Origin: Nitrospira sp.
Lineage (GTDB): Bacteria > Nitrospirota > Nitrospiria > Nitrospirales > Nitrospiraceae
Direction: 5' to 3'
Length of the DNA stretch: 64,000 nt
NCBI GenBank assembly: GCA_024998625.1
Contig: JACOEL010000002.1
Span: forward strand, 62,001-126,000
The position numbers and the translations under genes were made by a program. The notes under the pieces were generated by a model. That model was not told where the DNA came from, did not search any database, and saw nothing but the letters and a program-made list of their open reading frames with translations. Numbering within the stretch: position 1 is the stretch's first letter; the number at the start of each line of letters is the position of its first letter. Of this stretch, positions 1 to 64,000 are shown piece after piece.

Positions 1-234
1 GGCTGTGTCTTACGGCTTCGCCCGGTCGTGATGACGATGATGACGACGTTGCTCGGCCTGCTGCCGCTGGTCCTGGCTCAGGGTATCGGCGCCGAAGTGC
101 AGAGGCCGCTGGCTACCGTGGTTGTCGGCGGCCTGTTCACTTCGACCGCGTTGACGTTGCTGGTCCTCCCGGCCCTGTATCGGACCTTTGCCGAACAGGA
201 GGTCGCGAAGGAACATGCCCCGGAATGGGTGTGA
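1..234 (+). CDS. Heavy-metal efflux RND transporter, C-terminal end (CzcA/CusA family), partial
   Basis: This is the last 77 codons of a gene that begins before the window. The reading frame is open from base 1. It carries the typical end of the heavy-metal RND inner-membrane pump, with the motif [14 protein letters not shown], a final hydrophobic helix and the ending LLVLPALYR. Family members exchange protons for Co/Zn/Cd or Cu/Ag and work with a membrane-fusion protein and an outer-membrane channel, which would lie upstream. The stop overlaps the start region of the following P-type ATPase gene, which suggests one transcript. The metal cannot be told from this fragment. Confidence 0.85.
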
Positions 235-2777
235 AGGGAGTTCACGAGACGATGGAGAATGGACGACCCTTTTGGGCCTGTTCTCCGGATGAGGTGCTTC
301 GCGGCTTGCGTGTCGTGCCGGAGGGGTTGAGCAGCGGCGAGGCCGAACAACGGCAAGCCGTTTCCGCGTCTGTCCGGCTCAAACCGCAGCGAGATAGTCA
401 GCCGTTCCGCCTCCTCCTGGCCCAATTCCGAAGTCCCATCATCCTCATCCTGCTCTTCGCATCCGGGGTGTCGTTTTTTCTCGCAGAACATAGTGATGCG
501 CTCATCATCCTGGCCATCATTCTGGTCAGCGCCCTGTTGAGTTTCTGGCAGGAATACAGCGCGGCCCGCGCCGTGGCCGGCCTGTTGGCGCTCGTGCAGA
601 TCACGGCCCGAGCATGGCGGGACGGCATGTTGCGCGAGGTGCCTGCCGACGACATCGTGCCGGGCGATATCGTGGAGCTCTCGGCAGGGTCGAGTCTCCC
701 CGGGGACGCGCGGCTGCTTGATGCCAAGGATCTGTTCGTCGATGAAGCGACCTTGACGGGAGAGACCTATCCGGCAGAGAAATCGACAGGAACAGTTACG
801 GCCGCAGCCCCCTTGCAGAAGCGGACGAACAGCCTGTTTCTGGGAACCCATGTGGTGAGCGGGCAGGCGCGGGCCGTGATCGTGGCAGTGGGCAAGGACA
901 CGGAATTCGGCCGCATCGCCCATCGGATGCAGGTGCGGGCGCCGGAAACGGAATTTGAGCGGGGCGTGCGCCGATTCGGGTATCTGCTGCTGGAAGTCAC
1001 GCTGTTGCTGGTGTTCTCGATTTTCGCGGTGAACGTGTATTTGGAGCGCCCGGTTCTTGAGTCTTTTCTGTTTTCCATGGCGTTGGCCGTCGGCCTGACG
1101 CCGCAACTGTTGCCGGCCATCATCAGCGTCAATCTTTCCCACGGCGCCAAGCGAATGGCGCAACAGAAGGTGGTCGTCAAACGTCTGACCTCGGTTGAAA
1201 ACTTCGGCAGCATGAATGTGTTGTGCTCCGACAAAACCGGCACCCTGACCATGGGGTCCATGCGGCTGCACGCGGCACTGGATCTTCAGGGCGGGTCGAG
1301 CGAGAAGGTGTTATTTCTCGCCCAGCTGAACGCGATGTTCGAAACCGGATTCCCGAATCCGCTGGATGAAGCGTTGCGCCGCCACCGGTCGATCGATCTC
1401 ACCGGTTATCGCAAGCTGGAGGAAGAGCCGTACGATTTCGTCCGTAAACGGCTCTCGATCCTGGTGGCGACCCCACAGACGCACGTGTTGATCACAAAGG
1501 GGGCCGTGGACAGCATGCTGACGGCCTGTCTCGATGCTGAACGGTCGGACGGCACCGTGGTACCGATCGGTGAGGTTCGGGATTCCGTTCGAGAGCAGGT
1601 TCGCGATCTGAGTGCGCAAGGATTTCGCACGCTCGGGTTGGCCTGCCGTGACATGGGCGCCGCTGAGCGTGTCTCCAAGGAGCATGAAACGGCGATGACC
1701 TTTCTGGGCCTAGTGGCCTTTGCCGATCCTCCGAAGCCCGGCATGGCCGAGACCATTGCGACGCTCAAGGGCCTCGGGGTCTCGTTGAAAATGGTGACCG
1801 GGGATCAGGCGCCGGTGGCGGCTCACGTGGGGCGGCAGGTCGGTTTGGCGGATCCTCGGCTGCTGACCGGCAGCGATCTGCGCGGCATGAGCGACGACGC
1901 GCTACGCACGCGCGCGAACAGTATCGATATCTTCGCGGAAATCGAGCCCAATCAAAAGGAACGCATCATCCGTGCGCTGCGCGCATCGGGGAATGTCGTC
2001 GGCTACCTCGGCGACGGCATCAACGATGCTCCGGCACTCCATGCGGCGGATGTCGGCATTTCGGTCGATGGCGCGGTCGATGTCGCCAAAGAGGCGGCCG
2101 ATCTGGTCCTGATGGAGCATGACTTGGGTGTGCTGGTGCAAGGCGTACGCGAGGGCCGCATGACCTTTGCCAATACGTTGAAATATGTGTTTATGGCCAC
2201 CAGTGCGAATTTCGGCAATATGTTCAGCATGGCCGGCGCCTCACTGTTTCTGCCGTTTCTCCCCTTGCTGCCGAAGCAGATCCTACTGACGAACGTTCTG
2301 ACGGATTTGCCGGAAATGACCATTGCCACCGACCGGGTCGATCCTGAACTGATCGAGCGGCCTCGCCGATGGGATATTCCGTTCATTCGGCGATTCATGC
2401 TCACGTTTGGTCTGGTGAGTTCCCTGTTCGACTACCTCACGTTCGGAATCCTCCTGCTGCTGTTGCACGCGACGACGGGTCAGTTTCGCACCGGCTGGTT
2501 TGTCGAGTCCGTGCTGTCGGCCTCGTTAATCGTGCTGGTCATTCGCACCCGCCGGCCGTTCTATACGAGTCGGCCCTCTCCCGCGTTGCTGATCACGACG
2601 CTCCTGACGGGACTGGGGACCATGTTGTTGCCGGTGACGCCGGTGGGAGCGTTCCTGGGATTCGAACCGTTGCCACCGATCTTCTGGACGGCGCTGCTCG
2701 GAATTCTGTCGGCTTACGTGGTTGCAGCGGAGTTCGCGAAGCAGTGGTTTTACCGACGGGCTCACAATGGGAGTTAG
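225..2777 (+). CDS. Magnesium-translocating-type P-type ATPase (MgtA-like)
   Basis: An 850-residue P-type ATPase of the P3B/MgtA type, expected to move Mg2+ (or another divalent cation) across the inner membrane using ATP. Visible motifs are TGE of the actuator domain (about residues 178-180), the phosphorylation motif DKTGTLT with Asp336, MVTGD (523-527) and GDGINDAP (about 596-603). The C-terminal segment has the MgtA-type signature of ANFGNMFS followed by [11 protein letters not shown] and PEMTIATD. The chosen ATG overlaps the stop of the RND gene by ten bases. A second in-frame ATG at 252 follows a GGGAG and is a credible alternative start. Substrate assignment rests on family resemblance only. 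Confidence 0.85.
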
Positions 2778-2934
2778 GTGGCGAAGCCGCCGAAAGAGAG
2801 GAGGACTGAGGGGCATTCACTTTGCGGTTCCCTGTAATCGATCATCTCCTTGACTGTGAACGAGGATGTAGTACAACCAAAACAAGAAGTTCAGACCCTG
2901 TGTACTCCCCGCTGTCGATTCTCGTGAGGACGTC

Positions 2935-4452
2935 ATGGCTGGTTCCACGCCGCTCTTCAATACTCCATCCTATGATCCGCAGGTGCTGCTCGATTCACAG
3001 CCGGTGACCGTGAATGTGATCGATCCTGCCGACCATTCCGTGCAATTCCAAAATCGCACCTCGCTGGATATATTCGGTGACATGGCCGGCTCCAGGTGCC
3101 ATGCGAGCATCGCAGGGAAGGCGGCTCCCTGTGCGTTTTGCCGCATGCCCGAGGCGTTGGCGCGGGAAGGCGTGGTGTCCGGGGAGGTGGACATGCCCGA
3201 TGGCCGCCGTTTCCTGATCCATTGGGCCAAGGCTCCGACGACGGACGGGCGGGTACATGTCATTGAAGCGATCGTGGATGTGACGAAACGCAAGCAGGAC
3301 GAGCAGAGCCTGCGGCAGTCGCAGAAGATGGAGGCCCTCGGGCGGCTGGCGGCCGGCATCGCGCACGATTTTAACAATCTGCTCATGGTGGTGATCGGCC
3401 ATGCGCAACGGGTGGCACAGCAGCTCGGGTCGCATCCCTGCCATCATGAAGTGGAGATGATCGGGCAGGCGGGGAGCAGGGCGGCGGCCTTGACGAAGAA
3501 GTTGTTGACGTTCAGCCGACGCCAGGTGCTGGAGCAACGGGACGTGCCGCTCAATACGTTGATTCGCGATATGGAAGATATTCTGCGTCGTCTAATCGGA
3601 GAGCAGATTCAGACGGTGATTGTGCTCGATCCCAGTGCCGGGCACGTGTTGGGCGACCCCGTGCAGATCGAGCAGGTGTTGCTCAATCTGGCCCTCAATG
3701 CGCGCGATTCGATGGCGGAGGGCGGGATTCTCACGATCGAGACGGGCAATGCCGATCTGGACGAGGCGTACGTGCGTGCCCACCCCGGCGCGGCTCCTGG
3801 CCTCTACGTCAAACTCGTGGTGGAAGATACCGGATGCGGGATCGACGCCGAGACCCTCGCCCATATCTTTGAACCGTTCTTCAGCACGAAGGAGTTCGGA
3901 AAAGGTACCGGCTTGGGGTTAGCGACCGTCTATGGCATTGTGAAGGAGAGCCGCGGGTATATCGATGTGACCAGCCAGCCGGGACGCGGCTCGCGGTTTA
4001 CGGTGATGTGGCCTCGGGTGCTGACGCAAACAGGAGAAGCTGAGCCGGCGGCGGCGGCTCGCTCGGTTCCGGCCGCCTGTGCGACCATCCTGCTGGTGGA
4101 AGACGACGAGGGCATTCGGCGTCTCGTCTCAGCCGTGCTTCGAGACCAGGGGTATGAGGTGTTGGCGGCCACCGACGGCGTCGAGGCCCTGCAAATGTTG
4201 CAGTTGCGAAAAGGGGGATGCGATCTCCTGATCACGGATGTGATCCTGCCGAGAATGAAAGCGGCCGTGCTGGCACAGGGGGCGAGGACGATGTTTCCGA
4301 ACATCAAGGTGCTCTATATTTCCGGTTATTCCGGCGACATGCTGGTCTCGCACGGGGTCGATGCGCAAGCCGCCTATTTGCAGAAACCATTTCTGCCCCA
4401 GGCCATTATCGAGAAGGTGGCTGAACTTCTCCTGCCCGCTCGCCCGCAGTAG
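2935..4452 (+). CDS. Hybrid sensor histidine kinase with receiver domain
   Basis: A 505-residue soluble hybrid kinase with no transmembrane segment. Domain order: a PAS-like N-terminal sensor (about 15-118), a HisKA domain with the phospho-accepting histidine His144 in GIAHDFNN, an HATPase domain (N box around Asn251, DTGCGID at 298-304, GKGTGLGLA at 322-330) and a C-terminal receiver (about 384-500) with Asp435 and Lys484. The sensor contains Cys55 plus a CxxC pair (Cys66, Cys69), which could bind metal, an Fe-S cluster or sense redox; that is an inference. After the phospho-acceptor the receiver reads ILPRMKAAVLA, so the usual glycine of the MPxMxG segment is missing. No cognate DNA-binding regulator is adjacent. 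Confidence 0.88.
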   Translation: MAGSTPLFNTPSYDPQVLLDSQPVTVNVIDPADHSVQFQNRTSLDIFGDMAGSRCHASIAGKAAPCAFCRMPEALAREGVVSGEVDMPDGRRFLIHWAKAPTTDGRVHVIEAIVDVTKRKQDEQSLRQSQKMEALGRLAAGIAHDFNNLLMVVIGHAQRVAQQLGSHPCHHEVEMIGQAGSRAAALTKKLLTFSRRQVLEQRDVPLNTLIRDMEDILRRLIGEQIQTVIVLDPSAGHVLGDPVQIEQVLLNLALNARDSMAEGGILTIETGNADLDEAYVRAHPGAAPGLYVKLVVEDTGCGIDAETLAHIFEPFFSTKEFGKGTGLGLATVYGIVKESRGYIDVTSQPGRGSRFTVMWPRVLTQTGEAEPAAAARSVPAACATILLVEDDEGIRRLVSAVLRDQGYEVLAATDGVEALQMLQLRKGGCDLLITDVILPRMKAAVLAQGARTMFPNIKVLYISGYSGDMLVSHGVDAQAAYLQKPFLPQAIIEKVAELLLPARPQ

Positions 4453-4696
4453 CGCGAGCCGTTTCCTGACTGCCTCATCGGTTCAATCCTGTCCCATACG
4501 CGTCGCGCTCTTCCGAATGCCTGATCGTGTGTCGGTCTGCCTAGCCCACCCTGTGAAGAATGCTGGCTGGCACCTTCTGCAGTGCGTGGATCGAAGAGGC
4601 GCGGATGATCGCTTGACGCCGGAGGAGAGAGTCGGCACACTCGCCGCGATTGCGGGTCTCGCTTCATCGTTGTGAGGAAGTCAAAAGGAGTACTGA

Positions 4697-5713
4697 GTGT
4701 TCACGTCATGGATCATACTGGTTCTGAGTGGAGCCATGATCGTCATGGCGGGGACGAAGCTCTCGCGCTGCGGCGATCAGCTTGCGGCGCTGACCGGGCT
4801 CGGGCGACTATGGGTCGGCGTCGTGTTGATGGCGGCTGCGACGTCGCTGCCCGAGGTGTTGACGACCGTCAGCGCCGGTTTGCTCGATGCGCCGGACCTG
4901 GCCGCCGGAGATCTCTTTGGCGCGGTGCTGGCCAACATGTTCACCCTCGGCCTCATCGATCTTGTCCATCGCGACAAACGCGTCTGGGAGCAGGCGGCCT
5001 TCGAGCATACGCTCGTGGCTGCGCTGGCGATGCTCCTCACTGGATTGGCCGCGTTTCTGGTGTTGTTTCGGAGTGGGACGGGGCCGTCGGCAATCGAAGG
5101 GGGAAGCGCTCTTCTCTTCCTGGCCTATGTCTTCGGCATGCGGGTGGTGTTTCGGCAGGAAGACGTCAAGCGGCGTCAGCGGGCACAGCAACTCCTTGCC
5201 GCGGCGGAGGCTGATGATGACCCCACGCGAGAGTCAGTCCGGCGTGACGGACTGCACCGCGCCGCCCTCGGATTTGTCGCCGCCACGGTGGTTTTAATCG
5301 TCGCCGCCCCACTACTTGCGAAGTCGGCCAAGGAGATCGCGGATCAGTCGGGAGTCAGCACGACCTTCGTCGGGACGTCGCTCGTGGCGGTGGTGACGAC
5401 GTTGCCCGAGTTGGTCACGTCTCTGGCCGCCGTCCGGCTCGGGGCCTTCGATCTGGCAGTCGGCAATCTCTTCGGCAGCAATGCCTTCAACATGGCGGCG
5501 TTCTTGTTTGCCGATCTGGCCTATGGCGGGGGGCCCTTACTCGGCGCGATCGACTCCACTCATGCGCTGACCGCCCTCTGGGGCATATTGATGATGAACG
5601 TAGGGCTGATGGGGATTGTGTATCGAGTGGAGAAGCGGTATTGGCTCATTGAACCGGATAGCCTGGTGATGATCCTCGGGTATCTGCTCGGCCTCTGGCT
5701 GTTGTTCCGATGA
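4697..5713 (+). CDS. Calcium/sodium:cation antiporter (CaCA family, YrbG-like)
   Basis: A 338-residue integral membrane protein with the inverted duplication of the CaCA exchanger family. The first alpha repeat holds ATSLPEV followed by GDLFGAVLANMF, and the second holds TTLPELVTS followed by GNLFGSNAFNM. The acidic residue in each LPE is part of the cation site in known exchangers. A polar stretch of roughly 30 residues rich in Arg, Gln and Asp separates the two halves. The GTG start is supported by AAGGAG six bases upstream. It probably extrudes Ca2+ or a similar cation in exchange for Na+ or H+, which fits the neighbouring P-type ATPases. Ion specificity cannot be read from the sequence. 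Confidence 0.85.
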   Translation: MFTSWIILVLSGAMIVMAGTKLSRCGDQLAALTGLGRLWVGVVLMAAATSLPEVLTTVSAGLLDAPDLAAGDLFGAVLANMFTLGLIDLVHRDKRVWEQAAFEHTLVAALAMLLTGLAAFLVLFRSGTGPSAIEGGSALLFLAYVFGMRVVFRQEDVKRRQRAQQLLAAAEADDDPTRESVRRDGLHRAALGFVAATVVLIVAAPLLAKSAKEIADQSGVSTTFVGTSLVAVVTTLPELVTSLAAVRLGAFDLAVGNLFGSNAFNMAAFLFADLAYGGGPLLGAIDSTHALTALWGILMMNVGLMGIVYRVEKRYWLIEPDSLVMILGYLLGLWLLFR

Positions 5714-5763
5714 TGCCTGATGAGCCCACGAGGGTGTGTTCAGTCACGTCACTTCACGGGCCG

Positions 5764-6132
5764 TCATTTCCAGGAGACGGATGGGAGGGAGATGACCCGT
5801 TCGTTCTCTGCGCTTGATTGTGCGTCCAGGAGCAGATCGTGCACAATTTTCACACGGGCCCGTATGTCCTGAGTGAGCGACAGGAATTCGACGCCGAACG
5901 AATCCTTGCCGGTCCAGGTGACGACGGCGGGTTTGATTTCGATAGGTTCCCGGCGATCGGGAAGTGAGATTCGTAGCGTCAATCGCATTCCGCAATGCAC
6001 CTTGGCCTCAGGCTGTTCGATTCGGCATCCGCCGGGGGAGAAGTCCCGCACGACGCCCTGGCTGGTTCCGCGAGGCCCCTGAAGCTCAATGGGCCGGTTC
6101 ATCTCCACCCGTATGTTCTTCCGTTTCGCCAT
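5764..6132 (-). CDS. PilZ-domain protein
   Basis: A small PilZ protein of 122 residues, a family that often binds cyclic di-GMP. It begins MAKRKNIRVEMNRP, then has the PilZ hallmark DFSPGGCRIE and a beta-barrel ending in DSFGVEFLSL. The canonical RxxxR ahead of the barrel is only partly visible as KRKNIRVEMNR, so c-di-GMP binding is likely but not certain. The ATG at 6132 is chosen because AAAGGG lies six bases upstream. An upstream in-frame ATG at 6231 lacks a ribosome site. The gene stands alone on the minus strand, convergent with the antiporter gene. Confidence 0.8.
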   Translation of the reverse strand: MAKRKNIRVEMNRPIELQGPRGTSQGVVRDFSPGGCRIEQPEAKVHCGMRLTLRISLPDRREPIEIKPAVVTWTGKDSFGVEFLSLTQDIRARVKIVHDLLLDAQSSAENERVISLPSVSWK

Positions 6133-6271
6133 CGATCGCCCTTTCCGCGCTGCGAATGTGTGACGGGATCGAGACCTTGCTCTTTTGAAACAACCCTGCA
6201 ACAAGAACGGCGTGGGAGACATGCATCCCATCCGATGCGGGGTTCAGCCTGTTGGAACTCCAGGCTTCCGT

Positions 6272-7261
6272 TCAAATAGCTGGCTGCATGAGGGCCTCCG
6301 CTAAGTCCCTGAATGTCGGATCCAGCATGAATCGCCTGAATGAAACATCCTGTCGGGGATCCGGTATGCGGTCACCCGCCTCTCGCTGACGATCGTTGCG
6401 GAAGGCTGCGTGGAGGGATTGCATCGCCTTCTCCCGGTCGTTCATCCCCGCGTAGGTGCGGGCGAGGTGGTAATGAAACAATGAGTTGGCAGGATCTTGT
6501 GAGAGGCCATAGTCCAACGTGGCCTTGGCTCGCGTGAAGTCACCGGTCATGCCGTAGGCCACCCCTAAGTTATGAACGAGCAGGCGCCAGACGGCCTTCT
6601 CGAGGGTCGAGTGTGCTTGTTCCAACGCGATCGCCTGTTCATAGTGCGGGATGGCTTGGCTGAAGTGACCTTGAAGGTAGGGTGCGCTGCCCGCTCGAAA
6701 GTGATCGAGGCTGCCGGCCAGGGGGGCGGGGACGATGTCGAGGCTTTGCAGCACCGCTCGCAATCGTGAATCGTCGCCGGTCGTGAAACCGGTTTTGGCA
6801 ACATGGATGTCTGCGTAGACGTTGTCTTTTCGGACGCAGGCGAACAGGTGAAGTTGATCTACCGTTGCTCCATTGGTCTCGGGCAGCAGATAGTCGATCA
6901 CAGGCACGTGCCGGATTTCGTATCGCGTGATGTTCTGCTGGGGTTGTTCGGGTGATGTCCGTGCGATGCGTTCCAGATGGGCCAGGCAGCCTTGTTCCGT
7001 AGCCTGACCGGACACCGCTTCTAACGTGACCGAGAGATGCATCGATGCGGCGCTGTTGGTGGCGAAGACATATCGCCGTCCATCCGGTTTAACCCCGTCG
7101 ATCCGCACACGGTAACCGATCATGTCGAGGCTTACGGCCCACGGCAGTTCCACGAGGGCGATGGTTGCCGGCTGCGTGGGCTCTGTTGCCATGGCGGTCC
7201 CGAATGCGAACAGGGGCAGGCCGAGCACGCCGGTTAGAACTGACTGTGTGAATGATGGCAT
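6272..7261 (-). CDS. Secreted TPR-repeat protein
   Basis: A 329-residue protein with an N-terminal signal peptide (hydrophobic stretch ending near AFGTAMA) and tetratricopeptide-like helices in the C-terminal half, for example the segment HYEQAIALEQAHSTLEK and later HYHLARTYAGMNDREKAMQ. The N-terminal half is a predicted beta-rich domain of unknown function. TPR proteins usually scaffold protein complexes, and this one should act in the periplasm. The ATG at 7261 has AAGGAG five bases upstream. It is divergent from the next plus-strand gene. No specific partner can be named. Confidence 0.7.
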   Translation of the reverse strand: MPSFTQSVLTGVLGLPLFAFGTAMATEPTQPATIALVELPWAVSLDMIGYRVRIDGVKPDGRRYVFATNSAASMHLSVTLEAVSGQATEQGCLAHLERIARTSPEQPQQNITRYEIRHVPVIDYLLPETNGATVDQLHLFACVRKDNVYADIHVAKTGFTTGDDSRLRAVLQSLDIVPAPLAGSLDHFRAGSAPYLQGHFSQAIPHYEQAIALEQAHSTLEKAVWRLLVHNLGVAYGMTGDFTRAKATLDYGLSQDPANSLFHYHLARTYAGMNDREKAMQSLHAAFRNDRQREAGDRIPDPRQDVSFRRFMLDPTFRDLAEALMQPAI

Positions 7262-7648
7262 GGGATCTCCTTGCCCTCTTTCGTTCGGGTGTCGGCCGTG
7301 AGGTGATTGTAGTCTAACGGTCAGGCCCCGCCTGCCAAAGGAAAAGTGCGAAACCAGCGTCACGGCGCCCTGCTGTTCCGGCACGTTCGCGGAGAGTTGG
7401 TCGGCATCAGTCTGTGGCGTCCCGCAACAGTATGGAGGTGAGTCTGGGGTATTTGCCTTCAGCGGGAGAGGGCGTGGTGTCGGCTGGTCGGAAGATCTGT
7501 CCCAATCACTGCATGTCGCGGGGGCGTGATTGGTGAGTCGGGCCTGTCTCCTTCAACGGCCGCTAGGTACCGGCTTTGCATTGTGTGAGGCAAGGATGTA
7601 TCTGTATCGTGAGCCGGTCATGCCGACCGCAGAACGGAAGGAGCTAGA
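7262..7648. other. Divergent intergenic region
   Basis: This 387-base stretch separates a minus-strand TPR gene from a plus-strand secreted protein gene and should hold promoters for both. I find no open frame with a good ribosome site, no clear sigma-70 pair, no strong stem-loop and no tRNA. The AAGGAG for the downstream gene lies at its right end. Confidence 0.5.
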
Positions 7649-8248
7649 ATGCAGCAGCGAACCACGGGGCTACTCGGGTTTCGGCGACGGTGGCGAGTCG
7701 CCTGCTTATTGGCGGCCAGCCTCATGCTGGCGGGGCCGTCGGCGCATGCCACCGTGCAGGTGTTGCCTGAGATGACGCTGAAGCGTGAGGGGCGGACCAT
7801 CACCGGAGCCAAGGCGATTCGCGCCGATCAGACGATGCAGGACATTCTGACGGCCTTCGATCGTGCGGAGCACGCGCTGGAACGGCAGGATCTCAGCGCG
7901 CTGATGCAGTTTTATGCGTCCGGCTACAACTACCACGGCTTACATGTGGCGGACGTGGAGCGCATCTGGGGCGAGGTCTTCGAGCACTATCGCGCGTTAT
8001 CCTCGACGCACCTGTTTTCCGAGATGAAGGTGGTGCAGACCGAAGAAGGGACCCGGGTGGAGTTGACGTGCACCGGCGGTCTTTATGGTACAGAGGCGCA
8101 GTCAGGCGCCCGCATCACGCTGGATAGTTGGTTCCAGGAGGTTCACTATCTGGTGCGGGGCAAGGACGGATGGCGGTTTCTCGGGAATCGAGGGGATGCG
8201 CCGCGTTCCGCGCCCTTCTCTTCGTCCCCGCACCATCCCCTGTTCTGA
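7649..8248 (+). CDS. Secreted NTF2/SnoaL-like protein of unknown function
   Basis: A 199-residue protein with a signal peptide (RRRW followed by a hydrophobic core and cleavage near SAHA). The mature part resembles the NTF2-like cone fold: a helical segment DILTAFDRAEHALERQDLSALM, then alternating strands ending in a YLVRGKDGWRFLG-type closing strand. Such domains act as enzymes or as small binding modules, and no catalytic residues can be assigned here. AAGGAG lies five bases before the ATG. The C-terminal tail is rich in Ser, Pro and His. The lipoprotein at 14976 has a similar short motif and may be a distant relative. Confidence 0.65.
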   Translation: MQQRTTGLLGFRRRWRVACLLAASLMLAGPSAHATVQVLPEMTLKREGRTITGAKAIRADQTMQDILTAFDRAEHALERQDLSALMQFYASGYNYHGLHVADVERIWGEVFEHYRALSSTHLFSEMKVVQTEEGTRVELTCTGGLYGTEAQSGARITLDSWFQEVHYLVRGKDGWRFLGNRGDAPRSAPFSSSPHHPLF

Positions 8249-8258
8249 GCGGGAGTGA

Positions 8259-8711
8259 TCAGGCTGCAGCGGCGGATGCAGCTGTGGCAGCAGTGCCGAG
8301 CAGTTTCTTGACGCTGGCATGGGCCAAGACCACGTCGGGTGTCCGTTGCAGCGCTTCATAATAGCTGCGCTCGAAACCATCACCCTCCTCGGAGGGGCGC
8401 AGCATCGTGCGCGCTTCCGACAAGAGGTCCTGTGCCGCTTCCAGGGTGGTGTCGTCTTGATCTTCCAGGACGACATCGATGCGGACGACGAGATGAGACA
8501 GGGGGTGAAGCCAGGCGAACCAGGGGTCGTTCATGACGAGCTGCAGGAGCTGTCCTGCCGAGGAGACGCGCCCGTAGATGCGTTCGTAGGTGACTTGTTC
8601 GGAGACGATGAGGGACTTGTGCAGGCCAAGCAGGCCGTGGCGGAGGTCCTTGAGGCTGCGACGTAAACTGTCGGGAATCGGATTCTGAGCCGACCAGGAA
8701 GAACGTGTCAT
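8259..8711 (-). CDS. Conserved hypothetical protein, helical
   Basis: A 150-residue soluble protein, predicted mostly alpha-helical, with no signal peptide or membrane span. A central segment NDPWFAWLHPLSHLVVRID is unusually rich in Trp and His and is the most recognisable part of the sequence. The C-terminus is low-complexity Ala/Thr. The stop lies eleven bases from the convergent upstream gene. I do not recognise a function, and the conserved-looking core suggests a real protein rather than a chance frame. Confidence 0.6.
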   Translation of the reverse strand: MTRSSWSAQNPIPDSLRRSLKDLRHGLLGLHKSLIVSEQVTYERIYGRVSSAGQLLQLVMNDPWFAWLHPLSHLVVRIDVVLEDQDDTTLEAAQDLLSEARTMLRPSEEGDGFERSYYEALQRTPDVVLAHASVKKLLGTAATAASAAAA

Positions 8712-8969
8712 ACACCACCAATTCTAACAGATCCACAGCTTCAAGCGACGGTTGTTCCCACCAGAGGAATGACGCCCCGCCTTGGGGCCGCTTCTCCGTC
8801 CTTCGTGGATACTGTATCGGTGTGTTTTTGCCGGGATTGAGTCCCCGGCACCTCGCACGGGAGATTTTTTTGTGAGGCTTGGACGCCGGCTGGAGGAAAA
8901 CCGGAGGTTTCTCCTGGAAGCTGAAGCACTTACCTGAATGTCGGTGGCGCTCAAGATGTGTACGTAGGG

Positions 8970-8983
8970 GGGGGCCGGCCCCC
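8970..8983. repeat. Perfect GC palindrome upstream of a P-type ATPase gene
   Basis: Fourteen bases form a perfect palindrome of five G, CCGG and five C. It lies in the 298-base region between the minus-strand helical protein gene and the plus-strand ATPase gene, about 27 bases before the ATPase start. It could be a regulator site, or it may only reflect high GC. The rest of that intergenic stretch shows no clear promoter hexamers. Confidence 0.4.
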
Positions 8984-9009
8984 ACCGCAGAACCGGTCAG
9001 GCAGCGAGA

Positions 9010-11718
9010 TTGGAGGCTATGGTCGAGCAGGGGCAACACATCCACACGCGGTGGTACGCACAGTCGCCGGATGAACTCGCACGGGCTCTTGACGTGAGCC
9101 TCGCCGAGGGATTGCGCGAGGATGATGCTGCGCGCCGCCTGTCGATGCACGGCCGTAACGAACTGCCGGAAGCTCCGCCCCTTTCCCCTTGGACCATTCT
9201 GGGGGCGCAGTTCACCAGTCTGATTGTCTGGGTGCTGATCGGCGCTGCGATCGTCTCCGGCCTGCTCGGGGAATGGGTCGATACCGGCGCCATCCTCGCC
9301 ATCGTCCTGCTGAACGGATTGCTGGGTTTCGTCCAAGAGTATCGAGCCGAACAGTCGCTGGCGGCATTAAAAACCCTGGCGGTGACCTATGCTCGGGTGA
9401 TTCGCGGCGGCTCGCGGCGTCAGCTGTCTTCCACCGAATTGGTTCCGGGCGACATCATCGACGTAGAGGCGGGGGATCACATCCCGGCGGATGCGCGCCT
9501 CATTCACGCCGCGGCGTTGCGTACGCAGGAGGCCGCGCTGACCGGGGAATCCACGCCGGTCGATAAGTCAGGCGGGGTGCTCCCTGACAACGACCTGCCC
9601 CTGGCCGATCGGCGGAACATGGTGTTTCTGGGGACCACCGTCACGGGAGGGAAGGGCCGCGCGCTCATTGTCGCAACCGGCCGTGGAACCGAGCTGGGGC
9701 GGATCGCCACGTTGATGACGACGGTGCCTGTCGAGCCGACCCCGCTTCAGCGGCGGCTGGAGCAGTTCGGCCATGTGCTGTTGCTGCTGTCTCTCGGGAT
9801 CGTCGTCGTCGTGTTCGTGCTGGGGTTGTGGCGAGGCGAGCCGGTCTTCGACATGTTTCTCACGGCGGTGAGCCTGGCCGTCGCGGCCATTCCGGAAGGT
9901 CTGCCCGCGATCGTGACGACGACCCTGGCGCTCGGCGTCATGCGCATGGTGATGCGCCATGCGCTGATCCGCCGATTGCCGGCCGTGGAGACGCTCGGGG
10001 CGGCGACGGTGATCTGTACGGACAAAACCGGGACCCTGACGAAGAACGAAATGACGGTGACCCGTCTGGCCCTCGATGGACTGGTGTATGAGGTGACCGG
10101 AGAAGGGTATGGGCCGGAGGGCCGCATCGTCGGCGGCGATCCGCGCGCGGGGGGCTTGCAGCAGCTTCTGTTGAGCGCACTGTTGTGCAACGACGCGACG
10201 CTCAAGGAAGTCGATGGCGGTTGGAAAGTGGTGGGCGATCCCACGGAAGGGGCGTTACTCGTTGCGGGCGGCAAGGCCGGATGGCGGAAGGAAGATCTGG
10301 AGCGGGCGCATCGGGTGGTGGGGGAAATCCCCTTCGATTCCGAACGCAAGATGATGACGGTGGTTCGACGATCGGGCGCAGACATCGTGGCCTATGTGAA
10401 GGGAGCCCCGGATATTCTGCTCGGTCGTTGTCGCGACTATCTGTCGGTCGAGGGAGAGGTGCGGCCGCTCACCGATTCGATGAGAGCGTCCATTCTGTCT
10501 ATCAACCGACAGTTCGCCGGGCAAGCCCTTCGAGTCGTCGCCCTAGCCAGGCGGTGCTTCGATCAAGAGCCGACCACGTGCGACTCCGAGACCATTGAGC
10601 GGCAGTTGGTCTTTCTCGGGTTAGCCGCCATGAAGGATCCCTTGCGTCCCGAAGCCAAGGTGGCCGTCGAGCTCTGTCGGTCGGCCGGTATCGCGACGGT
10701 GATGATTACCGGTGATCACAAGGAGACGGCCCTGGCCATTGCGCGTGAGGCGGGCTTCCCGAGCGGTGCGACGCAGGCGCTGTCCGGACTGGAGCTGAAC
10801 GGCCTGACCGATGGCGAGTTGTCCGCGCGGGTCCGGGACATTTCGGTGTATGCGCGGGTATCGGCTGAGCATAAGCTTCGCATCGTGAAGGCCTGGCGCG
10901 CGCAAGGGGCGGTGGTGGCGATGACCGGCGACGGGGTGAACGATGCCCCGGCGGTGCGGGAAGCGGATATCGGTATTGCGATGGGCCTGACCGGCACCGA
11001 TGTCACGAAAGATGCGTCGGACATGGTCGTCACCGACGACAACTTCGCCTCAATCGCGGCGGCAGTCGAGGAGGGGAGGAGTATCTATGACAATATCCGT
11101 AAGGCCGTGCATTATCTCCTGTCGTGCAATTTGAGCGAGGTGCTGGTGATGTTGGGCAGTACGTTGCTGGGTTGGCCGCTGCCGCTGCTTCCGATTCACA
11201 TTCTCTGGATCAATCTGGTAACCGATGGATTTCCGGCTCTGGCCCTTGCCGTGGATCCGAAAGATCCCGATGTGATGAAGCGACCGCCGCGCGACCCGCG
11301 AGCCAGCCTGCTGGACCGTGAGCGATTTCTGGCTGTCTGTCTTCAGGGGGCGGTGATGGCCATGGTGACGCTGGCCGTGTTCGGGATCTCCCTCACGATC
11401 TGGCACGATGAGGTGCCCTTCGCGCGAACCATGGCCTTTACCACGCTGGTGGCGGTACAGCTGCTGCACGCCTTCAGTTGTCGCCATGAACGATATTCTC
11501 TGTTGCAAATCGGAGTGATGACCAATCGGGCGCTTGTGGGGGCGGTGTTGCTTTCCGCCCTGTTACAGGCGGGGATTCTGTTGAGCGCCTGGGGGCAGGA
11601 GATTTTCAAAGTTGTCCCGCTTCGAGCCGATGAATGGTGGTTGATGGTGGGACTCGGTGTGCTGCCGTTTGTGGTGATGGAACTTTGGAAAGTGTGGCGG
11701 CGGATGCAGAAGCCGTAG
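9010..11718 (+). CDS. Cation-transporting P-type ATPase, SERCA/PMCA-like (Ca2+-ATPase type)
   Basis: A 902-residue P2-type ATPase. It has the N-terminal cation-ATPase domain, the TGES actuator motif, the PEGLPA motif in membrane helix 4 typical of Ca2+ pumps, the phosphorylation site DKTGTLT (Asp338), a KGAPD nucleotide-domain motif, TGDH and GDGVNDAP, and a C-terminal transmembrane block. It probably exports Ca2+ or Mn2+ from the cytoplasm. The TTG start at 9010 gives the full frame. An ATG at 9019 is also possible, but its GGAGG lies only two bases upstream. It is the second P-type ATPase in 12 kb, with little similarity to the MgtA-like one beyond family motifs. Confidence 0.88.
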
Positions 11719-11728
11719 CGAAGATTCG

Positions 11729-12604
11729 TCAGGGCGCAGGGGCAGGCGTGGCCCAGATGGTGGTAAGGGGGCTGGCTTGCCGGCTGAACCCGACCGGTTT
11801 CGCGCCGTACATGTCTTCGATCGTTCGCAACAATCCGTAATGATCGACTTGTTCGCCGAACCGTCCCTGCCGCACCATCGGGCCCACCAGAATCGTCGGG
11901 ATATGGTTGTCTGATTTTCCGTTGTCCTCATCCCAGGTGACGATCAGGAGGCTGTTGTGGGTCTCCGCCCATTGCACATAAGCATCCAAATGCGTCCGGA
12001 GCCACTGGTCCCCGCGCTCGATGCGTTCGGGATCCTTGCCGTTATGCATGTCGTTCAGTTGATTGGGAATGACCATGCTGACGGTAGGTAGGCTGTGGAA
12101 ATCCGTCGGAAAGTCGGAGAAGGGACGATTGTCTCCGGGCGGCACCGTGTTGATGGGGGACGACTGCCAGTTGACCCAGGGATTATGTTTGCGTGCATAG
12201 GCCCCTGCCACGCAATCGCCGGCGCCCACGGCAGGAAGATCTTCGGCGTACCCGACGAAGGTCTGGCCGGCTTGCATCAGGGTGCTATGAAGATTCGGGG
12301 CCGTCAATGCGAGCGGGCATGCGTTCCCGGTTACCCCTTCGATGGATCCGGCGAACAGGGCAATATAGTTGGGTTGGCTGGGATGGGTGATGCCGTAGGA
12401 GTTGGTCAACAGCGCGCCTTTGCGGGCCAGTGCATTGAGGTAGGGGGCTGAGGGCGAGTCGATGATCTGGCCGAACGAATGGTTCTCCTCGATCACGATC
12501 ACAATATGGTCGGGTTTGGGCAACGGCGTCTGGGCGGAAACGGATTCGGTTCCGAAGAGGAATGCCGCGCACAGCAGGAGAATGGTCAAGACGCATGAGC
12601 GCAT
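11729..12604 (-). CDS. Secreted phosphoesterase (acid phosphatase / phospholipase C family)
   Basis: A 291-residue exported protein of the phosphoesterase family (PF04185 type). After a signal peptide ending at VSAQ it has the family signature VIEENHSFGQI, then SQPNYIALFAG and, near the C-terminus, VTWDEDNG, which together supply likely metal- and phosphate-binding residues. It should hydrolyse phosphate esters outside the cytoplasm, with substrate unknown. The ATG at 12604 has GGAGG eight bases upstream. It is read from the same strand as the ABC exporter gene, 16 bases downstream of that gene's stop, so the two may share a transcript. It ends ten bases from the convergent ATPase gene. Confidence 0.8.
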   Translation of the reverse strand: MRSCVLTILLLCAAFLFGTESVSAQTPLPKPDHIVIVIEENHSFGQIIDSPSAPYLNALARKGALLTNSYGITHPSQPNYIALFAGSIEGVTGNACPLALTAPNLHSTLMQAGQTFVGYAEDLPAVGAGDCVAGAYARKHNPWVNWQSSPINTVPPGDNRPFSDFPTDFHSLPTVSMVIPNQLNDMHNGKDPERIERGDQWLRTHLDAYVQWAETHNSLLIVTWDEDNGKSDNHIPTILVGPMVRQGRFGEQVDHYGLLRTIEDMYGAKPVGFSRQASPLTTIWATPAPAP

Positions 12605-12620
12605 GTGAAGCCCCTCCGCG

Positions 12621-14351
12621 TTACACGGGCAGTTCGCTGAGCCGCAGGGTATACAGATAATGATAGAGACCCCGCTGTTCCAGCAGTGCGGCATGGGTCC
12701 CTTCTTCCACGATCTTCCCTTTATTCAGGACCAAAATGCGATCGGCGCGTTGAATGGTGCTGAGCCGATGCGCCACGACGAAAGTGGTGCGGTTGACCAT
12801 CAGGCGTTCCAGCGCCTCCTGCACCAGCCGTTCGGACTCCGTATCCAGGGCGGAGGTAGCCTCGTCGAGCAGGAGAATTCTGGGATTCTTCAGAATGGCT
12901 CGCGCAATGGCGACCCGTTGGCGCTGGCCGCCTGAGAGATTGATGCCCTTTTCTCCGACGATGGTCTGATAGCCGTCCGGAAATCCCGCGATGAATTCAT
13001 GGGCATGCGCGGCCTTGCTGGCGGCAATCATCTCTTCTTCGCTCGCGTCTTCCCGTCCGTAACGAATGTTGTCCCGGATGGGCCCGCCGAACAGGATCGT
13101 GTCTTGCGGCACGAGGGCGATCTGGCGGTACAGGCTGTCGAGCCGGACGTCTTTGACATCGTGACCGTCCACCGTGAGCCGTCCGGCGGTCGGGTCGTAG
13201 AATCGGTGCAAGAGGTTCATGATCGTCGTCTTGCCTGACCCGGTGGGTCCGACGATCGCAATCAATTCGCCCGGCTTGGCCTCGAAGGAGAGGTCCGAGA
13301 GGATCGGCTGCCGGGGATCGTAGGCAAAGCTGATGTGCTCCGCGCGCACGTGACCACGAATGGGCGGCAGATCGACGGCGCTCGGGGCATCGGCGATTTC
13401 GGCATGGGTGTCGAGAATCTCAAAGACGCGCTGCATGGCCCCTTGGGCTTCCTTGATCTGCGCGAACACCCGGGCTGCCGATCCGAACGGTCCGATCAGA
13501 ATGCCTGCAAACAGCACGAAGGCAAACAGGTCGCCGGGGGACACCGTTCCGTCGATGACCTGCCGTCCTCCGTACCACAACACAGTGGCGGCGGCGGCAA
13601 AGGTGACGAAGGTGATCGTCGGCACGAACCAGGCCATGATGGTCGCACGGCGCAGGGACAACTCCATCGCAGATTGGACCTGGGTAACGAATCGCTGTTC
13701 TTCGCGTTTGGTTTGGACGAACGATTTCACGACGCGGATTCCTGCGATGACTTCTTCTACCAACGTGCTGACGGAGGCGGTTTGGTCCTGAATCGTCGTC
13801 GAGAGGGCCCGGAGCCTCCGCCCGAACAGTTTTGCCACGACGACCAGCAACGGCAGGAGTACCAGAATGAGCAGGCAGAGCTGCCAGTTCATCGCAAACA
13901 GGAAGCCCGCGCCGCCGATGAACGTGACGATCTGTTTGGCCGCATCGATGGGCGTATCGGTCACGACGTTCTGAATGACGGTGACGTCGTTCATGAGCCG
14001 AGACATCAACTCGCCGGTCCGGCGCTTGGAGAAAAAGTTGACCGAGAGGGTCTGAAGATGGGCGAAGAGGTGTGTCCGGAAGTCCGCCATGACTCGTTGC
14101 GAAACCCAGGCCGTCAGGTAGCTGTGGCCCATCGAGCAGAGTCCCTGCAGCAAGACCAATCCCAGGAACAGCAGGATCATCTCCGTCATGCGTTCGGCAT
14201 TGTGCTGAACGGTAATCACATCCCAGAGCGACCCTCCCAGGCGAAGCAGGGTCAGGTTGACGGCTGCAACCGCCATGACCATGACGGCGGCCGCAAGCAT
14301 CCGGGGGACGTAGGGCTTGAGGAAGGGGTAGAATCGGTTAAACGAGAACAT
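12621..14351 (-). CDS. ABC exporter, fused permease and ATPase (MsbA-like)
   Basis: A 576-residue half-transporter with an N-terminal six-helix membrane domain (about 15-320) and a C-terminal nucleotide-binding domain. Walker A is GPTGSGKTT (about 368-376), the signature LSGGQ is at about 472-476, Walker B ILLLDE at 492-497, and an H-loop AHRLST follows. It works as a homodimer in the inner membrane and exports lipids or other amphiphiles. The resemblance to MsbA is general, so lipid A flipping is only a possibility. The ATG at 14351 fits the family N-terminus but has no clear SD. An in-frame GTG at 14399 also lacks one. Confidence 0.85.
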   Translation of the reverse strand: MFSFNRFYPFLKPYVPRMLAAAVMVMAVAAVNLTLLRLGGSLWDVITVQHNAERMTEMILLFLGLVLLQGLCSMGHSYLTAWVSQRVMADFRTHLFAHLQTLSVNFFSKRRTGELMSRLMNDVTVIQNVVTDTPIDAAKQIVTFIGGAGFLFAMNWQLCLLILVLLPLLVVVAKLFGRRLRALSTTIQDQTASVSTLVEEVIAGIRVVKSFVQTKREEQRFVTQVQSAMELSLRRATIMAWFVPTITFVTFAAAATVLWYGGRQVIDGTVSPGDLFAFVLFAGILIGPFGSAARVFAQIKEAQGAMQRVFEILDTHAEIADAPSAVDLPPIRGHVRAEHISFAYDPRQPILSDLSFEAKPGELIAIVGPTGSGKTTIMNLLHRFYDPTAGRLTVDGHDVKDVRLDSLYRQIALVPQDTILFGGPIRDNIRYGREDASEEEMIAASKAAHAHEFIAGFPDGYQTIVGEKGINLSGGQRQRVAIARAILKNPRILLLDEATSALDTESERLVQEALERLMVNRTTFVVAHRLSTIQRADRILVLNKGKIVEEGTHAALLEQRGLYHYLYTLRLSELPV

Positions 14352-14454
14352 GGATGTTACGACAATCGTTTCAGAGGGGGCAGGCCTGTAGCGTATCACC
14401 GTTGGTGGCGGCGATACGCATACGACATGACCTTGGTGATGAGGTGAGATCGCG

Positions 14455-14673
14455 CTAGAGCTGAGCGATGGACTCGATCAAGTTCTTATTGATCGCCACG
14501 AAGTCAGACCGATCCTTATCGTTGATCAACACGTCAGTCAGGCTGATGAACAGCCGCTGCTCTTCGTTGATCGCATCTGACACACGATTGCGCATGGGCG
14601 GGATGAGGAAATCCCCGACGTAAACACAGTTCACCGTTCGAACGCGGATGCGAACTTTTTTCCCTTCGGGCAC
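14455..14673 (-). CDS. Small conserved hypothetical protein
   Basis: A 72-residue soluble protein that looks mostly beta at the N-terminus (KVRIRVRTVNCVYVGDFLIP) and has a helical C-terminus (FVAINKNLIESIAQL). The segment NRVSDAINEEQRLFISLTDV may line a binding surface. The GTG start is well supported by GGAGGG four bases upstream. It lies between the ABC exporter and a 31-residue basic protein, all on the minus strand. I do not recognise a function. Confidence 0.65.
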   Translation of the reverse strand: MPEGKKVRIRVRTVNCVYVGDFLIPPMRNRVSDAINEEQRLFISLTDVLINDKDRSDFVAINKNLIESIAQL

Positions 14674-14704
14674 GGATCCCTCCGTCCATTATGTCGTGAT
14701 GGGC

Positions 14705-14800
14705 TCAGCTCTTGCGACGCAAGAATTTCTGACGCCGGCGCAACTTTTTATACTTGTGCTTGCGCATCTTCTTCCGGCGTTTCTTGAGGACACTCGCCAT
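14705..14800 (-). CDS. AURKAIP1/COX24-domain protein, very small ribosomal-type protein
   Basis: A 31-codon gene encoding a highly basic peptide. It starts MASVLKKRRKKMRKHKYKK and then continues with arginine-rich helix residues to its end. This matches the COX24/AURKAIP1 C-terminal domain (PF08213 type), whose mitochondrial member is small-subunit protein mS38. Bacterial versions of about this length are known and are thought to be ribosome-associated. GGAG lies nine bases upstream of the ATG. About two thirds of the residues are Lys or Arg. It is 31 bases upstream of the start of the small hypothetical gene on the same strand, so the two are probably co-transcribed. Confidence 0.8.
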   Translation of the reverse strand: MASVLKKRRKKMRKHKYKKLRRRQKFLRRKS

Positions 14801-14940
14801 ACATTCAATCTCCAACTGCTAGGCGCGGGAGTCTAGTGGGTTTCGCTCCAAAATGCAAGCCAAGATTCTGCGTTCTTGCGTGTCGATCGCGCGCATGGCG
14901 GTCTGCAGCCGAAGTTCGAACGTGGGGTGAGCCAGTCGGC

Positions 14941-14970
14941 TTGACCTCTTTCCGCCAAGGTTCCTATACT
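14941..14970 (+). promoter_or_regulatory. Sigma-70-type promoter for the lipoprotein-nadB operon
   Basis: TTGACC at 14941-14946 and TATACT at 14965-14970 are separated by 18 bases, close to the housekeeping consensus. The expected start of transcription, six to eight bases after the -10 box, coincides with the ATG at 14976. The downstream message would therefore be leaderless. Confidence 0.6.
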
Positions 14971-14975
14971 GCGCC

Positions 14976-15491
14976 ATGATTGAATCGTGCCCGCCAATCC
15001 GCTTTCATCTCGGTTGCGTGTTCCTGGCCATGGTGCTGATCATGACTGTGGGTTGTGCTGGAAAAACCCTTCAGTATAAGGACGATCACGATCGTATTCT
15101 CCGTATCGACCAGGCCGTGGAGTCGCTCCGTAAATCCTACGTAGAACGGGACCGTAGTGCGCTGGAGGCGTTGTTCCTCCCGTCGGGGAATCTGGATCAG
15201 GTGCAACGTGAGATTCACGCCGATTTCGATACCTTTCGCGACATTCAGTTGGAGTTTTCCATCGAGCGCATCTTGATCGAAGGGGACAATATCGACGTGT
15301 TTGTCCATTGGCAGGGCCAATGGACACGGGATCCCTCCGAGGTGGGCACACGCCAGCGTGGCCACGGGCGGTTGGCCTGGGTCGGCACGCAGTCCATTCT
15401 GCTTCGGGAAGCTCAGGGCGATCTGCCCTTCGGCATGGGCGCGCGCGCCAGCGTGGGTGAAGGCCCGGCACGCGGGCAAGCCAAGCCATAG
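14976..15491 (+). CDS. Lipoprotein, possibly NTF2-like
   Basis: A 171-residue predicted lipoprotein with a hydrophobic leader ending in the lipobox TVGC (Cys27). The mature part begins with a helix containing QAVESLRKSYVERDRSALEALF, followed by alternating strands that include VFVHWQGQW, an arrangement reminiscent of NTF2-like domains. Function is unknown. It has no SD, and a strong promoter places the transcript start at about the ATG. The stop lies two bases before nadB, which implies co-transcription and perhaps translational coupling. The C-terminal 20 residues are low-complexity Gly/Ala. Confidence 0.6.
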   Translation: MIESCPPIRFHLGCVFLAMVLIMTVGCAGKTLQYKDDHDRILRIDQAVESLRKSYVERDRSALEALFLPSGNLDQVQREIHADFDTFRDIQLEFSIERILIEGDNIDVFVHWQGQWTRDPSEVGTRQRGHGRLAWVGTQSILLREAQGDLPFGMGARASVGEGPARGQAKP

Positions 15492-15493
15492 CC

Positions 15494-17170
15494 ATGTCTG
15501 CCAGACCGTCCTCCTCCAAAATTGAAACAGACTTTCTCGTGGTCGGAAGCGGCGTCGCGGGGCTGCGCGCGGCGATCGAACTCAGCCGGGCGGGGCGTGT
15601 GTTGATGTTGACCAAGGGGCACCCCTTGGAAAGCAATTCGATGTATGCCCAGGGCGGCGTCGCAGTGGCGTTGAGCGAAGAAGATGATGTCGGCAGCCAT
15701 TTGAGCGATACGTTGAAGGCCGGCCACGGGCTCTGTCGCCGTGAAGCCGTGCGTGTGCTGGTCGAAGAAGGGCCGGAACGGATTCAGGAACTGATCGCCT
15801 GGGGCGCGAAGTTCGATAAGATCGGCAAGCGTTTCGCATTCACTCGTGAGGCGGCCCACAGCCGGAGTCGCATTCTGCGCGCGCGAGGCGATGCCACAGG
15901 CAACGAGATGGTGCGCGCCCTCATGAGCTACGCCGCGAGGCAGCTGCGCATTCAACGGTTGGATCGGCGATTCACGGTCGACCTGGCGGTCGTCGACGGG
16001 CGCTGTTGCGGCGCCATTGTGCTGAATGAGATGACAGGCGAACGGACGGTATTACCGGCCAGTGCCGTGGTGTTGTCGACCGGCGGCGCCGGGCAGGTGT
16101 ATGCGCGGACGACGAATCCGGGCAACGCGACGGGAGATGGCATGGCGATGGCCCTCCGGGCCGGGGCGTTGTTGATGGATATGGAGTTCGTGCAATTTCA
16201 TCCCACGTCCCTGTACCTGCCGTCGAGCCCGCCGTTTCTCCTGTCGGAGGCTATTCGCGGGGAAGGCGGTCAGCTGCGCAATATTAAAGGCGAGCTGTTC
16301 ATGCATCGCTACCATCCGGACGGCGCGCTGGCGCCGCGGGATGTGGTGTCGCGGGCGATCTGGTCCGAAATGGCGGCAACTCGTGCGCGCCATGTGTATC
16401 TGGATGTGACGCATCTGGGCGCGGCCTTTGTGAAGCGGCGATTCCCCACCATCTATGCAACCTGTCTGCGGTACGACATCGACATGACGGAAGAATGGAT
16501 CCCTGTCTCGCCCAGCGCTCACTACATGATGGGCGGTGTCTGGACGGATGTGCAGGGAGCGACGACGTTGCCTGGGTTATTTGCGGCCGGAGAAGTTGCC
16601 TGTAGCGGTGTGCATGGTGCGAATCGCCTGGCGAGCAATTCGCTGTTGGAAGGTTTGGTCTTCGGCATGCGGGCTGCGCAATCTGCGGTGGCCCATGCGG
16701 GACGATTTCCTGAGTCGGTGCACATGCCTCAGTTGGAAGAACTTGAACAAGGCCGGCCGACGGACTTCGACGATCCCGAGAAGTTGCGAAGCTCACTGCG
16801 TCGCTTGATGTGGGGGAAGGTGGGCCTCGTGCGCTCCGGCGATTCGTTGATCAGTGCCTCCGCACAACTGGTGCGCTGGATGCGCCTGCTGACCAAGCCG
16901 TTTGCCTCGCGAGCGGCCCTGGAGGTCAAGAATATGGTGCAGGTTGCCTGCTGTATCACCGACGCCGCGTTATGGCGGGAAAACAGTGTCGGAGCCCATT
17001 ATCGTTCAGATTTTCCGGAAGCCAATCGGCCCGGGTGGCGACAACACAGCCAGTTGCTGTTTACGGACGGTCAGACTAGCGGGTCGGCAGCGAAGGAGCG
17101 AGCGCTCGTGCTTTCGCCCCCAGCGCCTGTGCGCGGTAGGCCCGGGAAGCAGAAAGCCGGTCCTTCGTAA
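15494..17170 (+). CDS. nadB: L-aspartate oxidase
   Basis: A 558-residue flavoprotein that oxidises L-aspartate to iminoaspartate, the first step of de novo NAD synthesis. It has the FAD-binding motif VVGSGVAGLRAA near residue 15, the family segment SNSMYAQGGVAVA, the second FAD motif STGGAGQVY, an HPTSLY substrate-loop segment, SAHYMMGGVWTD and GANRLASNSLLEGLVFG. The C-terminal domain is the helical part shared with succinate dehydrogenase flavoproteins. nadA and nadC are not in the window. The last 95 bases overlap, on the opposite strand, the end of the lytic transglycosylase gene. The C-terminal tail beyond about residue 535 is low-complexity and probably not conserved. Confidence 0.92.
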   Translation: MSARPSSSKIETDFLVVGSGVAGLRAAIELSRAGRVLMLTKGHPLESNSMYAQGGVAVALSEEDDVGSHLSDTLKAGHGLCRREAVRVLVEEGPERIQELIAWGAKFDKIGKRFAFTREAAHSRSRILRARGDATGNEMVRALMSYAARQLRIQRLDRRFTVDLAVVDGRCCGAIVLNEMTGERTVLPASAVVLSTGGAGQVYARTTNPGNATGDGMAMALRAGALLMDMEFVQFHPTSLYLPSSPPFLLSEAIRGEGGQLRNIKGELFMHRYHPDGALAPRDVVSRAIWSEMAATRARHVYLDVTHLGAAFVKRRFPTIYATCLRYDIDMTEEWIPVSPSAHYMMGGVWTDVQGATTLPGLFAAGEVACSGVHGANRLASNSLLEGLVFGMRAAQSAVAHAGRFPESVHMPQLEELEQGRPTDFDDPEKLRSSLRRLMWGKVGLVRSGDSLISASAQLVRWMRLLTKPFASRAALEVKNMVQVACCITDAALWRENSVGAHYRSDFPEANRPGWRQHSQLLFTDGQTSGSAAKERALVLSPPAPVRGRPGKQKAGPS

Positions 17171-17777
17171 GGAAAGTGCGGTAGTACCGGAGCACTTTTT
17201 GAACATACTGCCTGGTTTCCGGGATAGGAGGAAGCCCTTGGTAACGCTCCACGGTATGTTCGCCGGCATTGTATGCCGCTAAGGCCAGCGGAAGATTTCC
17301 GTTAAACCGGTCCAGCAACTGTCGCAGATATTTCGTTCCGCCGCCGATATTCTCATCCGGATTGTAGGAATCCCGCACATCCAAGCGCACGGCGGTCTGT
17401 GGCATCAGCTGCATCAGTCCGATGGCGCCGGCGCGTGAGACCGCCTGCGGGTCGAAGTCGGATTCCGTTTTGATCACTGCGCGAATCAGCGCCGGATGGA
17501 GGCGGTGGGCTCTGGAATGCCGCGCAATCACCGGCTCCAATTCCCCGTCCGAGATCACCGTGCGCGAGCGAGGCAGTTCAGCAATGACTCGTCTGTATCG
17601 AGGATCGTTCGGCACGTTGGTGAGAGAAATGGTGCCGTTGGCATCGATGTACTGATAGACGTCGGCCCAGCTAGGGAGGGCGCTCAGGAGCAGTGCCGCG
17701 GAGATCGAGAGGATCGCTGGTATGCGGCCGACATTGGGCATGTGGACGGTGAATCCAGTGAAGTCGCGCATTCGCAT
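17076..17777 (-). CDS. Lytic transglycosylase with DUF4124 and SLT domains
   Basis: A 233-residue exported protein. After a signal peptide (cleavage near PSWA) comes a DUF4124-like segment VYQYIDANGTISLTN, then an SLT domain with the likely catalytic Glu105 in KTESDFDP, the GLMQLMP motif and LALAAYNAG. It should cleave the glycan strands of peptidoglycan in the periplasm. The C-terminal tail is low-complexity, rich in Ala and Arg, and overlaps the end of nadB by 95 bases in antisense. ATGs at 17777, 17771 and 17741 are all possible starts, and none has a convincing SD. Confidence 0.85.
   Translation of the reverse strand: MRMRDFTGFTVHMPNVGRIPAILSISAALLLSALPSWADVYQYIDANGTISLTNVPNDPRYRRVIAELPRSRTVISDGELEPVIARHSRAHRLHPALIRAVIKTESDFDPQAVSRAGAIGLMQLMPQTAVRLDVRDSYNPDENIGGGTKYLRQLLDRFNGNLPLALAAYNAGEHTVERYQGLPPIPETRQYVQKVLRYYRTFLTKDRLSASRAYRAQALGAKARALAPSLPTR
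17173..17200 (+). terminator. Rho-independent terminator for nadB
   Basis: A seven-base stem AAAGTGC pairs with GCACTTT and encloses a further GGT/ACC pair, followed by a run of five T. It starts three bases after the nadB stop. It lies inside the coding sequence of the opposite-strand transglycosylase gene. Confidence 0.65.
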
Positions 17778-17892
17778 TCGGCTGTTTCAACCGTAGCATC
17801 GGACCCCCGACCTGTCAAAAAACCTCGTCTCGGACGAACTCGATTGCTTCTTCGTAACCCATTGATACCATGGATATGCATTGCCATATTCG

Positions 17893-18774
17893 TTACGGGG
17901 CCGGCTCAAGAAACCTCGTCCGGCTGTCGGCGAATCGCGTCTGCAGCCGACGGGTCAGTGAGCCCGGACGGCCATCGCCGATGGGGAACGAATCGATCCT
18001 GCTGACCGGCATGATTTCCATGCTGGTATTGGTCAGAAAACATTCCTCCGCGCGCTGGAGATCAGCAACGTGATAGTGACCTTCTCGGACGGGTAGCTCC
18101 TCCTCTTGCGCGAGGGTCATGACGATGGTTCTCGTGATGCCGTCCAAGATGCCGCAGTCCAGTGCGGGGGTATGGAGGGTTTGGCCGGAGATGAAAAAGA
18201 GGTTGCTGACCGTGCATTCGGTCAGCTCTTCTTTCCAATTCAAGAACAGGCTGTCGAAGGTGCCGGCCGCAATCGACTCACGCTTGGCGAGAATATTGTT
18301 CAGGAAATTGGTGGATTTAATCTGAGGAGACAGCGCTTCGGGCAGATTGCGTCTGGTTTTGGCGACGGTCAGCGACACACCATCGCGTGAGAGAATAGCA
18401 GGAGAGGGGTGGAGCGGCTTGGCCATGATGACCACCGTGGCCCGCGGGCAGAGACTGGGATCCAGGCCGATTTCCCCCGCGCCGCGTGAGACGGTGATCC
18501 GGAGGTACGCATCCGTCTGTTCGTTGCCGACCCCGTTCCGGCGCATCGCTTCATGGAGCAACTCCGCCCATTGTGACTGCGGGATAGGAATGTCCAGGCC
18601 GATGGCTTCGGCGGAGCGCCGGAGTCTGGCCAGGTGCTGGTCCCGCATAAAGATCCGGGATCCATAGGAGCGAAGGGTTTCGTACACGCCGTCACCATAG
18701 AGAAATCCATGGTCGAACACGGAGACCACGGCCTCTTCCTTGCGCACAAACCGATCATTGAGAAACACCCACAT
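17893..18774 (-). CDS. Class IV aminotransferase, probable aminodeoxychorismate lyase (PabC-like)
   Basis: A 293-residue PLP enzyme of fold type IV. Visible features are FDHGFLYGDGVYETLR at the N-terminus, the likely PLP lysine in IKSTNFLNN, ECTVSNLFF and the phosphate-binding GILDGITR. Family members are branched-chain or D-amino-acid aminotransferases or aminodeoxychorismate lyase. The position directly after a chorismate-utilising synthase gene, with a TGATG stop-start overlap, favours a role in p-aminobenzoate and folate synthesis. The motifs alone do not prove this, and IlvE- or Dat-like activity remains possible. Confidence 0.75.
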   Translation of the reverse strand: MWVFLNDRFVRKEEAVVSVFDHGFLYGDGVYETLRSYGSRIFMRDQHLARLRRSAEAIGLDIPIPQSQWAELLHEAMRRNGVGNEQTDAYLRITVSRGAGEIGLDPSLCPRATVVIMAKPLHPSPAILSRDGVSLTVAKTRRNLPEALSPQIKSTNFLNNILAKRESIAAGTFDSLFLNWKEELTECTVSNLFFISGQTLHTPALDCGILDGITRTIVMTLAQEEELPVREGHYHVADLQRAEECFLTNTSMEIMPVSRIDSFPIGDGRPGSLTRRLQTRFADSRTRFLEPAP

Positions 18775-20258
18775 CAGCGACCAGCCTCCAGTATTTTAAA
18801 AAATGCGCCCGCTTTGGCGAGCGTTTCATCATATTCGCGATCGGGATCCGAGTCGGCCACAATGCCGGCACCGACTTGCAGATATCCTCTGTTCTTGGTC
18901 AGGACGAGCGTACGAATGAGAATGTTCAGGTCCAGGTCGCCGTTCCAACTGAAATACCCCAGTGCGCCGGTATAGAGTCCGCGTCGCACCGGCTCCAGCT
19001 CTTCGATGATTTCCATGCAGCGGAGTTTAGGAACGCCGGTGATGGTTCCGCCCGGGAACACGGCTTTCACCAGGTCGAGGGGTGAGACGCCCGGTTGCAG
19101 GGTGCCGACTACGTCTGACACCAGGTGGCTGACATGCGAATACTGTTCGATGGTCATGAACTCATCGACGCGCACCGAGCCGTAGCGGCAGACCCTTCCG
19201 AGGTCGTTGCGTTCGAGATCCACCAGCATCACATGTTCGGCGCGTTCCTTCGGATTGGCAAGCAACTCCGCGCGTAGAAGCTGATCCTGCTGCAAGCCGG
19301 TGCCTCGCGGCCTAGTGCCGGCGATGGGTCTGGTGCTGGCCTGTGAACCGGTCAGCCGCACGAGCCGTTCAGGAGAACTACTGACGATGCTGAGGTCAGG
19401 GAATCGGACGAGCCCCGCGAACGGCGCAGGGTTGATCCCGCGAAGGCGGCGATAGAGTTCTGTTGAGTATCCTTCGAACCCGGTGGGTGAAACGGCGGCG
19501 TTGAGGTCGAGCGTAAAGCGGTGAGACAGATTCGCTTGGTAGATATCCCCGGCAGCGATATAGTCCTGGCAACGCCGCACGCGAGTTTTGTAGGCCTCGC
19601 GCGATTGACTGGGCACAAAGGTGGTTTGTGAGGGCCAGGGCGAGGATGTCGGGGGCGCGACCGGGATCGTGAGGCGGGCTTCCAGCTCCGCCAGCCGGTC
19701 ACGGCCTTCTCGATAAAGTTTCTCCCGAGGTTCCGCCTGAAATCGCGACAAGGGAGGGCAATACATCAGGTATAGCTGCCGGGTGTGGTGATCGACAGCG
19801 GCGACGACGTCGAAAAAGGCCATGTGCAAGTCAGGGAGGTGGAGATCGTCGGTGGCCAGGGTCGGAAGTAATTCGAACGAACGCACGAGGTCGTAGCTGA
19901 GGTATCCGACCGCGCCGCCATAAAACGGCGGGAGGTCTTCCGGTTTGGTAATGGTCGATGCGGCCAGTGTGCGTTGAAGGGCTTGAAGGCCGGAGCCTTG
20001 AGAGTGCCGGATCTGTCCCCCGGTCTCGATCTGGTATTCCTGCGCGCGACTTGTGAGGGTGAAATAGGGGGCCCGTCCGAAAAATGAATAGCGCGCGGTG
20101 CTGTCGGTGCCATTGGCGCTTTCCAGGAGAAACGAGGGACGTTCGTCCGGCGCCAGCCGACAGTACAACTCGAACGCGTCGGCATCCGGTTGTGGCCGCA
20201 CGACCACCAGCGGTTGCGGCGGTCCGCTTAGGAATGCCTGGTGAGAGGAAAAACTCAT
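18774..20258 (-). CDS. Chorismate-utilising synthase component I (PabB/TrpE family)
   Basis: A 494-residue member of the anthranilate / aminodeoxychorismate synthase component I family. The N-terminal region has the FLLES motif. The C-terminal catalytic domain shows IAAGDIYQANLSHRF, PIAGTRPRG, ERAEHVMLVDLERNDLGR and FPGGTITGVPK. The PIAGT motif, with Ala where typical PabB has Lys, is the TrpE form, whereas the coupled PabC-like gene suggests a PabB role. No glutaminase subunit is adjacent. The ATG at 20258 is preferred because a -10-like TATAGT lies between it and the in-frame ATG at 20309. Confidence 0.8.
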   Translation of the reverse strand: MSFSSHQAFLSGPPQPLVVVRPQPDADAFELYCRLAPDERPSFLLESANGTDSTARYSFFGRAPYFTLTSRAQEYQIETGGQIRHSQGSGLQALQRTLAASTITKPEDLPPFYGGAVGYLSYDLVRSFELLPTLATDDLHLPDLHMAFFDVVAAVDHHTRQLYLMYCPPLSRFQAEPREKLYREGRDRLAELEARLTIPVAPPTSSPWPSQTTFVPSQSREAYKTRVRRCQDYIAAGDIYQANLSHRFTLDLNAAVSPTGFEGYSTELYRRLRGINPAPFAGLVRFPDLSIVSSSPERLVRLTGSQASTRPIAGTRPRGTGLQQDQLLRAELLANPKERAEHVMLVDLERNDLGRVCRYGSVRVDEFMTIEQYSHVSHLVSDVVGTLQPGVSPLDLVKAVFPGGTITGVPKLRCMEIIEELEPVRRGLYTGALGYFSWNGDLDLNILIRTLVLTKNRGYLQVGAGIVADSDPDREYDETLAKAGAFFKILEAGR

Positions 20259-20297
20259 GAACCTGCGTTTCAGAGGGGAGCCATACTCGAAGAAATG

Positions 20298-20325
20298 ACT
20301 ATACCGCATCGAGCGGCCGGGTCAT
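20298..20325 (-). promoter_or_regulatory. Candidate promoter for the pabB/trpE-like gene
   Basis: Read on the minus strand, ATGACC (20325-20320) and TATAGT (20303-20298) are 16 bases apart. The -10 box is good and the -35 box is partial. It supports a downstream start at 20258. Confidence 0.4.
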
Positions 20326-20339
20326 AGGTGGCCAACTTC

Positions 20340-20369
20340 TTGACAAGCCCCCAGCGAATTTGCTTGAAT
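20340..20369 (+). promoter_or_regulatory. Candidate sigma-70 promoter for the ATP synthase F0 operon
   Basis: A perfect TTGACA at 20340-20345 is followed after 18 bases by TTGAAT at 20364-20369, a moderate -10 box. It is the only promoter-like pair ahead of atpI. Because the -10 overlaps the ATG at 20368, translation probably begins further downstream. Confidence 0.45.
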
Positions 20370-20433
20370 GGCGCGCCCGCCGATGGGTGCACTCTCTCCG
20401 ATTGCGCTGAGGAGTGCCGCACGTGAGCATCTG

Positions 20434-20652
20434 ATGCCCCCCTCTCAGGATCCGTTATATGCGGGGCTCGGGCAGGCTGTCCGGATTGGGACGGAACTGC
20501 TCGCTGCGTTGATCGTCGGGGGCGGGCTAGGTTGGGTCGTCGACACCTATCTGCTTGATTCTAATCCATGGGGATTGGTGGTAGGGCTGGGGTTCGGGGC
20601 CGCGGCCGGTATGCGGAATGCCTATCGATCGGCGCAACGATGGCAGGGTTAA
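20434..20652 (+). CDS. atpI: ATP synthase protein I (AtpI/AtpZ-like)
   Basis: A short membrane protein of 72 residues with two hydrophobic helices, the first around LLAALIVGGGLGWVVD and the second around PWGLVVGLGFGAAAGMRNAYR. This is the typical AtpI/AtpZ pattern, and the gene lies 30 bases before atpB. The family is thought to assist c-ring assembly or Mg2+/Ca2+ uptake linked to ATP synthase. The start is uncertain. ATGs at 20368 and 20383 are in frame, but the first overlaps a putative -10 box, and the shorter form matches the usual length. Confidence 0.75.
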   Translation: MPPSQDPLYAGLGQAVRIGTELLAALIVGGGLGWVVDTYLLDSNPWGLVVGLGFGAAAGMRNAYRSAQRWQG

Positions 20653-20682
20653 CCAGAATCGTCTGACTGATAAAGGATCATC

Positions 20683-21432
20683 GTGGAAGAAAGTCCGTTA
20701 CATGCGTTTGAACTGCACGATCTGATTCCCTTGGTTCCGGCCGGGGTGGACATTTCCATCAACAAGGCCGTGATTCTGATGTGGGTGATCGTGGGTCTGG
20801 TGGCGTTCTTGATGATCTCTGCTGCGGCCGCCCGTAAGTTGGTTCCCGGCAAATTGCAGAACATGGCCGAATTGATCGTCGAGTTCATTCGCGGAATTAT
20901 TTTGGATACGATGGGCGAGCCGGGGATGAAATATTTCCCGCTGATTGCTACGTTGTTCCTCTTTATCCTCTTCGCCAATCTGCTCGGGTTGATTCCTGGT
21001 TCCTACACCGTTACCAGTCAGATTATTGTGACGGCGGTCTTTGCCGTCGGGATTTACGGGCTGAGTATTGTGCTCGGCTTTTCCCTCCACGGGATGAAGT
21101 TTTTTGGCATTCTCGTGCCGCCTGGTACGCCGGGTTGGCTCTTACCCTTGATGATTCCGATCGAACTGATCAGTCAGTTGGCGCGCCCCATTTCCTTGGC
21201 CGTCCGTCTATTTGCGAATATGACCGCCGGCCACGTCATTCTAGGCGTCTTGTTCGGTCTGGCGATCAGTGGTGGGTTGTTGATCGGGTGGCTGCCGTTT
21301 GCGTTCACGATTGCCATGAACGGACTCGAAGTCGGCATCGCGTTTATTCAAGCTTATATTTTTACCGTGCTGAGCTGTGTGTATCTGGGTGATGCGGTTA
21401 CCCTGCACGGTCATAGCGAGCACGCACACTAG
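20683..21432 (+). CDS. atpB: ATP synthase F0 subunit a
   Basis: A 249-residue integral membrane protein forming the proton half-channels of F1F0 ATP synthase. The essential arginine is Arg175 in ARPISLAVRLFANMTAGH. A second conserved block lies near GLEVGIAFIQAYIFTVL. The GTG start has AAAGGA five bases upstream. It precedes atpE and atpF in an F0-only operon. The length is normal for a bacterial subunit a. Confidence 0.93.
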   Translation: MEESPLHAFELHDLIPLVPAGVDISINKAVILMWVIVGLVAFLMISAAAARKLVPGKLQNMAELIVEFIRGIILDTMGEPGMKYFPLIATLFLFILFANLLGLIPGSYTVTSQIIVTAVFAVGIYGLSIVLGFSLHGMKFFGILVPPGTPGWLLPLMIPIELISQLARPISLAVRLFANMTAGHVILGVLFGLAISGGLLIGWLPFAFTIAMNGLEVGIAFIQAYIFTVLSCVYLGDAVTLHGHSEHAH

Positions 21433-21467
21433 GTCGAGTTGCCACATAAGGGAGGAGAGGACAAACA

Positions 21468-21698
21468 ATGGATGCAGCAGCAGCAGCGTTGGTGGGTATG
21501 GGATTGGCGGCGGCAGGATTTGCCGGAGCCGGCGTCGGCATCGGGTATATCTTCGGGAAAATGATCGAGGCCGTGGCCCGGCAGCCGGAAGCGGAAGGCC
21601 GCGTCGGCAAGTACATGTGGATCGGATTCGCGCTGGTCGAAGCCATCGCATTGTACGGGCTGGTCATTGCGTTCATCATCATGGGCTTGCGCAAGTAG
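21468..21698 (+). CDS. atpE: ATP synthase F0 subunit c
   Basis: A 76-residue two-helix hairpin that oligomerises into the rotor ring. Helix 1 is glycine-rich (GAGVGIGYIFG), the polar loop carries ARQPE, and the ion-binding carboxylate is Glu58 in FALVEAIALYG. The residues around it (Val before and Ala after the Glu, and no Gln in helix 1) fit a proton-translocating ring rather than a sodium type. GGAGAGG precedes the ATG. A stem-loop follows before atpF. Confidence 0.93.
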   Translation: MDAAAAALVGMGLAAAGFAGAGVGIGYIFGKMIEAVARQPEAEGRVGKYMWIGFALVEAIALYGLVIAFIIMGLRK

Positions 21699-21710
21699 TC
21701 GTTTCGACGG

Positions 21711-21745
21711 CTGAGCCCTGATGCTGGGGCCCATTCCCGGCTCAG
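21711..21745 (+). promoter_or_regulatory. Stem-loop between atpE and atpF
   Basis: CTGAGCC at 21711-21717 pairs with GGCTCAG at 21739-21745 around a 21-base loop containing a short GGGGCCC. It has no T run, so it is more likely an RNA-stability or attenuation element than a terminator. Such elements can help to raise subunit c output relative to downstream subunits; that role is inferred here. Confidence 0.45.
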
Positions 21746-21772
21746 AACTTCAACTCATTTGGGTAATAGACT

Positions 21773-22285
21773 ATGCCTCAATTTGAATCACATTTCTTTT
21801 CGTCCCTGATCTTCTGGGAGGTGCTCTCCTTCGGGATCCTGTTCTTCCTGCTCTACAAGTATGCGTTTCCCGGCTTGTTGAGCATGCTGGAAGAACGCGA
21901 GAAAAAGATCAAGGACAGTCTCGATCAGGCGGAACGCCACCGTTCTGAAGCCGAGCGCAGGCTGAAGGAATACGAAGCCAAGCTGGCGACGGCGGCCAAA
22001 GACGCAGAGGCGCTCCTGGCACAGGCCAAAGAACGCGCGCAACGCCTGATGGAAGAGAACGAACAGCGCATGACGGCGGATGCGGAACGCATCAAGGGTG
22101 ACGCGACTCGCGAAATCGAGACCGAGCGTCGGAAGGCCATTCAGGACATCCGTTCGCAAACGACTGACTTGGCAATGATGGTGGCTGAGAAAGTTGTCGG
22201 GCGAGCATTGACGGAAGGCGATCATCGTCGCCTGGCGGACGAAGCCCTCGATGCCCTCGCAAAGAGCTACCAGACCCGGAATTAG
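21773..22285 (+). CDS. atpF: ATP synthase F0 subunit b
   Basis: A 170-residue peripheral-stalk subunit with one N-terminal transmembrane helix (about 10-30) and a long charged coiled coil beginning near MLEEREKKIKDSLDQAERH. The C-terminal helix DLAMMVAEKVVGRALTEGDH contacts F1 and subunit delta in homologues. It is the last gene of the operon. The stop lies only six bases from the stop of convergent larE, so no atpH-A-G-D-C genes follow. Confidence 0.9.
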   Translation: MPQFESHFFSSLIFWEVLSFGILFFLLYKYAFPGLLSMLEEREKKIKDSLDQAERHRSEAERRLKEYEAKLATAAKDAEALLAQAKERAQRLMEENEQRMTADAERIKGDATREIETERRKAIQDIRSQTTDLAMMVAEKVVGRALTEGDHRRLADEALDALAKSYQTRN

Positions 22286-22291
22286 CCTCTC

Positions 22292-23113
22292 TTACGCCGG
22301 GGGGGGGAGACTCACGCCCCCCTGGCGGTATCCTTCCAAATCAACCGTCACAAAGCGATAGCCGAGTTTCTTCAGGGTTTCGGCCAGCCGTTCCCGGCGT
22401 CCCGGTTGTAACAGCCCCGGCAGTTCTTCTACGCCCAATTCTATTCTAGCGATCTCCCCATGGTCTCGCACACGATAGTGGCGAAAGCCTTCTTGTGCGA
22501 GAGCATCTTCCGCACGTTCTACGCGTGAGAGGGTGCTTCTCGTGATTGTGATCCCACGTGGTATGCGGGAAGAGAGACAGGCGGCTGCCGGTTTGTCCCA
22601 ATTGGAGAGGTGTAGTTCCCTCGCTACGTCGCGGATGTCGGCCTTGGAGAATCCGGCTTCGAGCAACGGGCTGCGGACACCTCGTTCGCGAGCGGCTTTG
22701 AGTCCAGGCCGGTCGTCTCCCAGGTCATCCACGTTCGTGCCATCGACAATGTATCCAGCCGCATATTCACTCCGGAGCGTTTCGAGGAGGGAGTACAAGT
22801 CGGTCTTGCAGTGGTAACAGCGGGTGGCATCATTCCGGACGAATTCGGGAATGTCGAGTTGATCGGTTTCAACGATGCGATGGTGCGCGCCGATCTCAGC
22901 GGCGATTTTCTGTGTCGCGTCCAGCTCGGCCGCCGGAAGGGTGGGGGAGAGGGCTGTCACGCCGACGGCCTGCGCGCCCAGTTCATCATGCGCCAATTTG
23001 AGGACGAGGGAACTGTCGATTCCGCCGGAGAAGGCCACGATGACCGAGCCCATCTCGCGCAGGATCTGTCGTGCCCGGGCAACCTTGTCGATCAACAGAG
23101 TTGTGGAAAGCAT
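22292..23113 (-). CDS. larE: ATP-dependent sacrificial sulfur transferase LarE-like
   Basis: A 273-residue PP-loop enzyme. The ATP pyrophosphatase motif SGGIDSS is at 29-35. A CYHCK pair (Cys99, Cys102) follows, and Cys179 lies in DKPAAACLSSRIPRG, the position of the cysteine that donates its sulfur in the Lactobacillus LarE. LarE makes the pincer nickel cofactor of lactate racemase together with LarB and LarC, which are not in the window, nor is LarA. It is the last gene of a minus-strand run with rlmN and two M16 peptidases. The start has no strong SD. Confidence 0.85.
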   Translation of the reverse strand: MLSTTLLIDKVARARQILREMGSVIVAFSGGIDSSLVLKLAHDELGAQAVGVTALSPTLPAAELDATQKIAAEIGAHHRIVETDQLDIPEFVRNDATRCYHCKTDLYSLLETLRSEYAAGYIVDGTNVDDLGDDRPGLKAARERGVRSPLLEAGFSKADIRDVARELHLSNWDKPAAACLSSRIPRGITITRSTLSRVERAEDALAQEGFRHYRVRDHGEIARIELGVEELPGLLQPGRRERLAETLKKLGYRFVTVDLEGYRQGGVSLPPPA

Positions 23114-23156
23114 GGGATTCTAGGTCTACGCGGCCTGGTTGCGGGACAGTGGCCGG

Positions 23157-24539
23157 CTATTGTTTGACCTTGGCCTTCGCGATTGATCCGACGACGACCA
23201 GGGCGTAATGTTGGGGGTCGAGATACTGTTTGGCGACGCGCAGGACATCGTCCTTGGTGACTTTTTCGATGGCTTTGGGATACTGCGTGAAGTAGTCCAG
23301 CCCGAGGTTGTAGAACTCGACCTGGGCGAGGACGTTTGCCAGTTTGGCGCTGGAATCGACGCGCAGAGGGAAGCTGCCGACGATGAAGGATTTGGCTTCA
23401 TTGATTTCCTGATCCGTGACCGGGGCATCGCGCATCCCTTTGATCTCCGTAAGGACGCCCGCAATGGCCTGGTTAGTGACGTCGGTTCTGGTCTGCAGGC
23501 TGATAAAAAAGGCGCCCGGCATCAAGCGGGTGTCGAACTGGCTCATGATTCCATAGGCGAGTCCCTGTTTGTCGCGAATGGAATCCATGAGGCGGGAGGA
23601 AAACCCACCGGCGCCAAGGATGTAGTTCATGACTGTGACGGCATAGTAGTCGGGATTGGTCCGGCTGATGCCTGTGTGTCCAAGGATGATCGTCGACTGG
23701 GTCAGATCCTTCTCGATGAGTTGGACCATTTTCCGTTCGATCGAAGCCGGCTTCTTGATCTGATAGGGTGAGGGCATTCCCTTTTTCCAGGAGCCGAAAT
23801 GGGTCTGGACCAGAGCAGCCGCCTGATCCTGTGTCAGGTCCCCCACGATGACCAGGATCGTTTGATTCGGTAGGTATTCCTTGGCGTGAAATTGCTGGAT
23901 GTCCGCGACGGTGATCTTGTTGAGCGTCTCTTCCGTGCCATGGGCCGGCCAGCTATAGGGATGGCCGTGAAAAATCAATTGGTGGAAGGCTTTCATGGCC
24001 ACATTCCCGGGATCATCGTCATCACTGACGATTTCGCCGAGGATCTGCGTGCGGACGCGTTCGAATTCCTGTTTGTGGAACGCAGGATGTTGGAGCATGT
24101 CGGCCAGGAGCGCAAAGCCGAGGTCCGCGTCCTTCTTGAGCACGCGGGTGGAGGCGGTGGTGAAATCCTCTGCCGCATGGGCTTCCAGCGAGCCTCCCAC
24201 AAAATCGATCTGTTCGGCGATTTGTCGAGAGGTCCGGGTCAGCGTGCCTTCGTCCAGGAGACTGGCGGTCAGATTGGCCAGACCTGCTTTGTCGGGCGGA
24301 TCCTGCGCCGATCCCACCTTGACCAGCGCGTGGATTTCCACGGTTGGAAGAAAATGCTGTTCCAAAAACAGTAGGGTTATGCCGTTTGCGGTCACGGAGC
24401 GGGTGGGAACGATGTCCGCAGCCTGCGCCGAGGCGAAGGGCAGGCAGAGCGCCATACAGAGTAGGCCCACTAGTGTTCGGCCCACAGACCGGAGGCTTCG
24501 ATGTTGGCGCGAGAGACGGGTGATTGGTTGTTGCGTCAT
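23157..24539 (-). CDS. M16 family peptidase-like protein, catalytically inactive subunit
   Basis: A 460-residue exported M16 (pitrilysin) family protein. Where active members have HxxEH it has GLANLTASLLDEGT, so the zinc ligands are missing. The later family parts are present, such as LYSW-type SWPAHGTEETL and GAGGFSSRLMDSIRDKQGLAYG. It begins twelve bases after the stop of the active M16 gene. This active/inactive pairing is common and usually yields a heterodimeric periplasmic protease in which the second chain helps to bind substrate. A signal peptide ends near SAQA. Confidence 0.85.
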   Translation of the reverse strand: MTQQPITRLSRQHRSLRSVGRTLVGLLCMALCLPFASAQAADIVPTRSVTANGITLLFLEQHFLPTVEIHALVKVGSAQDPPDKAGLANLTASLLDEGTLTRTSRQIAEQIDFVGGSLEAHAAEDFTTASTRVLKKDADLGFALLADMLQHPAFHKQEFERVRTQILGEIVSDDDDPGNVAMKAFHQLIFHGHPYSWPAHGTEETLNKITVADIQQFHAKEYLPNQTILVIVGDLTQDQAAALVQTHFGSWKKGMPSPYQIKKPASIERKMVQLIEKDLTQSTIILGHTGISRTNPDYYAVTVMNYILGAGGFSSRLMDSIRDKQGLAYGIMSQFDTRLMPGAFFISLQTRTDVTNQAIAGVLTEIKGMRDAPVTDQEINEAKSFIVGSFPLRVDSSAKLANVLAQVEFYNLGLDYFTQYPKAIEKVTKDDVLRVAKQYLDPQHYALVVVGSIAKAKVKQ

Positions 24540-24551
24540 CGGGATCGCTCG

Positions 24552-25943
24552 CTAGTGAGGTTGTGTCGGTGACGCGGCATGGGTCTGCGGAGGTTGAGGA
24601 ATCAGGGTTCCCGTGGTGCGCATATCGGCAGCCAGATAGTGCGACGCTACACGCTGCACGTCTTGCGCGGTGACGGCGCGGGTGCGCTCCACAAACTGGC
24701 TGACTTTGCGCCATCCGGCCCCGATCGTTTCGGCTTCTCCCAGCAGCATGGCCTGGCGGAAATTCGAGTCCTGTTCAAAAATGTGAGCCGCTTCGATCTG
24801 ATTTTTCGCGCGCTGTAGTTCGAGTTCGCTCGGGGGCTCGGTTTGGATCCGCTGAATCTCTTTGAGCACCGCGTCTTCAACCGCTTCAACCTTCTCGCCG
24901 GGTTTCACCACGGCATAAAAGTAGAACAGTCCAGGGTCGGCTTGCATCAGGCCATAGTCGGCTCCCACCGCCAGGGCGGTCTTTTGCTCGTACACGAGGC
25001 TTTGATAGAGCCGGGCGCTCTTGCCGTGAGACAAAATCGATTCAAGTACGTTCAAGGCATAAGAGTCGTCGCTGGAATAGTTGGGGACACGGTAGCCCAT
25101 CATGACGAACGGCACCTGCGCTTCCCGCTTGAGGAGGAAGCGGCGTTCGCCGTGTTGCGTGGCTTCCGTCACGGCCAGGGGTTTGGGGGACGGACCTTTA
25201 GGGATCGGCTCGAAGAGTTTGGCAATAGTCGGCAGAAGCGTGTCCGCCTTGATGTCGCCGACCACGATCAGGGTGGCGTTGTTCGGCGAATAGTAGGTGT
25301 CATAGTGACGCTGGAGATCGTCGAGATTCATCGCGTCGAGGTCCGAGAACCATCCGATGACCGGCCAGTGGTACGGGTGACTCATGAAGGCCTGCGCGAA
25401 GAGGGCTTCCACCAGGGCGCCTTGCGGATCGTCTTCGTTCCGCAACCGCCGCTCTTCCTTCACCACTTCCCGTTCGGTCTTGAATTCGTTCGCATCGAGA
25501 ATCAGCCCTTGCATGCGGTCGGCTTCGAGTTCGAGGGCCAGGGTCACGCGATCGGCGGCCAAGTTTTCAAAGTAGGCGGTAAAGTCCTGGCTGGTGAAAG
25601 CATTGTCCACCCCGCCGTTCTTGCGAACCAATCGGGAGAAGGTGCCCTTGGGGTACTTGGCGGTGCCCTTGAACATCATATGCTCCAGCATGTGCGACAA
25701 CCCGGCCCGGCCCATGACCTCGTTTCGTGACCCCACCTTGTACCAGACCTGCACGGTTGCCACGGGAGCCTTGGGGACTTCCACGAGGATCACTTTCATG
25801 TCGTTGGACAAGGTGTATTCCTTGGGCTCGACGGCATAGGCCGGGGAGGTCTGCCGCACGAACAGGATGAAGCTTAGCAATGAACAGGCGAGGATGCAGA
25901 AGCGCACAGGGACTGAGTTGGAAGTTGTGCTCTGATTAGGCAT
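24552..25943 (-). CDS. M16 family zinc metallopeptidase, active subunit
   Basis: A 463-residue exported M16 peptidase with an intact zinc motif, His84-Met-Leu-Glu87-His88, and a downstream glutamate-rich segment ERREVVKEERRLRN-like that provides the third ligand. The C-terminal half has the GKSARLYQSLVYEQ segment. A signal peptide ends near PAYA. The ATG at 25943 is preferred because it lies just after the rlmN stop, whereas the longer frame from 26030 would overlap rlmN. It is expected to degrade or process peptides in the periplasm together with the inactive partner encoded downstream. Confidence 0.87.
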   Translation of the reverse strand: MPNQSTTSNSVPVRFCILACSLLSFILFVRQTSPAYAVEPKEYTLSNDMKVILVEVPKAPVATVQVWYKVGSRNEVMGRAGLSHMLEHMMFKGTAKYPKGTFSRLVRKNGGVDNAFTSQDFTAYFENLAADRVTLALELEADRMQGLILDANEFKTEREVVKEERRLRNEDDPQGALVEALFAQAFMSHPYHWPVIGWFSDLDAMNLDDLQRHYDTYYSPNNATLIVVGDIKADTLLPTIAKLFEPIPKGPSPKPLAVTEATQHGERRFLLKREAQVPFVMMGYRVPNYSSDDSYALNVLESILSHGKSARLYQSLVYEQKTALAVGADYGLMQADPGLFYFYAVVKPGEKVEAVEDAVLKEIQRIQTEPPSELELQRAKNQIEAAHIFEQDSNFRQAMLLGEAETIGAGWRKVSQFVERTRAVTAQDVQRVASHYLAADMRTTGTLIPQPPQTHAASPTQPH

Positions 25944-25957
25944 GTACGAAGAACATG

Positions 25958-27046
25958 CTAACAACGGGTCTGAATCTGTGTCAAGGCAACGTGGGCCTCG
26001 GACGTATCGAGGCGTCCGAGTTGGCCGCACGCACCCAACACATCGCGGCCACGGCTGCGACGAAGGTAGACGTCTATATGTCCTCGGCGGAGCGTGTCCT
26101 GAAACGTTTCAATCGCCGCGTCCGAGGGGCGTCGATAGGGATTGCCGGGAAACGGGTTGAAAGCGATCAGGTTGACCTTGCAGCGGAGGCCTCGAAGCAG
26201 CTTCACCAGTTGGGTGGCATCCTCGAGCCGATCGTTCACGTCTGCCAGGAGCACGTATTCGAAGGTCAAGCGATCACGGTCTGCCAGCGGATAGGCCCGA
26301 CAGGCCTCGAGCAAGGCGTCGAGCGAATGGAGCCGGTTTGCCGCGGGCATGAGTTGCTGGCGGAGTGCATCGGTGGTCGCATTTAACGAGATAGCCAGGT
26401 TCACCTTGAGGGGAGCCACGTCCTTGATCCGCGAGGCCAGGCCTGCGGTAGAGATTGTGATGCGGCGACCTGAAAACCCCAGGCCCCAGGTGTTGTTGGT
26501 GAGGCGAGTGACGGCATCGGCCACGGCATCCAGATTGGCGAGGGGTTCGCCCATGCCCATGAAGACCAGGTTCGTCAACCGTCGGTCCTCCTGCAAATGG
26601 TCCTGGGCAAGCAGGACCTGGTCGATGATCTCATGTGCGCGCAGGTTGCGTTGGAGTCCCAGCGTGCCGGTCAGGCAGAAACCACAATCGAGCGTGCAGC
26701 CGACCTGCGTGGACAGGCAGAGGGTGAGCCGGTCCTCGTCGGGAATGAGCACACATTCGACTTGATTGCCGTCGGCCAGCGTGAGCACCAATTTCTTGGT
26801 GCCATCCTGCGACGAAAGGATTTGGACCGCCGAAGTCCGTTCGATACTGCAGCTGCCCGTCAGGTACTCCCGGTCTTTCTGCGAGAGGTTGCTCATCTCG
26901 GCGAACGTGCGGACACGTTCCTGATAGAGCCAGCGCAGGATTTGCGACGCGCGATAGGCCGGCCATCCGAGTGACGCGACGAATGCGGTCATCCCCCTTT
27001 CGGTCAGGGCCAGCAGATTGATGCGACTATCGGTCTGTTGGAGCAT
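25958..27046 (-). CDS. rlmN: 23S rRNA (adenine-C2)-methyltransferase RlmN
   Basis: A 362-residue radical SAM enzyme that methylates C2 of A2503 in 23S rRNA and A37 of some tRNAs. The cluster motif is CTLDCGFC (Cys117, Cys121, Cys124). The GMGEPL motif and the C-terminal methyl-carrying cysteine (Cys340 in LGACGQL) are present. The ATG at 27046 has an AGG seven bases upstream and is preferred to the TTG at 27085. It heads the minus-strand run with two M16 genes and larE. Confidence 0.92.
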   Translation of the reverse strand: MLQQTDSRINLLALTERGMTAFVASLGWPAYRASQILRWLYQERVRTFAEMSNLSQKDREYLTGSCSIERTSAVQILSSQDGTKKLVLTLADGNQVECVLIPDEDRLTLCLSTQVGCTLDCGFCLTGTLGLQRNLRAHEIIDQVLLAQDHLQEDRRLTNLVFMGMGEPLANLDAVADAVTRLTNNTWGLGFSGRRITISTAGLASRIKDVAPLKVNLAISLNATTDALRQQLMPAANRLHSLDALLEACRAYPLADRDRLTFEYVLLADVNDRLEDATQLVKLLRGLRCKVNLIAFNPFPGNPYRRPSDAAIETFQDTLRRGHIDVYLRRSRGRDVLGACGQLGRLDTSEAHVALTQIQTRC

Positions 27047-27156
27047 GCCGGAGCCTAGCACAGGGAAAAAACTTGTGACAAGCAAGGCGAACGCGGTCGC
27101 GTTTATACGGCGTTCGGCTATAATAGGACCGGTTCACCCTCTCTTAGGATGAGAAT

Positions 27157-29394
27157 GTGACCGCACTTCCCTGGCGGATTAGCTTGTCGGCTCTTGCTGT
27201 GTGGTCTGTGTTGTCGAGCTTGTTCTTGACGGCCACAGCCGAGTCACCGCGTCCCTTGCCCGTTGCCACTGCACCCTGCGTCTCCGCTGAAGATTGTTTC
27301 CGTTCCGCCGTGGCGCTCAATGAACGTTTGGGATCGCCCGTTCAGCGCGATCAAACGATGATGGTGAAGATCGACCAGCTGCGGTCGGTGATGGCTCTCT
27401 ATCCTTCCACGATCTGGGCCAAGCGGGCCAGGGTGGTGTTGGGAGTGTTGTTGATCGAGCGGGAGCCGGTCGAGGCGGCGAAGCTTCTGCGCGTTGTTCA
27501 GCCAGACATGCCGGTGCTCGACGACTATCTCCGCCTCTGGATCGGGGAATCGCTGCTGAAGCAGAACGAACCGATCCAGGCGGCCGAATTGCTGGAGACG
27601 ATTCCCAAGATCGTGCCGGATTCGAGCTTGATGGCCAAGGCTGCCTACCGAACAGGCGAAGCCTGGTATGGCGCCAATGTGTGCTTCCGGGCGGTGGACT
27701 GGCTGGGGCGGGCTGTGGCGCTTGCGGATAAGGATCCGGCGGCTTCGTTGGCCTTGTGGCACCAGGCCGAATGCCACATCCGGGAGAATCGACTGCCGGA
27801 GGCGCGAACCGTGTTGAAGCAACTCTGGCTCCGTTATCCGCACTCGCCTGAAGCACGGGAGGCGAAAGCCCGGTTGGATACGGCGCTTGGTGGAGAATCC
27901 TGGGCGCCGACGGCCGAAGACTATTCGATTCGCGCACAGGCCTTTCTGGGGCTGGCCATGCAAGCGGAGGCGGTCGAAGAGCTGCGCCGCTTTCTGGCCA
28001 TAGCTCCCGGGCACCCCCGCCGGTTTGACGCCCGTTTGAAGTTGGGAGTGGCCTATGTCCGGCTCAAGCAATATGACCAGGCCCGTGAGACGTTTCGCGG
28101 GTTAGTGGCGGATCGAGTGCAGGAATCATCCGAGGCCACGGTGTGGCTGGCTCGCGTCTATCTGCGGCAGAGTCAGGGCGACAAACTTATCGCATTGGCG
28201 CGATCGGTCGCGCAGGGGTCCCTGGGGGGCGACCAGCGGGCGATGGTGCATCTCTTCGCCGGGGTGTGGTTGGAGGATCAGGGGCAATTCGATGAGGCGA
28301 TCGGCATGTTCCGGCAGGTGGCGAAGCAGGGGGACTCGGCAAGCCAGCGTGCGGAAGGTCTGTGGCGTGCCGGGTGGGCGCAATATCGGACGGCCCGCTA
28401 TCGGGATGCCGCTGAGACCTTTCGTTCCGTTGTGGAGTTGCATGTCAACGGCTTTGAGCCTCAGGCGATGTATTGGGCGGCAAGGGCGGACGAACATGTA
28501 AGAAACACCACGGTCGCCGATCAATATGCGCGCCTCTGTCAGCGGCACGCGTACAGTTACTACTGCCAGTTGGCTGCGCGACGGGTCTCATTGCCGTCGG
28601 TTACTCCGCTTGCGACAGACGCGGAGCGTCCGGCAGGTGACGAGGCGTCACGGTTGCCGGAGAATCGGCGTCCTGAGATCGAACGGCATGTGGTCTATCA
28701 ACGCGGAATCGAGCTCAAGATATTGGGATTTGCCCAGGATGCGGCTCGCGAACTTGGCTCTCTCACAGAGCAATATAGTCGTGACCCGGAGGTATTACTG
28801 GCGTTCTCGGCCCTGCTCAGCGAGGTGGGGGCGTACCATCCGGCCTTACGCCTGGCAAAAGTTCACTTTAAAGACAAGCTGGAACGCAGCGGTTTGCCGA
28901 CGGCATCGACCTTGTGGACTGTGGCCTACCCGACCGGCCTCCTTCCGACGATCACCGCGCAGGGCGTCACTGCGGTTGACCCCTACCTGGTTGCCGCGAT
29001 CATTCGCGAGGAGAGCCAATACGATGAAAAGGCTGTGTCCATGGTGGGCGCCGTGGGGTTGATGCAGTTGATGCCGGTCACGGCGAATGCCGTGGCGCAG
29101 CGGTATGGGTTTCCAGCGGTCGGACGGGAAGAACTGTTCGACCAGGAAACGAACATTCGACTGGGGGTACGGTATCTGGGGCAGTTGATCGAGCAATACG
29201 CCGGGAATCTGGCCCATGCGGTCGCGGCTTACAACGCCGGCCCGATTGCCGTGAACAATTGGATTGCGGTGCATCAAGGACGGGAGCAGGACGAATTCGT
29301 GGAACTCATTCCGTATCAGGAAACGCGGTTGTACGTGAAACGGGTATTGCGCAGCTATGGAGAATATCGTCGTCTGCATAACGGCACCTCGTAG
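27157..29394 (+). CDS. Soluble lytic murein transglycosylase (Slt70-like) with TPR-like superhelix
   Basis: A 745-residue periplasmic enzyme. A signal peptide (cleavage near ATA) is followed by about 500 residues of TPR-like helical hairpins, such as AAKLLRVVQ and AVEELRRFLAIAPGHPRR, and a C-terminal SLT domain. The likely catalytic acid is Glu619 in IIREESQYDEKAVS, followed by GLMQLMP and HAVAAYNAGP. It should cleave peptidoglycan with formation of 1,6-anhydromuramic ends. The start is a GTG, and a TATAAT box at 27119-27124 may serve it. It is the second SLT protein in the window and much larger than the DUF4124 one. Confidence 0.88.
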   Translation: MTALPWRISLSALAVWSVLSSLFLTATAESPRPLPVATAPCVSAEDCFRSAVALNERLGSPVQRDQTMMVKIDQLRSVMALYPSTIWAKRARVVLGVLLIEREPVEAAKLLRVVQPDMPVLDDYLRLWIGESLLKQNEPIQAAELLETIPKIVPDSSLMAKAAYRTGEAWYGANVCFRAVDWLGRAVALADKDPAASLALWHQAECHIRENRLPEARTVLKQLWLRYPHSPEAREAKARLDTALGGESWAPTAEDYSIRAQAFLGLAMQAEAVEELRRFLAIAPGHPRRFDARLKLGVAYVRLKQYDQARETFRGLVADRVQESSEATVWLARVYLRQSQGDKLIALARSVAQGSLGGDQRAMVHLFAGVWLEDQGQFDEAIGMFRQVAKQGDSASQRAEGLWRAGWAQYRTARYRDAAETFRSVVELHVNGFEPQAMYWAARADEHVRNTTVADQYARLCQRHAYSYYCQLAARRVSLPSVTPLATDAERPAGDEASRLPENRRPEIERHVVYQRGIELKILGFAQDAARELGSLTEQYSRDPEVLLAFSALLSEVGAYHPALRLAKVHFKDKLERSGLPTASTLWTVAYPTGLLPTITAQGVTAVDPYLVAAIIREESQYDEKAVSMVGAVGLMQLMPVTANAVAQRYGFPAVGREELFDQETNIRLGVRYLGQLIEQYAGNLAHAVAAYNAGPIAVNNWIAVHQGREQDEFVELIPYQETRLYVKRVLRSYGEYRRLHNGTS

Positions 29395-29407
29395 CGGGGC
29401 CGTTTTC

Positions 29408-29436
29408 TTGACAAGCAGGAGCGAACTTTCTATATT
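29408..29436 (+). promoter_or_regulatory. Strong sigma-70 promoter for zapB-zapA
   Basis: TTGACA at 29408-29413 and TATATT at 29431-29436 are separated by the ideal 17 bases. The inferred transcript starts near 29443, giving a leader of about 46 bases before zapB. Confidence 0.7.
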
Positions 29437-29488
29437 TCGCCCCCGTCACCCAACGTGTTCGACCACCACTTTGATATGAGGAAATACC

Positions 29489-29743
29489 ATGACTTTAGAT
29501 CGTCTCGACGCCCTTGAAATTCGGATTCGCGATTTGGTGAAGCTCGTGCAGGATCTCAAGCGGAAAAACGCCTCATTAGAGGATGACCTGCGTCTGGCGC
29601 GGGAGCGGGTTGCGGTTCGTGATGATGAAAACCGACGCTGGGAACAGGAGCGGATCGATATCCGTTCACGGATCGAGAAGGTCCTGGGCGAGATCGATCT
29701 GTTGGAGTGCCTGGATGAACCCAAGGAGGTGGCTGTTGACTAA
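29489..29743 (+). CDS. ZapB-like coiled-coil cell division protein
   Basis: An 84-residue protein that is almost entirely coiled coil, with heptads from LDALEIRIRDLVKLVQDLKRKN through SRIEKVLGEIDLLECL. It has no membrane span. It precedes and overlaps zapA by eight bases, and in many bacteria a small coiled-coil gene of this kind precedes zapA and links FtsZ-associated ZapA to other division proteins. Sequence alone gives little specificity, so the name rests on context. Confidence 0.7.
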   Translation: MTLDRLDALEIRIRDLVKLVQDLKRKNASLEDDLRLARERVAVRDDENRRWEQERIDIRSRIEKVLGEIDLLECLDEPKEVAVD

Positions 29744-30032
29744 GACCATTGACGTGGAGATCTATGGCCAGCGGTACAGCATCAACGGGGAAGCGGACGA
29801 ATCGTACGTGAAGCAATTGGCCGATATGGTCGATAAGCAGATGAAGCAGGTGGCGGCCGGCATGCGGTCAGCCACCCCGGCCAAGTTGGCCGTCCTTGCC
29901 GCATTCAATCTTGCCCACGAGTTGATGGAATCAGAACGAAAGTCCCGGCAGGGAGAGGCCGATGCGGATCGTCGCGTGGCCTCCCTGATGGAATCGATCG
30001 ATCAGCAGATGCCGTCCATCCTGTCCCGGTGA
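29736..30032 (+). CDS. zapA: Cell division protein ZapA
   Basis: A 98-residue FtsZ-ring-associated protein. It begins with the strand DVEIYGQRYSINGEAD and the helix YVKQLADMVDKQMKQV, followed by a C-terminal coiled coil (LAVLAAFNLAHELME...), the usual ZapA layout. ZapA cross-links FtsZ filaments at midcell. The TTG start is chosen because a perfect AAGGAGG lies six bases upstream inside the end of zapB. The overlapping arrangement implies coupled translation. Confidence 0.85.
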   Translation: MTKTIDVEIYGQRYSINGEADESYVKQLADMVDKQMKQVAAGMRSATPAKLAVLAAFNLAHELMESERKSRQGEADADRRVASLMESIDQQMPSILSR

Positions 30033-30591
30033 GTTTCGCCTTGCTTTCACTGTACTGCTTTGTTATCGTTTCTGTGTTGTATTGACCTGAGGGTCAACAA
30101 GAGCAGGAGAGGAAAGGAAGCTTCGAACAGGGACGGAAAATCTGACGACGGTTTTTGAGCACTAAACATATGGAATCGCTGGTTTTTGTGCTGTTGTTCA
30201 CAGTGGTCGTAATAGTGTGGATGAGAGAAGGCTCCCAGGCTGGCATGGCTGTGCGACAGGTGTGTTCCCAACGGCTAGCAATGTGCGGAGAGCAGGTGTT
30301 TGCGGATGTGTTATGGCCTGTCCCGTGCTCGCAACCTGTGACGATCCCCGACCGGGGGCCTTGGTCTGTGCACCTTCAACGTGACAGACGTATTGATTCG
30401 GGTCGAAGTCGACCCCTCCTCCACGTGAATTAATGGCGGCGATTCCACGCTTCGTTTCTACTGGCTCAAGAAGTCAGGTGCTTTCCCTTCGCGCGTAGAC
30501 ATTCCTTTCTCACGCTCCATGCTCCCCCTTTAACACTGGCTGTGACTATTCGCAGGGTGACAGCGTCTACTGTCCCGCTGCTGTAAGGGAG
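30033..30591. other. Long non-coding region between zapA and rny
   Basis: These 559 bases contain no convincing coding frame. A 92-codon frame at 30155 lacks an SD and looks spurious. A short TTGACC/GGTCAA hairpin is at 30082-30097. Several stronger stem-loops occur at 30346-30415 and are annotated separately as a candidate RNA. The right end supplies the SD for rny. Confidence 0.6.
30215..30450 (+). ncRNA. Candidate structured RNA, possibly 6S RNA
   Basis: Three stem-loops stand in tandem: CCCCG/CGGGG at 30346-30357, GTCTGT/ACAGAC with an inner CAC/GTG at 30364-30389, and GGGTCG/CGACCC at 30400-30415. The outer sequences GTGTGGAT (30215-30222) and ATTCCACGC (30442-30450) could pair as a closing stem. 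In other bacteria the 6S RNA gene ssrS often follows zapA, which is the main reason for the suggestion. I cannot see the full 6S consensus bubble, so the family name is tentative and the ends are approximate. Confidence 0.3.
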
Positions 30592-32169
30592 GTGGTTCCC
30601 ATTTCTCTCAGCGTTGTTGCGTATATTTTTGTCGGATTAGTGGGCGCGGTCCTAGGGGCCGGCCTGTATGAGCTCTTCCGCCGTCGGTCGGCGCTGGCAC
30701 GGCGTGCAGAGGCCGAGGACCAGTCGGTGCAGATCGTTCAATCGGCTCAGCGTGAAGCAGAGAATCTCGTCAAAGAGGCCAAGCTGGAGGCCAAGGATCT
30801 CGTCTTTCAGGCACGAATCGAGATCGAAAAGGAACAGAAGGTAAAGCTTGTCGAGGTTTCCAATTCAGAACGGCGTGTGTCCCAACGGGAAGAGGGGCTG
30901 GATCGTAAGCTCAGCCTGCTGGAGAAACGGGATCAGGAAGTGCTCAAGCGAGAGCAGGATTTGCTGAAGCGTGAGGAGGCCCTGGTTCAGAAGGACGCGG
31001 CCTGCGCGCAGGCGCTGAAACAGCATCGTGAAGCTCTTGAGCGGGTGGCCGGCTTGACGGCTGAGGAAGCCAAGCGGCAACTCATTCAAGAGCTGGATAG
31101 CCAGGCGAGATTGGAAGCTGCCGGGTTGGCCAAACGTTTGCTCGAAGAGGCGAAGGAAAATGCCGACCGGGAGGCGCGGGAAATCATCGCCAGTTCGATT
31201 CAGCGGGTAACCCGGGATTATGTGAATGAAGCCACCATCTCTGTGGTGCCGATTGCCAACGATGCCATGAAGGGCCGGATTATCGGTCGAGAGGGGCGGA
31301 ATATCCGGGCGATCGAGGCGGCGACGGGGATCGACCTCATTATCGATGAAACGCCGGAAGCGGTCATTATTTCAGGTTTCGATCCGCTTCGTCGTGAGAT
31401 TGCCAAGGTTTCGCTTGAGCGGCTCATGCACGACGGCCGAATCCATCCGACGCGCATCGAAGAGATCGTCGAAAAGGTGAAGGTCGATATTGAGAAGCTG
31501 ATGATCGAAGAGGCTGAAAAGGTGATCTTCGAGGTTGGCTTGTCTGATTTTCATCCCGAGTTGGTCAAGGTGTTGGGGCGGCTCAAGTACCGAACCAGTT
31601 ATGGACAGAACAATCTGTACCATGCGCGGGAAGCGGCCTACATCTGCGGCATCATGGCCTCCGAGTTGAAACTCGACGTGAAGCTCGCCAAACGTGGGGC
31701 CTTGTTGCACGATATCGGCAAGGCCGTCAGTCACGAGGAAGAAGGCCCGCATGCCATGCTGGGTGCGGAGATCGCCAAGAAGTACGGCGAGAACGCCAAA
31801 GTGGTGAATGCCATTGCAGCGCATCACGAACAGGTTGAGCCCATTTGCCCGGAGACCGTACTGGTGGCGGCGGCGGAAGCGCTGTCGGCTGCGCGGCCGG
31901 GGGCACGCCGTGAAGCGTTGGAGTCGTACGTGAAGCGGCTGGAGAAGTTGGAGTCGCTGGCGACCGTTCACAAGGGTGTGCAGAAGGCCTATGCGATTCA
32001 AGCGGGTCGTGAAATTCGTGTCATTGTGAAGCAGGAAGATTTGACGGACCCGGAATGTTTCCAGTTGTCCCGGGATCTGGCAAAGAAAATTGAGCAGGAG
32101 CTGACCTACCCCGGACAAATCAAGGTGACGGTGATCCGGGAGAGCCGGTTCGTTGATTTTGCAAAATGA
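30592..32169 (+). CDS. rny: Ribonuclease Y
   Basis: A 525-residue membrane-anchored endoribonuclease that initiates mRNA decay. It has an N-terminal transmembrane helix (about 7-27), a long coiled coil to about residue 210, a KH domain with GRIIGREGRNIRAIE, and an HD domain with LLHDIGKAVSHE followed by NAIAAHHEQVEP. Length and layout match the family. The only standard start, GTG at 30592, overlaps the GGAGG at 30588-30592. The in-frame ATT at 30601 is eight bases after that SD, so the true initiation codon may be ATT. It heads the run with ymdB and xseAB. Confidence 0.92.
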   Translation: MVPISLSVVAYIFVGLVGAVLGAGLYELFRRRSALARRAEAEDQSVQIVQSAQREAENLVKEAKLEAKDLVFQARIEIEKEQKVKLVEVSNSERRVSQREEGLDRKLSLLEKRDQEVLKREQDLLKREEALVQKDAACAQALKQHREALERVAGLTAEEAKRQLIQELDSQARLEAAGLAKRLLEEAKENADREAREIIASSIQRVTRDYVNEATISVVPIANDAMKGRIIGREGRNIRAIEAATGIDLIIDETPEAVIISGFDPLRREIAKVSLERLMHDGRIHPTRIEEIVEKVKVDIEKLMIEEAEKVIFEVGLSDFHPELVKVLGRLKYRTSYGQNNLYHAREAAYICGIMASELKLDVKLAKRGALLHDIGKAVSHEEEGPHAMLGAEIAKKYGENAKVVNAIAAHHEQVEPICPETVLVAAAEALSAARPGARREALESYVKRLEKLESLATVHKGVQKAYAIQAGREIRVIVKQEDLTDPECFQLSRDLAKKIEQELTYPGQIKVTVIRESRFVDFAK

Positions 32170-32179
32170 GTGAACAGTC

Positions 32180-32959
32180 ATGAAGGTTCTGATGATCGGC
32201 GATATCATGGGCGAGCCAGGACGTCGGTCCGTGGCTCGCCTCCTGCCGAAACTGATTGCCAACCATTCCATCGATGTTATCGTAGGCAACGGTGAGAATG
32301 TGGCCGGCGGATTTGGTATTACTCCGGACCTGGTTGATGATCTCTTCGATCTCGGGGTGTCGGTCATCACCACGGGGAATCATGCGTGGGACAAGAAGGA
32401 AATCCTCGAAGTGTTTCCTCGTGAGCCGCGTCTCCTGCGTCCTGCGAATTATCCCGCCGGAGTGCCGGGCCGAGGCAGTTATGTATTTACCACGCCCGGC
32501 GGCGAATCGTTGGGTGTCCTGCATCTGATGGGGCGGGCGTTTATGCCTACGATCGATTGCCCGTTTCAGGTCGCGAAGCGGGAAATCGAACGTCTCAAGA
32601 CGCAGGTCTCTGCGATCGTGGTCGATATGCATGCCGAGGCGACCTCTGAAAAGATGGCGATGGGGCATTACTTGGACGGATTGGTGACGGTTGTGGCGGG
32701 GACGCACACCCATGTGCAGACGGCCGATGAGCAAATCCTTCCGAAAGGCACGGCGTATATCACGGATATCGGCATGACCGGCCCGCTTCATTCGGTGATC
32801 GGAATTAAAAAGGAACTGGCGATTGAAAAGTTTCTCACCGGAATGCCGCGGCGCTTTGAAGTGGCCTCGGGTCCTGTCGTGTTCTGCGCGGTATTGATGG
32901 AACTGGATGCCACGCTCGGCAAGGCTTTGTCGATCGAACGAATCCGAGTGGTGGATTGA
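32180..32959 (+). CDS. YmdB-type metallophosphoesterase (TIGR00282 family)
   Basis: A 259-residue enzyme of the calcineurin-like family. Metal-binding motifs are MIGDIMGEPGR at the N-terminus, GNGENVAGG, TGNHAWD, and GTHTHVQTAD near the C-terminus. The Bacillus homologue is a phosphodiesterase that acts on 2',3'-cyclic nucleotides and influences RNA turnover. Its position ten bases after rny is a widespread pairing and supports a joint role in RNA metabolism. Confidence 0.88.
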   Translation: MKVLMIGDIMGEPGRRSVARLLPKLIANHSIDVIVGNGENVAGGFGITPDLVDDLFDLGVSVITTGNHAWDKKEILEVFPREPRLLRPANYPAGVPGRGSYVFTTPGGESLGVLHLMGRAFMPTIDCPFQVAKREIERLKTQVSAIVVDMHAEATSEKMAMGHYLDGLVTVVAGTHTHVQTADEQILPKGTAYITDIGMTGPLHSVIGIKKELAIEKFLTGMPRRFEVASGPVVFCAVLMELDATLGKALSIERIRVVD

Positions 32960-32996
32960 TCTGTTCATCTCGCCATTTTCTCAGGCTCGGTAAGAT

Positions 32997-34355
32997 ATGA
33001 CCGGCCAAACCCTTCCGCTCCCTCTGCTTCTTTCCGTATCCGACGTGACACGACTTATCCGCGATTCTCTGGAATCGCAATTCCGGGATGTCTGGATCGA
33101 GGGCGAAATTACCAACCTTCGCGCCCCGTCTTCCGGACACCTGTATTTCACCTTGAAAGATGAGCAGAGCCAGCTTCGCGGGGTGCTCTTTCGATCCGGG
33201 GCCTCGCGGCTTCGGTTCACGTTGCAGGAGGGCCTGGCGATCGTCGCGCGCGGACGCATCTCGGTGTATGAGCCGCGTGGCGAATACCAACTGATCGTCG
33301 ACTCGCTGGAACCGAAGGGCGTCGGAGCGTTCCAATTGGCGTTCGAGCAACTCAAGGAGCGGTTGGCGCGAGAAGGATTGTTCGACGAGGCGCGAAAACG
33401 TTCCTTGCCTTCCTTTCCGCGTACGGTCGGCGTGGTGACGTCTCGCACCGGGGCCGCGGTCCGCGATATTGTGGCGGTTCTCCGCCGCCGTTGTCCGGTT
33501 ACGAATATTCTCATCGCTCCCGTGCCGGTCCAGGGGGAAGGAGCCGCCGAGCAGATTGCGGAGGCGATCACGACGTTAAGCGGAATGCCCCAGATTGAGG
33601 TGATGATCGTGGGGCGTGGAGGCGGGGCCTCAGAGGATTTGTGGGCGTTCAACGAAGAAGTGGTCGTTCGCGCCATTGTGCAGTCGAGGGTCCCGGTCGT
33701 ATCTGCGGTGGGGCACGAAATCGATGTGACCCTTGCCGACTTTGCCGCGGACTATCGGGCTCCGACACCCTCGGCTGCGGCCGAGGCGGTGGTGCCGGTG
33801 TTGGACGAGATCGTGGAGCGATTAGGCGAGACATCGGATCGTCTGGATCGAGTCGTGCGCGCTTTGTTGGAGATGCAGCGCCATCGGTTCGAGCGATCGG
33901 TTGGGGTGATGCGCGACATGCGCTTTCGAGTGCAGGCGCATGCCCAGCATCTCGATGAATTGCGGGACGGATTGATGCGCACGCTCACCGAACGATTGAC
34001 CCTGCTCCACCGGGGGATGGTGGAACGCCAACATGCGCTGCTGGCTCAGGGACCGCACAACCGGATTCAGGCCGCGCTGGTGGTGATCCCGCAACTGTAT
34101 AAACGGCTGGAGCGGGAAACCAGACGGGGACTCATGTCCAGGCGGCAAGCGGTTGCGTCGTACATGATGGCATTGGACGCTCTCAGTCCATTGGCAATTT
34201 TAAGCCGCGGGTATAGCGTCATCCAGGCAATTCCGTCCGGGCGGATCGTCCGGCGAGCGTCAGAAGTGGCGGTGGGGGATGTGGTGCAGGCGCGGCTGGC
34301 CGAGGGGCGTCTGTTGTGTCTGGTCAATGAGGCGCTGCCGCCCTCGATGCCTTGA
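32997..34355 (+). CDS. xseA: Exodeoxyribonuclease VII large subunit
   Basis: A 452-residue subunit of exonuclease VII, which degrades single-stranded DNA from both ends. It starts with an OB-fold (DVWIEGEITNLRAPSSGHLYF) and continues with the catalytic domain, including VGVVTSRTGAAVRDI, GRGGGASEDLWAFNEE, PVVSAVGHEIDVTLADFAAD and APTPSAAAE. A long helical region with the C-terminal LSRGYSV motif binds the small subunit. It is followed 39 bases later by xseB. Confidence 0.93.
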   Translation: MTGQTLPLPLLLSVSDVTRLIRDSLESQFRDVWIEGEITNLRAPSSGHLYFTLKDEQSQLRGVLFRSGASRLRFTLQEGLAIVARGRISVYEPRGEYQLIVDSLEPKGVGAFQLAFEQLKERLAREGLFDEARKRSLPSFPRTVGVVTSRTGAAVRDIVAVLRRRCPVTNILIAPVPVQGEGAAEQIAEAITTLSGMPQIEVMIVGRGGGASEDLWAFNEEVVVRAIVQSRVPVVSAVGHEIDVTLADFAADYRAPTPSAAAEAVVPVLDEIVERLGETSDRLDRVVRALLEMQRHRFERSVGVMRDMRFRVQAHAQHLDELRDGLMRTLTERLTLLHRGMVERQHALLAQGPHNRIQAALVVIPQLYKRLERETRRGLMSRRQAVASYMMALDALSPLAILSRGYSVIQAIPSGRIVRRASEVAVGDVVQARLAEGRLLCLVNEALPPSMP

Positions 34356-34394
34356 CCTCACCGGTGGGGCAGGCAATAATGTTCCGTTTGACGA

Positions 34395-34661
34395 ATGAGC
34401 AAGGGAGTTGTTGTGGCTGCCGTGAAGTTTGAATATGCAATGGCACGATTGGAAACGATTGTTGCCGAACTTGAAAAGGGCGATCTTCCTCTCGATGACT
34501 CGCTGAAGATTTTCGAGGAGGGGATTCGGTTGTCTAAGACTTGCCTGAAGATGCTGGAGGATGCCGAGCGGAAGGTTGAAATCCTGGTGCAAGAGAAGGA
34601 CGGTAAGAAGCGGATTCAAGCGTTTTCTCCCGGTGAGGATGAGCCGGAGCGCCCTCAGTAA
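34395..34661 (+). CDS. xseB: Exodeoxyribonuclease VII small subunit
   Basis: An 88-residue helical hairpin with the family pattern FEYAMARLETIVAELEKGDLPL followed by DSLKIFEEGIRLSKTC. Several copies bind the XseA coiled coil. The C-terminal twenty residues are charged and probably disordered. Adjacent to xseA on the same strand. Confidence 0.9.
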   Translation: MSKGVVVAAVKFEYAMARLETIVAELEKGDLPLDDSLKIFEEGIRLSKTCLKMLEDAERKVEILVQEKDGKKRIQAFSPGEDEPERPQ

Positions 34662-34727
34662 CGGTCTGGTCGATGCGCGGGCTATCACGGTGCCCGTGCC
34701 TGTCGCGGTTGACACTCCACACAGCCT

Positions 34728-35483
34728 ATGAGCCAGAAATTACGCCCGGAGCGGGAACGGCTAGATCGCGTGCTGGTCAGCCGAGGGTTGGTTGCCAGTC
34801 GAGAAGACGCGGCTCGACTCATCTTGGCCGGCCTCGTCTGTGTGGACGGGGTGGTGGTTGATAAGGTGGCGAAACCGACCTTGTCGAATGCGAAGGTGGA
34901 GCTGACCGGGCCTGGGTCGCCCTATGTCGGTCGCGGGGGAGAGAAGCTGGCCGGCGCGCTGGATCAATTTCAGATCGATCCGAAAGGGATGATGTGCTTC
35001 GACGTCGGGTGTTCGACCGGGGGATTTACCGATTGTCTGCTGCAGCGCGGCGCCGCGCGTGTCTATGCTGTCGATGTAGGATATGGCCAGTTTGAGTGGC
35101 GCTTACGGCAGGATCCGCGCGTGGTGCTCATGGAGCGGACCAACATCCGGTATCTTGAGCCGGGTGCGATCCGGGATCCGATCGATCTGATTGTCATCGA
35201 TGTGTCGTTTATCTCGCTGACTCTCGTGCTGCCCTGTGTTGTGCCCTACCTCACTGAGTCCGGGTTTGTGATCACGTTGATCAAGCCGCAGTTCGAGGTG
35301 GGAAAAGGCCTTGTCGGTCGGGGTGGGATTGTTCGTGATGATGGTTTGCGGGAAGGAGCGGCCGACAAAGTGGTGGCGTGCGCACATCAGTTGGGGCTGG
35401 AGCTGGCGGATCGTATGGAATCGCCCATCGAGGGCCGAAAGGGCAATCGGGAAATCCTGGCCTGGTTCCGGTGCAGGGCGTGA
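34728..35483 (+). CDS. tlyA: TlyA family rRNA 2'-O-methyltransferase / putative hemolysin
   Basis: A 251-residue protein with an N-terminal S4 RNA-binding domain (about 8-65, RLDRVLVSRGLVASREDAARLI) and a C-terminal FtsJ-like methyltransferase domain. The SAM site is MCFDVGCSTGGFTDCLL, and the later blocks IDLIVIDVSFISL and LIKPQFEVGK carry the family Asp and Lys residues. Mycobacterial TlyA methylates C1409 and C1920 of rRNA, which affects capreomycin response. It lies close behind xseB, an arrangement seen in many bacteria. Confidence 0.88.
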   Translation: MSQKLRPERERLDRVLVSRGLVASREDAARLILAGLVCVDGVVVDKVAKPTLSNAKVELTGPGSPYVGRGGEKLAGALDQFQIDPKGMMCFDVGCSTGGFTDCLLQRGAARVYAVDVGYGQFEWRLRQDPRVVLMERTNIRYLEPGAIRDPIDLIVIDVSFISLTLVLPCVVPYLTESGFVITLIKPQFEVGKGLVGRGGIVRDDGLREGAADKVVACAHQLGLELADRMESPIEGRKGNREILAWFRCRA

Positions 35484-35654
35484 GAGGTACGAGTAGGGAA
35501 ATCAGTGAGTCTACGGCGGGTTTTGTCCGAGACGTTCACGCCCAAGGGCAACACGAAAACACTTTGCGGAAGCCCGCAGAAGGTGTAGGCTGACCATCAA
35601 TTGTTCGGTCAGGAGAACGGCACATCCGCAGACGAAGGAGAGGCGAGGAGACGT

Positions 35655-36578
35655 ATGAAAGTCTTGGTCACGGGGGGCGCAGGGTTTATCGGGTCACATG
35701 TCGTAGATCGTTTGCTCCAGGAGGGGCATGATGTTGTGGTGGTCGATAATCTTGTCACAGGAAAGCGGAAAAACGTCTCCAAGGCGGCCCAATTCTACAA
35801 GCTGGATATAGAAAACCCCAAACTGGAACGGATTTTTCGCAATGAACGGCCGTCAGTCGTGTTCCACCTTGCCGCTCAGATGAACGTGCGACGTTCGGTC
35901 GAAGATCCGATGTTCGATGCGCAGGTCAATGTGCTTGGGACGCTCAATGTTCTGGAACAAGCGTCGAAACATGGCGCGCGCAAGGTCGTCTTCTCCTCCT
36001 CCGGCGGGGCGATTTATGGAGAGCAATTGGCATTTCCTGCCCCGGAAACTCACATCACCCAGCCATTGTCGCCCTATGGCATCAGCAAGTTATGCGGGGA
36101 GCATTACCTGTCCTACTACCATCGGTTGAGCGGCATTCAAGTGGTGAGTCTTCGATATGCCAATGTGTACGGGCCGCGGCAGGATCCGGAGGGTGAGGCA
36201 GGAGTCGTTGCCATTTTCATTCAAAAGATGCTGCGTGGCGAACAGGCGGTGGTGAACGGAAACGGGCGTCAGACTCGCGATTTTGTGTTTGTCGAGGATG
36301 TCGTGGAGTCGAACTTGATGGCGATGGGTCCTGAGGTGGAGGGTGTATACAACGTGGGCACAGGAATCGAGACGTCCGTGAACGACCTCTTCAAAACCGT
36401 CGTCGATTTAACCAAGGTGGAGTTTAAGGAAGTGCATGGCCCGGCGAAGCGAGGCGAGCAAGCCAGAAGCGTCATCGACTCTACAAAACTCCACCGTGAC
36501 CTTGGGTGGGAACCGAAGGTCGATCTTCGAGAGGGACTACGGCGGACGGTCGAGTATTTTCGCGACGGGCTCGGATAG
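35655..36578 (+). CDS. NAD-dependent sugar-nucleotide epimerase (UDP-glucose 4-epimerase-like)
   Basis: A 307-residue short-chain dehydrogenase of the extended type. It starts with the NAD motif VTGGAGFIGSHV, then has FHLAAQMNVRRSVEDP, the catalytic Ser in SSSGGAIYG, and the YxxxK pair in PYGISKLCGEHY. Family members interconvert UDP-glucose and UDP-galactose or related sugars for envelope polysaccharides. The ATG at 35655 has GAGGAG four bases upstream and is preferred to the TTG at 35601. The precise substrate is not determinable. The stop is nine bases from the convergent rhodanese gene. Confidence 0.87.
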   Translation: MKVLVTGGAGFIGSHVVDRLLQEGHDVVVVDNLVTGKRKNVSKAAQFYKLDIENPKLERIFRNERPSVVFHLAAQMNVRRSVEDPMFDAQVNVLGTLNVLEQASKHGARKVVFSSSGGAIYGEQLAFPAPETHITQPLSPYGISKLCGEHYLSYYHRLSGIQVVSLRYANVYGPRQDPEGEAGVVAIFIQKMLRGEQAVVNGNGRQTRDFVFVEDVVESNLMAMGPEVEGVYNVGTGIETSVNDLFKTVVDLTKVEFKEVHGPAKRGEQARSVIDSTKLHRDLGWEPKVDLREGLRRTVEYFRDGLG

Positions 36579-36587
36579 CCGCCTGAG

Positions 36588-36908
36588 CTAATAGCGAGGC
36601 ACAGATGGGTCTACCTGAGTAGACCAGGCATCAATGCCTCCGATCAGGTTTTTCACCTTTCCGAAGCCTTGCTGCAGCAGAAACCCTGTCGCGTCCGCAC
36701 TTCTCATCCCGTGGTGGCACACGGCGACAATCTCGGCGTCACGGTCAAGTTTGCCAAGAGATTGCTGCAGGGTCGCCAGCGGGACCAGGATGGATCCCTC
36801 CAACTTGGCGATGGCATATTCCCATGGCTCCCGGACGTCTACCAGCACCAGCTTGTCGCCTTTATCCAGCCTCGACTTGAGATCCTTAGGGGTAATCGTG
36901 AAACTCAT
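36588..36908 (-). CDS. Single-domain rhodanese-like sulfurtransferase
   Basis: A 106-residue rhodanese domain with the N-terminal LVDVREPWEYA signature and the active-site loop CHHGMRS (Cys64). The ending GGIDAWSTQVDPSVPRY resembles the C-terminal rhodanese module of MoeB/MoeZ-type proteins. It probably transfers sulfane sulfur to a thiol or partner protein. GGAGGTG lies just upstream of the ATG, and a TATAAG box a few bases further upstream may be the -10. Confidence 0.85.
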   Translation of the reverse strand: MSFTITPKDLKSRLDKGDKLVLVDVREPWEYAIAKLEGSILVPLATLQQSLGKLDRDAEIVAVCHHGMRSADATGFLLQQGFGKVKNLIGGIDAWSTQVDPSVPRY

Positions 36909-37254
36909 TAGTGCACCTCCATCTTATACGATCGGATCATAAGGAGCGGCAAAAGGGGTGTCAACTCCGGTGTGGTCCAGCCACGCGTTGCATGGGGCCT
37001 GATCTCAAGATTCAGCGGTTTCAGCCCTAAGCTTAGAGATGAGAGGGCGAGGGTTGGAGCCTGACAATGAGTCGGCAGGTCACGCCTCTGGAGATGGTCG
37101 TTTTTTGTCGAATTGTGCAAATCCTGCCTAGTTTCTTGAGCGTAATCGGAATGAAGAAGGGGTAGAATTCTGACGTAAGTGCTTGATAACTTAAGCGCAA
37201 GCAGTGTTTGACGGTTTGCGTCGGCACGCAATTTGCTTAGACCGTGAGGGGGAC
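36909..37254. other. Divergent intergenic region between rhodanese and cutA
   Basis: These 346 bases contain no convincing gene. Next to the rhodanese start is an imperfect inverted repeat CTTAT/ATAAG (36923-36943) that includes its likely -10 box. Near cutA is a sequence resembling a sigma-54 -24/-12 element (37221-37237). The middle holds no tRNA and no strong stem-loop that I can see. Confidence 0.5.
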
Positions 37255-37584
37255 ATGGGAGCGAACGGTTCTGAGGTAGTGGTGTTTGTGACTGCGGCAA
37301 CAGCCGAGGAGGCAGAAAGACTCGGGCGGATCATTGTGGAATCCAGACTTGCTGCCTGCGCGAATGTCTTACCTGGCATTCGATCGATTTTCCGTTGGGA
37401 GAATAAGATCAACGTCGAAAATGAATGCCTGATGCTCATCAAAACAACCCTGGAGCGATACCCGGAGCTCGAAGCAGTCATTCGACGGCACCATAGCTAT
37501 ACCATCCCTGAGATCATCGCACTCCCAGTCATTGCGGGATCGGCGCCCTACCTGGAATGGGTTCGGGATGAGAGTCGTAAGTAA
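37255..37584 (+). CDS. cutA: Divalent-cation tolerance protein CutA
   Basis: A 109-residue trimeric protein of the CutA1 family. Visible hallmarks are VVVFVTAATAEEAERLGRIIVESRLAAC-type N-terminal strand and helix, the FRWENKI strand and RHHSYTIPEIIALPV, which contains the conserved HxSY metal-interaction site. The ATG at 37255 gives the usual family length and follows GAGGGGG. A GTG at 37204 would add an unrelated extension. Its role is associated with copper and other metal tolerance. Confidence 0.88.
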   Translation: MGANGSEVVVFVTAATAEEAERLGRIIVESRLAACANVLPGIRSIFRWENKINVENECLMLIKTTLERYPELEAVIRRHHSYTIPEIIALPVIAGSAPYLEWVRDESRK

Positions 37585-37619
37585 TTGATTCTAATAATGT
37601 AATTTTTGAAAACAAAGGG

Positions 37620-37648
37620 TTGACCATCGCGCGAGAGATCAGTACACT
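37620..37648 (+). promoter_or_regulatory. Sigma-70 promoter for the M23 peptidase gene
   Basis: TTGACC at 37620-37625 and TACACT at 37643-37648 are 17 bases apart. Transcription would start near 37655, about 48 bases before the gene, and an A/T-rich stretch lies just upstream. Confidence 0.6.
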
Positions 37649-37702
37649 GCAAAAAGTCAGTGGCTGAATTTTTGGATGAATCCGTGAAGGGGAGAGCGTC
37701 CT

Positions 37703-38722
37703 ATGAGCCAACAAGCGGCCGAAACAAGTGATGCCTATACTGTGGTGGTCTTTCGGGGGTCCTCCTCCAAGCCGTTACGGTTTAGTTTTCCACGGAAATT
37801 CGTGCGCAAGCTCCTGATCCTAGCTGCGATCCTGGTCGTGGCAGATCTGCTCGTTATCTCTCATTATGTGATTCGGACCGGAGAAGTCTGGCAATTGTCG
37901 GCGTTCCGGGCTGAGGCCATGGGCGCGCGTGAGCAGACGGCTGCCTTTTCCGCTGCGATTGATGACCTCAAGAAGCGTCTTTCGGCCATGGGTGAGGTGA
38001 ATCAACGGCTTCGGGTCATGTTGGGAATTGACGCCAGCAAGCCGGCCGGGGATTTAGCGAACGGACGGGGTGGTGAGGACGGTCCACTGCCGGATGGAAA
38101 AAACGGTGTGCAGGGAAGTGGATCAGCCACTTCTGGGCTGGAGCTGCGGCAGCAGGTCTCCGAAGCGCGTGATGCCAATCAGTCCGAAGTTGATTTTGCT
38201 ACGGAAAGTATTGAAGAGGTGACGCAGCAGGTTCGCGAAAGCCTTGATGCCCTTGTCCGAGAGGCTAAGCAACAGGAGGAAGCCCTCGAAAGCCTGACCC
38301 AAGTTGCGGAGCAACGTTCGACTCAGTGGGCGTCAACTCCCTCCATCTGGCCTGTGCGCGGATGGGTGACCTCGGCGTTTGGCCCCCGGGTCTCGCCATT
38401 CACCGAAAAGCCGGCCTGGCATGACGGTCTGGATATCGGTGCTCAGGCCAATTCCCCCGTCCAAGCGCCCGCGCTCGGGCGCGTCGTCACCGTAGCCTTT
38501 GACTCGAAAATGGGTAATATGGTCAAGTTGGACCATGGTTATGGGATCGAGACGGTCTATGGACACCTTGCCAAGTCGTTGGTGAAAGAAGGGCAGCGAG
38601 TGAAGCGGGGTGATGTGGTTGCGCTTGTTGGCAGCACCGGGCTTTCCACGGGGCCGCATCTCCATTACATGGTCAAGAAGAACGGCCAAGCGTTGGATCC
38701 GACCAAGTTTATTCTCGACTAG
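37703..38722 (+). CDS. M23 family metallopeptidase (LytM domain), membrane-anchored
   Basis: A 339-residue protein with an N-terminal cytoplasmic stub, one transmembrane helix (about 35-55), a charged coiled-coil region and a C-terminal LytM domain. The zinc site is intact: His240 and Asp244 in WHDGLDIGA, and His319/His321 in PHLHY. It should hydrolyse peptidoglycan cross-bridges or pair with a regulator at division sites. A disordered Gly/Asp/Ser segment lies at about 113-145. AAGGGGAG precedes the ATG. Confidence 0.88.
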   Translation: MSQQAAETSDAYTVVVFRGSSSKPLRFSFPRKFVRKLLILAAILVVADLLVISHYVIRTGEVWQLSAFRAEAMGAREQTAAFSAAIDDLKKRLSAMGEVNQRLRVMLGIDASKPAGDLANGRGGEDGPLPDGKNGVQGSGSATSGLELRQQVSEARDANQSEVDFATESIEEVTQQVRESLDALVREAKQQEEALESLTQVAEQRSTQWASTPSIWPVRGWVTSAFGPRVSPFTEKPAWHDGLDIGAQANSPVQAPALGRVVTVAFDSKMGNMVKLDHGYGIETVYGHLAKSLVKEGQRVKRGDVVALVGSTGLSTGPHLHYMVKKNGQALDPTKFILD

Positions 38723-38919
38723 TCTTTTTGCATTCCTTACGGCTTTCGAGTGAAGTTTGCCTGTTCCCTTCCTCTTTCTCCGTTGTAATCCCCGACTGCC
38801 CGCTTCCTGGTCCAGCTCTCCATCCCTATGCAACACAGTCCCTGCGTCCCATTACTTCGTCGAATGCCGTGGTATACTCCGCACTTTCTTGAAATTCCTG
38901 CTATCACGAGGAACATTGC

Positions 38920-40602
38920 ATGAGTGATTTGGAGATCGCTCGTTCTATCCCTCACAAGCATATATTCGAAGTCGCACAGTCCTTAGGCATTCATTCTGAT
39001 GATCTGGTCCCGTTTGGGCGCTACAAGGCCAAGATCGCCCCCACGCTGGGTGAGCGAATCCAGAACAGACCGCTGGGACGATACATCCTGGTTACGGCCA
39101 TCAATCCAACGCCCCTCGGTGAGGGCAAGACCACCACCTCAATTGGGCTGAGCATGGGGTTGTGCCGTCTAGGTCATCGAGCCGCCGTCACGCTCAGGCA
39201 GCCTTCCCTAGGACCGGTCTTCGGAATCAAAGGGGGCGGTACCGGTGGCGGAAGAGCCCAGGTTCACCCGATGGAAGATATCAATCTGCATTTCACCGGC
39301 GATGCGCATGCCGTCTCTGCAAGCCACAATCTCCTTTCCGCATTTGTCGATAACCATCTGTTCCACGGAAATACGCTCAAGGTCGATCCGAACGGGATCA
39401 GATGGCCGCGCACGCTTGGGGTGAGTGACCGCGCGCTTCGCGACATTCTCCTGGGAGAGGAAACCGGGCGGCGGCCGGGGAAGTTTGTGATTACAGAGGC
39501 GTCGGAAGTCATGGCGGTGCTGGCCCTGGCGACCGACCATGCAGATCTTCGCCAACGCCTCGGGAGAATTCTGGTCGGCCTGACAAAGAGTGGACAGATG
39601 GTGCGTGCTGAGGAGTTTGGCTGCGCCGGCTCCATGGCCGTACTGCTGAAGGATGCCTTGTTGCCGAATCTCGTGCAGACCCTGGAAGGAACTCCGGCGT
39701 TCGTTCATGCCGGACCGTTCGGCAACATCGCGCATGGCAATTGTTCGATTGTCTCCGATCGGTTGGCGTTACATTGTGCAGACTATGTGGTGACTGAAGC
39801 TGGATTTGGGAGTGATTTAGGTGCGGAAAAGTTCTTCAATATTAAGTGCCGTACGTCCGGTCTTCGTCCGGATGTCGGGGTAGTGGTGGCGACCTTGCGT
39901 GCGCTCAAGCTTCATGGCGGTGGAGGAATCGTGAAATCCGGTGTTCCGCTGCCGCTCGGTGTGACGGGGCCGAATCAGGCGGCGCTGGAGCAGGGCTTCG
40001 CCAACCTCGAACAGCATATTGCCAATGTTCGGGCGCATGGAGTGCCGGTGGTGGTCGCAGTAAACGCATTCAAGGATGATTCAGTCGATGAATTACACTG
40101 GGTGTGCGAACGAGCATTGGCGGCAGGTGCCTCGGCAGCTGCGGTGTCGACCCATTGGTCCGATGGCGGACGGGGAGCGGAGGAGCTGGCCAGGGCGGTC
40201 GTCAAGGTTGCTGCGCAAGGCGCGCAATTCAGCCATCTCTATGATGTGACCTCGCCCGTCAAGAAGAAGATTGAGACCATCGCTACCAGGATCTATGGGG
40301 CGGCCGGCGTGTCGTTCTCGTCTCAGGCAGAGCGGGACGTGGAGTTGGCGACACGATTGGGATTCGATCGACTTCCCATTTGCATGGCGAAGACCCCGCT
40401 TTCACTCTCGCATGACCCCGCCGTGAAGGGGCGGCCCTCCGGGTTCACGGTGCCGATTCAGGAATTGCGGATTCTGGCCGGGGCTGGGTTCCTCACCGCG
40501 GTCTGCTCAGGCATTCAGTTGATGCCGGGTCTGCCGAAGAAGCCTACCGGGGAACGGATCGATGTAGACCCACAATCGGGTCAAATCGTGGGCCTGCAGT
40601 AG
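38920..40602 (+). CDS. fhs: Formate-tetrahydrofolate ligase
   Basis: A 560-residue enzyme that makes 10-formyl-tetrahydrofolate from formate, ATP and tetrahydrofolate. The ATP loop is NPTPLGEGKTTTSIG (about 62-76), followed by RQPSLGPVFGIKGGGTGGG and FTGDAHAVSASHNLL. Length and motifs match the family. A TATACT box at 38873-38878 lies upstream without an obvious -35. It feeds one-carbon metabolism for purines and methionyl-tRNA formylation. The stop is seven bases from convergent hflC. Confidence 0.92.
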   Translation: MSDLEIARSIPHKHIFEVAQSLGIHSDDLVPFGRYKAKIAPTLGERIQNRPLGRYILVTAINPTPLGEGKTTTSIGLSMGLCRLGHRAAVTLRQPSLGPVFGIKGGGTGGGRAQVHPMEDINLHFTGDAHAVSASHNLLSAFVDNHLFHGNTLKVDPNGIRWPRTLGVSDRALRDILLGEETGRRPGKFVITEASEVMAVLALATDHADLRQRLGRILVGLTKSGQMVRAEEFGCAGSMAVLLKDALLPNLVQTLEGTPAFVHAGPFGNIAHGNCSIVSDRLALHCADYVVTEAGFGSDLGAEKFFNIKCRTSGLRPDVGVVVATLRALKLHGGGGIVKSGVPLPLGVTGPNQAALEQGFANLEQHIANVRAHGVPVVVAVNAFKDDSVDELHWVCERALAAGASAAAVSTHWSDGGRGAEELARAVVKVAAQGAQFSHLYDVTSPVKKKIETIATRIYGAAGVSFSSQAERDVELATRLGFDRLPICMAKTPLSLSHDPAVKGRPSGFTVPIQELRILAGAGFLTAVCSGIQLMPGLPKKPTGERIDVDPQSGQIVGLQ

Positions 40603-40609
40603 CGGAGTG

Positions 40610-41470
40610 TCAACGCTGTTTCAGGTACCGGAAGAATTCTGATTCGGGACTGACGAGGATGGTGGTCTTGTCCTTGAGGGTCTTGCGGTAGGCTTCCATG
40701 GTGCGGGTAAACTCGAAAAAGTGCGGATCCTGGCGATAGGCATCGGCATAGATGCGGAACGCCTTGGCGTCCCCGCCTCCGCGCAGTTCTTCCGATTCTC
40801 GATAGGCCTCTGCGAGGATGATCTCCCGATCTTTCTCCGCCTCCGACTTGATTTTCTGAGCCTCCTCCGCGCCCTCTGCGCGATACTGCTTCGCTTGCCT
40901 CTCCCGCTCGGCCTGCATGCGTGAAAACACAGCCTTTTCATTCTGCTCAGGCAGGTCGGCTCGTTTAATCCGCACGTCCTGGATTTCGATGCCATAGGCC
41001 GACGCTTTTTCGTTGGCGCGTTGGGTGACCACGGCCATGAGTTGCGCACGGGCCGATGAGACGATTTCCGCCAGATCGTGCCGGCCTAATTCCACCCGCA
41101 GTTCCGAGTAAATAATATCGTGCAGGCGCTGGAGCGCACCGCGCTGACTTTGGAACGCCTGATACACCTTCAGCGGGTCGGTGATCCGCCATTTTGCAAA
41201 GTTATCGAGCAGCAGAGTCTTCTTGTCCTGAGTAATGACGTCTTGCGCATTGGAGTCGTAGTCTAGGAGGCGCTTGTCGAAGTACGTGACTTCTTCGATG
41301 AACGGCATTTTGAGGTAGAGGCCACCTTCGGTCACATTCCTGACCGGCTTCCCGAGCTGGACTACGATGGCATTCTGGGTCACGTCCACAATGTAAAAAG
41401 GCGACGCACCGAGAACGAGCAGCCCGAGAACAATGCCGACGAATGCCAGGATAAATCCTTGCTTGCTCAT
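40610..41470 (-). CDS. hflC: Protease modulator HflC
   Basis: A 286-residue SPFH/prohibitin-family protein with one N-terminal membrane helix (about 6-25) and a long helical C-terminus rich in QAERERQAKQYRAEGAEEAQ-like repeats. With HflK it forms a large periplasmic-facing complex around the FtsH protease and modulates its activity. The ATG overlaps the hflK stop by three bases (ATGA), so translation is coupled. Confidence 0.9.
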   Translation of the reverse strand: MSKQGFILAFVGIVLGLLVLGASPFYIVDVTQNAIVVQLGKPVRNVTEGGLYLKMPFIEEVTYFDKRLLDYDSNAQDVITQDKKTLLLDNFAKWRITDPLKVYQAFQSQRGALQRLHDIIYSELRVELGRHDLAEIVSSARAQLMAVVTQRANEKASAYGIEIQDVRIKRADLPEQNEKAVFSRMQAERERQAKQYRAEGAEEAQKIKSEAEKDREIILAEAYRESEELRGGGDAKAFRIYADAYRQDPHFFEFTRTMEAYRKTLKDKTTILVSPESEFFRYLKQR

Positions 41471-42504
41471 GGCGTGCGCTCCTGCGTCGAGCTGGTCGGG
41501 GCCGGTTTGGAGAACCGATCGAGCGGCAGATAGGGCAGGGCACGGTCCGCCCCTTTGCCGTCCAGGACAAATTTATCAATGTGGGGGAGCACGTCTTCAA
41601 GGGTCTCGATATAGATCCGCTTGCTGATAATGTCTTTCGCCTGGTTGTATTCTTTCAGCGTCGCGAGGAACCGATTGGCTTCGCCCTGGGAACGATTGAG
41701 CCGCGCCTGCGCATACCCTTTGGCCTGGTTCACCAACTGGGCCGCTTCACCCTTGGCTTTGGGGGTAATGTCGTTGCGGTAGCCCTGGGCCTGGTTGATC
41801 AGCTTTTCGCGGTCTTCCTTGGCGTTGGTGACGTCCTTGAACGCGGCGGCCACGGCTTCCGGTGGGTCGACATCCTGCAATTGGACTGCGGCAACCTGTA
41901 CGCCGGTCTTGTACTCGTCCAGAATGCGCTGCAGCAGTTCCTGCGTGTCGTGCTGGATCTGCGCCTTGCCGGTCGTCAGCGCTTCGTCGATCTTGCTCTT
42001 CCCGATGACTTCCCGCATCGATGCTTCCGCCGCTTTTCCGATCGTGTCGTCGATGTCCGCGACATTGAACAGATATTCGCGTGAACTCTTGATCTTATAT
42101 TGAACGATGAATTCAATCGCCAGGATGTTCATATCGCCGGTCAGCATGAGGGCTTCCTGCGGCACCATTTGCTGGCGCGCCTGCCGATCGGTTCGAAAGC
42201 CGATTTCCACCCGATGCAGCTTGGCTACCTTCGGTTGCAGCACGCTTTCGACGACGGGGATCTTCATGTGTGGGCCGGGATCCACGACGCGCACGGGGAT
42301 GCCGAAGCGTTTCACCACGCCTTCTTCGTCCGGCGCCACAATAAAAGCGCTCTGCCAAATAAGGAAGACCGTGAAGGCGACGAGGAGAAGGTTGCGAAAA
42401 CCGCCGGTAGGCAACAGATTGCGGAGTTGTCCTTGGGCCTGCTTGAAGGCCTGATCCAAATCGTCGCCCTTCTTGCTCCAAGGGTCTTTGGGGTCCCAGA
42501 CCAT
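41467..42504 (-). CDS. hflK: FtsH protease activity modulator HflK
   Basis: A 345-residue SPFH protein. The N-terminus MVWDPKDPWSKK is followed by a membrane helix (about 45-65) and an SPFH domain beginning QSAFIVAPDEEGVVKRFG, then a helical region with repeated AKGYAQARLNRSQGEA-type segments. It partners HflC. The ATG at 42504 fits the family N-terminus better than the TTG at 42516. Neither has a strong SD. Confidence 0.9.
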   Translation of the reverse strand: MVWDPKDPWSKKGDDLDQAFKQAQGQLRNLLPTGGFRNLLLVAFTVFLIWQSAFIVAPDEEGVVKRFGIPVRVVDPGPHMKIPVVESVLQPKVAKLHRVEIGFRTDRQARQQMVPQEALMLTGDMNILAIEFIVQYKIKSSREYLFNVADIDDTIGKAAEASMREVIGKSKIDEALTTGKAQIQHDTQELLQRILDEYKTGVQVAAVQLQDVDPPEAVAAAFKDVTNAKEDREKLINQAQGYRNDITPKAKGEAAQLVNQAKGYAQARLNRSQGEANRFLATLKEYNQAKDIISKRIYIETLEDVLPHIDKFVLDGKGADRALPYLPLDRFSKPAPTSSTQERTP

Positions 42505-42594
42505 GTAGTGGCTCAATTCAGTGAGGGTGGCAATGTCGCCAGCTGGTCACCTTAGCAAAGTGAGGACCGTCGAGCAACACATAAAGGCGACCAG

Positions 42595-42622
42595 TTGATT
42601 TATCAAGATTCGTTGATATATG
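42595..42622 (+). promoter_or_regulatory. ars promoter with overlapping ArsR-type operator
   Basis: TTGATT (42595-42600) and TATATG (42617-42622), 16 bases apart, form a -35/-10 pair. Over it lies the inverted repeat ATCAA-N6-TTGAT (42602-42617), and the -35 itself adds another TTGAT. Binding of a dimeric ArsR repressor here would block RNA polymerase. The same repeat recurs before arsM. Confidence 0.65.
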
Positions 42623-42645
42623 TTCTTGTCATGAAGGGAATCACG

Positions 42646-42951
42646 GTGCGTAGTCCGGCGCGGGCGGCAGAGTTGTTTCATGCACTTGCTGACCCGACGC
42701 GATTGGAGATTCTGGACGAGCTGAAAGAGGGCGAGTGCTGCGTGTGCGAACTGACAGATCGCCTGCAGGCCGGGCAGTCGCGGCTCTCATTTCATCTGAA
42801 GGTACTCAAGGGTGCGGGAATGATTGTGGATCGACGAGAGGGCCGATGGATGTACTACTCCGTGAACGCCGAGGCCCTTGCGGAGCTCGATGACCTCGTC
42901 GATTCGCTCAAGCAGGCGAAGCGGGCGCGCCGCGCCACCGGCTGCTGTTGA
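42646..42951 (+). CDS. arsR: ArsR family metalloregulatory repressor
   Basis: A winged-helix repressor of about 101 residues. It has HALADPTRLEILDELKEG and the metal-site helix ECCVCEL, in which clustered cysteines bind As(III) and release DNA. The recognition helix is QSRLSFHLKVLKGAG, and the C-terminal RRATGCC adds further cysteines. The GTG at 42646 is chosen because AAGGGA lies six bases upstream and fits the promoter position. An ATG at 42631 is in frame but has no SD. It heads the arsenic operon. Confidence 0.9.
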   Translation: MRSPARAAELFHALADPTRLEILDELKEGECCVCELTDRLQAGQSRLSFHLKVLKGAGMIVDRREGRWMYYSVNAEALAELDDLVDSLKQAKRARRATGCC

Positions 42952-42971
42952 TTTTTTTTTCTGCCCAATAG

Positions 42972-42987
42972 ATCAATGAAAGTTGAT
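42972..42987 (+). promoter_or_regulatory. Second ArsR-type operator, upstream of arsM
   Basis: ATCAA-TGAAAG-TTGAT has the same arms and six-base spacing as the site before arsR. It lies 22 bases ahead of the arsM ATG and just after a run of nine T that follows the arsR stop. It suggests that arsM and the rest of the operon have their own ArsR control. Confidence 0.6.
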
Positions 42988-43008
42988 GCATAAGGAGGAG
43001 GCGCTGAA

Positions 43009-43833
43009 ATGGACGCACAAACGATTCGAGAGCTGGTCAAGGAAAAGTATGGTGAAGCGGCCGCAAGAGCCAAGAGCGGAGGCAGTTCCTGCTGCGGAGC
43101 TTCTCCCGCGCTCATGAATGTCGATCCGATCACGTCCAATCTGTATTCAGATCAGGAGCGTCAGGGGTTGCCGGCGGATGCCGTGGCGGCATCGCTGGGC
43201 TGCGGGAATCCAACGGTTCTGGCTGACCTTCATGCCGGTGAGACGGTGTTGGATCTGGGGTCCGGCGGCGGCATCGATGTATTGCTTTCCGCCAAGAAAG
43301 TCGGTCCGACGGGGAAAGCCTACGGGTTGGATATGACTGAGGAGATGCTGGCGTTGGCCAGAGAAAATCAGCGTGCAGCCGGCATGGAAAACGTCGAGTT
43401 TCTGAAGGGCGAAATCGAGCACATCCCGCTGCCTGATCGTTCCGTGGATGTGATCATCAGCAATTGCGTCGTGAATTTGTCCGGCGAAAAGGAGCGCGTG
43501 CTGGCGGAAGCCTTTCGCGTCCTGCGTCCCGGCGGCCGGCTGGCGTTATCCGATATTGTGGTGCGAGGGGCCGTTCCCTCGGAGATCCGACGGAATCTCG
43601 AATTGTGGGCCGGTTGTGTCGCCGGCGCGTTGGAAGAGACGGAGTATCGGGACATGCTGGCCAAAGCGGGGTTCGTCGAAATCGGAATCGAGCCGACGCG
43701 CATCTATCACGCCGAAGACGTGAAGGAATTGCTGATCGGCACAGAGCTCTCCAGTGATCTGCTCGTGGCCCAAGTCGAGGGCAAGTTCCTGAGCGCATTC
43801 ATTCGGGCCAAGAAACCGGCTGTGACGGTCTAA
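43009..43833 (+). CDS. arsM: Arsenite S-adenosylmethionine methyltransferase ArsM (stand-alone)
   Basis: A 274-residue class I methyltransferase. The SAM motif is VLDLGSGGGID, followed by DMTEEML. The As(III)-binding cysteines are visible as Cys65 (SLGCGNP), Cys153 (SNCVVNL) and Cys203 (WAGCVAGA); the last two are 50 apart, as in characterised ArsM. An additional Cys28-Cys29 pair sits near the N-terminus. It converts arsenite to methylated species, some of which are volatile. AAGGAGGAG precedes the ATG. It is downstream of arsR and upstream of acr3. Confidence 0.9.
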   Translation: MDAQTIRELVKEKYGEAAARAKSGGSSCCGASPALMNVDPITSNLYSDQERQGLPADAVAASLGCGNPTVLADLHAGETVLDLGSGGGIDVLLSAKKVGPTGKAYGLDMTEEMLALARENQRAAGMENVEFLKGEIEHIPLPDRSVDVIISNCVVNLSGEKERVLAEAFRVLRPGGRLALSDIVVRGAVPSEIRRNLELWAGCVAGALEETEYRDMLAKAGFVEIGIEPTRIYHAEDVKELLIGTELSSDLLVAQVEGKFLSAFIRAKKPAVTV

Positions 43834-43870
43834 TTCGGCCGGATAGCCAGAGCACGAGGGAGCGAAGGTT

Positions 43871-44965
43871 ATGGAGCTCGCATTATCGGTCGATGAGCCG
43901 CAGGTGGCCACGAAGCGGCTGTCGTTCTTTGAGCGGTATCTCACGCTCTGGGTGGCGCTTTGCATGGTGGCAGGTGTGCTAATCGGGCAGGCGGTGCCCG
44001 GTTTGGTGTCGAGCCTGCGAGGGGCGGAGATCGGACAGGGCAGCCCCATCAATCTGCCGATTGCCGTGTTGATCTGGCTGATGATTGTGCCGATGATGAT
44101 GAAGGTTGAGTTTGCCTCGGTTCGTGACGTGGGCAAGCGGCCGGTCGGTCTGCTGATTACTCTGTTCGTGAATTGGGTGGTGAAGCCCTTCTCCATGGCG
44201 TTCTTCGCCTGGGTGTTTTTCCGGTACGTCTTCTCAGGCTGGATCTCACCCGCCGAGGCCGATCAATACATCGCTGGCACTATTATCCTGGCTGCGGCTC
44301 CCTGCACGGCGATGGTGTTTGTGTGGAGTTACCTGACCGACGGAGACCCTGCGTACACGCTCGTCCAGGTGGCCGTGAACGACCTGATCATGCTTGTGCT
44401 GTTTGTCCCGATAGTCGGGTTGCTGGTGAGCGGCGCGTCATCGTTGGCCGTGCCGTTCGATGTGCTGCTCTACTCTGTGGCGATCTTTATCGTCATTCCG
44501 TTGGTCATCGGCGCTGGGCTCCGGGTCTGGCTGGTGCGCCGGCATGGGCTGCGGTGGATGGAAGAGCAGTTCCTGCCCCGATTCGCGCCGCTGACGATCG
44601 CGGCGCTGCTCCTCACGTTGGTGTGCATCTTCGCGTTTCAGTCGCAAAACATCTTGGAGAAGACCGTACATGTCGTGTTGATCGCAGTGCCGATTCTCCT
44701 GCAGGTCTATATGAATTCGTCGCTGGCCTATGGGTTGATGCATCGGTGCCGGGTACCATACGCGATCGCCGCGCCGGGAGCGCTCATCGGTGCCAGTAAC
44801 TTTTTCGAGTTGGCTGTGGCGACGGCCATCGCCCTGTTCGGGCCGGAGTCCGGTGCGGCGTTGGCGACGGTGGTCGGGGTGTTGGTGGAAGTGCCGGTTA
44901 TGTTGTCCGTCTGTAGCGTCTGCAACAAGACCAGGCATTGGTTCAATCAGGAGGTCGGCGCATGA
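43871..44965 (+). CDS. ACR3 family arsenite efflux transporter
   Basis: A 364-residue membrane protein with about ten helices. The conserved cysteine of the ACR3 family lies in AAAPCTAMVFVWSYL (helix 4), and the functional glutamate in GASNFFELAVATAIALFG. It exports arsenite using the proton gradient. The stop overlaps the arsC start (ATGA). It belongs to the ACR3 rather than the ArsB fold. Confidence 0.92.
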   Translation: MELALSVDEPQVATKRLSFFERYLTLWVALCMVAGVLIGQAVPGLVSSLRGAEIGQGSPINLPIAVLIWLMIVPMMMKVEFASVRDVGKRPVGLLITLFVNWVVKPFSMAFFAWVFFRYVFSGWISPAEADQYIAGTIILAAAPCTAMVFVWSYLTDGDPAYTLVQVAVNDLIMLVLFVPIVGLLVSGASSLAVPFDVLLYSVAIFIVIPLVIGAGLRVWLVRRHGLRWMEEQFLPRFAPLTIAALLLTLVCIFAFQSQNILEKTVHVVLIAVPILLQVYMNSSLAYGLMHRCRVPYAIAAPGALIGASNFFELAVATAIALFGPESGAALATVVGVLVEVPVMLSVCSVCNKTRHWFNQEVGA

Positions 44966-45402
44966 AGGCGCGAGTGTTATTCCTCTGTACCGGTAACTCC
45001 GCGCGCAGTCAGATGGCGGAAGGGTGGTTGCGGCATCTGGCGGACGACCGGTTTGAAGTGTTCAGCGCAGGCACTCACCCGGTGGGCGTGAATCCTGGCT
45101 CGGTCGAAGCGATGGCCGAGGTCGGCATCGACATTTCGGCGCACCGCTCGAAGTCTGTCGCTGAATTCATGACGCAGCCGTTCGATCACGTCATTACGGT
45201 CTGCGACCGGGCCAAGGAATCCTGCCCTAGGTGGCCGGGGTCCACGCACCTGCTGCATTGGAGTTTCGACGATCCGGCGGCGGCCACCGGATCGGACGAC
45301 ACCCGACGACAGCTCTTTCGACGAGTGCGCGACGAGATTTTAGGACAGATCAAGGGTTTCCTGGCCCAGGAGGGAACCCGGCTCATCCCGGATGCTCACT
45401 AG
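44962..45402 (+). CDS. arsC: Arsenate reductase, thioredoxin-coupled type (ArsC, low-molecular-weight phosphatase fold)
   Basis: A 146-residue enzyme reducing arsenate to arsenite, which ACR3 then exports. The phosphatase-like loop is CTGNSARS (Cys9, Arg15), and the two further redox cysteines are Cys81 and Cys88 in VCDRAKESCP. GGAGG lies seven bases before the ATG, which overlaps the acr3 stop. Its own stop overlaps the end of the convergent arsS by four bases. Confidence 0.92.
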   Translation: MKARVLFLCTGNSARSQMAEGWLRHLADDRFEVFSAGTHPVGVNPGSVEAMAEVGIDISAHRSKSVAEFMTQPFDHVITVCDRAKESCPRWPGSTHLLHWSFDDPAAATGSDDTRRQLFRRVRDEILGQIKGFLAQEGTRLIPDAH

Positions 45403-46436
45403 GTGACGGCGCCGCCGCAGGAGGAGCCGGAGCCGGCTGTGCACCCGTAGCAGTGGTTCCTCGTCACGATCTGCCGATGGTGTAGGCGCGCGGGATCGAA
45501 GTCTCGAATGTGGTGTGGGGTTTCCGGCGAGACCGGCAATTCCAGCATCTGATTGAAGTCGCAATCGTAGAGCGTCCCGTCCCATCCAACCGACAGAGTA
45601 TAGCGGCACATGACGCCCGCTGCCGCCGCCGGGTTGAAGGCCGCCGCAAGCCGCTCCATGTAGCCTTCGAAGTTGCCGCTTTCGATCAGGAACTCCAAAA
45701 ATCGGCTGATGGGCATATTGGTAATGGTGTACAGGCGAGTGAAGGTGACGCCGTGGCGGGAGGCCAGCTCCTTCCGGAACTTCGCTTCGATGCCGTCCTG
45801 CTTCGGCGGAAGAAAGGCGCCCACCGGGTTGTACACCAGGTTGAGCGTCAGTCCGCTGCCCTCTTTGCCGTAGCCCAGTCGGTTCAATAATCGAAGCGCC
45901 TCCATCGATTTGTCGAAAATCCCCTCGCCGCGTTGCGCATCCGTTTGTGTCGCCTGATAGGACGGCAGCGATGCAATGACTTCCACGCGGTGTTGCGCGA
46001 GAAACTCTCCCAGGTCGGCTTGCGAAGGCAGGAGCAGCACGGAAAGATTGCAGCGATCCAGCACCTGACGGCCCAATGATCGGGCCTGTTCGACGAGCCA
46101 ACGAAAGTGCGGATTCAGTTCGGGAGCGCCGCCGGTGATATCCACGGTGGGAATATCCGCGCGAGCCAGGGCCTGGAGACAGAGGTCGAGCGTGTCTTTC
46201 GACATGACCTCCGTCCGGTCAGGTCCCGCGTCGACGTGACAGTGGCGACAGGTTTGGTTGCACAGCTTCCCCAGGTTAAGTTGGAGCGTCGTGATACCGG
46301 TCGCGCGAAGAGGATAGAGTCCAACCTGATTCAGAGCCACCTCGAACGGTTGACAGGCCGTCGGCTGGGCGAGGAGGCGCAGTTGTTCCGATGCGGCTGC
46401 GAGCGGATCCCGTCGAGCGAGCAGGCTTAGACCCAT
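45399..46436 (-). CDS. arsS: Arsenosugar biosynthesis radical SAM protein ArsS
   Basis: A 345-residue radical SAM enzyme with the cluster motif CNQTCRHC (Cys59, Cys63, Cys66) and a cysteine-rich C-terminal domain containing NHCYGCTAGSGSSCGG, the family hallmark. ArsS is associated with making 5'-deoxyadenosyl-type organoarsenicals, precursors of arsenosugars, from methylated arsenic. It lies 30 bases downstream of an ArsM-like gene on the same strand, and that pairing is recognised in arsenosugar-producing bacteria. Confidence 0.87.
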   Translation of the reverse strand: MGLSLLARRDPLAAASEQLRLLAQPTACQPFEVALNQVGLYPLRATGITTLQLNLGKLCNQTCRHCHVDAGPDRTEVMSKDTLDLCLQALARADIPTVDITGGAPELNPHFRWLVEQARSLGRQVLDRCNLSVLLLPSQADLGEFLAQHRVEVIASLPSYQATQTDAQRGEGIFDKSMEALRLLNRLGYGKEGSGLTLNLVYNPVGAFLPPKQDGIEAKFRKELASRHGVTFTRLYTITNMPISRFLEFLIESGNFEGYMERLAAAFNPAAAAGVMCRYTLSVGWDGTLYDCDFNQMLELPVSPETPHHIRDFDPARLHHRQIVTRNHCYGCTAGSGSSCGGAVT

Positions 46437-46466
46437 CGGATTGATCCTTTCCTCATCGTCAGGGGC

Positions 46467-47654
46467 TCAGCAACATCCGCCGGTCGGGCTACAGGCGACT
46501 TCCGTGCCGTCCACCCCTGCCGAAGCTCGCTGGTAGATCGTGAAGTGAGGTCGATAGGCCTCCTGTGTCAGGACCTGGAGGGTCTTGGAACAGATTTCCA
46601 ATGGCACGCCGCGGTAGTACTGGTGATGATCGTCGTCCTCGGCACTGATGATCGGTCCGGTGAGAATCGCATAGGCGCCTTGCCAGACGCAGAGCTTCTG
46701 CTCCGGGTGGACGGCGCACCAGCGTGGGTCGGTGGCGGCGAGTGTGACAGGCGTGAGGCCGAGAAGAAACAACGAACGAAGCGGCTTACTCTGTAACAGT
46801 TGGGTTCGTTGGGCGTCGATTCTTTGGGGCACGCCGCGTTCGTACCGTTGGCCCAATTCATCAGTGACGCTCGAGAAGGGGCCCCGGAGCGTGGCATAGG
46901 ACGAGGCCTTTTCGTCGGCGATGGCTGGAAACTTGTATCCCGTGAGCGTCACCGAGAGGAAATGGATGCCGTCGATCGACTGCCAGGGCGTGGACTTGAT
47001 CTGGTGGACCGCGCGAAATCCCGCATCGACCATCCCGCCGATGTAGTTCTGCACCTGCAACGCGCCCGACAGGCAATCTCCCCACTTGGCGGCATCGTGC
47101 ACCAGATATTGCGGCACGACCTGGTCCGAGACGATGTCGGAAATCGTAAACCGGCCGCCCGGCTTGATCACGCGGTACATCTCGCGGAAGACCTTCCGCT
47201 TGTCCGGCGCCAGATTGATCACGCAGTTGGAAATGATCAGATCGACGCTGGCGTCCTCCACCGGCATGGCATCGGCCATTCCCTTGCGGAACTCAATGTT
47301 CGATGTCGCGTAGCCCAGGTTTCCGGCCACGATGGGCGCGTTCCGGCGGGCAATCTCCAGCATGGTGTCCGTCATGTCGATCCCGATGACCCGGCCGGTG
47401 GGTCCCACCCGGCGCGCCGCCTCAAAACAATCGATCCCTCCGCCGGAACCGATATCCAGCACGGTTTCCCCGGGTTGAACCGTATTCAGTCCCGCCGGAG
47501 TGCCGCAGCCGTAGGAGATGGTCAGGACTTCTTCCGGAACAAACGATTTGAGGTCGGCAAAATCGTACCCCGTCGGGCAACACATTTGTTCTCCGGTCGC
47601 AGCCGCCCGGGCATAGCGGGCACTGACTTTCTGGGTGATATCGTCGATGGCCAT
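46467..47654 (-). CDS. arsM: Arsenosugar-type arsenite methyltransferase ArsM (long form)
   Basis: A 395-residue methyltransferase. The N-terminal domain carries MCCPTGYDF (Cys25, Cys26), YGCGTP (Cys50), the SAM motif [11 protein letters not shown] and Cys144/Cys194, again 50 residues apart. An extra C-terminal part of about 110 residues, not seen in the stand-alone ArsM, contains [13 protein letters not shown] and ends in a SPTGGCC tail. The arrangement fits the ArsS-paired methyltransferase class. The ATG at 47654 is chosen over an upstream frame because the domain begins there. Confidence 0.85.
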
Positions 47655-47790
47655 AAGGTCCTCGGATTGGAATGGGGGAATGCAATCGGAATGGTCTATC
47701 AAGAGAAGAGGCGGCAGGTCAACATCGGGAGACGGGGGCAGCCGGTTCGACTGCCCCCGCAGGCCACGAAAGCCGTACGCGTGTCGGCGA

Positions 47791-48267
47791 CTACTGCATC
47801 GAAGCCATCGGTTTCTCAACGATGTCGCCCTTCATCGGGCCCAATGCGCCCAGCAGCTCATTCTTCTCCCGTTCAGGCACTTTGAATTTGTTCAACGTGG
47901 CGACGAGGTCTCCGACCAGCGCGTCGAAGTCGCTGCTGCTGACCCCCATACCGGCATGGGTGCTCTTCATATTTCGCCCGGTGTAGGTGCAAGGTCCGCC
48001 CGACGCCTGACAGATTTGATCGACCAGCATCGATTTCAGACGCGGGATGTTGGCGTTGGCGAACTTCCCGTTGATGCGATTGTCCGCCGCCACGCGGCCG
48101 ACGAAGTCGTCGACTACTGCGGTAACGGCCGTCTTGCCCCCTAGCCGGTCGTAGAGAGATTTTTCAGTTGCTGCGGTGCCGGCCGGCCCTGAGCCGACCG
48201 TATTACAGGCTGCGAGGGTCAGCGCGAGACCAAGGATCACAGAAAGGGATGGTATTCGTTGCGACAT
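47791..48267 (-). CDS. Lipoprotein with group 1 truncated haemoglobin domain
   Basis: A 158-residue protein with a lipobox LAAC (Cys21) and a truncated-haemoglobin fold. The start of the globin is SLYDRLGGKTAVTAVVDDFVGRV, and the proximal haem ligand is the histidine in STHAGMGVS. It lacks the usual Phe-Tyr pair at B9-B10, having FV. Most truncated globins are cytoplasmic, so a membrane-anchored periplasmic form is unusual. It may bind O2 or NO, but no reaction can be assigned. It is divergent from the sigma factor gene. Confidence 0.82.
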   Translation of the reverse strand: MSQRIPSLSVILGLALTLAACNTVGSGPAGTAATEKSLYDRLGGKTAVTAVVDDFVGRVAADNRINGKFANANIPRLKSMLVDQICQASGGPCTYTGRNMKSTHAGMGVSSSDFDALVGDLVATLNKFKVPEREKNELLGALGPMKGDIVEKPMASMQ

Positions 48268-48489
48268 GAGAGTACCTCCTGGTTATGGGGCTGACAGTTG
48301 GGCCGGGTATGTCACGACATCGACCGGCTCTCTGTCTCGAACTACGAAGTGGAGCGGTAGTTGGATTTCCCGGGAACGAAAAAACTCCGTTGTGCCCCGA
48401 TCGTTCTGGTGCTAGAGTTTCGGCGGATCGGCGCAGGTAGAGGGAATCTAGGTCACCGGGCAGACTCGTAGTTCTTGACGAGGATGCTC

Positions 48490-49095
48490 ATGAGTCAATC
48501 ACAGGCAGTGGCACAGGCACCTTCGATGCATGAGCAGGAATGGACGGGACTTCTCGCGCGCATTGCCGCCGGAGACCAGCCTGCGCTTGCGGAATTCTAT
48601 GATGCGAGCAGTGCCAAGGTGTTCGGGCTGGCGATGAAGATCCTCGCGGATCGCACGGCTGCTGAAGAAGTCACCATGGATGTGTATACGCAAGTGTGGC
48701 GCCGCGCCTCCACCTACGACGCGGAGAGAGGCACGCCGGGGAGTTGGCTGATGACGCTCGCGAAGACCCGGGCCATCGACCGGTTCCGGAGCAGCTATCT
48801 GGAGCAGGGACGGCAAGTCCCTCTCGATCAAGCGGCGGAGTTGCCGGGTGATGTGGCGACTCCTGAGCAATACAGTGCCGACCTGGAACGGCAGCGGCTG
48901 GTGCAGGAAGCTCTGGCGAGCCTTTCCGCCGAGCAGCGTCAGGCGATTGCCTTGGCGTACTATTGGGGTTTGAGTCAGAGTGAAATCGCCGACCGATTGA
49001 AGTTGCCGTTAGGGACGGTCAAGACGCGGATGAGGCTGGGCATGATCAGATTGCGAGAGGTCCTGGCTCCGCATGGTGAAGGGTTGCGGTCATGA
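48490..49095 (+). CDS. ECF-type RNA polymerase sigma factor
   Basis: A 201-residue sigma-70 family protein with region 2 (about 20-95, including MDVYTQVWRRASTYD and GSWLMTLAKTRAIDRFR) and region 4 (about 135-195, with the helix-turn-helix GLSQSEIADRLKLPLGTVKTRM). It probably directs transcription of a stress regulon. The ATG at 48490 has GAGG six bases upstream and is preferred to the TTG at 48475. It is coupled by a four-base overlap to the following gene, a probable anti-sigma factor. Confidence 0.88.
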   Translation: MSQSQAVAQAPSMHEQEWTGLLARIAAGDQPALAEFYDASSAKVFGLAMKILADRTAAEEVTMDVYTQVWRRASTYDAERGTPGSWLMTLAKTRAIDRFRSSYLEQGRQVPLDQAAELPGDVATPEQYSADLERQRLVQEALASLSAEQRQAIALAYYWGLSQSEIADRLKLPLGTVKTRMRLGMIRLREVLAPHGEGLRS

Positions 49096-49673
49096 CCGAT
49101 CCACGCCACAAAGAGATGTCTCAGCTCGCGGCGCTTTATGCCTTGGAGGCCCTGGGGGATGACGGCCAGCGGCAATTCAAACAGTCTCTTGAGACGGCTC
49201 CTCCGGAAGTCCGGCAACAGGTCGCAGCGTTTCAGGATGTGGCGCAGGAGCTGGCGTTCAGCGGTCCCATCATCGTTCCCCCGGCGTCGCTCAAGGAGCG
49301 GCTCATGGCGCGTATCGCGCAGGAGCCGCAAGAACGGGAAGGCGCGGGGGACTTTACGTTTGTCCGATCGGCGCAGGTGGCGTGGCGGGACCTGGGCCCG
49401 GGTGTGTCCATGAAAATGCTGTTCCACGATCCAGCCGGAGCGCGGGCCACCATGTTGTTGCGGTTAGCTCCGGGCGGAAAACTAATGGCGCACCGCCACC
49501 GGCAAGTCGAAGAGTTCTACGTGCTGGAAGGGAGCTGTATCTGCGCCGGGGAATTCCTCCAAGCGGGAGACTACCACCGCGCCGCGGCCGGGAGCGCCCA
49601 TCCCATCACATCGAGCGAGCAGGGGTGCCTGGCCCTGGTGATGACCTCGACACAGAACGAAGAGGCCGGGTAA
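49092..49673 (+). CDS. Probable anti-sigma factor with cupin domain (ChrR-like)
   Basis: A 193-residue protein with an N-terminal helical region (ALYALEALGDDGQRQFKQSL) like the anti-sigma domain of RskA/ChrR proteins, and a C-terminal cupin (about 100-185). The cupin has the metal-ligand set in AHRHRQVEEFYVLEG and DYHRAAAGSAH. The overlap with the sigma gene implies that it holds the sigma factor inactive until a signal, perhaps oxidative, acts on the cupin. No transmembrane segment is visible. Confidence 0.78.
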   Translation: MTDPRHKEMSQLAALYALEALGDDGQRQFKQSLETAPPEVRQQVAAFQDVAQELAFSGPIIVPPASLKERLMARIAQEPQEREGAGDFTFVRSAQVAWRDLGPGVSMKMLFHDPAGARATMLLRLAPGGKLMAHRHRQVEEFYVLEGSCICAGEFLQAGDYHRAAAGSAHPITSSEQGCLALVMTSTQNEEAG

Positions 49674-49678
49674 TCCGT

Positions 49679-50056
49679 TCAGTCCTGTTGCCGTCCTTTC
49701 CCCGGCCTTCCGAAGACCTGCCAATAGATCGTCACGTTCACCAGCACCACCATTGTCCCCAGCAGAATCTGAATGTTGCGTGTCAACCCTGCTGGATACA
49801 TCAGCGGCAGGAGGTAGTGGCCAATGAAGTCGGAGCCATAGGCTGACTCTCCGGCCATGACCCGCAGGGTGTTTTCAATCGGGGTGAGCGGGCAGACGCA
49901 ACCGGTGTACTCGACAATCGCTCCCCAGATCGCTGCCGGCAGATGCAGCCAGGCAAGGCGAGGCCATTTCAACAGTAGGAGCCCGCCCGTCACCACGAAC
50001 AACACAAACGTCAGGTGTAGCAGCAGTATGAGATCCGCGAGGAGTCGATACCACAT
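49679..50056 (-). CDS. DUF2784 family membrane protein
   Basis: A 125-residue protein with about four hydrophobic helices and the family core LLLHLTFVLFVV, IWGAIVEYTGCVCPLTPIEN. Function is unknown. The ATG at 50056 matches the usual N-terminus MWYRLLADL, and a TTG at 50092 is also in frame. It stands alone between a convergent cupin gene and a TfoX-like gene. The Cys-Val-Cys pair at the membrane face is conserved-looking. Confidence 0.75.
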   Translation of the reverse strand: MWYRLLADLILLLHLTFVLFVVTGGLLLLKWPRLAWLHLPAAIWGAIVEYTGCVCPLTPIENTLRVMAGESAYGSDFIGHYLLPLMYPAGLTRNIQILLGTMVVLVNVTIYWQVFGRPGKGRQQD

Positions 50057-50127
50057 GGTCGGCAGTCTGAAGAAAGCGCGCGATGAAGGCAATCAGCCGA
50101 CAGTGAGCGTAGCCGGCCGCCCCTTCC

Positions 50128-50499
50128 CTACATCTGAGCGGGAAGGTCGTAGCCCTGAGGCATGGCGGGGAAGGGGAGGGGCAACTGCGAGGTCGGTAAT
50201 GTCACGGCGCTGCGGGCCCAGACGATCAGGTGATCCGGGTCTTCGAGAATGTCGGTAGGCACTTCGTAATACTGCGCGAGCGTTTGTTTGGCGCTCGGGC
50301 GGAAGGGGTGCATGCCGTGCGCGCGATAGAGCGGTTGCGTCACGTCGTTGGTTTTGAAGTAGAGCCGACCTTTGTGGATGATGCCGAAGAAGGTGGCCCG
50401 CTGGTAGAGGCCGTAGCCGCCGAACATGGCTTTTCCTGTGAGCTCAGGCATCTCACCGAGTTGATCCAGGACGAAGTCTTTGAAGCTATCGTGGCGCAT
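50128..50499 (-). CDS. TfoX N-terminal domain protein
   Basis: A 123-residue protein with the TfoX/Sxy N-terminal fold: RHDSFKDFVLDQLGEM, FGGYGLYQRATFFGII and LYFKTND. In Haemophilus, Sxy/TfoX helps to induce competence genes, but single-domain relatives like this one are widespread and their role is unknown. The ATG at 50499 agrees with homologues; an upstream in-frame start would add an unrelated extension. Confidence 0.82.
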   Translation of the reverse strand: MRHDSFKDFVLDQLGEMPELTGKAMFGGYGLYQRATFFGIIHKGRLYFKTNDVTQPLYRAHGMHPFRPSAKQTLAQYYEVPTDILEDPDHLIVWARSAVTLPTSQLPLPFPAMPQGYDLPAQM

Positions 50500-50749
50500 G
50501 CGTCGGGCCCGTGATTGGTCACGAAACGGCGTGAGGGTCCTCACGTGGGCCTGGTGAAAGCAAACACTCTGCACCGATAGACGAAGAATTTCAATGTCTC
50601 TTCGGCACTCGGGGGCTCGCAGCCGGATCTCAGGCAGTCCGGGAGGGTTGGGGAGGTACGCGTACGGAGCAAGGGGTTTCGCTAGTGCTGCCGACCCGGC
50701 GATGGCGGTACAAGCTCTATAGGCAACTCACCACATCTGGAGGACGAGT

Positions 50750-51028
50750 ATGCGTACATTCATCATTGCGGCTATCACGGGGCTTTGTCTGCTGACGGGG
50801 TTGTCGTTCTCTGTCGGAGCGGGGGAAACCAAGGCCAAGATCGAAAAGGGCAAGGGGGAGTTGAAGGGCGATCTCGAAGAACTGAAGGGTGAAACCAAGG
50901 CGATGAAGGAAGAGTTGAAGGGGAACGACACGAAAGCGGAGATGGAACGGGCGAAGGGTAAATTGAAAGGGGCGGGTGAACGGGCCAAAGGGAAGATGAA
51001 AGAGTTGAAGGAAAAGGCCACGGACTAG
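50750..51028 (+). CDS. Secreted lysine/glutamate-rich protein, CsbD/LEA-like repeat
   Basis: A 92-residue protein with a signal peptide (cleavage near SVGA) and a mature part made almost wholly of Lys, Glu, Gly and Leu. Short repeats of the form KGELKGDLEELKGE and KGKLKGAGERAKGK suggest an amphipathic helix like those of CsbD or LEA-type stress proteins. Such proteins may protect membranes or other proteins during desiccation or osmotic stress. GGAGG precedes the ATG. A strong 11-base hairpin follows the stop. Confidence 0.65.
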   Translation: MRTFIIAAITGLCLLTGLSFSVGAGETKAKIEKGKGELKGDLEELKGETKAMKEELKGNDTKAEMERAKGKLKGAGERAKGKMKELKEKATD

Positions 51029-51043
51029 CGTAGCTTGTTAGCC

Positions 51044-51071
51044 GCCCGCCGGCCTGTCAGGGCCGGCGGGC
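51044..51071. terminator. Strong hairpin between convergent genes
   Basis: GCCCGCCGGCC pairs perfectly with GGCCGGCGGGC around a six-base loop. It lies between the ends of the CsbD-like gene and the convergent methyltransferase gene. There is no T run on the plus strand, so it may act as a weak bidirectional terminator or as an RNA-stabilising element. Confidence 0.5.
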
Positions 51072-51102
51072 AAGGTCATGTGCAAGTGTTGCCGTGAGAC
51101 GG

Positions 51103-51960
51103 CTACTGTGGTTTACGCGCGCTTACGATCCTCACCGCGATCGGCAACGAAACGCCCTCTGGCCCGCGATATTCGTTCACGGCCTTGATGATACCCTGCT
51201 CGGCTTCGGCCTGTTGCTCCTTCGTCAATTTGGCAAACAGGTTTTGAATCGGCGCGGCGACATCCATCAAGCCGCGAAAGAATTCCTCCCCCGTAGCATA
51301 GGCCACCTCGGCCGTGAATTCTTCGTCATCGAGCGGCTTTAGGCCAGCCCGTTCGAACATGCCGGTCAGGTCGCCCGGCTTTGCAAGCCGGAAGATGCCG
51401 GGCGCATCAGGGTCCGGCGGCGGCAGGGGCGTGATGGTTTTGATCACATCCATGGGAATTCGAATGAACGGGTTCTTATCCGGCGCAGACCAGACGGCAG
51501 CGGCGACATAGCCGCCCGGTTTCAACACCCGGGCGATTTCCGCGGCAGCTTTTGGAATTTCAGGCAGGAACATCAAGCAGAATCGGCTGATCACGGCATC
51601 GATCGAACCGGTGTCGAACGGTAGTGAAGTGACATCCCCGGTACGAAACGTCACGTGCTGCAGGCCGAGTGTCTTGGCTTTCCGCGTGGCGACCGCCAGC
51701 ATGGATTCGGCCAGGTCGATGCCGACCACGGCTCCTTCCGCGCCCACCACCTCACCGGCCAGCAGCGCCGGGTAGCCGGTGCCCGATCCCAGATCCAGCA
51801 CTCGAAGTCCCGGGCGCACACGCGCGTCGGCCACCAGCCGGTGGTTGATGAAGGCCATGTTGCGATTAAAGAAGTCATCCCATTTATCCCAACCGGCGGC
51901 GACTCGATTCCAATCCTGGCGTTGGGCTTCGATCACGGCTTCTGGCGTTTGTGCGGGCAT
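51103..51960 (-). CDS. Class I SAM-dependent methyltransferase
   Basis: A 285-residue methyltransferase with the SAM motif VLDLGSGTGYPAL, the acidic motif VGIDLAESMLAVA, and SRFCLMFLPEIPKAAAEI with LKPGGYVAAAVW. It resembles UbiE-type enzymes, but the substrate is unknown. AAGGAG lies eight bases before the ATG at 51960. It is 37 bases downstream of a secreted hypothetical gene on the same strand and may share its transcript. Confidence 0.8.
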   Translation of the reverse strand: MPAQTPEAVIEAQRQDWNRVAAGWDKWDDFFNRNMAFINHRLVADARVRPGLRVLDLGSGTGYPALLAGEVVGAEGAVVGIDLAESMLAVATRKAKTLGLQHVTFRTGDVTSLPFDTGSIDAVISRFCLMFLPEIPKAAAEIARVLKPGGYVAAAVWSAPDKNPFIRIPMDVIKTITPLPPPDPDAPGIFRLAKPGDLTGMFERAGLKPLDDEEFTAEVAYATGEEFFRGLMDVAAPIQNLFAKLTKEQQAEAEQGIIKAVNEYRGPEGVSLPIAVRIVSARKPQ

Positions 51961-51997
51961 CGGCGTGACTCCTTGTTGGTCAGGGGCTATAGCGGCG

Positions 51998-52504
51998 TTA
52001 CTTGACGCGTTCAAAGGCAAATACTTTCGGCACGTCTTTACCGGCCTTGCTCAGGGTCCATGTCTGGGTGAAGTGATCGTGGTCTTTGAACTCGACCGAG
52101 AGCTGGCGCATGTGCACATCGGTCGGGTTTTTCAGATTCGTGGCATCGACGAAGGTAAAGGTGATGGTTTTCTCTCCCTCTTTGACGGCGGCGGCGCGCA
52201 TACGCGGCTGGTTGTTGAGCGAGCAATAATGCGTCAACATCAGTTGATCGCCGTCGCTGTAGTACATGGTCGTCATGGGGGGGCTGTCGGGCGGGGTGAG
52301 GGTTTCAGTCAGACTGGTGCCGCCTGAACCGAGGGCGAAGGAAATCTTGTGGGCCTTCCCTTCGGCGTCGGCTCCCTTCCAGTCTCCGACGAGGAGCTTG
52401 AGCGGGGCCAGACTGGTATCGGGGACGGTATCGGAGGCTTGGGTTGCGAGCGGTGCGAGGAGTAAGACGAGGGTGCCGAGAACACGAAACCTTCCAAGGG
52501 GCAT
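51998..52504 (-). CDS. Secreted conserved hypothetical protein
   Basis: A 168-residue exported protein with a signal peptide (cleavage near TQAS). The mature part starts PLKLLVGDWKGADAEG, continues with a beta-rich domain including SLTETLTPP and MTTMYYSDGDQLML, and ends KVFAFERVK. The pattern recalls lipocalin- or DUF1579-like beta-barrels that bind small hydrophobic molecules. GGAGG lies six bases before the ATG. Function unknown. Confidence 0.6.
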   Translation of the reverse strand: MPLGRFRVLGTLVLLLAPLATQASDTVPDTSLAPLKLLVGDWKGADAEGKAHKISFALGSGGTSLTETLTPPDSPPMTTMYYSDGDQLMLTHYCSLNNQPRMRAAAVKEGEKTITFTFVDATNLKNPTDVHMRQLSVEFKDHDHFTQTWTLSKAGKDVPKVFAFERVK

Positions 52505-52888
52505 GCCGATCCTCCATCATGGAAGCAGATGATGAATAAAAATCAGTCAAGCATGTCTCCAAGGTCCAGATCAAGACATTTTCCGCCGCTGTTGCAGAAC
52601 GGGACAGCAGGGACGCCGGAGTGACTCAGAAATACACGTATCATGAATTGGACGGAAGGGAAAAGCTGGAGGTGTAATCTGGTGGGAATGGCTATCGCGC
52701 GCGTGCGGCCGAGGCCAGGAAAACCGATGCCGAAACGCCCCGGCGCCCGTCCTGAAGGCTTGTCACCAGCGACTAGCGCCACCATCCGCCGGTAGATGTG
52801 AAGAATGATCGCCAGCCTGTAATGTTTCCCGCCTTGCTCCGTCTGTAAGGGTGAACGGCTGATTTCACCACTCACAGGGAGGACTCAC
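52505..52888. other. Intergenic region upstream of the DUF4396 gene
   Basis: These 384 bases separate divergent genes. No convincing gene is seen. A 110-codon minus-strand frame at 52543-52875 lacks a ribosome site and reads as low-quality protein. The right end holds a TGTAAT/GTCT element that resembles an ECF promoter. Confidence 0.45.
52818..52844 (+). promoter_or_regulatory. Candidate ECF-sigma promoter
   Basis: TGTAAT at 52818-52823 and GTCT at 52841-52844 are separated by 17 bases, a spacing and pair of motifs common to ECF-dependent promoters. It lies 45 bases before the DUF4396 gene. A looser match, TGTCAC with GTCT at 18 bases (48310-48337), lies upstream of the ECF sigma gene. The link between the two is a hypothesis. 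Confidence 0.35.
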
Positions 52889-53485
52889 ATGGCTCATCAC
52901 CAATCAGCGACGATCACCGCACCGCGTCACCCAGCGCCGCGAAGTCACGACCACCACACGAACGGGCATGACTGTGTGCAGGCTCACGGCGATCACCTTG
53001 ACCGTCATCAGCCTCACGAGCATCCGGAAGCGAACCACCAGGCCGCCTCGCTCGATCGAACGGCGCTCATGGCGACCCTGCATTGCTTGACGGGATGCAC
53101 CATCGGCGAAGTGATGGGCATGGCGATCGGCACCGCGTGGGGATGGAGCAATTGGCCGACGGTCGGTCTCGCTGTTGCGCTGGCATTCTTCTTCGGGTAT
53201 GCCATGACCTTGTATCCGTTGCGGCGGGCGGGTATGGCTTGGGGAACGGCGCTGGGGTTGGCCTTTGCGTCCGATACCCTCTCCATGGCCGCTATGGAAC
53301 TGGTGGACAACGCGATCATGGTGATGATTCCCGGTGCGATGGATGCCGGGTTGCCTGATCCGCTGTTCTGGGGCAGTCTGGTCTTGTCCCTTCTGCTGGC
53401 CGGAGCGGCGGCATTTCCCGTCAACCGCTGGTTGATCGCGCGGGGCAAGGGGCATGCGCGGGTGCACGGGCAGCACTGCCACTGA
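52889..53485 (+). CDS. DUF4396 membrane protein with histidine-rich N-terminus
   Basis: A 198-residue protein. The first 50 residues contain 13 histidines and a cysteine. A membrane domain follows, with about four helices, beginning LMATLHCLTGCTIGEVMG, and the C-terminus ends in a second His/Cys cluster (GQHCH). The His-rich tail strongly suggests metal binding, for example Cu, Zn or Ni. The family's function is not established. GGGAGG precedes the ATG. It lies upstream of a lipoprotein/barrel pair that may form part of the same metal-related module. Confidence 0.78.
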   Translation: MAHHQSATITAPRHPAPRSHDHHTNGHDCVQAHGDHLDRHQPHEHPEANHQAASLDRTALMATLHCLTGCTIGEVMGMAIGTAWGWSNWPTVGLAVALAFFFGYAMTLYPLRRAGMAWGTALGLAFASDTLSMAAMELVDNAIMVMIPGAMDAGLPDPLFWGSLVLSLLLAGAAAFPVNRWLIARGKGHARVHGQHCH

Positions 53486-53580
53486 GACGGTTCGGCTGCA
53501 ATCGTCGATCCGTTGCTGCGACATGCCTGGCTGCTGATGAGGGGCAGCCAGCCGGGTGGGATCGTCGTTCAGTCCTTCGA

Positions 53581-53596
53581 CGTACTTCACAGTACG
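53581..53596. repeat. Intergenic hairpin in a structured region
   Basis: CGTACT and AGTACG form a perfect six-base stem around TCAC. A GGCTGC/GCAGCC stem lies 50 bases upstream and a CGCG-rich inverted segment 30 bases downstream. The cluster may be an extragenic palindromic repeat. Confidence 0.4.
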
Positions 53597-53694
53597 CCTC
53601 AGTCCCTCACGACTCCGCGCGCCCGTCTCGCGGCGCGGCTTGACGATTGCGCAACGAACCGTCAGAAGCGATGACGGCTCAAGAGGAATTTGCG

Positions 53695-54642
53695 ATGAAG
53701 ACGCGCCCATATCTGTGCATGCTGGTGATCGTGACCACGGCCACGGTCGCCTTCGCGCTGGCTGGGTGCAGCCAGTTCGAGCCGCGCGACAAGCGTTTCT
53801 ATTACCGTGCGTTGTGGAATTTTTCGTTGCGGGAAGATCTGGCCGAACTCGACAGTGAGTTCAACGGCGTGGACTTCGGCCATTCGAATCTGTACGAGAA
53901 CCTGTTGCTGACCGGCGGTCAGGATGTACCGGCCATCGAGGGGCGGGCGCGCAAGCAGACGCTCGCGTTTATTGCGACCAAACCCCGGCTGAACCCGAAC
54001 GAGGAGGCGATTGCACCGACCTACATGAAGCTGGCCTGGCGCGCGCAGAACACGTTCGACGAAGCCCATGCCCTGCACCGCGCCACGTACGACATTGCGG
54101 TGTCGGACGAGCCGGAGAAGGATCGGGCCATCCGTAATGTGTTGGCGTACTATCAGGACAGCGCCTACGCGATCACGTCGAAGCGATTGGATCACCATCG
54201 ACTGGACCAGTTTCCCTATTCCAAGGCCTTCAGGACACGCTTCCCGCTGTTCAACGCGACGATCTGGTCGTACCACTATCTGCAGGTGGCCGTGTACGAC
54301 CCGTTGCGGGCCGCGCGTAACCTGGCCGCCAAGACGCAAGCGGTCCGGCCGATTCTTGCGACCTATCGGAGGTATCTCGAACAGCCGCCGGTGCAGTGGA
54401 CGTTCATGCCGCTCACGGCGGAACTGAGTCCGCAGTTCGCCGCGCGGTATCCTGAATTGGCCAACATCTTCGACAATCTCCATATGCTGCACGACAACAT
54501 CAGCGACATTCTTACGAGTGAGCGGCTTCCGACCTGGGAGGCGAAGCGGGCTGAAATTTATCGTGTGCTGAATCACTACTATCTCGCGAGTGCGGATGCG
54601 ACCAATCCGATGATCGTGCAAGGACAGGAGCATCACCATTGA
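53695..54642 (+). CDS. Lipoprotein of unknown function
   Basis: A 315-residue predicted lipoprotein with the lipobox LAGC (Cys24). The mature part is mainly helical and unusually rich in His and aromatic residues, for example HALHRATYD, RLDHHRLDQFPYS and HMLHDNISDI, and it ends in three His. I do not recognise a family. The ATG at 53695 has AGAGGAA before it and starts a good signal sequence; an upstream ATG at 53647 would precede that. Its stop overlaps the start of the barrel gene, so the two proteins are probably made together and act at the outer membrane. Confidence 0.65.
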   Translation: MKTRPYLCMLVIVTTATVAFALAGCSQFEPRDKRFYYRALWNFSLREDLAELDSEFNGVDFGHSNLYENLLLTGGQDVPAIEGRARKQTLAFIATKPRLNPNEEAIAPTYMKLAWRAQNTFDEAHALHRATYDIAVSDEPEKDRAIRNVLAYYQDSAYAITSKRLDHHRLDQFPYSKAFRTRFPLFNATIWSYHYLQVAVYDPLRAARNLAAKTQAVRPILATYRRYLEQPPVQWTFMPLTAELSPQFAARYPELANIFDNLHMLHDNISDILTSERLPTWEAKRAEIYRVLNHYYLASADATNPMIVQGQEHHH

Positions 54643-55424
54643 AGCTGAGAAGCGGGCGAGTCTTTGCGCGCTTGCTCGGCGCGGCCCTCGCGCTGGCGAC
54701 CGCGCCGCTGTTCGCCTTGGACCATGACAACCTCGATCCCAACCGTCCGATCGGCATGGAGGATGCCTATGCCATTCCGAAAGGGGAAATCGGCCTGGAA
54801 GGCGGGGTGAGGTTCAATGACCGTCGAGAAGGCCGCACGCAGGTGACGTTTCAACCGCAAATCATCTACGGCGCCTTCGCCAATACGCAGATCGAAATCC
54901 AAGGCGATCTGTTTACCGACCCGCGCTCCATCGTGGGGGCGAACAAGTCCGGCGATTTGCACCTGGGGGTCCTCTACAACTTCAATACGGAAACGTTGGT
55001 GCTGCCGGCGTTGGCCGTCCGGGTCGAGGCGGATGTACCCACCGGCGTGAATTCTAAAGGCGTGGATACGCAGTTCACCGGCATCCTGACCCGCTCGTTC
55101 GGGCGGCTGCGGGTGCACCTCAATGCGGGCTATACCGTGATCGGGTCGCCGCAAGGACAGGAGCGGCCCGGCGCCTATCGTGCCGTTGCCGCCGTCAGTT
55201 ACCCATTGGGCTACCCCACGAGTTTTCGCGATACGCTGATTGCCAGCGTCTCTACCCGCCAATCGGACCTGCGCGGGCAACAGAACCACACCGGCGTGGA
55301 AATCGGCATCCGGCATCAATTGACCTCGCGCGTCGTGCTCGACGGCGGGCTCGGTACCGAGTTTGTCGGGCCGGCGGATCGCGCCGCGTTGCTGGGGACA
55401 ATGGGGGTCTCCGTCGGATTTTAG
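54639..55424 (+). CDS. Outer-membrane beta-barrel protein
   Basis: A 261-residue exported protein. The signal peptide ends near PLFA. The mature chain consists of alternating strands with the short turns typical of porin-like barrels, such as FQPQIIYGAF, LRVHLNAGYTVIG and HTGVEIGIRHQL. The last residue is Phe, as in proteins inserted by the BAM complex. The TTG start overlaps the lipoprotein stop and has AGGAG eight bases upstream. It resembles small transporters of the MetA-pathway type, but substrate and function are unknown. Confidence 0.7.
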   Translation: MKLRSGRVFARLLGAALALATAPLFALDHDNLDPNRPIGMEDAYAIPKGEIGLEGGVRFNDRREGRTQVTFQPQIIYGAFANTQIEIQGDLFTDPRSIVGANKSGDLHLGVLYNFNTETLVLPALAVRVEADVPTGVNSKGVDTQFTGILTRSFGRLRVHLNAGYTVIGSPQGQERPGAYRAVAAVSYPLGYPTSFRDTLIASVSTRQSDLRGQQNHTGVEIGIRHQLTSRVVLDGGLGTEFVGPADRAALLGTMGVSVGF

Positions 55425-55478
55425 AGATAGGGGGGGAGGCGTCCGGCGTTGCTCTGTGGAGCGAAGGGACGGGGCGTC

Positions 55479-56189
55479 TTAGCGTGCCAGGCTCAGTTTT
55501 GCCATGTGCCAGAGACTCTCCGCCAACCAGCGGCTGTCTTTGAACAGATGGGCCAGTTCGGACGTGAGGATGAAGAAGGCCGGATAAAACAGGTGCGGGA
55601 TCGACTTACTCCAGGCCAGGGCCGGTTCCACAAGCTTCCCAAAGACGGAGCGCCATTTCCAGGCCACGACCACGGCCGTTACACCGAGGCACGCGCCCGT
55701 CAAAATATCCGTCGGAAAGTGGAGGCCGACATAAATTCTCGGGAGGGACACGATTACCGCTGCGTGGAGAAAGGCGAAGGCCCCCACCAACGGAGACACC
55801 AACCAGAGGCCGGCGGCAAGGGCAAAGAAGAGTGAGGCATGGTCGCTGGGAAAGGAACTCCACCCGGCCAGGAAATCGGCCGGCATGGTGTAGGGCAGGG
55901 TGAAATCCAATCCGGCGGTGTGCACCGGACGTGCGCGGTAGGGGAGGACGAGCTGAAGTGCGCGGGCGACCGCCATCGCCGCGAAGGCCGCGAGGATCGT
56001 CAGGAGGACGGTTTGTCGATGGTCCTCACGATGGGGGACGCGAAACCAGGCCCACCAGATGAGCGGCAGCGAGAGATACCCCTTCAGCGCATCGCTGTCG
56101 CTGATCGTCATGATCAGGCTGTCGATGGCCCAGGACCGTTGGGCAAACTGGTTGAAGAAACCTAAGACGGTCGTGTCGAATCCGTTCAT
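55479..56189 (-). CDS. PAP2 superfamily membrane phosphatase
   Basis: A 236-residue integral membrane phosphatase. The three active-site motifs are YRARPVH, WSSFPSDHASLFFALA and SLPRIYVGLHFPTDILTG, with the histidines of motifs 2 and 3 intact. It is likely to dephosphorylate undecaprenyl diphosphate or another lipid phosphate on the periplasmic side. No clear SD is seen. It is convergent with the barrel gene. Confidence 0.87.
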   Translation of the reverse strand: MNGFDTTVLGFFNQFAQRSWAIDSLIMTISDSDALKGYLSLPLIWWAWFRVPHREDHRQTVLLTILAAFAAMAVARALQLVLPYRARPVHTAGLDFTLPYTMPADFLAGWSSFPSDHASLFFALAAGLWLVSPLVGAFAFLHAAVIVSLPRIYVGLHFPTDILTGACLGVTAVVVAWKWRSVFGKLVEPALAWSKSIPHLFYPAFFILTSELAHLFKDSRWLAESLWHMAKLSLAR

Positions 56190-56521
56190 GTGCGCGTCAT
56201 CTGCAGGGTGGAGTCCTTGTCGCGTGAGTCAGAGGTCATGAGGCTCGGCTCATGCCGGGGCGCAGGTGCGCGGCAGCGGCAAGATAGCGGAGGTCAGGCC
56301 TGTTGTAAATGCTTATAAGCCAGACCGGTGAAAATCGAAAAATGTTTTCGTCATTCGAGCGCCCGACGTGAGACTCGCGTCCGGCGACGGCCAGGGCCGA
56401 TGTGCCCTGGTCAAAGCCGTCCTGGAAGGATTGGATCTGCCCGTCTCGTTGGATCGATCACCACCTTCTTGACGGCCATTCGGCCCTAGGCAGATAATGC
56501 GCCCGTCGTCAGGAGGCAGGC
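56190..56521. other. Intergenic region
   Basis: These 332 bases separate the divergent PAP2 and TPR-lipoprotein genes. No convincing coding frame, tRNA or terminator is visible. AGGAGG for the downstream gene is at the right end. A GC-rich block near 56360-56400 may form weak stems. Confidence 0.45.
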
Positions 56522-57415
56522 ATGGGACGAGCCGGCCTGATCGCACGCGGAATCATGGTACTGGGCAGTGTGCTGCTGCTCGCCGCCTGCGGCGATTCAT
56601 TCAATGACGCGTATTGCGACGCGAACAACCACCGCAATCAGCAAACCGTCGAACACCTCACCAACGTCCTCGAGCAAAAGCGCAATCAGCCCGGACTCTA
56701 TCTCGCGCGTGCCCGCTGCCACTATTTTCTTGGCGCCTATGCGCAAGCCCTGCAGGACGCGTCGGAGGTCATTCGCCGTCTGCCCAATAAAGCCGATGCC
56801 TACCTCCTTCGCGCCAAGGCAGGGAAGATGCTCGGCCAGATTCCACAGGCGCTGCAAGACTACAGCGCTGCCATTAAATTCCAGCCGACCGCCGAAGCCC
56901 ACTATGGCCGCGGGTTGACGTACCTCCGGGAATACCAAGGAAAAGATCGCGAAGCCCTGGAGGATTTCACCGCCGCCATTCGCCTCGATCCCAAACACGT
57001 CGGCGCCCACGCATTCCGCGCTCAGATTTACAGCCGCCACGAACAGTTTCAGAACGCACTGGCGGATTCGGAGACAGTGCTCAAGCTCGATCCCACCACC
57101 CCCAATGCCTACTGCAATGTCGGCTTTGCGCACTATGCGCTGGGGCATGACGCCGAGGGCCGCAAGTTTCTCACCACCTGCTACCAGAAAGATGCCGATC
57201 CCCAGACGCGCGGCTATTACGAAACCGAAGTGAACAAAGTGTTGTACGCGCGGAAGCCCAAGCGGAATCCCGGTGGGAGCTACGTTGCCGAAGGGCGGGA
57301 GGTGACGCCCTACGACCGGGAAATGGAACGGCAGCACAATGTGTACGAGAGTTTTCGGAATTCAGGCTTCAATGATCGGGCGGAGGCATGCAGGACGGAT
57401 GGATCGAAATGTTGA
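56522..57415 (+). CDS. TPR-repeat lipoprotein
   Basis: A 297-residue lipoprotein with the lipobox LAAC (Cys23) followed by several TPR hairpins: LYLARARCHYFLGAYAQALQDA, AYLLRAKAGKMLGQIPQAL, AHYGRGLTYL and AHAFRAQIYSRHEQFQNAL. The repeats span about 55-220. The last 60 residues are charged and not repeat-like. It probably scaffolds protein contacts at the outer membrane or in the periplasm. AGGAGG lies five bases before the ATG. It has extra cysteines (Cys32, Cys66 and later) that may form disulfides. Confidence 0.78.
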   Translation: MGRAGLIARGIMVLGSVLLLAACGDSFNDAYCDANNHRNQQTVEHLTNVLEQKRNQPGLYLARARCHYFLGAYAQALQDASEVIRRLPNKADAYLLRAKAGKMLGQIPQALQDYSAAIKFQPTAEAHYGRGLTYLREYQGKDREALEDFTAAIRLDPKHVGAHAFRAQIYSRHEQFQNALADSETVLKLDPTTPNAYCNVGFAHYALGHDAEGRKFLTTCYQKDADPQTRGYYETEVNKVLYARKPKRNPGGSYVAEGREVTPYDREMERQHNVYESFRNSGFNDRAEACRTDGSKC

Positions 57416-57980
57416 GAGAGAGGCGGGGTGGCCTGACGGGGCAAGAACCACTGCCGGCTCACCGTCTCGCCGGCGTGCGCAGACGTGACGCTCCTTCTTC
57501 GTCGCGTCGCGCACCTCGCGCAACGCGCGTCCTACTAAGGGCCTCGTTCGACGCGCGCAGTTGGGAACGGAGTCACGCCACTACTTGAGGGGGGAGGGAA
57601 GTAAGAAGTAAGTGGAGGGAGAATTAGGCAGAGCAGGGTGACCGCCTCGTATGCCGGCCAGAGCCTTCTCGAATTCGGACGCATCCTTTTCTGTTTCGAA
57701 ACTCGTCACCAGACCAGTTCACACCCGGTCGCACTGTCTGCACCGAGCGATCACACTACGTCCCATCTGTCCCGCACATGTTGTGGAATGGTTGAGTTGA
57801 GTGTGAGAAGCCACAATAGGATGGTGCGTCTGCAACCCGAGCTCGCCTACGCAGGGATTTCTTGTTTCTCTATGTCAAGCTCAACCACGGAGATAGACTG
57901 GTGCGGAGCTGACTCGCAGATCTCCTTGTGCGTCGAGCCTCAGCTAGGTTGAGCGCTGTATTGTAGAAGAAGGAGTAAGT
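57416..57980. other. Long intergenic region with degenerate GC-rich sequence
   Basis: These 565 bases hold no convincing gene. A 104-codon frame at 57638 has no SD and an atypical composition. The first 180 bases are rich in CGCG/GCGC segments (around 57476-57575) that look like decayed palindromic repeats. An AAGGAG near the right end serves the next lipoprotein. Confidence 0.5.
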
Positions 57981-58490
57981 ATGCACCGAGCTCGACATCT
58001 CTTCGACATTTGCATTCTTCTGGTGGGTTTGTTTGCGGGCGGCTGTTCGTCGTCTGCGACGTATATCAGAGCAACGGTTCCTGACCATCCGCTTGACCGG
58101 GTCGCACAACAATCCCAAGAACAGTGGTCCGTCGAGAAGGTGGATGCCAATACGTTAAGTATGAGCGACGGGTGGCCGGCATATAGCTTCGGAGCGCTGG
58201 GTTATGGCGCGTCTCATGCCAACCTGTCTTTCGACCCTACCACTTCCGAACTAGATGTGCAGTACTACTTTAAAGCTTTTCCGATCATGACGCTCTGGAT
58301 TCCATTTTCAATCGATGCCGAGCCGGGGGCATTCGGGGCAGCGCTGAAATCGACCATGAATGATCAAATTAATGAGATCATCAAATGGAGCGGTGGGACG
58401 ATCATCTCCAGGCGAGCGGGGGATCGGTCAGAACCATTTCCTCCTAAGTCCAAAGGGAAGGATTCTTCATGGTCGCCGGCGACCCCCTAA
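57981..58490 (+). CDS. Lipoprotein of unknown function
   Basis: A 169-residue predicted lipoprotein with the lipobox FAGGC (Cys22). The mature part contains SMSDGWPAYSFGALGYGASHANLSFD and a strand-rich centre, then a polar Ser/Lys-rich tail. I do not recognise a family. AAGGAG lies five bases before the ATG. It stands apart from its neighbours. Base composition is slightly more A/T-rich than the surrounding genes. Confidence 0.6.
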   Translation: MHRARHLFDICILLVGLFAGGCSSSATYIRATVPDHPLDRVAQQSQEQWSVEKVDANTLSMSDGWPAYSFGALGYGASHANLSFDPTTSELDVQYYFKAFPIMTLWIPFSIDAEPGAFGAALKSTMNDQINEIIKWSGGTIISRRAGDRSEPFPPKSKGKDSSWSPATP

Positions 58491-58589
58491 GCCGATCACC
58501 GACTCAACACAGAGTGGTGTGGGACCCCGTCTCGATTGACAGCAGTCTTCATCGATCGGTAGGCTAAGAAAAAAACGGGAGGGTTTGTG

Positions 58590-58886
58590 ATGGCACTTCT
58601 TCTCGCGTTCTACCTCATCTTTTCCGCAGTCATTCCCGCATCAGCGTTAGAGGGTTCCCCGGCCACCGCCGCGTTGGTCATCAAGGCCGATGTTCTGTAT
58701 TGGGAAGGCGAGGAACTCGTGGTGAAGGAATTCTCCGGTCACGAGGAGCGTCTGCTGGTGACCCCGGAGACCAAAATCGAGGGCGTGGTGGGCGGTCGCT
58801 TGAAGACCGGCGACAAGATCGTGGCACAGATTACCGACGACCGTAAGGCGCTCTCCATCAAGTTGCAGGTTCCGGACGGCCGGTAG
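58590..58886 (+). CDS. Small secreted protein, beta-rich
   Basis: A 98-residue protein with a signal peptide (cleavage near ASA) and a beta-rich mature domain with strands ALVIKADVLYWEGEELVVK and KTGDKIVAQITDDRK. The sequence resembles small OB- or SH3-like domains with a conserved-looking GDKI turn. GGGAGG lies seven bases before the ATG at 58590; a GTG at 58587 is directly adjacent. Function unknown. Confidence 0.6.
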   Translation: MALLLAFYLIFSAVIPASALEGSPATAALVIKADVLYWEGEELVVKEFSGHEERLLVTPETKIEGVVGGRLKTGDKIVAQITDDRKALSIKLQVPDGR

Positions 58887-59005
58887 GGGCCTCTGGCCAG
58901 GCTCACGCTCACTCAGTGCCGACCGTGAGCCGCACCTGCATCTATATTCAGGCAACCATTTCGGCTTTGCACCGTCACAATTCGGAGCTTCATCCGCTCT
59001 TACCG

Positions 59006-59284
59006 TTACTTGAACATGTCGTAGTCGTAAATCGAGTGGTGATGGCCGATGTACCGGAGCTGCACCTGGTTCGGGCCGAGGAATTTAAAGATGATGCGAT
59101 AGGATCGATCGACACGAAAGCTCCACACTTCGTGATGTTTGGGGCGGAGCTTCTCTGTATGGAGCGATGGGTAAAACGGATTCTCCCGGAAGAGATCCGT
59201 TTTGGAAGCGGCCTTTCGTTGAATTGGTTTGGGAAGCTTGGAGAAAAGGGCGTCGAAGGTTGCGGTAGTGGAAAGCTCGAGCAT
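59006..59284 (-). CDS. RelE/ParE family toxin
   Basis: A 92-residue protein with the fold pattern of RelE/ParE toxins: ATFDALFSKLPKPIQRKA, then LRPKHHEVWSFRVDRSYRIIFKF, the strand containing the key basic residues. RelE-type members cleave mRNA on ribosomes, whereas ParE-type members target gyrase. The gene starts seven bases after the antitoxin stop, and the antitoxin-toxin order is usual. No SD of its own is obvious, which implies coupling. Confidence 0.8.
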   Translation of the reverse strand: MLELSTTATFDALFSKLPKPIQRKAASKTDLFRENPFYPSLHTEKLRPKHHEVWSFRVDRSYRIIFKFLGPNQVQLRYIGHHHSIYDYDMFK

Positions 59285-59291
59285 GATCGAA

Positions 59292-59489
59292 CTACGCGAT
59301 CAACTCTCGTAGCGACTTTCGTTTCGTGATTCGCCCCGCTTTGTGGTCCTTTTCAGAGGTGTCCAGCGCATCGAGGAATTCTCGGCGATAGAGGCCGATC
59401 GAATCACAAAAAGACTCAAAATTTTCTTTTGAGATTTTGAACTGAAAACTGTCTTTGGTTCGTTTCACCACTTTTGCTGCAAGCGCCAT
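59292..59489 (-). CDS. Antitoxin partner of the RelE/ParE toxin
   Basis: A 65-residue basic protein directly before the toxin gene. It has an N-terminal strand-like segment and a helix with NFESFCDSIGLYRREFLDAL. The end ITKRKSLRELIA resembles the toxin-binding tail of small antitoxins. No classical DNA-binding domain is obvious, so it may not autoregulate in the usual way. GAGGGA lies four bases before the ATG. Identification rests mainly on position. Confidence 0.7.
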   Translation of the reverse strand: MALAAKVVKRTKDSFQFKISKENFESFCDSIGLYRREFLDALDTSEKDHKAGRITKRKSLRELIA

Positions 59490-59561
59490 GATGTCCCTCG
59501 TTATGCGCTAATTTTACCGCCTTCAGAGGCGAGAGACAATCTGAAACACCGTGGCTCTCGC

Positions 59562-60278
59562 TTAATCGAGGATTGAGAAGGCGCCGATAAAATACGGTCC
59601 ATTCGCCGCCTGCGCGCCTCTGATCCGCACTTCGGTCACATCGAACACCCATCCGCCGACCAACCAGGGATTGGGGGCCAGGTTCGACCAGTACCACCAG
59701 CTGCCGTTCGATTTCCTGAACCAGAATTGAATCGGCTCGGTGCCGGTCACTCTGACGATCGGCATGTCGAACACCCTGGGCTGATGCGTGACTCGATCCT
59801 CCATCCAGATCTTGATCCAGTGATCCTTGCCATGTGTGCCGAGCGTTCTCGGTTCATGAATCCAATCGGCGGCGATGCAGTCGTCGCCGACGTTCCGTCC
59901 AAAGCCCGCGCCGGGGCCGTCGCCGGGATCGACAAAACAGGGGGTGAGCAGACTCGGACTGTCGAAGACCAGGTGGATGTGGCCATAGGTCATGTCGTCC
60001 ACGTTGATGTAATTGCCGAAGCAGCGATGGCGGTAGGTCCAGCAGGCCTGATGGGTGGCATTACACGGTTGCAACTCGCCTGAATTGTCGATGCCGGTAG
60101 GGTATCCGAAGTTCCCTCTTGCCTGCCCGTAGATATAGGTCAGCGCAAACGTATTATCGAAGTCGACCACGCAGTCACCCAGCCAATCGTGGGCTTCGGC
60201 CGGTGTGGATGTCGCTAAGAGTCCGCCCAGGATGACGGTTGTGAAGAGCAGCAGCGTGCCGAGTGGTATCCGCTTCAT
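59562..60278 (-). CDS. Secreted protein of unknown function with several cysteines
   Basis: A 238-residue exported protein. A signal peptide ends near PAEA. The mature part has many aromatic residues and at least six cysteines, for example GDCVVDFD, QPCNATHQACW, RHRCFGN, TPCFVDPGD and GDDCIAAD, likely forming disulfides in the periplasm or outside the cell. Segments such as YINVDDMTYGHIHLVFD and PIQFWFRKSNGSWWYWSN suggest a beta-sandwich. GGAAAGG precedes the ATG. I do not recognise a family. Confidence 0.65.
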   Translation of the reverse strand: MKRIPLGTLLLFTTVILGGLLATSTPAEAHDWLGDCVVDFDNTFALTYIYGQARGNFGYPTGIDNSGELQPCNATHQACWTYRHRCFGNYINVDDMTYGHIHLVFDSPSLLTPCFVDPGDGPGAGFGRNVGDDCIAADWIHEPRTLGTHGKDHWIKIWMEDRVTHQPRVFDMPIVRVTGTEPIQFWFRKSNGSWWYWSNLAPNPWLVGGWVFDVTEVRIRGAQAANGPYFIGAFSILD

Positions 60279-60318
60279 GGTCCTTTCCTTTCTCGCTCAG
60301 GTCGGGTGCCGTTCACGG

Positions 60319-60663
60319 TCACTTTTCGGTCGCGTCTCGTAACCGCCGAAATGCCTGATCACGCTCGGCTTCCGGCAGAAGCAGTGCCGCATGGTGATAC
60401 CGATCCACCAAACGCTGCTTCTGCCGAAAGTTTGTGGCTTGGGTAATCTGTGTGAGCAAGCCGTTCAAATCGACTCGCCCGGGGGGATTCTGCTGGTGCA
60501 GCGACGATTCCGCCAACATGGTGCGCACTTCTTCATCGCTCGCTTGCCGTGGTCCTTGCACGGTTTGTCCGGCTTCGCCGAGCGGCCCTCCCGGCACGAA
60601 CTGGTGAGGAGGAGGCGGAACACATCCATAGAGAAGCAGCATCAGCAGGGTGATCCGGCGCAT
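60319..60663 (-). CDS. Small proline-rich lipoprotein
   Basis: A 114-residue predicted lipoprotein. The leader ends in the lipobox LYGC (Cys14), followed by four prolines and a flexible linker. The C-terminal half is helical (LNGLLTQITQATNFRQKQRLVDRYHHAALLLPEAERDQAF). AAGGAGGG lies four bases before the ATG. It is upstream of the secreted Cys-rich gene on the same strand and may be in the same operon. Function unknown. Confidence 0.6.
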   Translation of the reverse strand: MRRITLLMLLLYGCVPPPPHQFVPGGPLGEAGQTVQGPRQASDEEVRTMLAESSLHQQNPPGRVDLNGLLTQITQATNFRQKQRLVDRYHHAALLLPEAERDQAFRRLRDATEK

Positions 60664-60944
60664 CGTTCCCTCCTTGTCTTCTGCTGTCGATCCTGGAAGC
60701 GTGGCCAGAAAGCTCGCTCCGCAGGAGGTCTGGGCACGACTTCACATCACGCAAACTCTGCGCCATCGAACTCAGACAGAGCCTCTGCGCGTAATAACAA
60801 TCGCTTGGAGACGGTGTCTGGAACTGCTGGTATTTGTGGGTGTCTGAGGCGGTATCGCATCGGATACAGCTCCGTATCACATTCGATACCACTACGTAGA
60901 TGAGTTGCGCGAAGGTGAGAAGGCCTCTTGCCGTTGCGTGATTT

Positions 60945-62489
60945 CTATGTTGCCGTTCCGGTTCTCGTCACCTCGACGAACCGCTCCGTGGAGTCGTCCA
61001 GGGCGCGGCTGTTACGGCCCTGGGCGCGATGGATGTACAGCAGGTCCTGGCTGATGCCTTGTTTCTGTGTGGGCGGTAACGGCATCTGGTAGGAGACAGG
61101 GCGTTCGTGATCGGACAGTTGGAGCCGGGGATCGTAGACGCTGTTGAACTTCCACAGCATCTTCACGAAATTCGTTTGGCCGCGCAGCAGATGTCCGGCG
61201 ACGATCCGCGCAGTCGACTTCAAGGCTCTCCATCCCAAGTGTTTCTGGTTCAAGATCTGCTGCGTCTTGACCAATTCCGCATAAAATTCGGGTAGGGGCA
61301 CCGTTGTCGGCAGGACCGCATGCTGGATGTCATAGAGGCGATAGTCGCGGGTTGTGACACGCCGTGCTTCCGTATGCCAGGACTCCGTGCCGGGATAGGG
61401 CGTATTCATGCTGATGTTCACGATCTCGGGAATCTCCAGGCACCATTGACGGACGATCTCGAACCGGCGTCGATCCCAGCCGGGATCGGCGATGAGGTTG
61501 ATGGCGACCGTGATGCCGAGCGAACGGGCGAATTCGAGCGCTTCGAGGTTTTTGCTGATCGTGGTGCGTTTGCGATGGTGCGCGAGCCCTTCCTCGTCCA
61601 TCGCTTCGATGCCGATGAACATGTAGGCGAGGCCGAGTCGCTTCCACAGGTGAAACACCTCTTTGTTGCGGAGCAGGACATCGCCCCTCGTCTCCAGGTA
61701 ATACTGCTTCTTGATCCCTCGTCGTGCCACGGCCTCGCCGATCTCCATGCCCTGTTTGGCTTGGATGAAGGCGACATCATCGACGATGAACACGCCTGGT
61801 TCTCGAATGGAGGCCAGATCGTCCACGATTTTGTCAGGGGCTGCGGCGCGATAACTCCGGCCGTAAAAGGTCCAGGCGCTGCAGAAGGAGCAATCCCAAG
61901 GACAGCCGCGGGTGAATTCGATGGAGGCGCAGGGGTCGAGTACGCCGATGAAGTATTTGCGCCGGTGCCGCAGTAGGTCGCGCGCCGGAAGAACATCGTC
62001 CAGGCCGGTGAGCATACGGGCCGGGGGACCTTCGCCATACCGCGTCACGACGCCGGGTACCTGTGCGAGCGCCGACCGATCTTCTTCAATGGCCGATAAC
62101 AGGGGGCCGATGGCGCCCTCACCTTCGCCTTTCAACACGCAGTCGATCGCGCCGCCCGCATGCTCGAGCATGGCTTCGGCGACGAAGGATGCGCTGTGCC
62201 CGCCGACGAACACCGCACTGTGCGGGAGTTGCTGTTTCGTGAGCCTTGCGAGATCCACGATCTCGGGCACGTTTGCCAGATAGTTGCAGGCGAAGCCGAT
62301 CGCCTCGGGGCGACGCTCCTGCAGCAGGGAGGCGAACTGTTCCCGCGACTCCACTTGCAGATCGATCAGTGCGACGTCGTGACCGGCCTGGCGCGCCGTG
62401 GCTGCGACGAGTTCGAGTCCCAGCGGTTCGAGGCGCAGATAGATTTTCGTATACATCAACGGGCCTGGATGGACGAGCAGCAGTTTCAT
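60945..62489 (-). CDS. hpnR: Hopanoid C-3 methylase HpnR (B12-dependent radical SAM)
   Basis: A 514-residue radical SAM enzyme with an N-terminal cobalamin-binding-like domain (MKLLLVHPGPLMYTKIY, then FVGGHSASFVAEAML and LKGEGEGA). The cluster motif is CPWDCSFC (Cys196, Cys200, Cys203). Several long stretches, including HRRKYFIGVLDPCASIEF, SAWTFYGRSYR and AINLIADPGWDRRRFE, match my memory of hopanoid C-3 methylase. It adds a methyl group to C-3 of the hopanoid A ring, giving 3-methylhopanoids. GGGAGGG lies five bases before the ATG. Other hopanoid genes are not in the window. Confidence 0.85.
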   Translation of the reverse strand: MKLLLVHPGPLMYTKIYLRLEPLGLELVAATARQAGHDVALIDLQVESREQFASLLQERRPEAIGFACNYLANVPEIVDLARLTKQQLPHSAVFVGGHSASFVAEAMLEHAGGAIDCVLKGEGEGAIGPLLSAIEEDRSALAQVPGVVTRYGEGPPARMLTGLDDVLPARDLLRHRRKYFIGVLDPCASIEFTRGCPWDCSFCSAWTFYGRSYRAAAPDKIVDDLASIREPGVFIVDDVAFIQAKQGMEIGEAVARRGIKKQYYLETRGDVLLRNKEVFHLWKRLGLAYMFIGIEAMDEEGLAHHRKRTTISKNLEALEFARSLGITVAINLIADPGWDRRRFEIVRQWCLEIPEIVNISMNTPYPGTESWHTEARRVTTRDYRLYDIQHAVLPTTVPLPEFYAELVKTQQILNQKHLGWRALKSTARIVAGHLLRGQTNFVKMLWKFNSVYDPRLQLSDHERPVSYQMPLPPTQKQGISQDLLYIHRAQGRNSRALDDSTERFVEVTRTGTAT

Positions 62490-62783
62490 ACATACCCTCC
62501 CTCGACGATGACTTGGAGGGGGACTATATGCTGTTCATGAAATCTTGGGGCCTAGGGAGAGTCCTCATTGTGCCCGTGAGTAAGCCTAGGGACTGTTTCA
62601 ACAATGGTCAGCGCGATCGGCTTGCAGGCGCAGTTCTGTTCCGGTCGCAACGTCCGCCTGCCAAAGGCCGAAACCAGCATTGATGGCGTGGTCCCCCCCT
62701 CTGAGCGCCGCGAGAGCGTCGATGGGAACTTTTCCCGTATCCGGCTAGGAACTGACCGCGCGCCGGAGTATCCTCTCCAGGAC

Positions 62784-63662
62784 ATGTATCCTCAACGTGC
62801 CCATAGCACACCGTTCCGGTCCATGAGCGGCTGGCTGGTGATCTCGGGTCTCTTCATGGCCCTGTGCGGCCTGCCCGTTTCCGCAGGAGCAGCCGTCACG
62901 ACCTTCACGGCCGAAGACTACGCCTTCACCGGTCCGGAGCAATTCGAATCAGGCTGGCGAACGGTACGGCTCATCAATCGCGGCCGGGACGTGCATCAGG
63001 TTCAATTCCTGGCGCTGCCACCGGGAAAGACCGTGGCCGATGTCGAACGGGCGTTGGTTTCCCGATCGCCAAGCCTGCCGAACTGGTTGCGGCGTCATGG
63101 GGGAGTGAATAGTGTCGCCCCCGGTCATGAGGCGTCCGTCAGCATTCAGCTTGATCCCGGAGACTATCTGTTGCTCTGCGGCATTCCGGATGTAGCGGGC
63201 CGTCCCCACGCCATGCGCGGCATGGTGCGCGCGCTGCGAGTGGTGGAAGCTACGGCTCCGGGCGAGCCCGCGCCGCGCGCCGATGCGACGCTGCGCTTGA
63301 GCGATTTTGTATTTGCCCTCAGTGGTCCGCTGCAGGCCGGGTCTCGAACTGTGCAGCTCGTGAATGACGGCCGGCAGGCCCACGAATTGGTGCTGATTCG
63401 ACTCGCAGAGGGAGCGTCGGCGCAGGAGTTCATCGCGCGCTACAGACCGGGAGGCTTGCCCAATTCCGCTGGGCGGGAAGCCGGCGGTCTCACCGGTCTC
63501 GATCCCGGACGAGAGGGCTTTGTCCATCTCGATCTGGAGCCGGGGCGATACGGCCTGCTCTGTTTTCTTGCGGATCCGGTGACAGGAGCCCCTCACTTTT
63601 CCCGCGGCATGTGGATGGACATGGAGGTGAAGCCGGCGCTGACCCCCGCAGAGGGCCCGTGA
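62784..63662 (+). CDS. Secreted protein with two cupredoxin-like domains
   Basis: A 292-residue exported protein with a signal peptide (hydrophobic core 16-30, cleavage near SAGA). Two similar domains follow. Each has a candidate type 1 copper ligand set: His71, Cys132, His142 and Met147 in the first (CGIPDVAGRPHAMRGM), and His200, Cys260, His271 and Met276 in the second (CFLADPVTGAPHFSRGM). They could carry electrons or bind copper in the periplasm. The ATG at 62784 is preferred to the upstream frame from 62604. Its stop overlaps the next gene by three bases. No family name is assigned. Confidence 0.7.
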   Translation: MYPQRAHSTPFRSMSGWLVISGLFMALCGLPVSAGAAVTTFTAEDYAFTGPEQFESGWRTVRLINRGRDVHQVQFLALPPGKTVADVERALVSRSPSLPNWLRRHGGVNSVAPGHEASVSIQLDPGDYLLLCGIPDVAGRPHAMRGMVRALRVVEATAPGEPAPRADATLRLSDFVFALSGPLQAGSRTVQLVNDGRQAHELVLIRLAEGASAQEFIARYRPGGLPNSAGREAGGLTGLDPGREGFVHLDLEPGRYGLLCFLADPVTGAPHFSRGMWMDMEVKPALTPAEGP

Positions 63663-64000
63663 CGTATCGGGACCTGATGCGGCTGGCGAACGGTTATGCG
63701 GAGTCGAAAGTGCTGCTCGTCGCCAATGAACTCGGCCTGTTCACGGCAATCGGCCAGGGCGGCAAGTGCGCCGACTCACTGGCCACCGCCTGCCGCGCTT
63801 CGCGCGAGGGCATGGATCTCCTGCTGAAAGCGCTCGCAGGGCTTGGACTGGTTCGTCTGAAAGCGGGGCGTTATTGGAATACGACGTTGGGGCTGAAGTA
63901 TCTGGACGGCCGAAGTCCGACGGCGGTGACGAATCTGCTCTGGCTGCTGAACCATCATTGGTCGGATTGGACGGGGATGGCGCGCGCCGTTCGTCTGGGT
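63659..64000 (+). CDS. O-methyltransferase with dimerisation domain, N-terminal part
   Basis: The frame runs from a GTG at 63659 to the window edge, 114 codons so far. It begins with a helical dimerisation/winged-helix segment YRDLMRLANGYAESKVLLVANELGLF and later LLLKALAGLGLVRLKAGRYW, the usual front end of plant- and bacterial-type O-methyltransferases (acetylserotonin and related). The catalytic SAM domain lies beyond the window. AGAGGG precedes the GTG, which overlaps the stop of the cupredoxin-like gene, so the two are probably co-translated. The substrate is unknown. Confidence 0.75.
   Translation, partial: MTYRDLMRLANGYAESKVLLVANELGLFTAIGQGGKCADSLATACRASREGMDLLLKALAGLGLVRLKAGRYWNTTLGLKYLDGRSPTAVTNLLWLLNHHWSDWTGMARAVRLG

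Follow-up and report, generated by a model that had tools for sequence, protein, structure and literature searches.

The window analysed here, a 64,000-nucleotide stretch of DNA from a Nitrospira close to N. defluvii, carries a run of three genes for envelope proteins. The genes and the features within them are as follows.

52889..53485, + strand: DUF4396 inner-membrane protein, 198 aa (PF14342, E=1.6e-42; fused to multicopper oxidase elsewhere)
52889..53053, + strand: presumed metal-binding His-rich N-terminal tail, DUF4396 residues 1-55 (from the His count; variable in relatives)
53486..53694, + strand: spacer of 209 bp between the DUF4396 and lipoprotein genes
53695..54642, + strand: lipoprotein, 315 aa, Cys25 lipobox, duplicated all-helical six-His domain (AF2 pLDDT 92.4, pTM 0.90)
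53782..54168, + strand: first repeat, residues 30-158, with D60xxH63 and H125xxH128 (hhalign)
53881..53883, + strand: H63 codon (His in 80/80 aligned letters)
54067..54078, + strand: H125xxH128 (each His in 80/80 aligned letters)
54169..54594, + strand: second repeat, residues 159-300, with H194xxQ197 and H263xxH266 (hhalign)
54274..54285, + strand: H194xxQ197 (from comparison among relatives)
54481..54492, + strand: H263xxH266 (each His in 80/80 aligned letters)
54639..54642, + strand: TTGA overlap of the lipoprotein stop and barrel start (read in the sequence)
54639..55424, + strand: outer-membrane beta-barrel, 261 aa (PF13557; AF2 pLDDT 83.6; match to FapF and a COG4313 channel)

A preliminary description, made from the sequence alone, had the trio running from 52818 to 55424. 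The end is that of the barrel gene, but the start lies in upstream sequence, as the DUF4396 gene begins at 52889. The same description counted 13 His in DUF4396 residues 1-50 and saw a His/Cys C-terminus, a TTGA overlap coupling the lipoprotein and barrel genes, and a barrel ending in Phe, all of which are present (the last DUF4396 residues are ...GHARVHGQHCH). The DUF4396 protein is a full member of its family, scoring 145.7 bits against a gathering score of 27. The 17 listed relatives likewise have a His-rich N-terminus (6-19 His per 58-70 residues), although the sequence itself is not conserved. The sequence scan found no sigma-70-type promoter match in the 209-bp spacer, so that the DUF4396 and lipoprotein genes could possibly form one operon; the promoter and terminator scan as a whole gave no signal exceeding that of shuffles. 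DUF4396 occurs in bacteria and haloarchaea and has no assigned function; one paper names it, as the flank of a metal-resistance cluster. A resemblance to TMEM65 reached an E-value of 0.37 in the Pfam scan, and PF10507 (TMEM65) matched none of 198 Nitrospirota genomes and none of the control genomes. The PDB sequence search with DUF4396 gave one chance match (E 1.3), and PHROGs, PADLOC and NCBIfam returned no matches for any of the three proteins.

The lipoprotein is best started at the ATG at 53695, the mechanical open reading frame beginning with a TTG at 53647; its lipobox reads LAGC with Cys25 and its C-terminus EHHH. It had been called rich in His, which holds only moderately (12/315 residues, 3.8%). 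The His of interest are instead the six that are fixed inside the duplicated helical domain, and overall His content is less telling. Alignment of the N-terminal half to the C-terminal half by hhalign, with controls run, gave a probability of 98.4 and an E-value of 6.5e-14, which identifies an internal duplication with HxxH-type motifs at four places. None of the six core His is missing from any of the 117 complete non-degenerate relatives, and 3 degenerate ones have lost them; the set compared comprised 123 proteins and holds at least 2 duplicates (L224 = L172, L226 = L088). The 7 relatives with His in place of D60 also have His in place of Q197. D133, D260 and Y132, acidic residues and a Tyr near the His, are also fixed among the relatives, and many Gemmatimonadota have Met/His-rich tails C-terminal to the domain.

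No Pfam family matches the lipoprotein above its cut-off, and the domain is thus without one. DUF4760 was considered as its identity and set aside, as it scored 22.7 bits against a cut-off of 25 and appeared in just 2/56 relatives. The PDB sequence search gave no useful match and Foldseek with the AF2 model gave none at E<=0.001; the best match in the fold search was a GPCR at Z 4.3, which is not proof of a new fold. Short relatives and those containing X were left out of the alignments used for folding, as were sequences sharing more than 92% (lipoprotein) or 93% (barrel) identity with a retained row. Alignment A2 covered the window and 55 of the 56 loci listed, L135 having been removed by hand.

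The barrel protein has a TTG start and a signal peptide. It passes the cut-off for PF13557 (Phenol_MetA_deg) marginally, at 25.5 bits against 22, and 30/58 barrel relatives match this family at E<=0.01. Its AF2 model aligns to FapF with Z 22.7 and to the COG4313 channel 4rl8 with Z 22.0 (rmsd 2.5 over 213 residues). PcoB stands far lower than FapF in the Foldseek list, and PF05275, the family of PcoB/CopB, gave no match to the window barrel at E<=1, to any of 58 barrel relatives at E<=0.01, or in a profile search of the window genome.

The trio is found again in other species and genera, and the co-occurrence proposed as a check on it is therefore seen. Wherever both genes show, the lipoprotein and the barrel are adjacent on the same strand (77/77 and 37/37 loci), in either gene order; these 114 loci include at least one duplicate and are phylogenetically non-independent. 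All 7 candidate fusions are single open reading frames running from barrel to lipoprotein domain through a linker without Met. In the window's genus the pair is present in 27/29 genomes and DUF4396 in 18/29, adjoining the pair in all 18; in G009 there is a DUF4396 remnant scoring under the cut-off. DUF4396 also lies beside the pair in sister genera (g2, g20, g21) and near it in two Gemmatimonadota loci (L165 and, weakly at E 2e-9, L227), and DUF4396 occurs without the pair in six more genomes belonging to the family or order. In a draw of 198 genomes from another phylum the lipoprotein occurred in the seed genome alone. The lipoprotein-barrel pair is the stable core of the system, and DUF4396 is an optional third gene.

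The surroundings of the pair point to copper. Among 43 non-Nitrospira loci, 16 hold genes for a metal ATPase, CopC-CopD or a multicopper oxidase, and the other 27 have none of these within the sequence examined (L140 was grouped with the Nitrospira set in this count). P-type ATPases occur at 12/43 of these loci against 0.68 expected, and 10 of the 12 carry a CPC or CPH motif. The expectation treats loci as independent and uses the ATPase density of the same 41 genomes (146 genes over 144.7 Mb). At 10 loci CopC-CopD is found downstream in the same orientation, and in five of all loci seen (L147, L157, L167, L232, L233) there is a 4-nt overlap with the lipoprotein gene. One locus, L165, combines a DUF4396-multicopper oxidase fusion, CopA and the pair. 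This fusion is common on plasmids, where 28 records have it; 33 plasmid records match DUF4396, 12 stretches were fetched, and in 6 of the 10 annotated ones (L089 and L092 being unannotated and left out) copper or heavy-metal genes adjoin DUF4396. In Nitrospira, a second copy of the pair adjoins CopA (L125, L188) and CusBA-like RND genes (L186-L188). No copper gene turned up in the neighbourhood of the window copy or its orthologues, and over 37 Nitrospira-type loci a CopA-type ATPase occurs solely at the paralogue locus L125. A second draw gave 18/26 loci without ATPase, CopCD or CsoR, and two relatives that lack the His (L206, L207) are nevertheless near CopCD.

The explanation we favor, and think somewhat probable, is that the trio forms an envelope module for handling copper, with a PcoB-like role in entry or capture but made of unrelated parts. 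The barrel would act as a COG4313/FapF-type channel in the outer membrane, and the lipoprotein, probably anchored beside it on that membrane's periplasmic face, would bind metal by two symmetrical HxxH-type ligand sets (D60/H63/H125/H128 and H194/Q197/H263/H266), taking copper from the barrel or passing copper to it. DUF4396 with its His-rich tail would be an optional inner-membrane partner, whose place in other bacteria may be filled by CopC-CopD or by the DUF4396-multicopper oxidase fusion. We infer metal binding, a preference for copper over other metals and a physical relay between the proteins. The fusions and gene neighbourhoods suggest that copper, or copper together with other heavy metals, is the metal concerned, and the coupling to CopCD is why we take the direction as entry or periplasmic capture.

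The strongest competitor, unlikely in our estimate, is that the pair is an accessory to the efflux of heavy metals in general (Zn, Co, Cd, Ni), sitting in RND/CzcCBA-like islands and aiding divalent-metal export. RND pumps lie near the pair or its remnants at several loci (L186, L187, L188, L190, L191, L124), those near two second copies have a DFG...D motif (as at L187) typical of divalent-metal pumps, and Zn would suit HxxH ligands. However, CopC-CopD, CopA/CopB-type ATPases, CsoR-like regulators and multicopper oxidase are the more specific neighbours, and the RND pumps adjoining the pair outside Nitrospira at L147 and L162 carry the G-x-MIDAA motif of CusA.

A periplasmic metallo-oxidase in place of a carrier, with a binuclear copper or iron centre of 3+3 or 4+4 ligands and a barrel that passes its product or substrate, appears less likely still. 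The fixed D133, D260 and Y132 around the His would fit such a centre, and a Tat-like (twin-arginine-like) start in some relatives may mean export with a preloaded cofactor. That pattern is rare, though (3/123: L087, L209, L127), the Met/His-rich tails resemble features of a carrier or buffer, and neither the Pfam and PDB searches nor the matches listed by the fold search gave a sequence or fold relation to known oxidases, with Cu-oxidase domains absent from the lipoprotein in Pfam scans. By eye, the start of a further relative, L086 (DRRAFLR), also looks Tat-like.

The preliminary description had left the choice between a transition metal and haem. Handling of a transition metal in the envelope is well supported by the fusions and neighbourhoods, while haem handling lacks support from context and seems very improbable: His-rich helices can ligate haem, but no haem genes were recognised in the neighbourhoods examined, HxxH pairs on one helix face would better match metal chelation, and the lipoprotein has no CxxCH, the c-type cytochrome haem motif, its 2 Cys being one in the signal and one in the lipobox. 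A chance neighbourhood of three unrelated genes is hardly credible, since the 9/27 pair-bearing genomes of the genus without DUF4396 beside the pair and the 209-bp gap are set against adjacency in 18/18 congeners having DUF4396 and in three sister genera, its recurrence at L165 and L227, and lipoprotein/barrel fusions in 7 loci.

Looking at known systems helps to place the proposed copper module. The closest is PcoABCD/CopABCD, above all PcoB/CopB, where an outer-membrane barrel likewise stands by CopC-CopD-type genes and within copper islands. The PcoB barrel has 12 strands and is reported to admit Cu (PMC9210255). The window barrel differs in matching PF13557 and not PF05275, and in having a duplicated six-His helical domain as its partner in PcoA's stead. 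With the COG4313/Phenol_MetA_deg channels and FapF it shares the barrel fold; FapF exports amyloid subunits, going by its structure entry title, whereas the barrel here is tied or fused to the six-His domain, and we know of no metal link for those channels. Type-3 copper proteins (tyrosinase, haemocyanin) offer no more than an analogy, their six helical His being split into two sets of three. Here, though, the sets arise by tandem duplication with HxxH spacing. The tyrosinase/haemocyanin domain was absent from the lipoprotein and its relatives in Pfam scans, and the fold was not among the matches listed for the model.

A bolder version, which we hold tentatively and at appreciably less than even chances, is that the duplicated six-His domain represents a family of copper proteins whose fold is new, with two symmetrical four-ligand sites, each repeat being ancestrally HxxH plus HxxH. 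Attached to a COG4313-type barrel, or fused with one, it would serve as a device for copper entry and capture at the outer membrane. It might then provide the outer-membrane step that is missing from copper supply in canonical nitrite-oxidizing Nitrospira, which are mostly without PcoB, and pass the copper on to DUF4396 in the inner membrane. A 2026 study reports PcoB as nearly confined to comammox Nitrospira and the nitrite-oxidizer MAGs obtained there as being without PcoC (PMC13374858). In the window's genus the pair is present in 27/29 genomes and PF05275 in 4/29; these genomes carry no guild label, as PF02461 (ammonia monooxygenase) matched nowhere, controls included.

Beyond PcoB/CopB, little is known of how copper passes the outer membrane, and the trio likely represents an undescribed copper-handling route at the cell surface. 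If the pair does handle copper, it would define an unnamed protein family with fixed ligand residues, suggest a role for DUF4396, and allow tests of how an important nitrifier is supplied with copper.

The trio in the window consists of these genes:

52889-53485, + strand, DUF4396 gene
53695-54642, + strand, lipoprotein gene
54639-55424, + strand, outer-membrane barrel gene

Reading the sequence bore out most of what the preliminary description had reported: the DUF4396 protein has 13 His among residues 1-50 and a His/Cys tail, a TTGA overlap joins the lipoprotein and barrel genes, and the last residue of the barrel is Phe. The lipoprotein had also been called rich in His, which mildly overstates a His content of 3.8%. 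Scans for tRNA, promoter and terminator signals contributed nothing. The window comes from a Nitrospira genome, and the lipoprotein's nearest named relatives in a genome collection belong to 'Candidatus Nitrospira defluvii' and Nitrospira MAGs. Elsewhere in the window are a truncated-globin protein (PF01152; 47791-48267, -) with a lipoprotein-like signal and, at 48475-49673 (+), an ECF-type sigma factor whose gene overlaps the next one, which by eye resembles a cupin anti-sigma factor.

Co-occurrence was searched gene by gene in 61 genomes (the window's own and 60 relatives), 29 of them from the genus. The lipoprotein and barrel were found in 27 of the 29 genus genomes (G012 and G017 lack both). 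DUF4396 is above cut-off in 18, the copy in G005 being partial with an internal stop. In all 18 it adjoins the pair on the same contig, and in G009 a below-cut-off remnant sits at the same position. DUF4396 occurs without the pair in 6 further genomes of the family or order (G031, G032, G043, G046, G051, G053), and in a wider set the trio is also present in genera g2 (loci L219, L220), g20 (L217) and g21 (L216). Given these distributions, the lipoprotein-barrel pair is the core of the module, and DUF4396 is an optional partner, probably an old one.

A search of 84,980 species genomes yielded 80 lipoprotein loci. The barrel adjoins the lipoprotein in 77 of them, both genes being on one strand, and in the remaining three (L128, L133, L158) the contig ends at the lipoprotein. 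It also adjoins in 37 of 40 further loci, the exceptions being L206-L208. Nitrospira loci have the lipoprotein first, most Gemmatimonadota the barrel, and seven loci (L136, L159, L163, L168, L171, L229, L234) carry a single-ORF fusion, barrel first, whose linker contains no Met. Since the ends of the PcoB barrel are stated to face the periplasm in an excerpt of PMC9210255, the helical domain of these fusions would by analogy be periplasmic. On a Methylobacterium plasmid (L087:5881-12780), genes annotated as complex I-like subunits come after the pair.

The lipoprotein has no Pfam match above cut-off, and no Pfam family was matched by more than two of its 56 relatives. Its AlphaFold2 model, built from 56 sequences, is all helical (pLDDT 92.4, pTM 0.90); Foldseek found no match to it in the PDB at E<=0.001, and structural realignment gave a best Z of 4.3, to unrelated helical receptors. 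Profile comparison shows that the domain is a tandem duplication: residues 30-158 align to 159-300 with a probability of 98.4 (E 6.5e-14, 128 columns) and a score of 75.3, against 9.2 for the best of 30 column-shuffled controls and a probability of 0.1 when one half is reversed. The alignment superposes H125xxH128 on H263xxH266 and D60xxH63 on H194xxQ197. In the first set, H63, H125, H128, H194, H263 and H266 are conserved in 80 of 80 letters each, as are D60, E68, E103, Y132 and D133. Among 123 lipoproteins (at least 2 of them duplicates), positions 60/63/125/128/194/197/263/266 read DHHHHQHH in 110 and HHHHHHHH in 7; 3 are truncated or gapped without contradiction, and 3 are degenerate. D60 and Q197 are thus both His in the same 7 proteins, which alone give a repeat-against-repeat probability of 99.0 (E 3e-18). 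This joint change fits two equivalent sites.

The degenerate proteins (L206, L207, L208) are divergent Gemmatimonadota relatives in which most of the conserved His are gone; two of the three lie near CopC-CopD. As these are also the sole complete loci without an adjoining barrel, the His set and the barrel go together. Twin-arginine-like starts, found by pattern in 3 of the 123 (L087, L209, L127) and by eye in L086, give a weak hint that some lipoproteins may be exported folded with a cofactor inside. Many Gemmatimonadota lipoproteins (e.g. L134, L151, L167) have long, copper-buffer-like Met/His-rich C-terminal tails past the domain, with up to 41 Met, and some have an additional uncharacterised domain.

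The barrel model (AF2, pLDDT 83.6) is best matched by FapF (Z 22.7, rmsd 2.5, 213 residues), next to which stands a COG4313 channel (Z 22.0); PcoB comes lower in the Foldseek list (rank 40, E 1e-4). Residues invariant among 58 barrel relatives in the modelled stretch include D20, E96, R136, H138, N140, R203 and Q205. Membership in PcoB/CopB was rejected, the sequence test having failed.

Outside Nitrospira, 16 of 43 loci carry a P-type ATPase, CopCD or a multicopper oxidase. ATPases occur in 12 (10 with CPC or CPH motifs, one with SPC, one of another type), CopC-CopD, a CsoR-like regulator and a CusA-like pump in 6 each, and a multicopper oxidase in 2. From 146 ATPase matches in the 144.7 Mb of the 41 genomes containing these loci, 0.68 would be expected in the 590 kb examined, against 12 loci observed; because the loci are related, the nominal 1e-11 cannot be read as a true probability. 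Of 26 Gemmatimonadota loci from a second draw, 8 had a match to an ATPase, CopCD or CsoR. Against a copper role, most loci in other phyla show no copper gene nearby. In 10 loci the lipoprotein is followed, on its own strand, by CopC-CopD, which overlaps it by 4 nt in L147, L157, L167, L232 and L233 and by 1 nt in L162, and abuts it in L227; Pfam confirmed CopC, CopD, AcrB-type and CusB-type domains in L147.

Within Nitrospira, no copper gene was found in the sequence around the window copy and its orthologues, which likewise speaks against a copper role. Some loci hold another copy of the pair, about 75% and 66% identical. In L125, 99 nt separate this copy from a CopA with CPC and MTCAAC motifs, and in L188 its distance to a CopA is about 1.3 kb. 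RND pump genes are close to it in L186-L188, and remnants of the barrel lie close to RND genes in L190 and L191. The pumps of L186 and L187 have a motif typical of divalent-metal pumps, so copper may not be the only metal. PcoB/CopB (PF05275) is present in just 4 of the 29 genus genomes (G012, G016, G020, G021), and G012 is one of the two without the pair.

The DUF4396 family also occurs as an N-terminal fusion to a multicopper oxidase, in a sister genus (L021:199-2139, -) and in L165 (2005-3912, -), a single locus that also holds CopA and the pair. A search with the L021 fusion returned 28 plasmid records in which the match spans at least 80% of its length, from hosts ranging from Afipia and Bradyrhizobium to Deinococcus and cyanobacteria, some with separate neighbouring 'copper oxidase' and 'DUF4396' genes. 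Around stand-alone DUF4396 on annotated plasmid stretches, copper or heavy-metal genes lie within 8 kb in 6 of 10 (neighbours being DUF305, a CsoR-type regulator, HMA, P-type ATPase, CopC, plastocyanin and a four-helix copper protein); of the other four, three have none and one has an HMA gene alone, about 6 kb off. The window protein (52889-53485) also matches TMEM65 (PF10507) weakly (E 0.37), a possible distant kinship; TMEM65 is reportedly a mitochondrial Na/Ca exchanger. In PMC7760498, DUF4396 is mentioned as lying at the flank of a metal-resistance cluster.

None of the papers listed in a search of open-access literature described the lipoprotein-barrel pair, for which no protein name is available as a search term. 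The module may work inward or outward: its genes are coupled to CopCD, described as uptake in an excerpt of PMC13374858, as well as to efflux pumps. Compared with the Pco system, the role is seemingly similar but the parts are different. The trio, or pair, is a real, conserved envelope module whose role is most likely copper handling, and its most novel element is the duplicated six-His domain.
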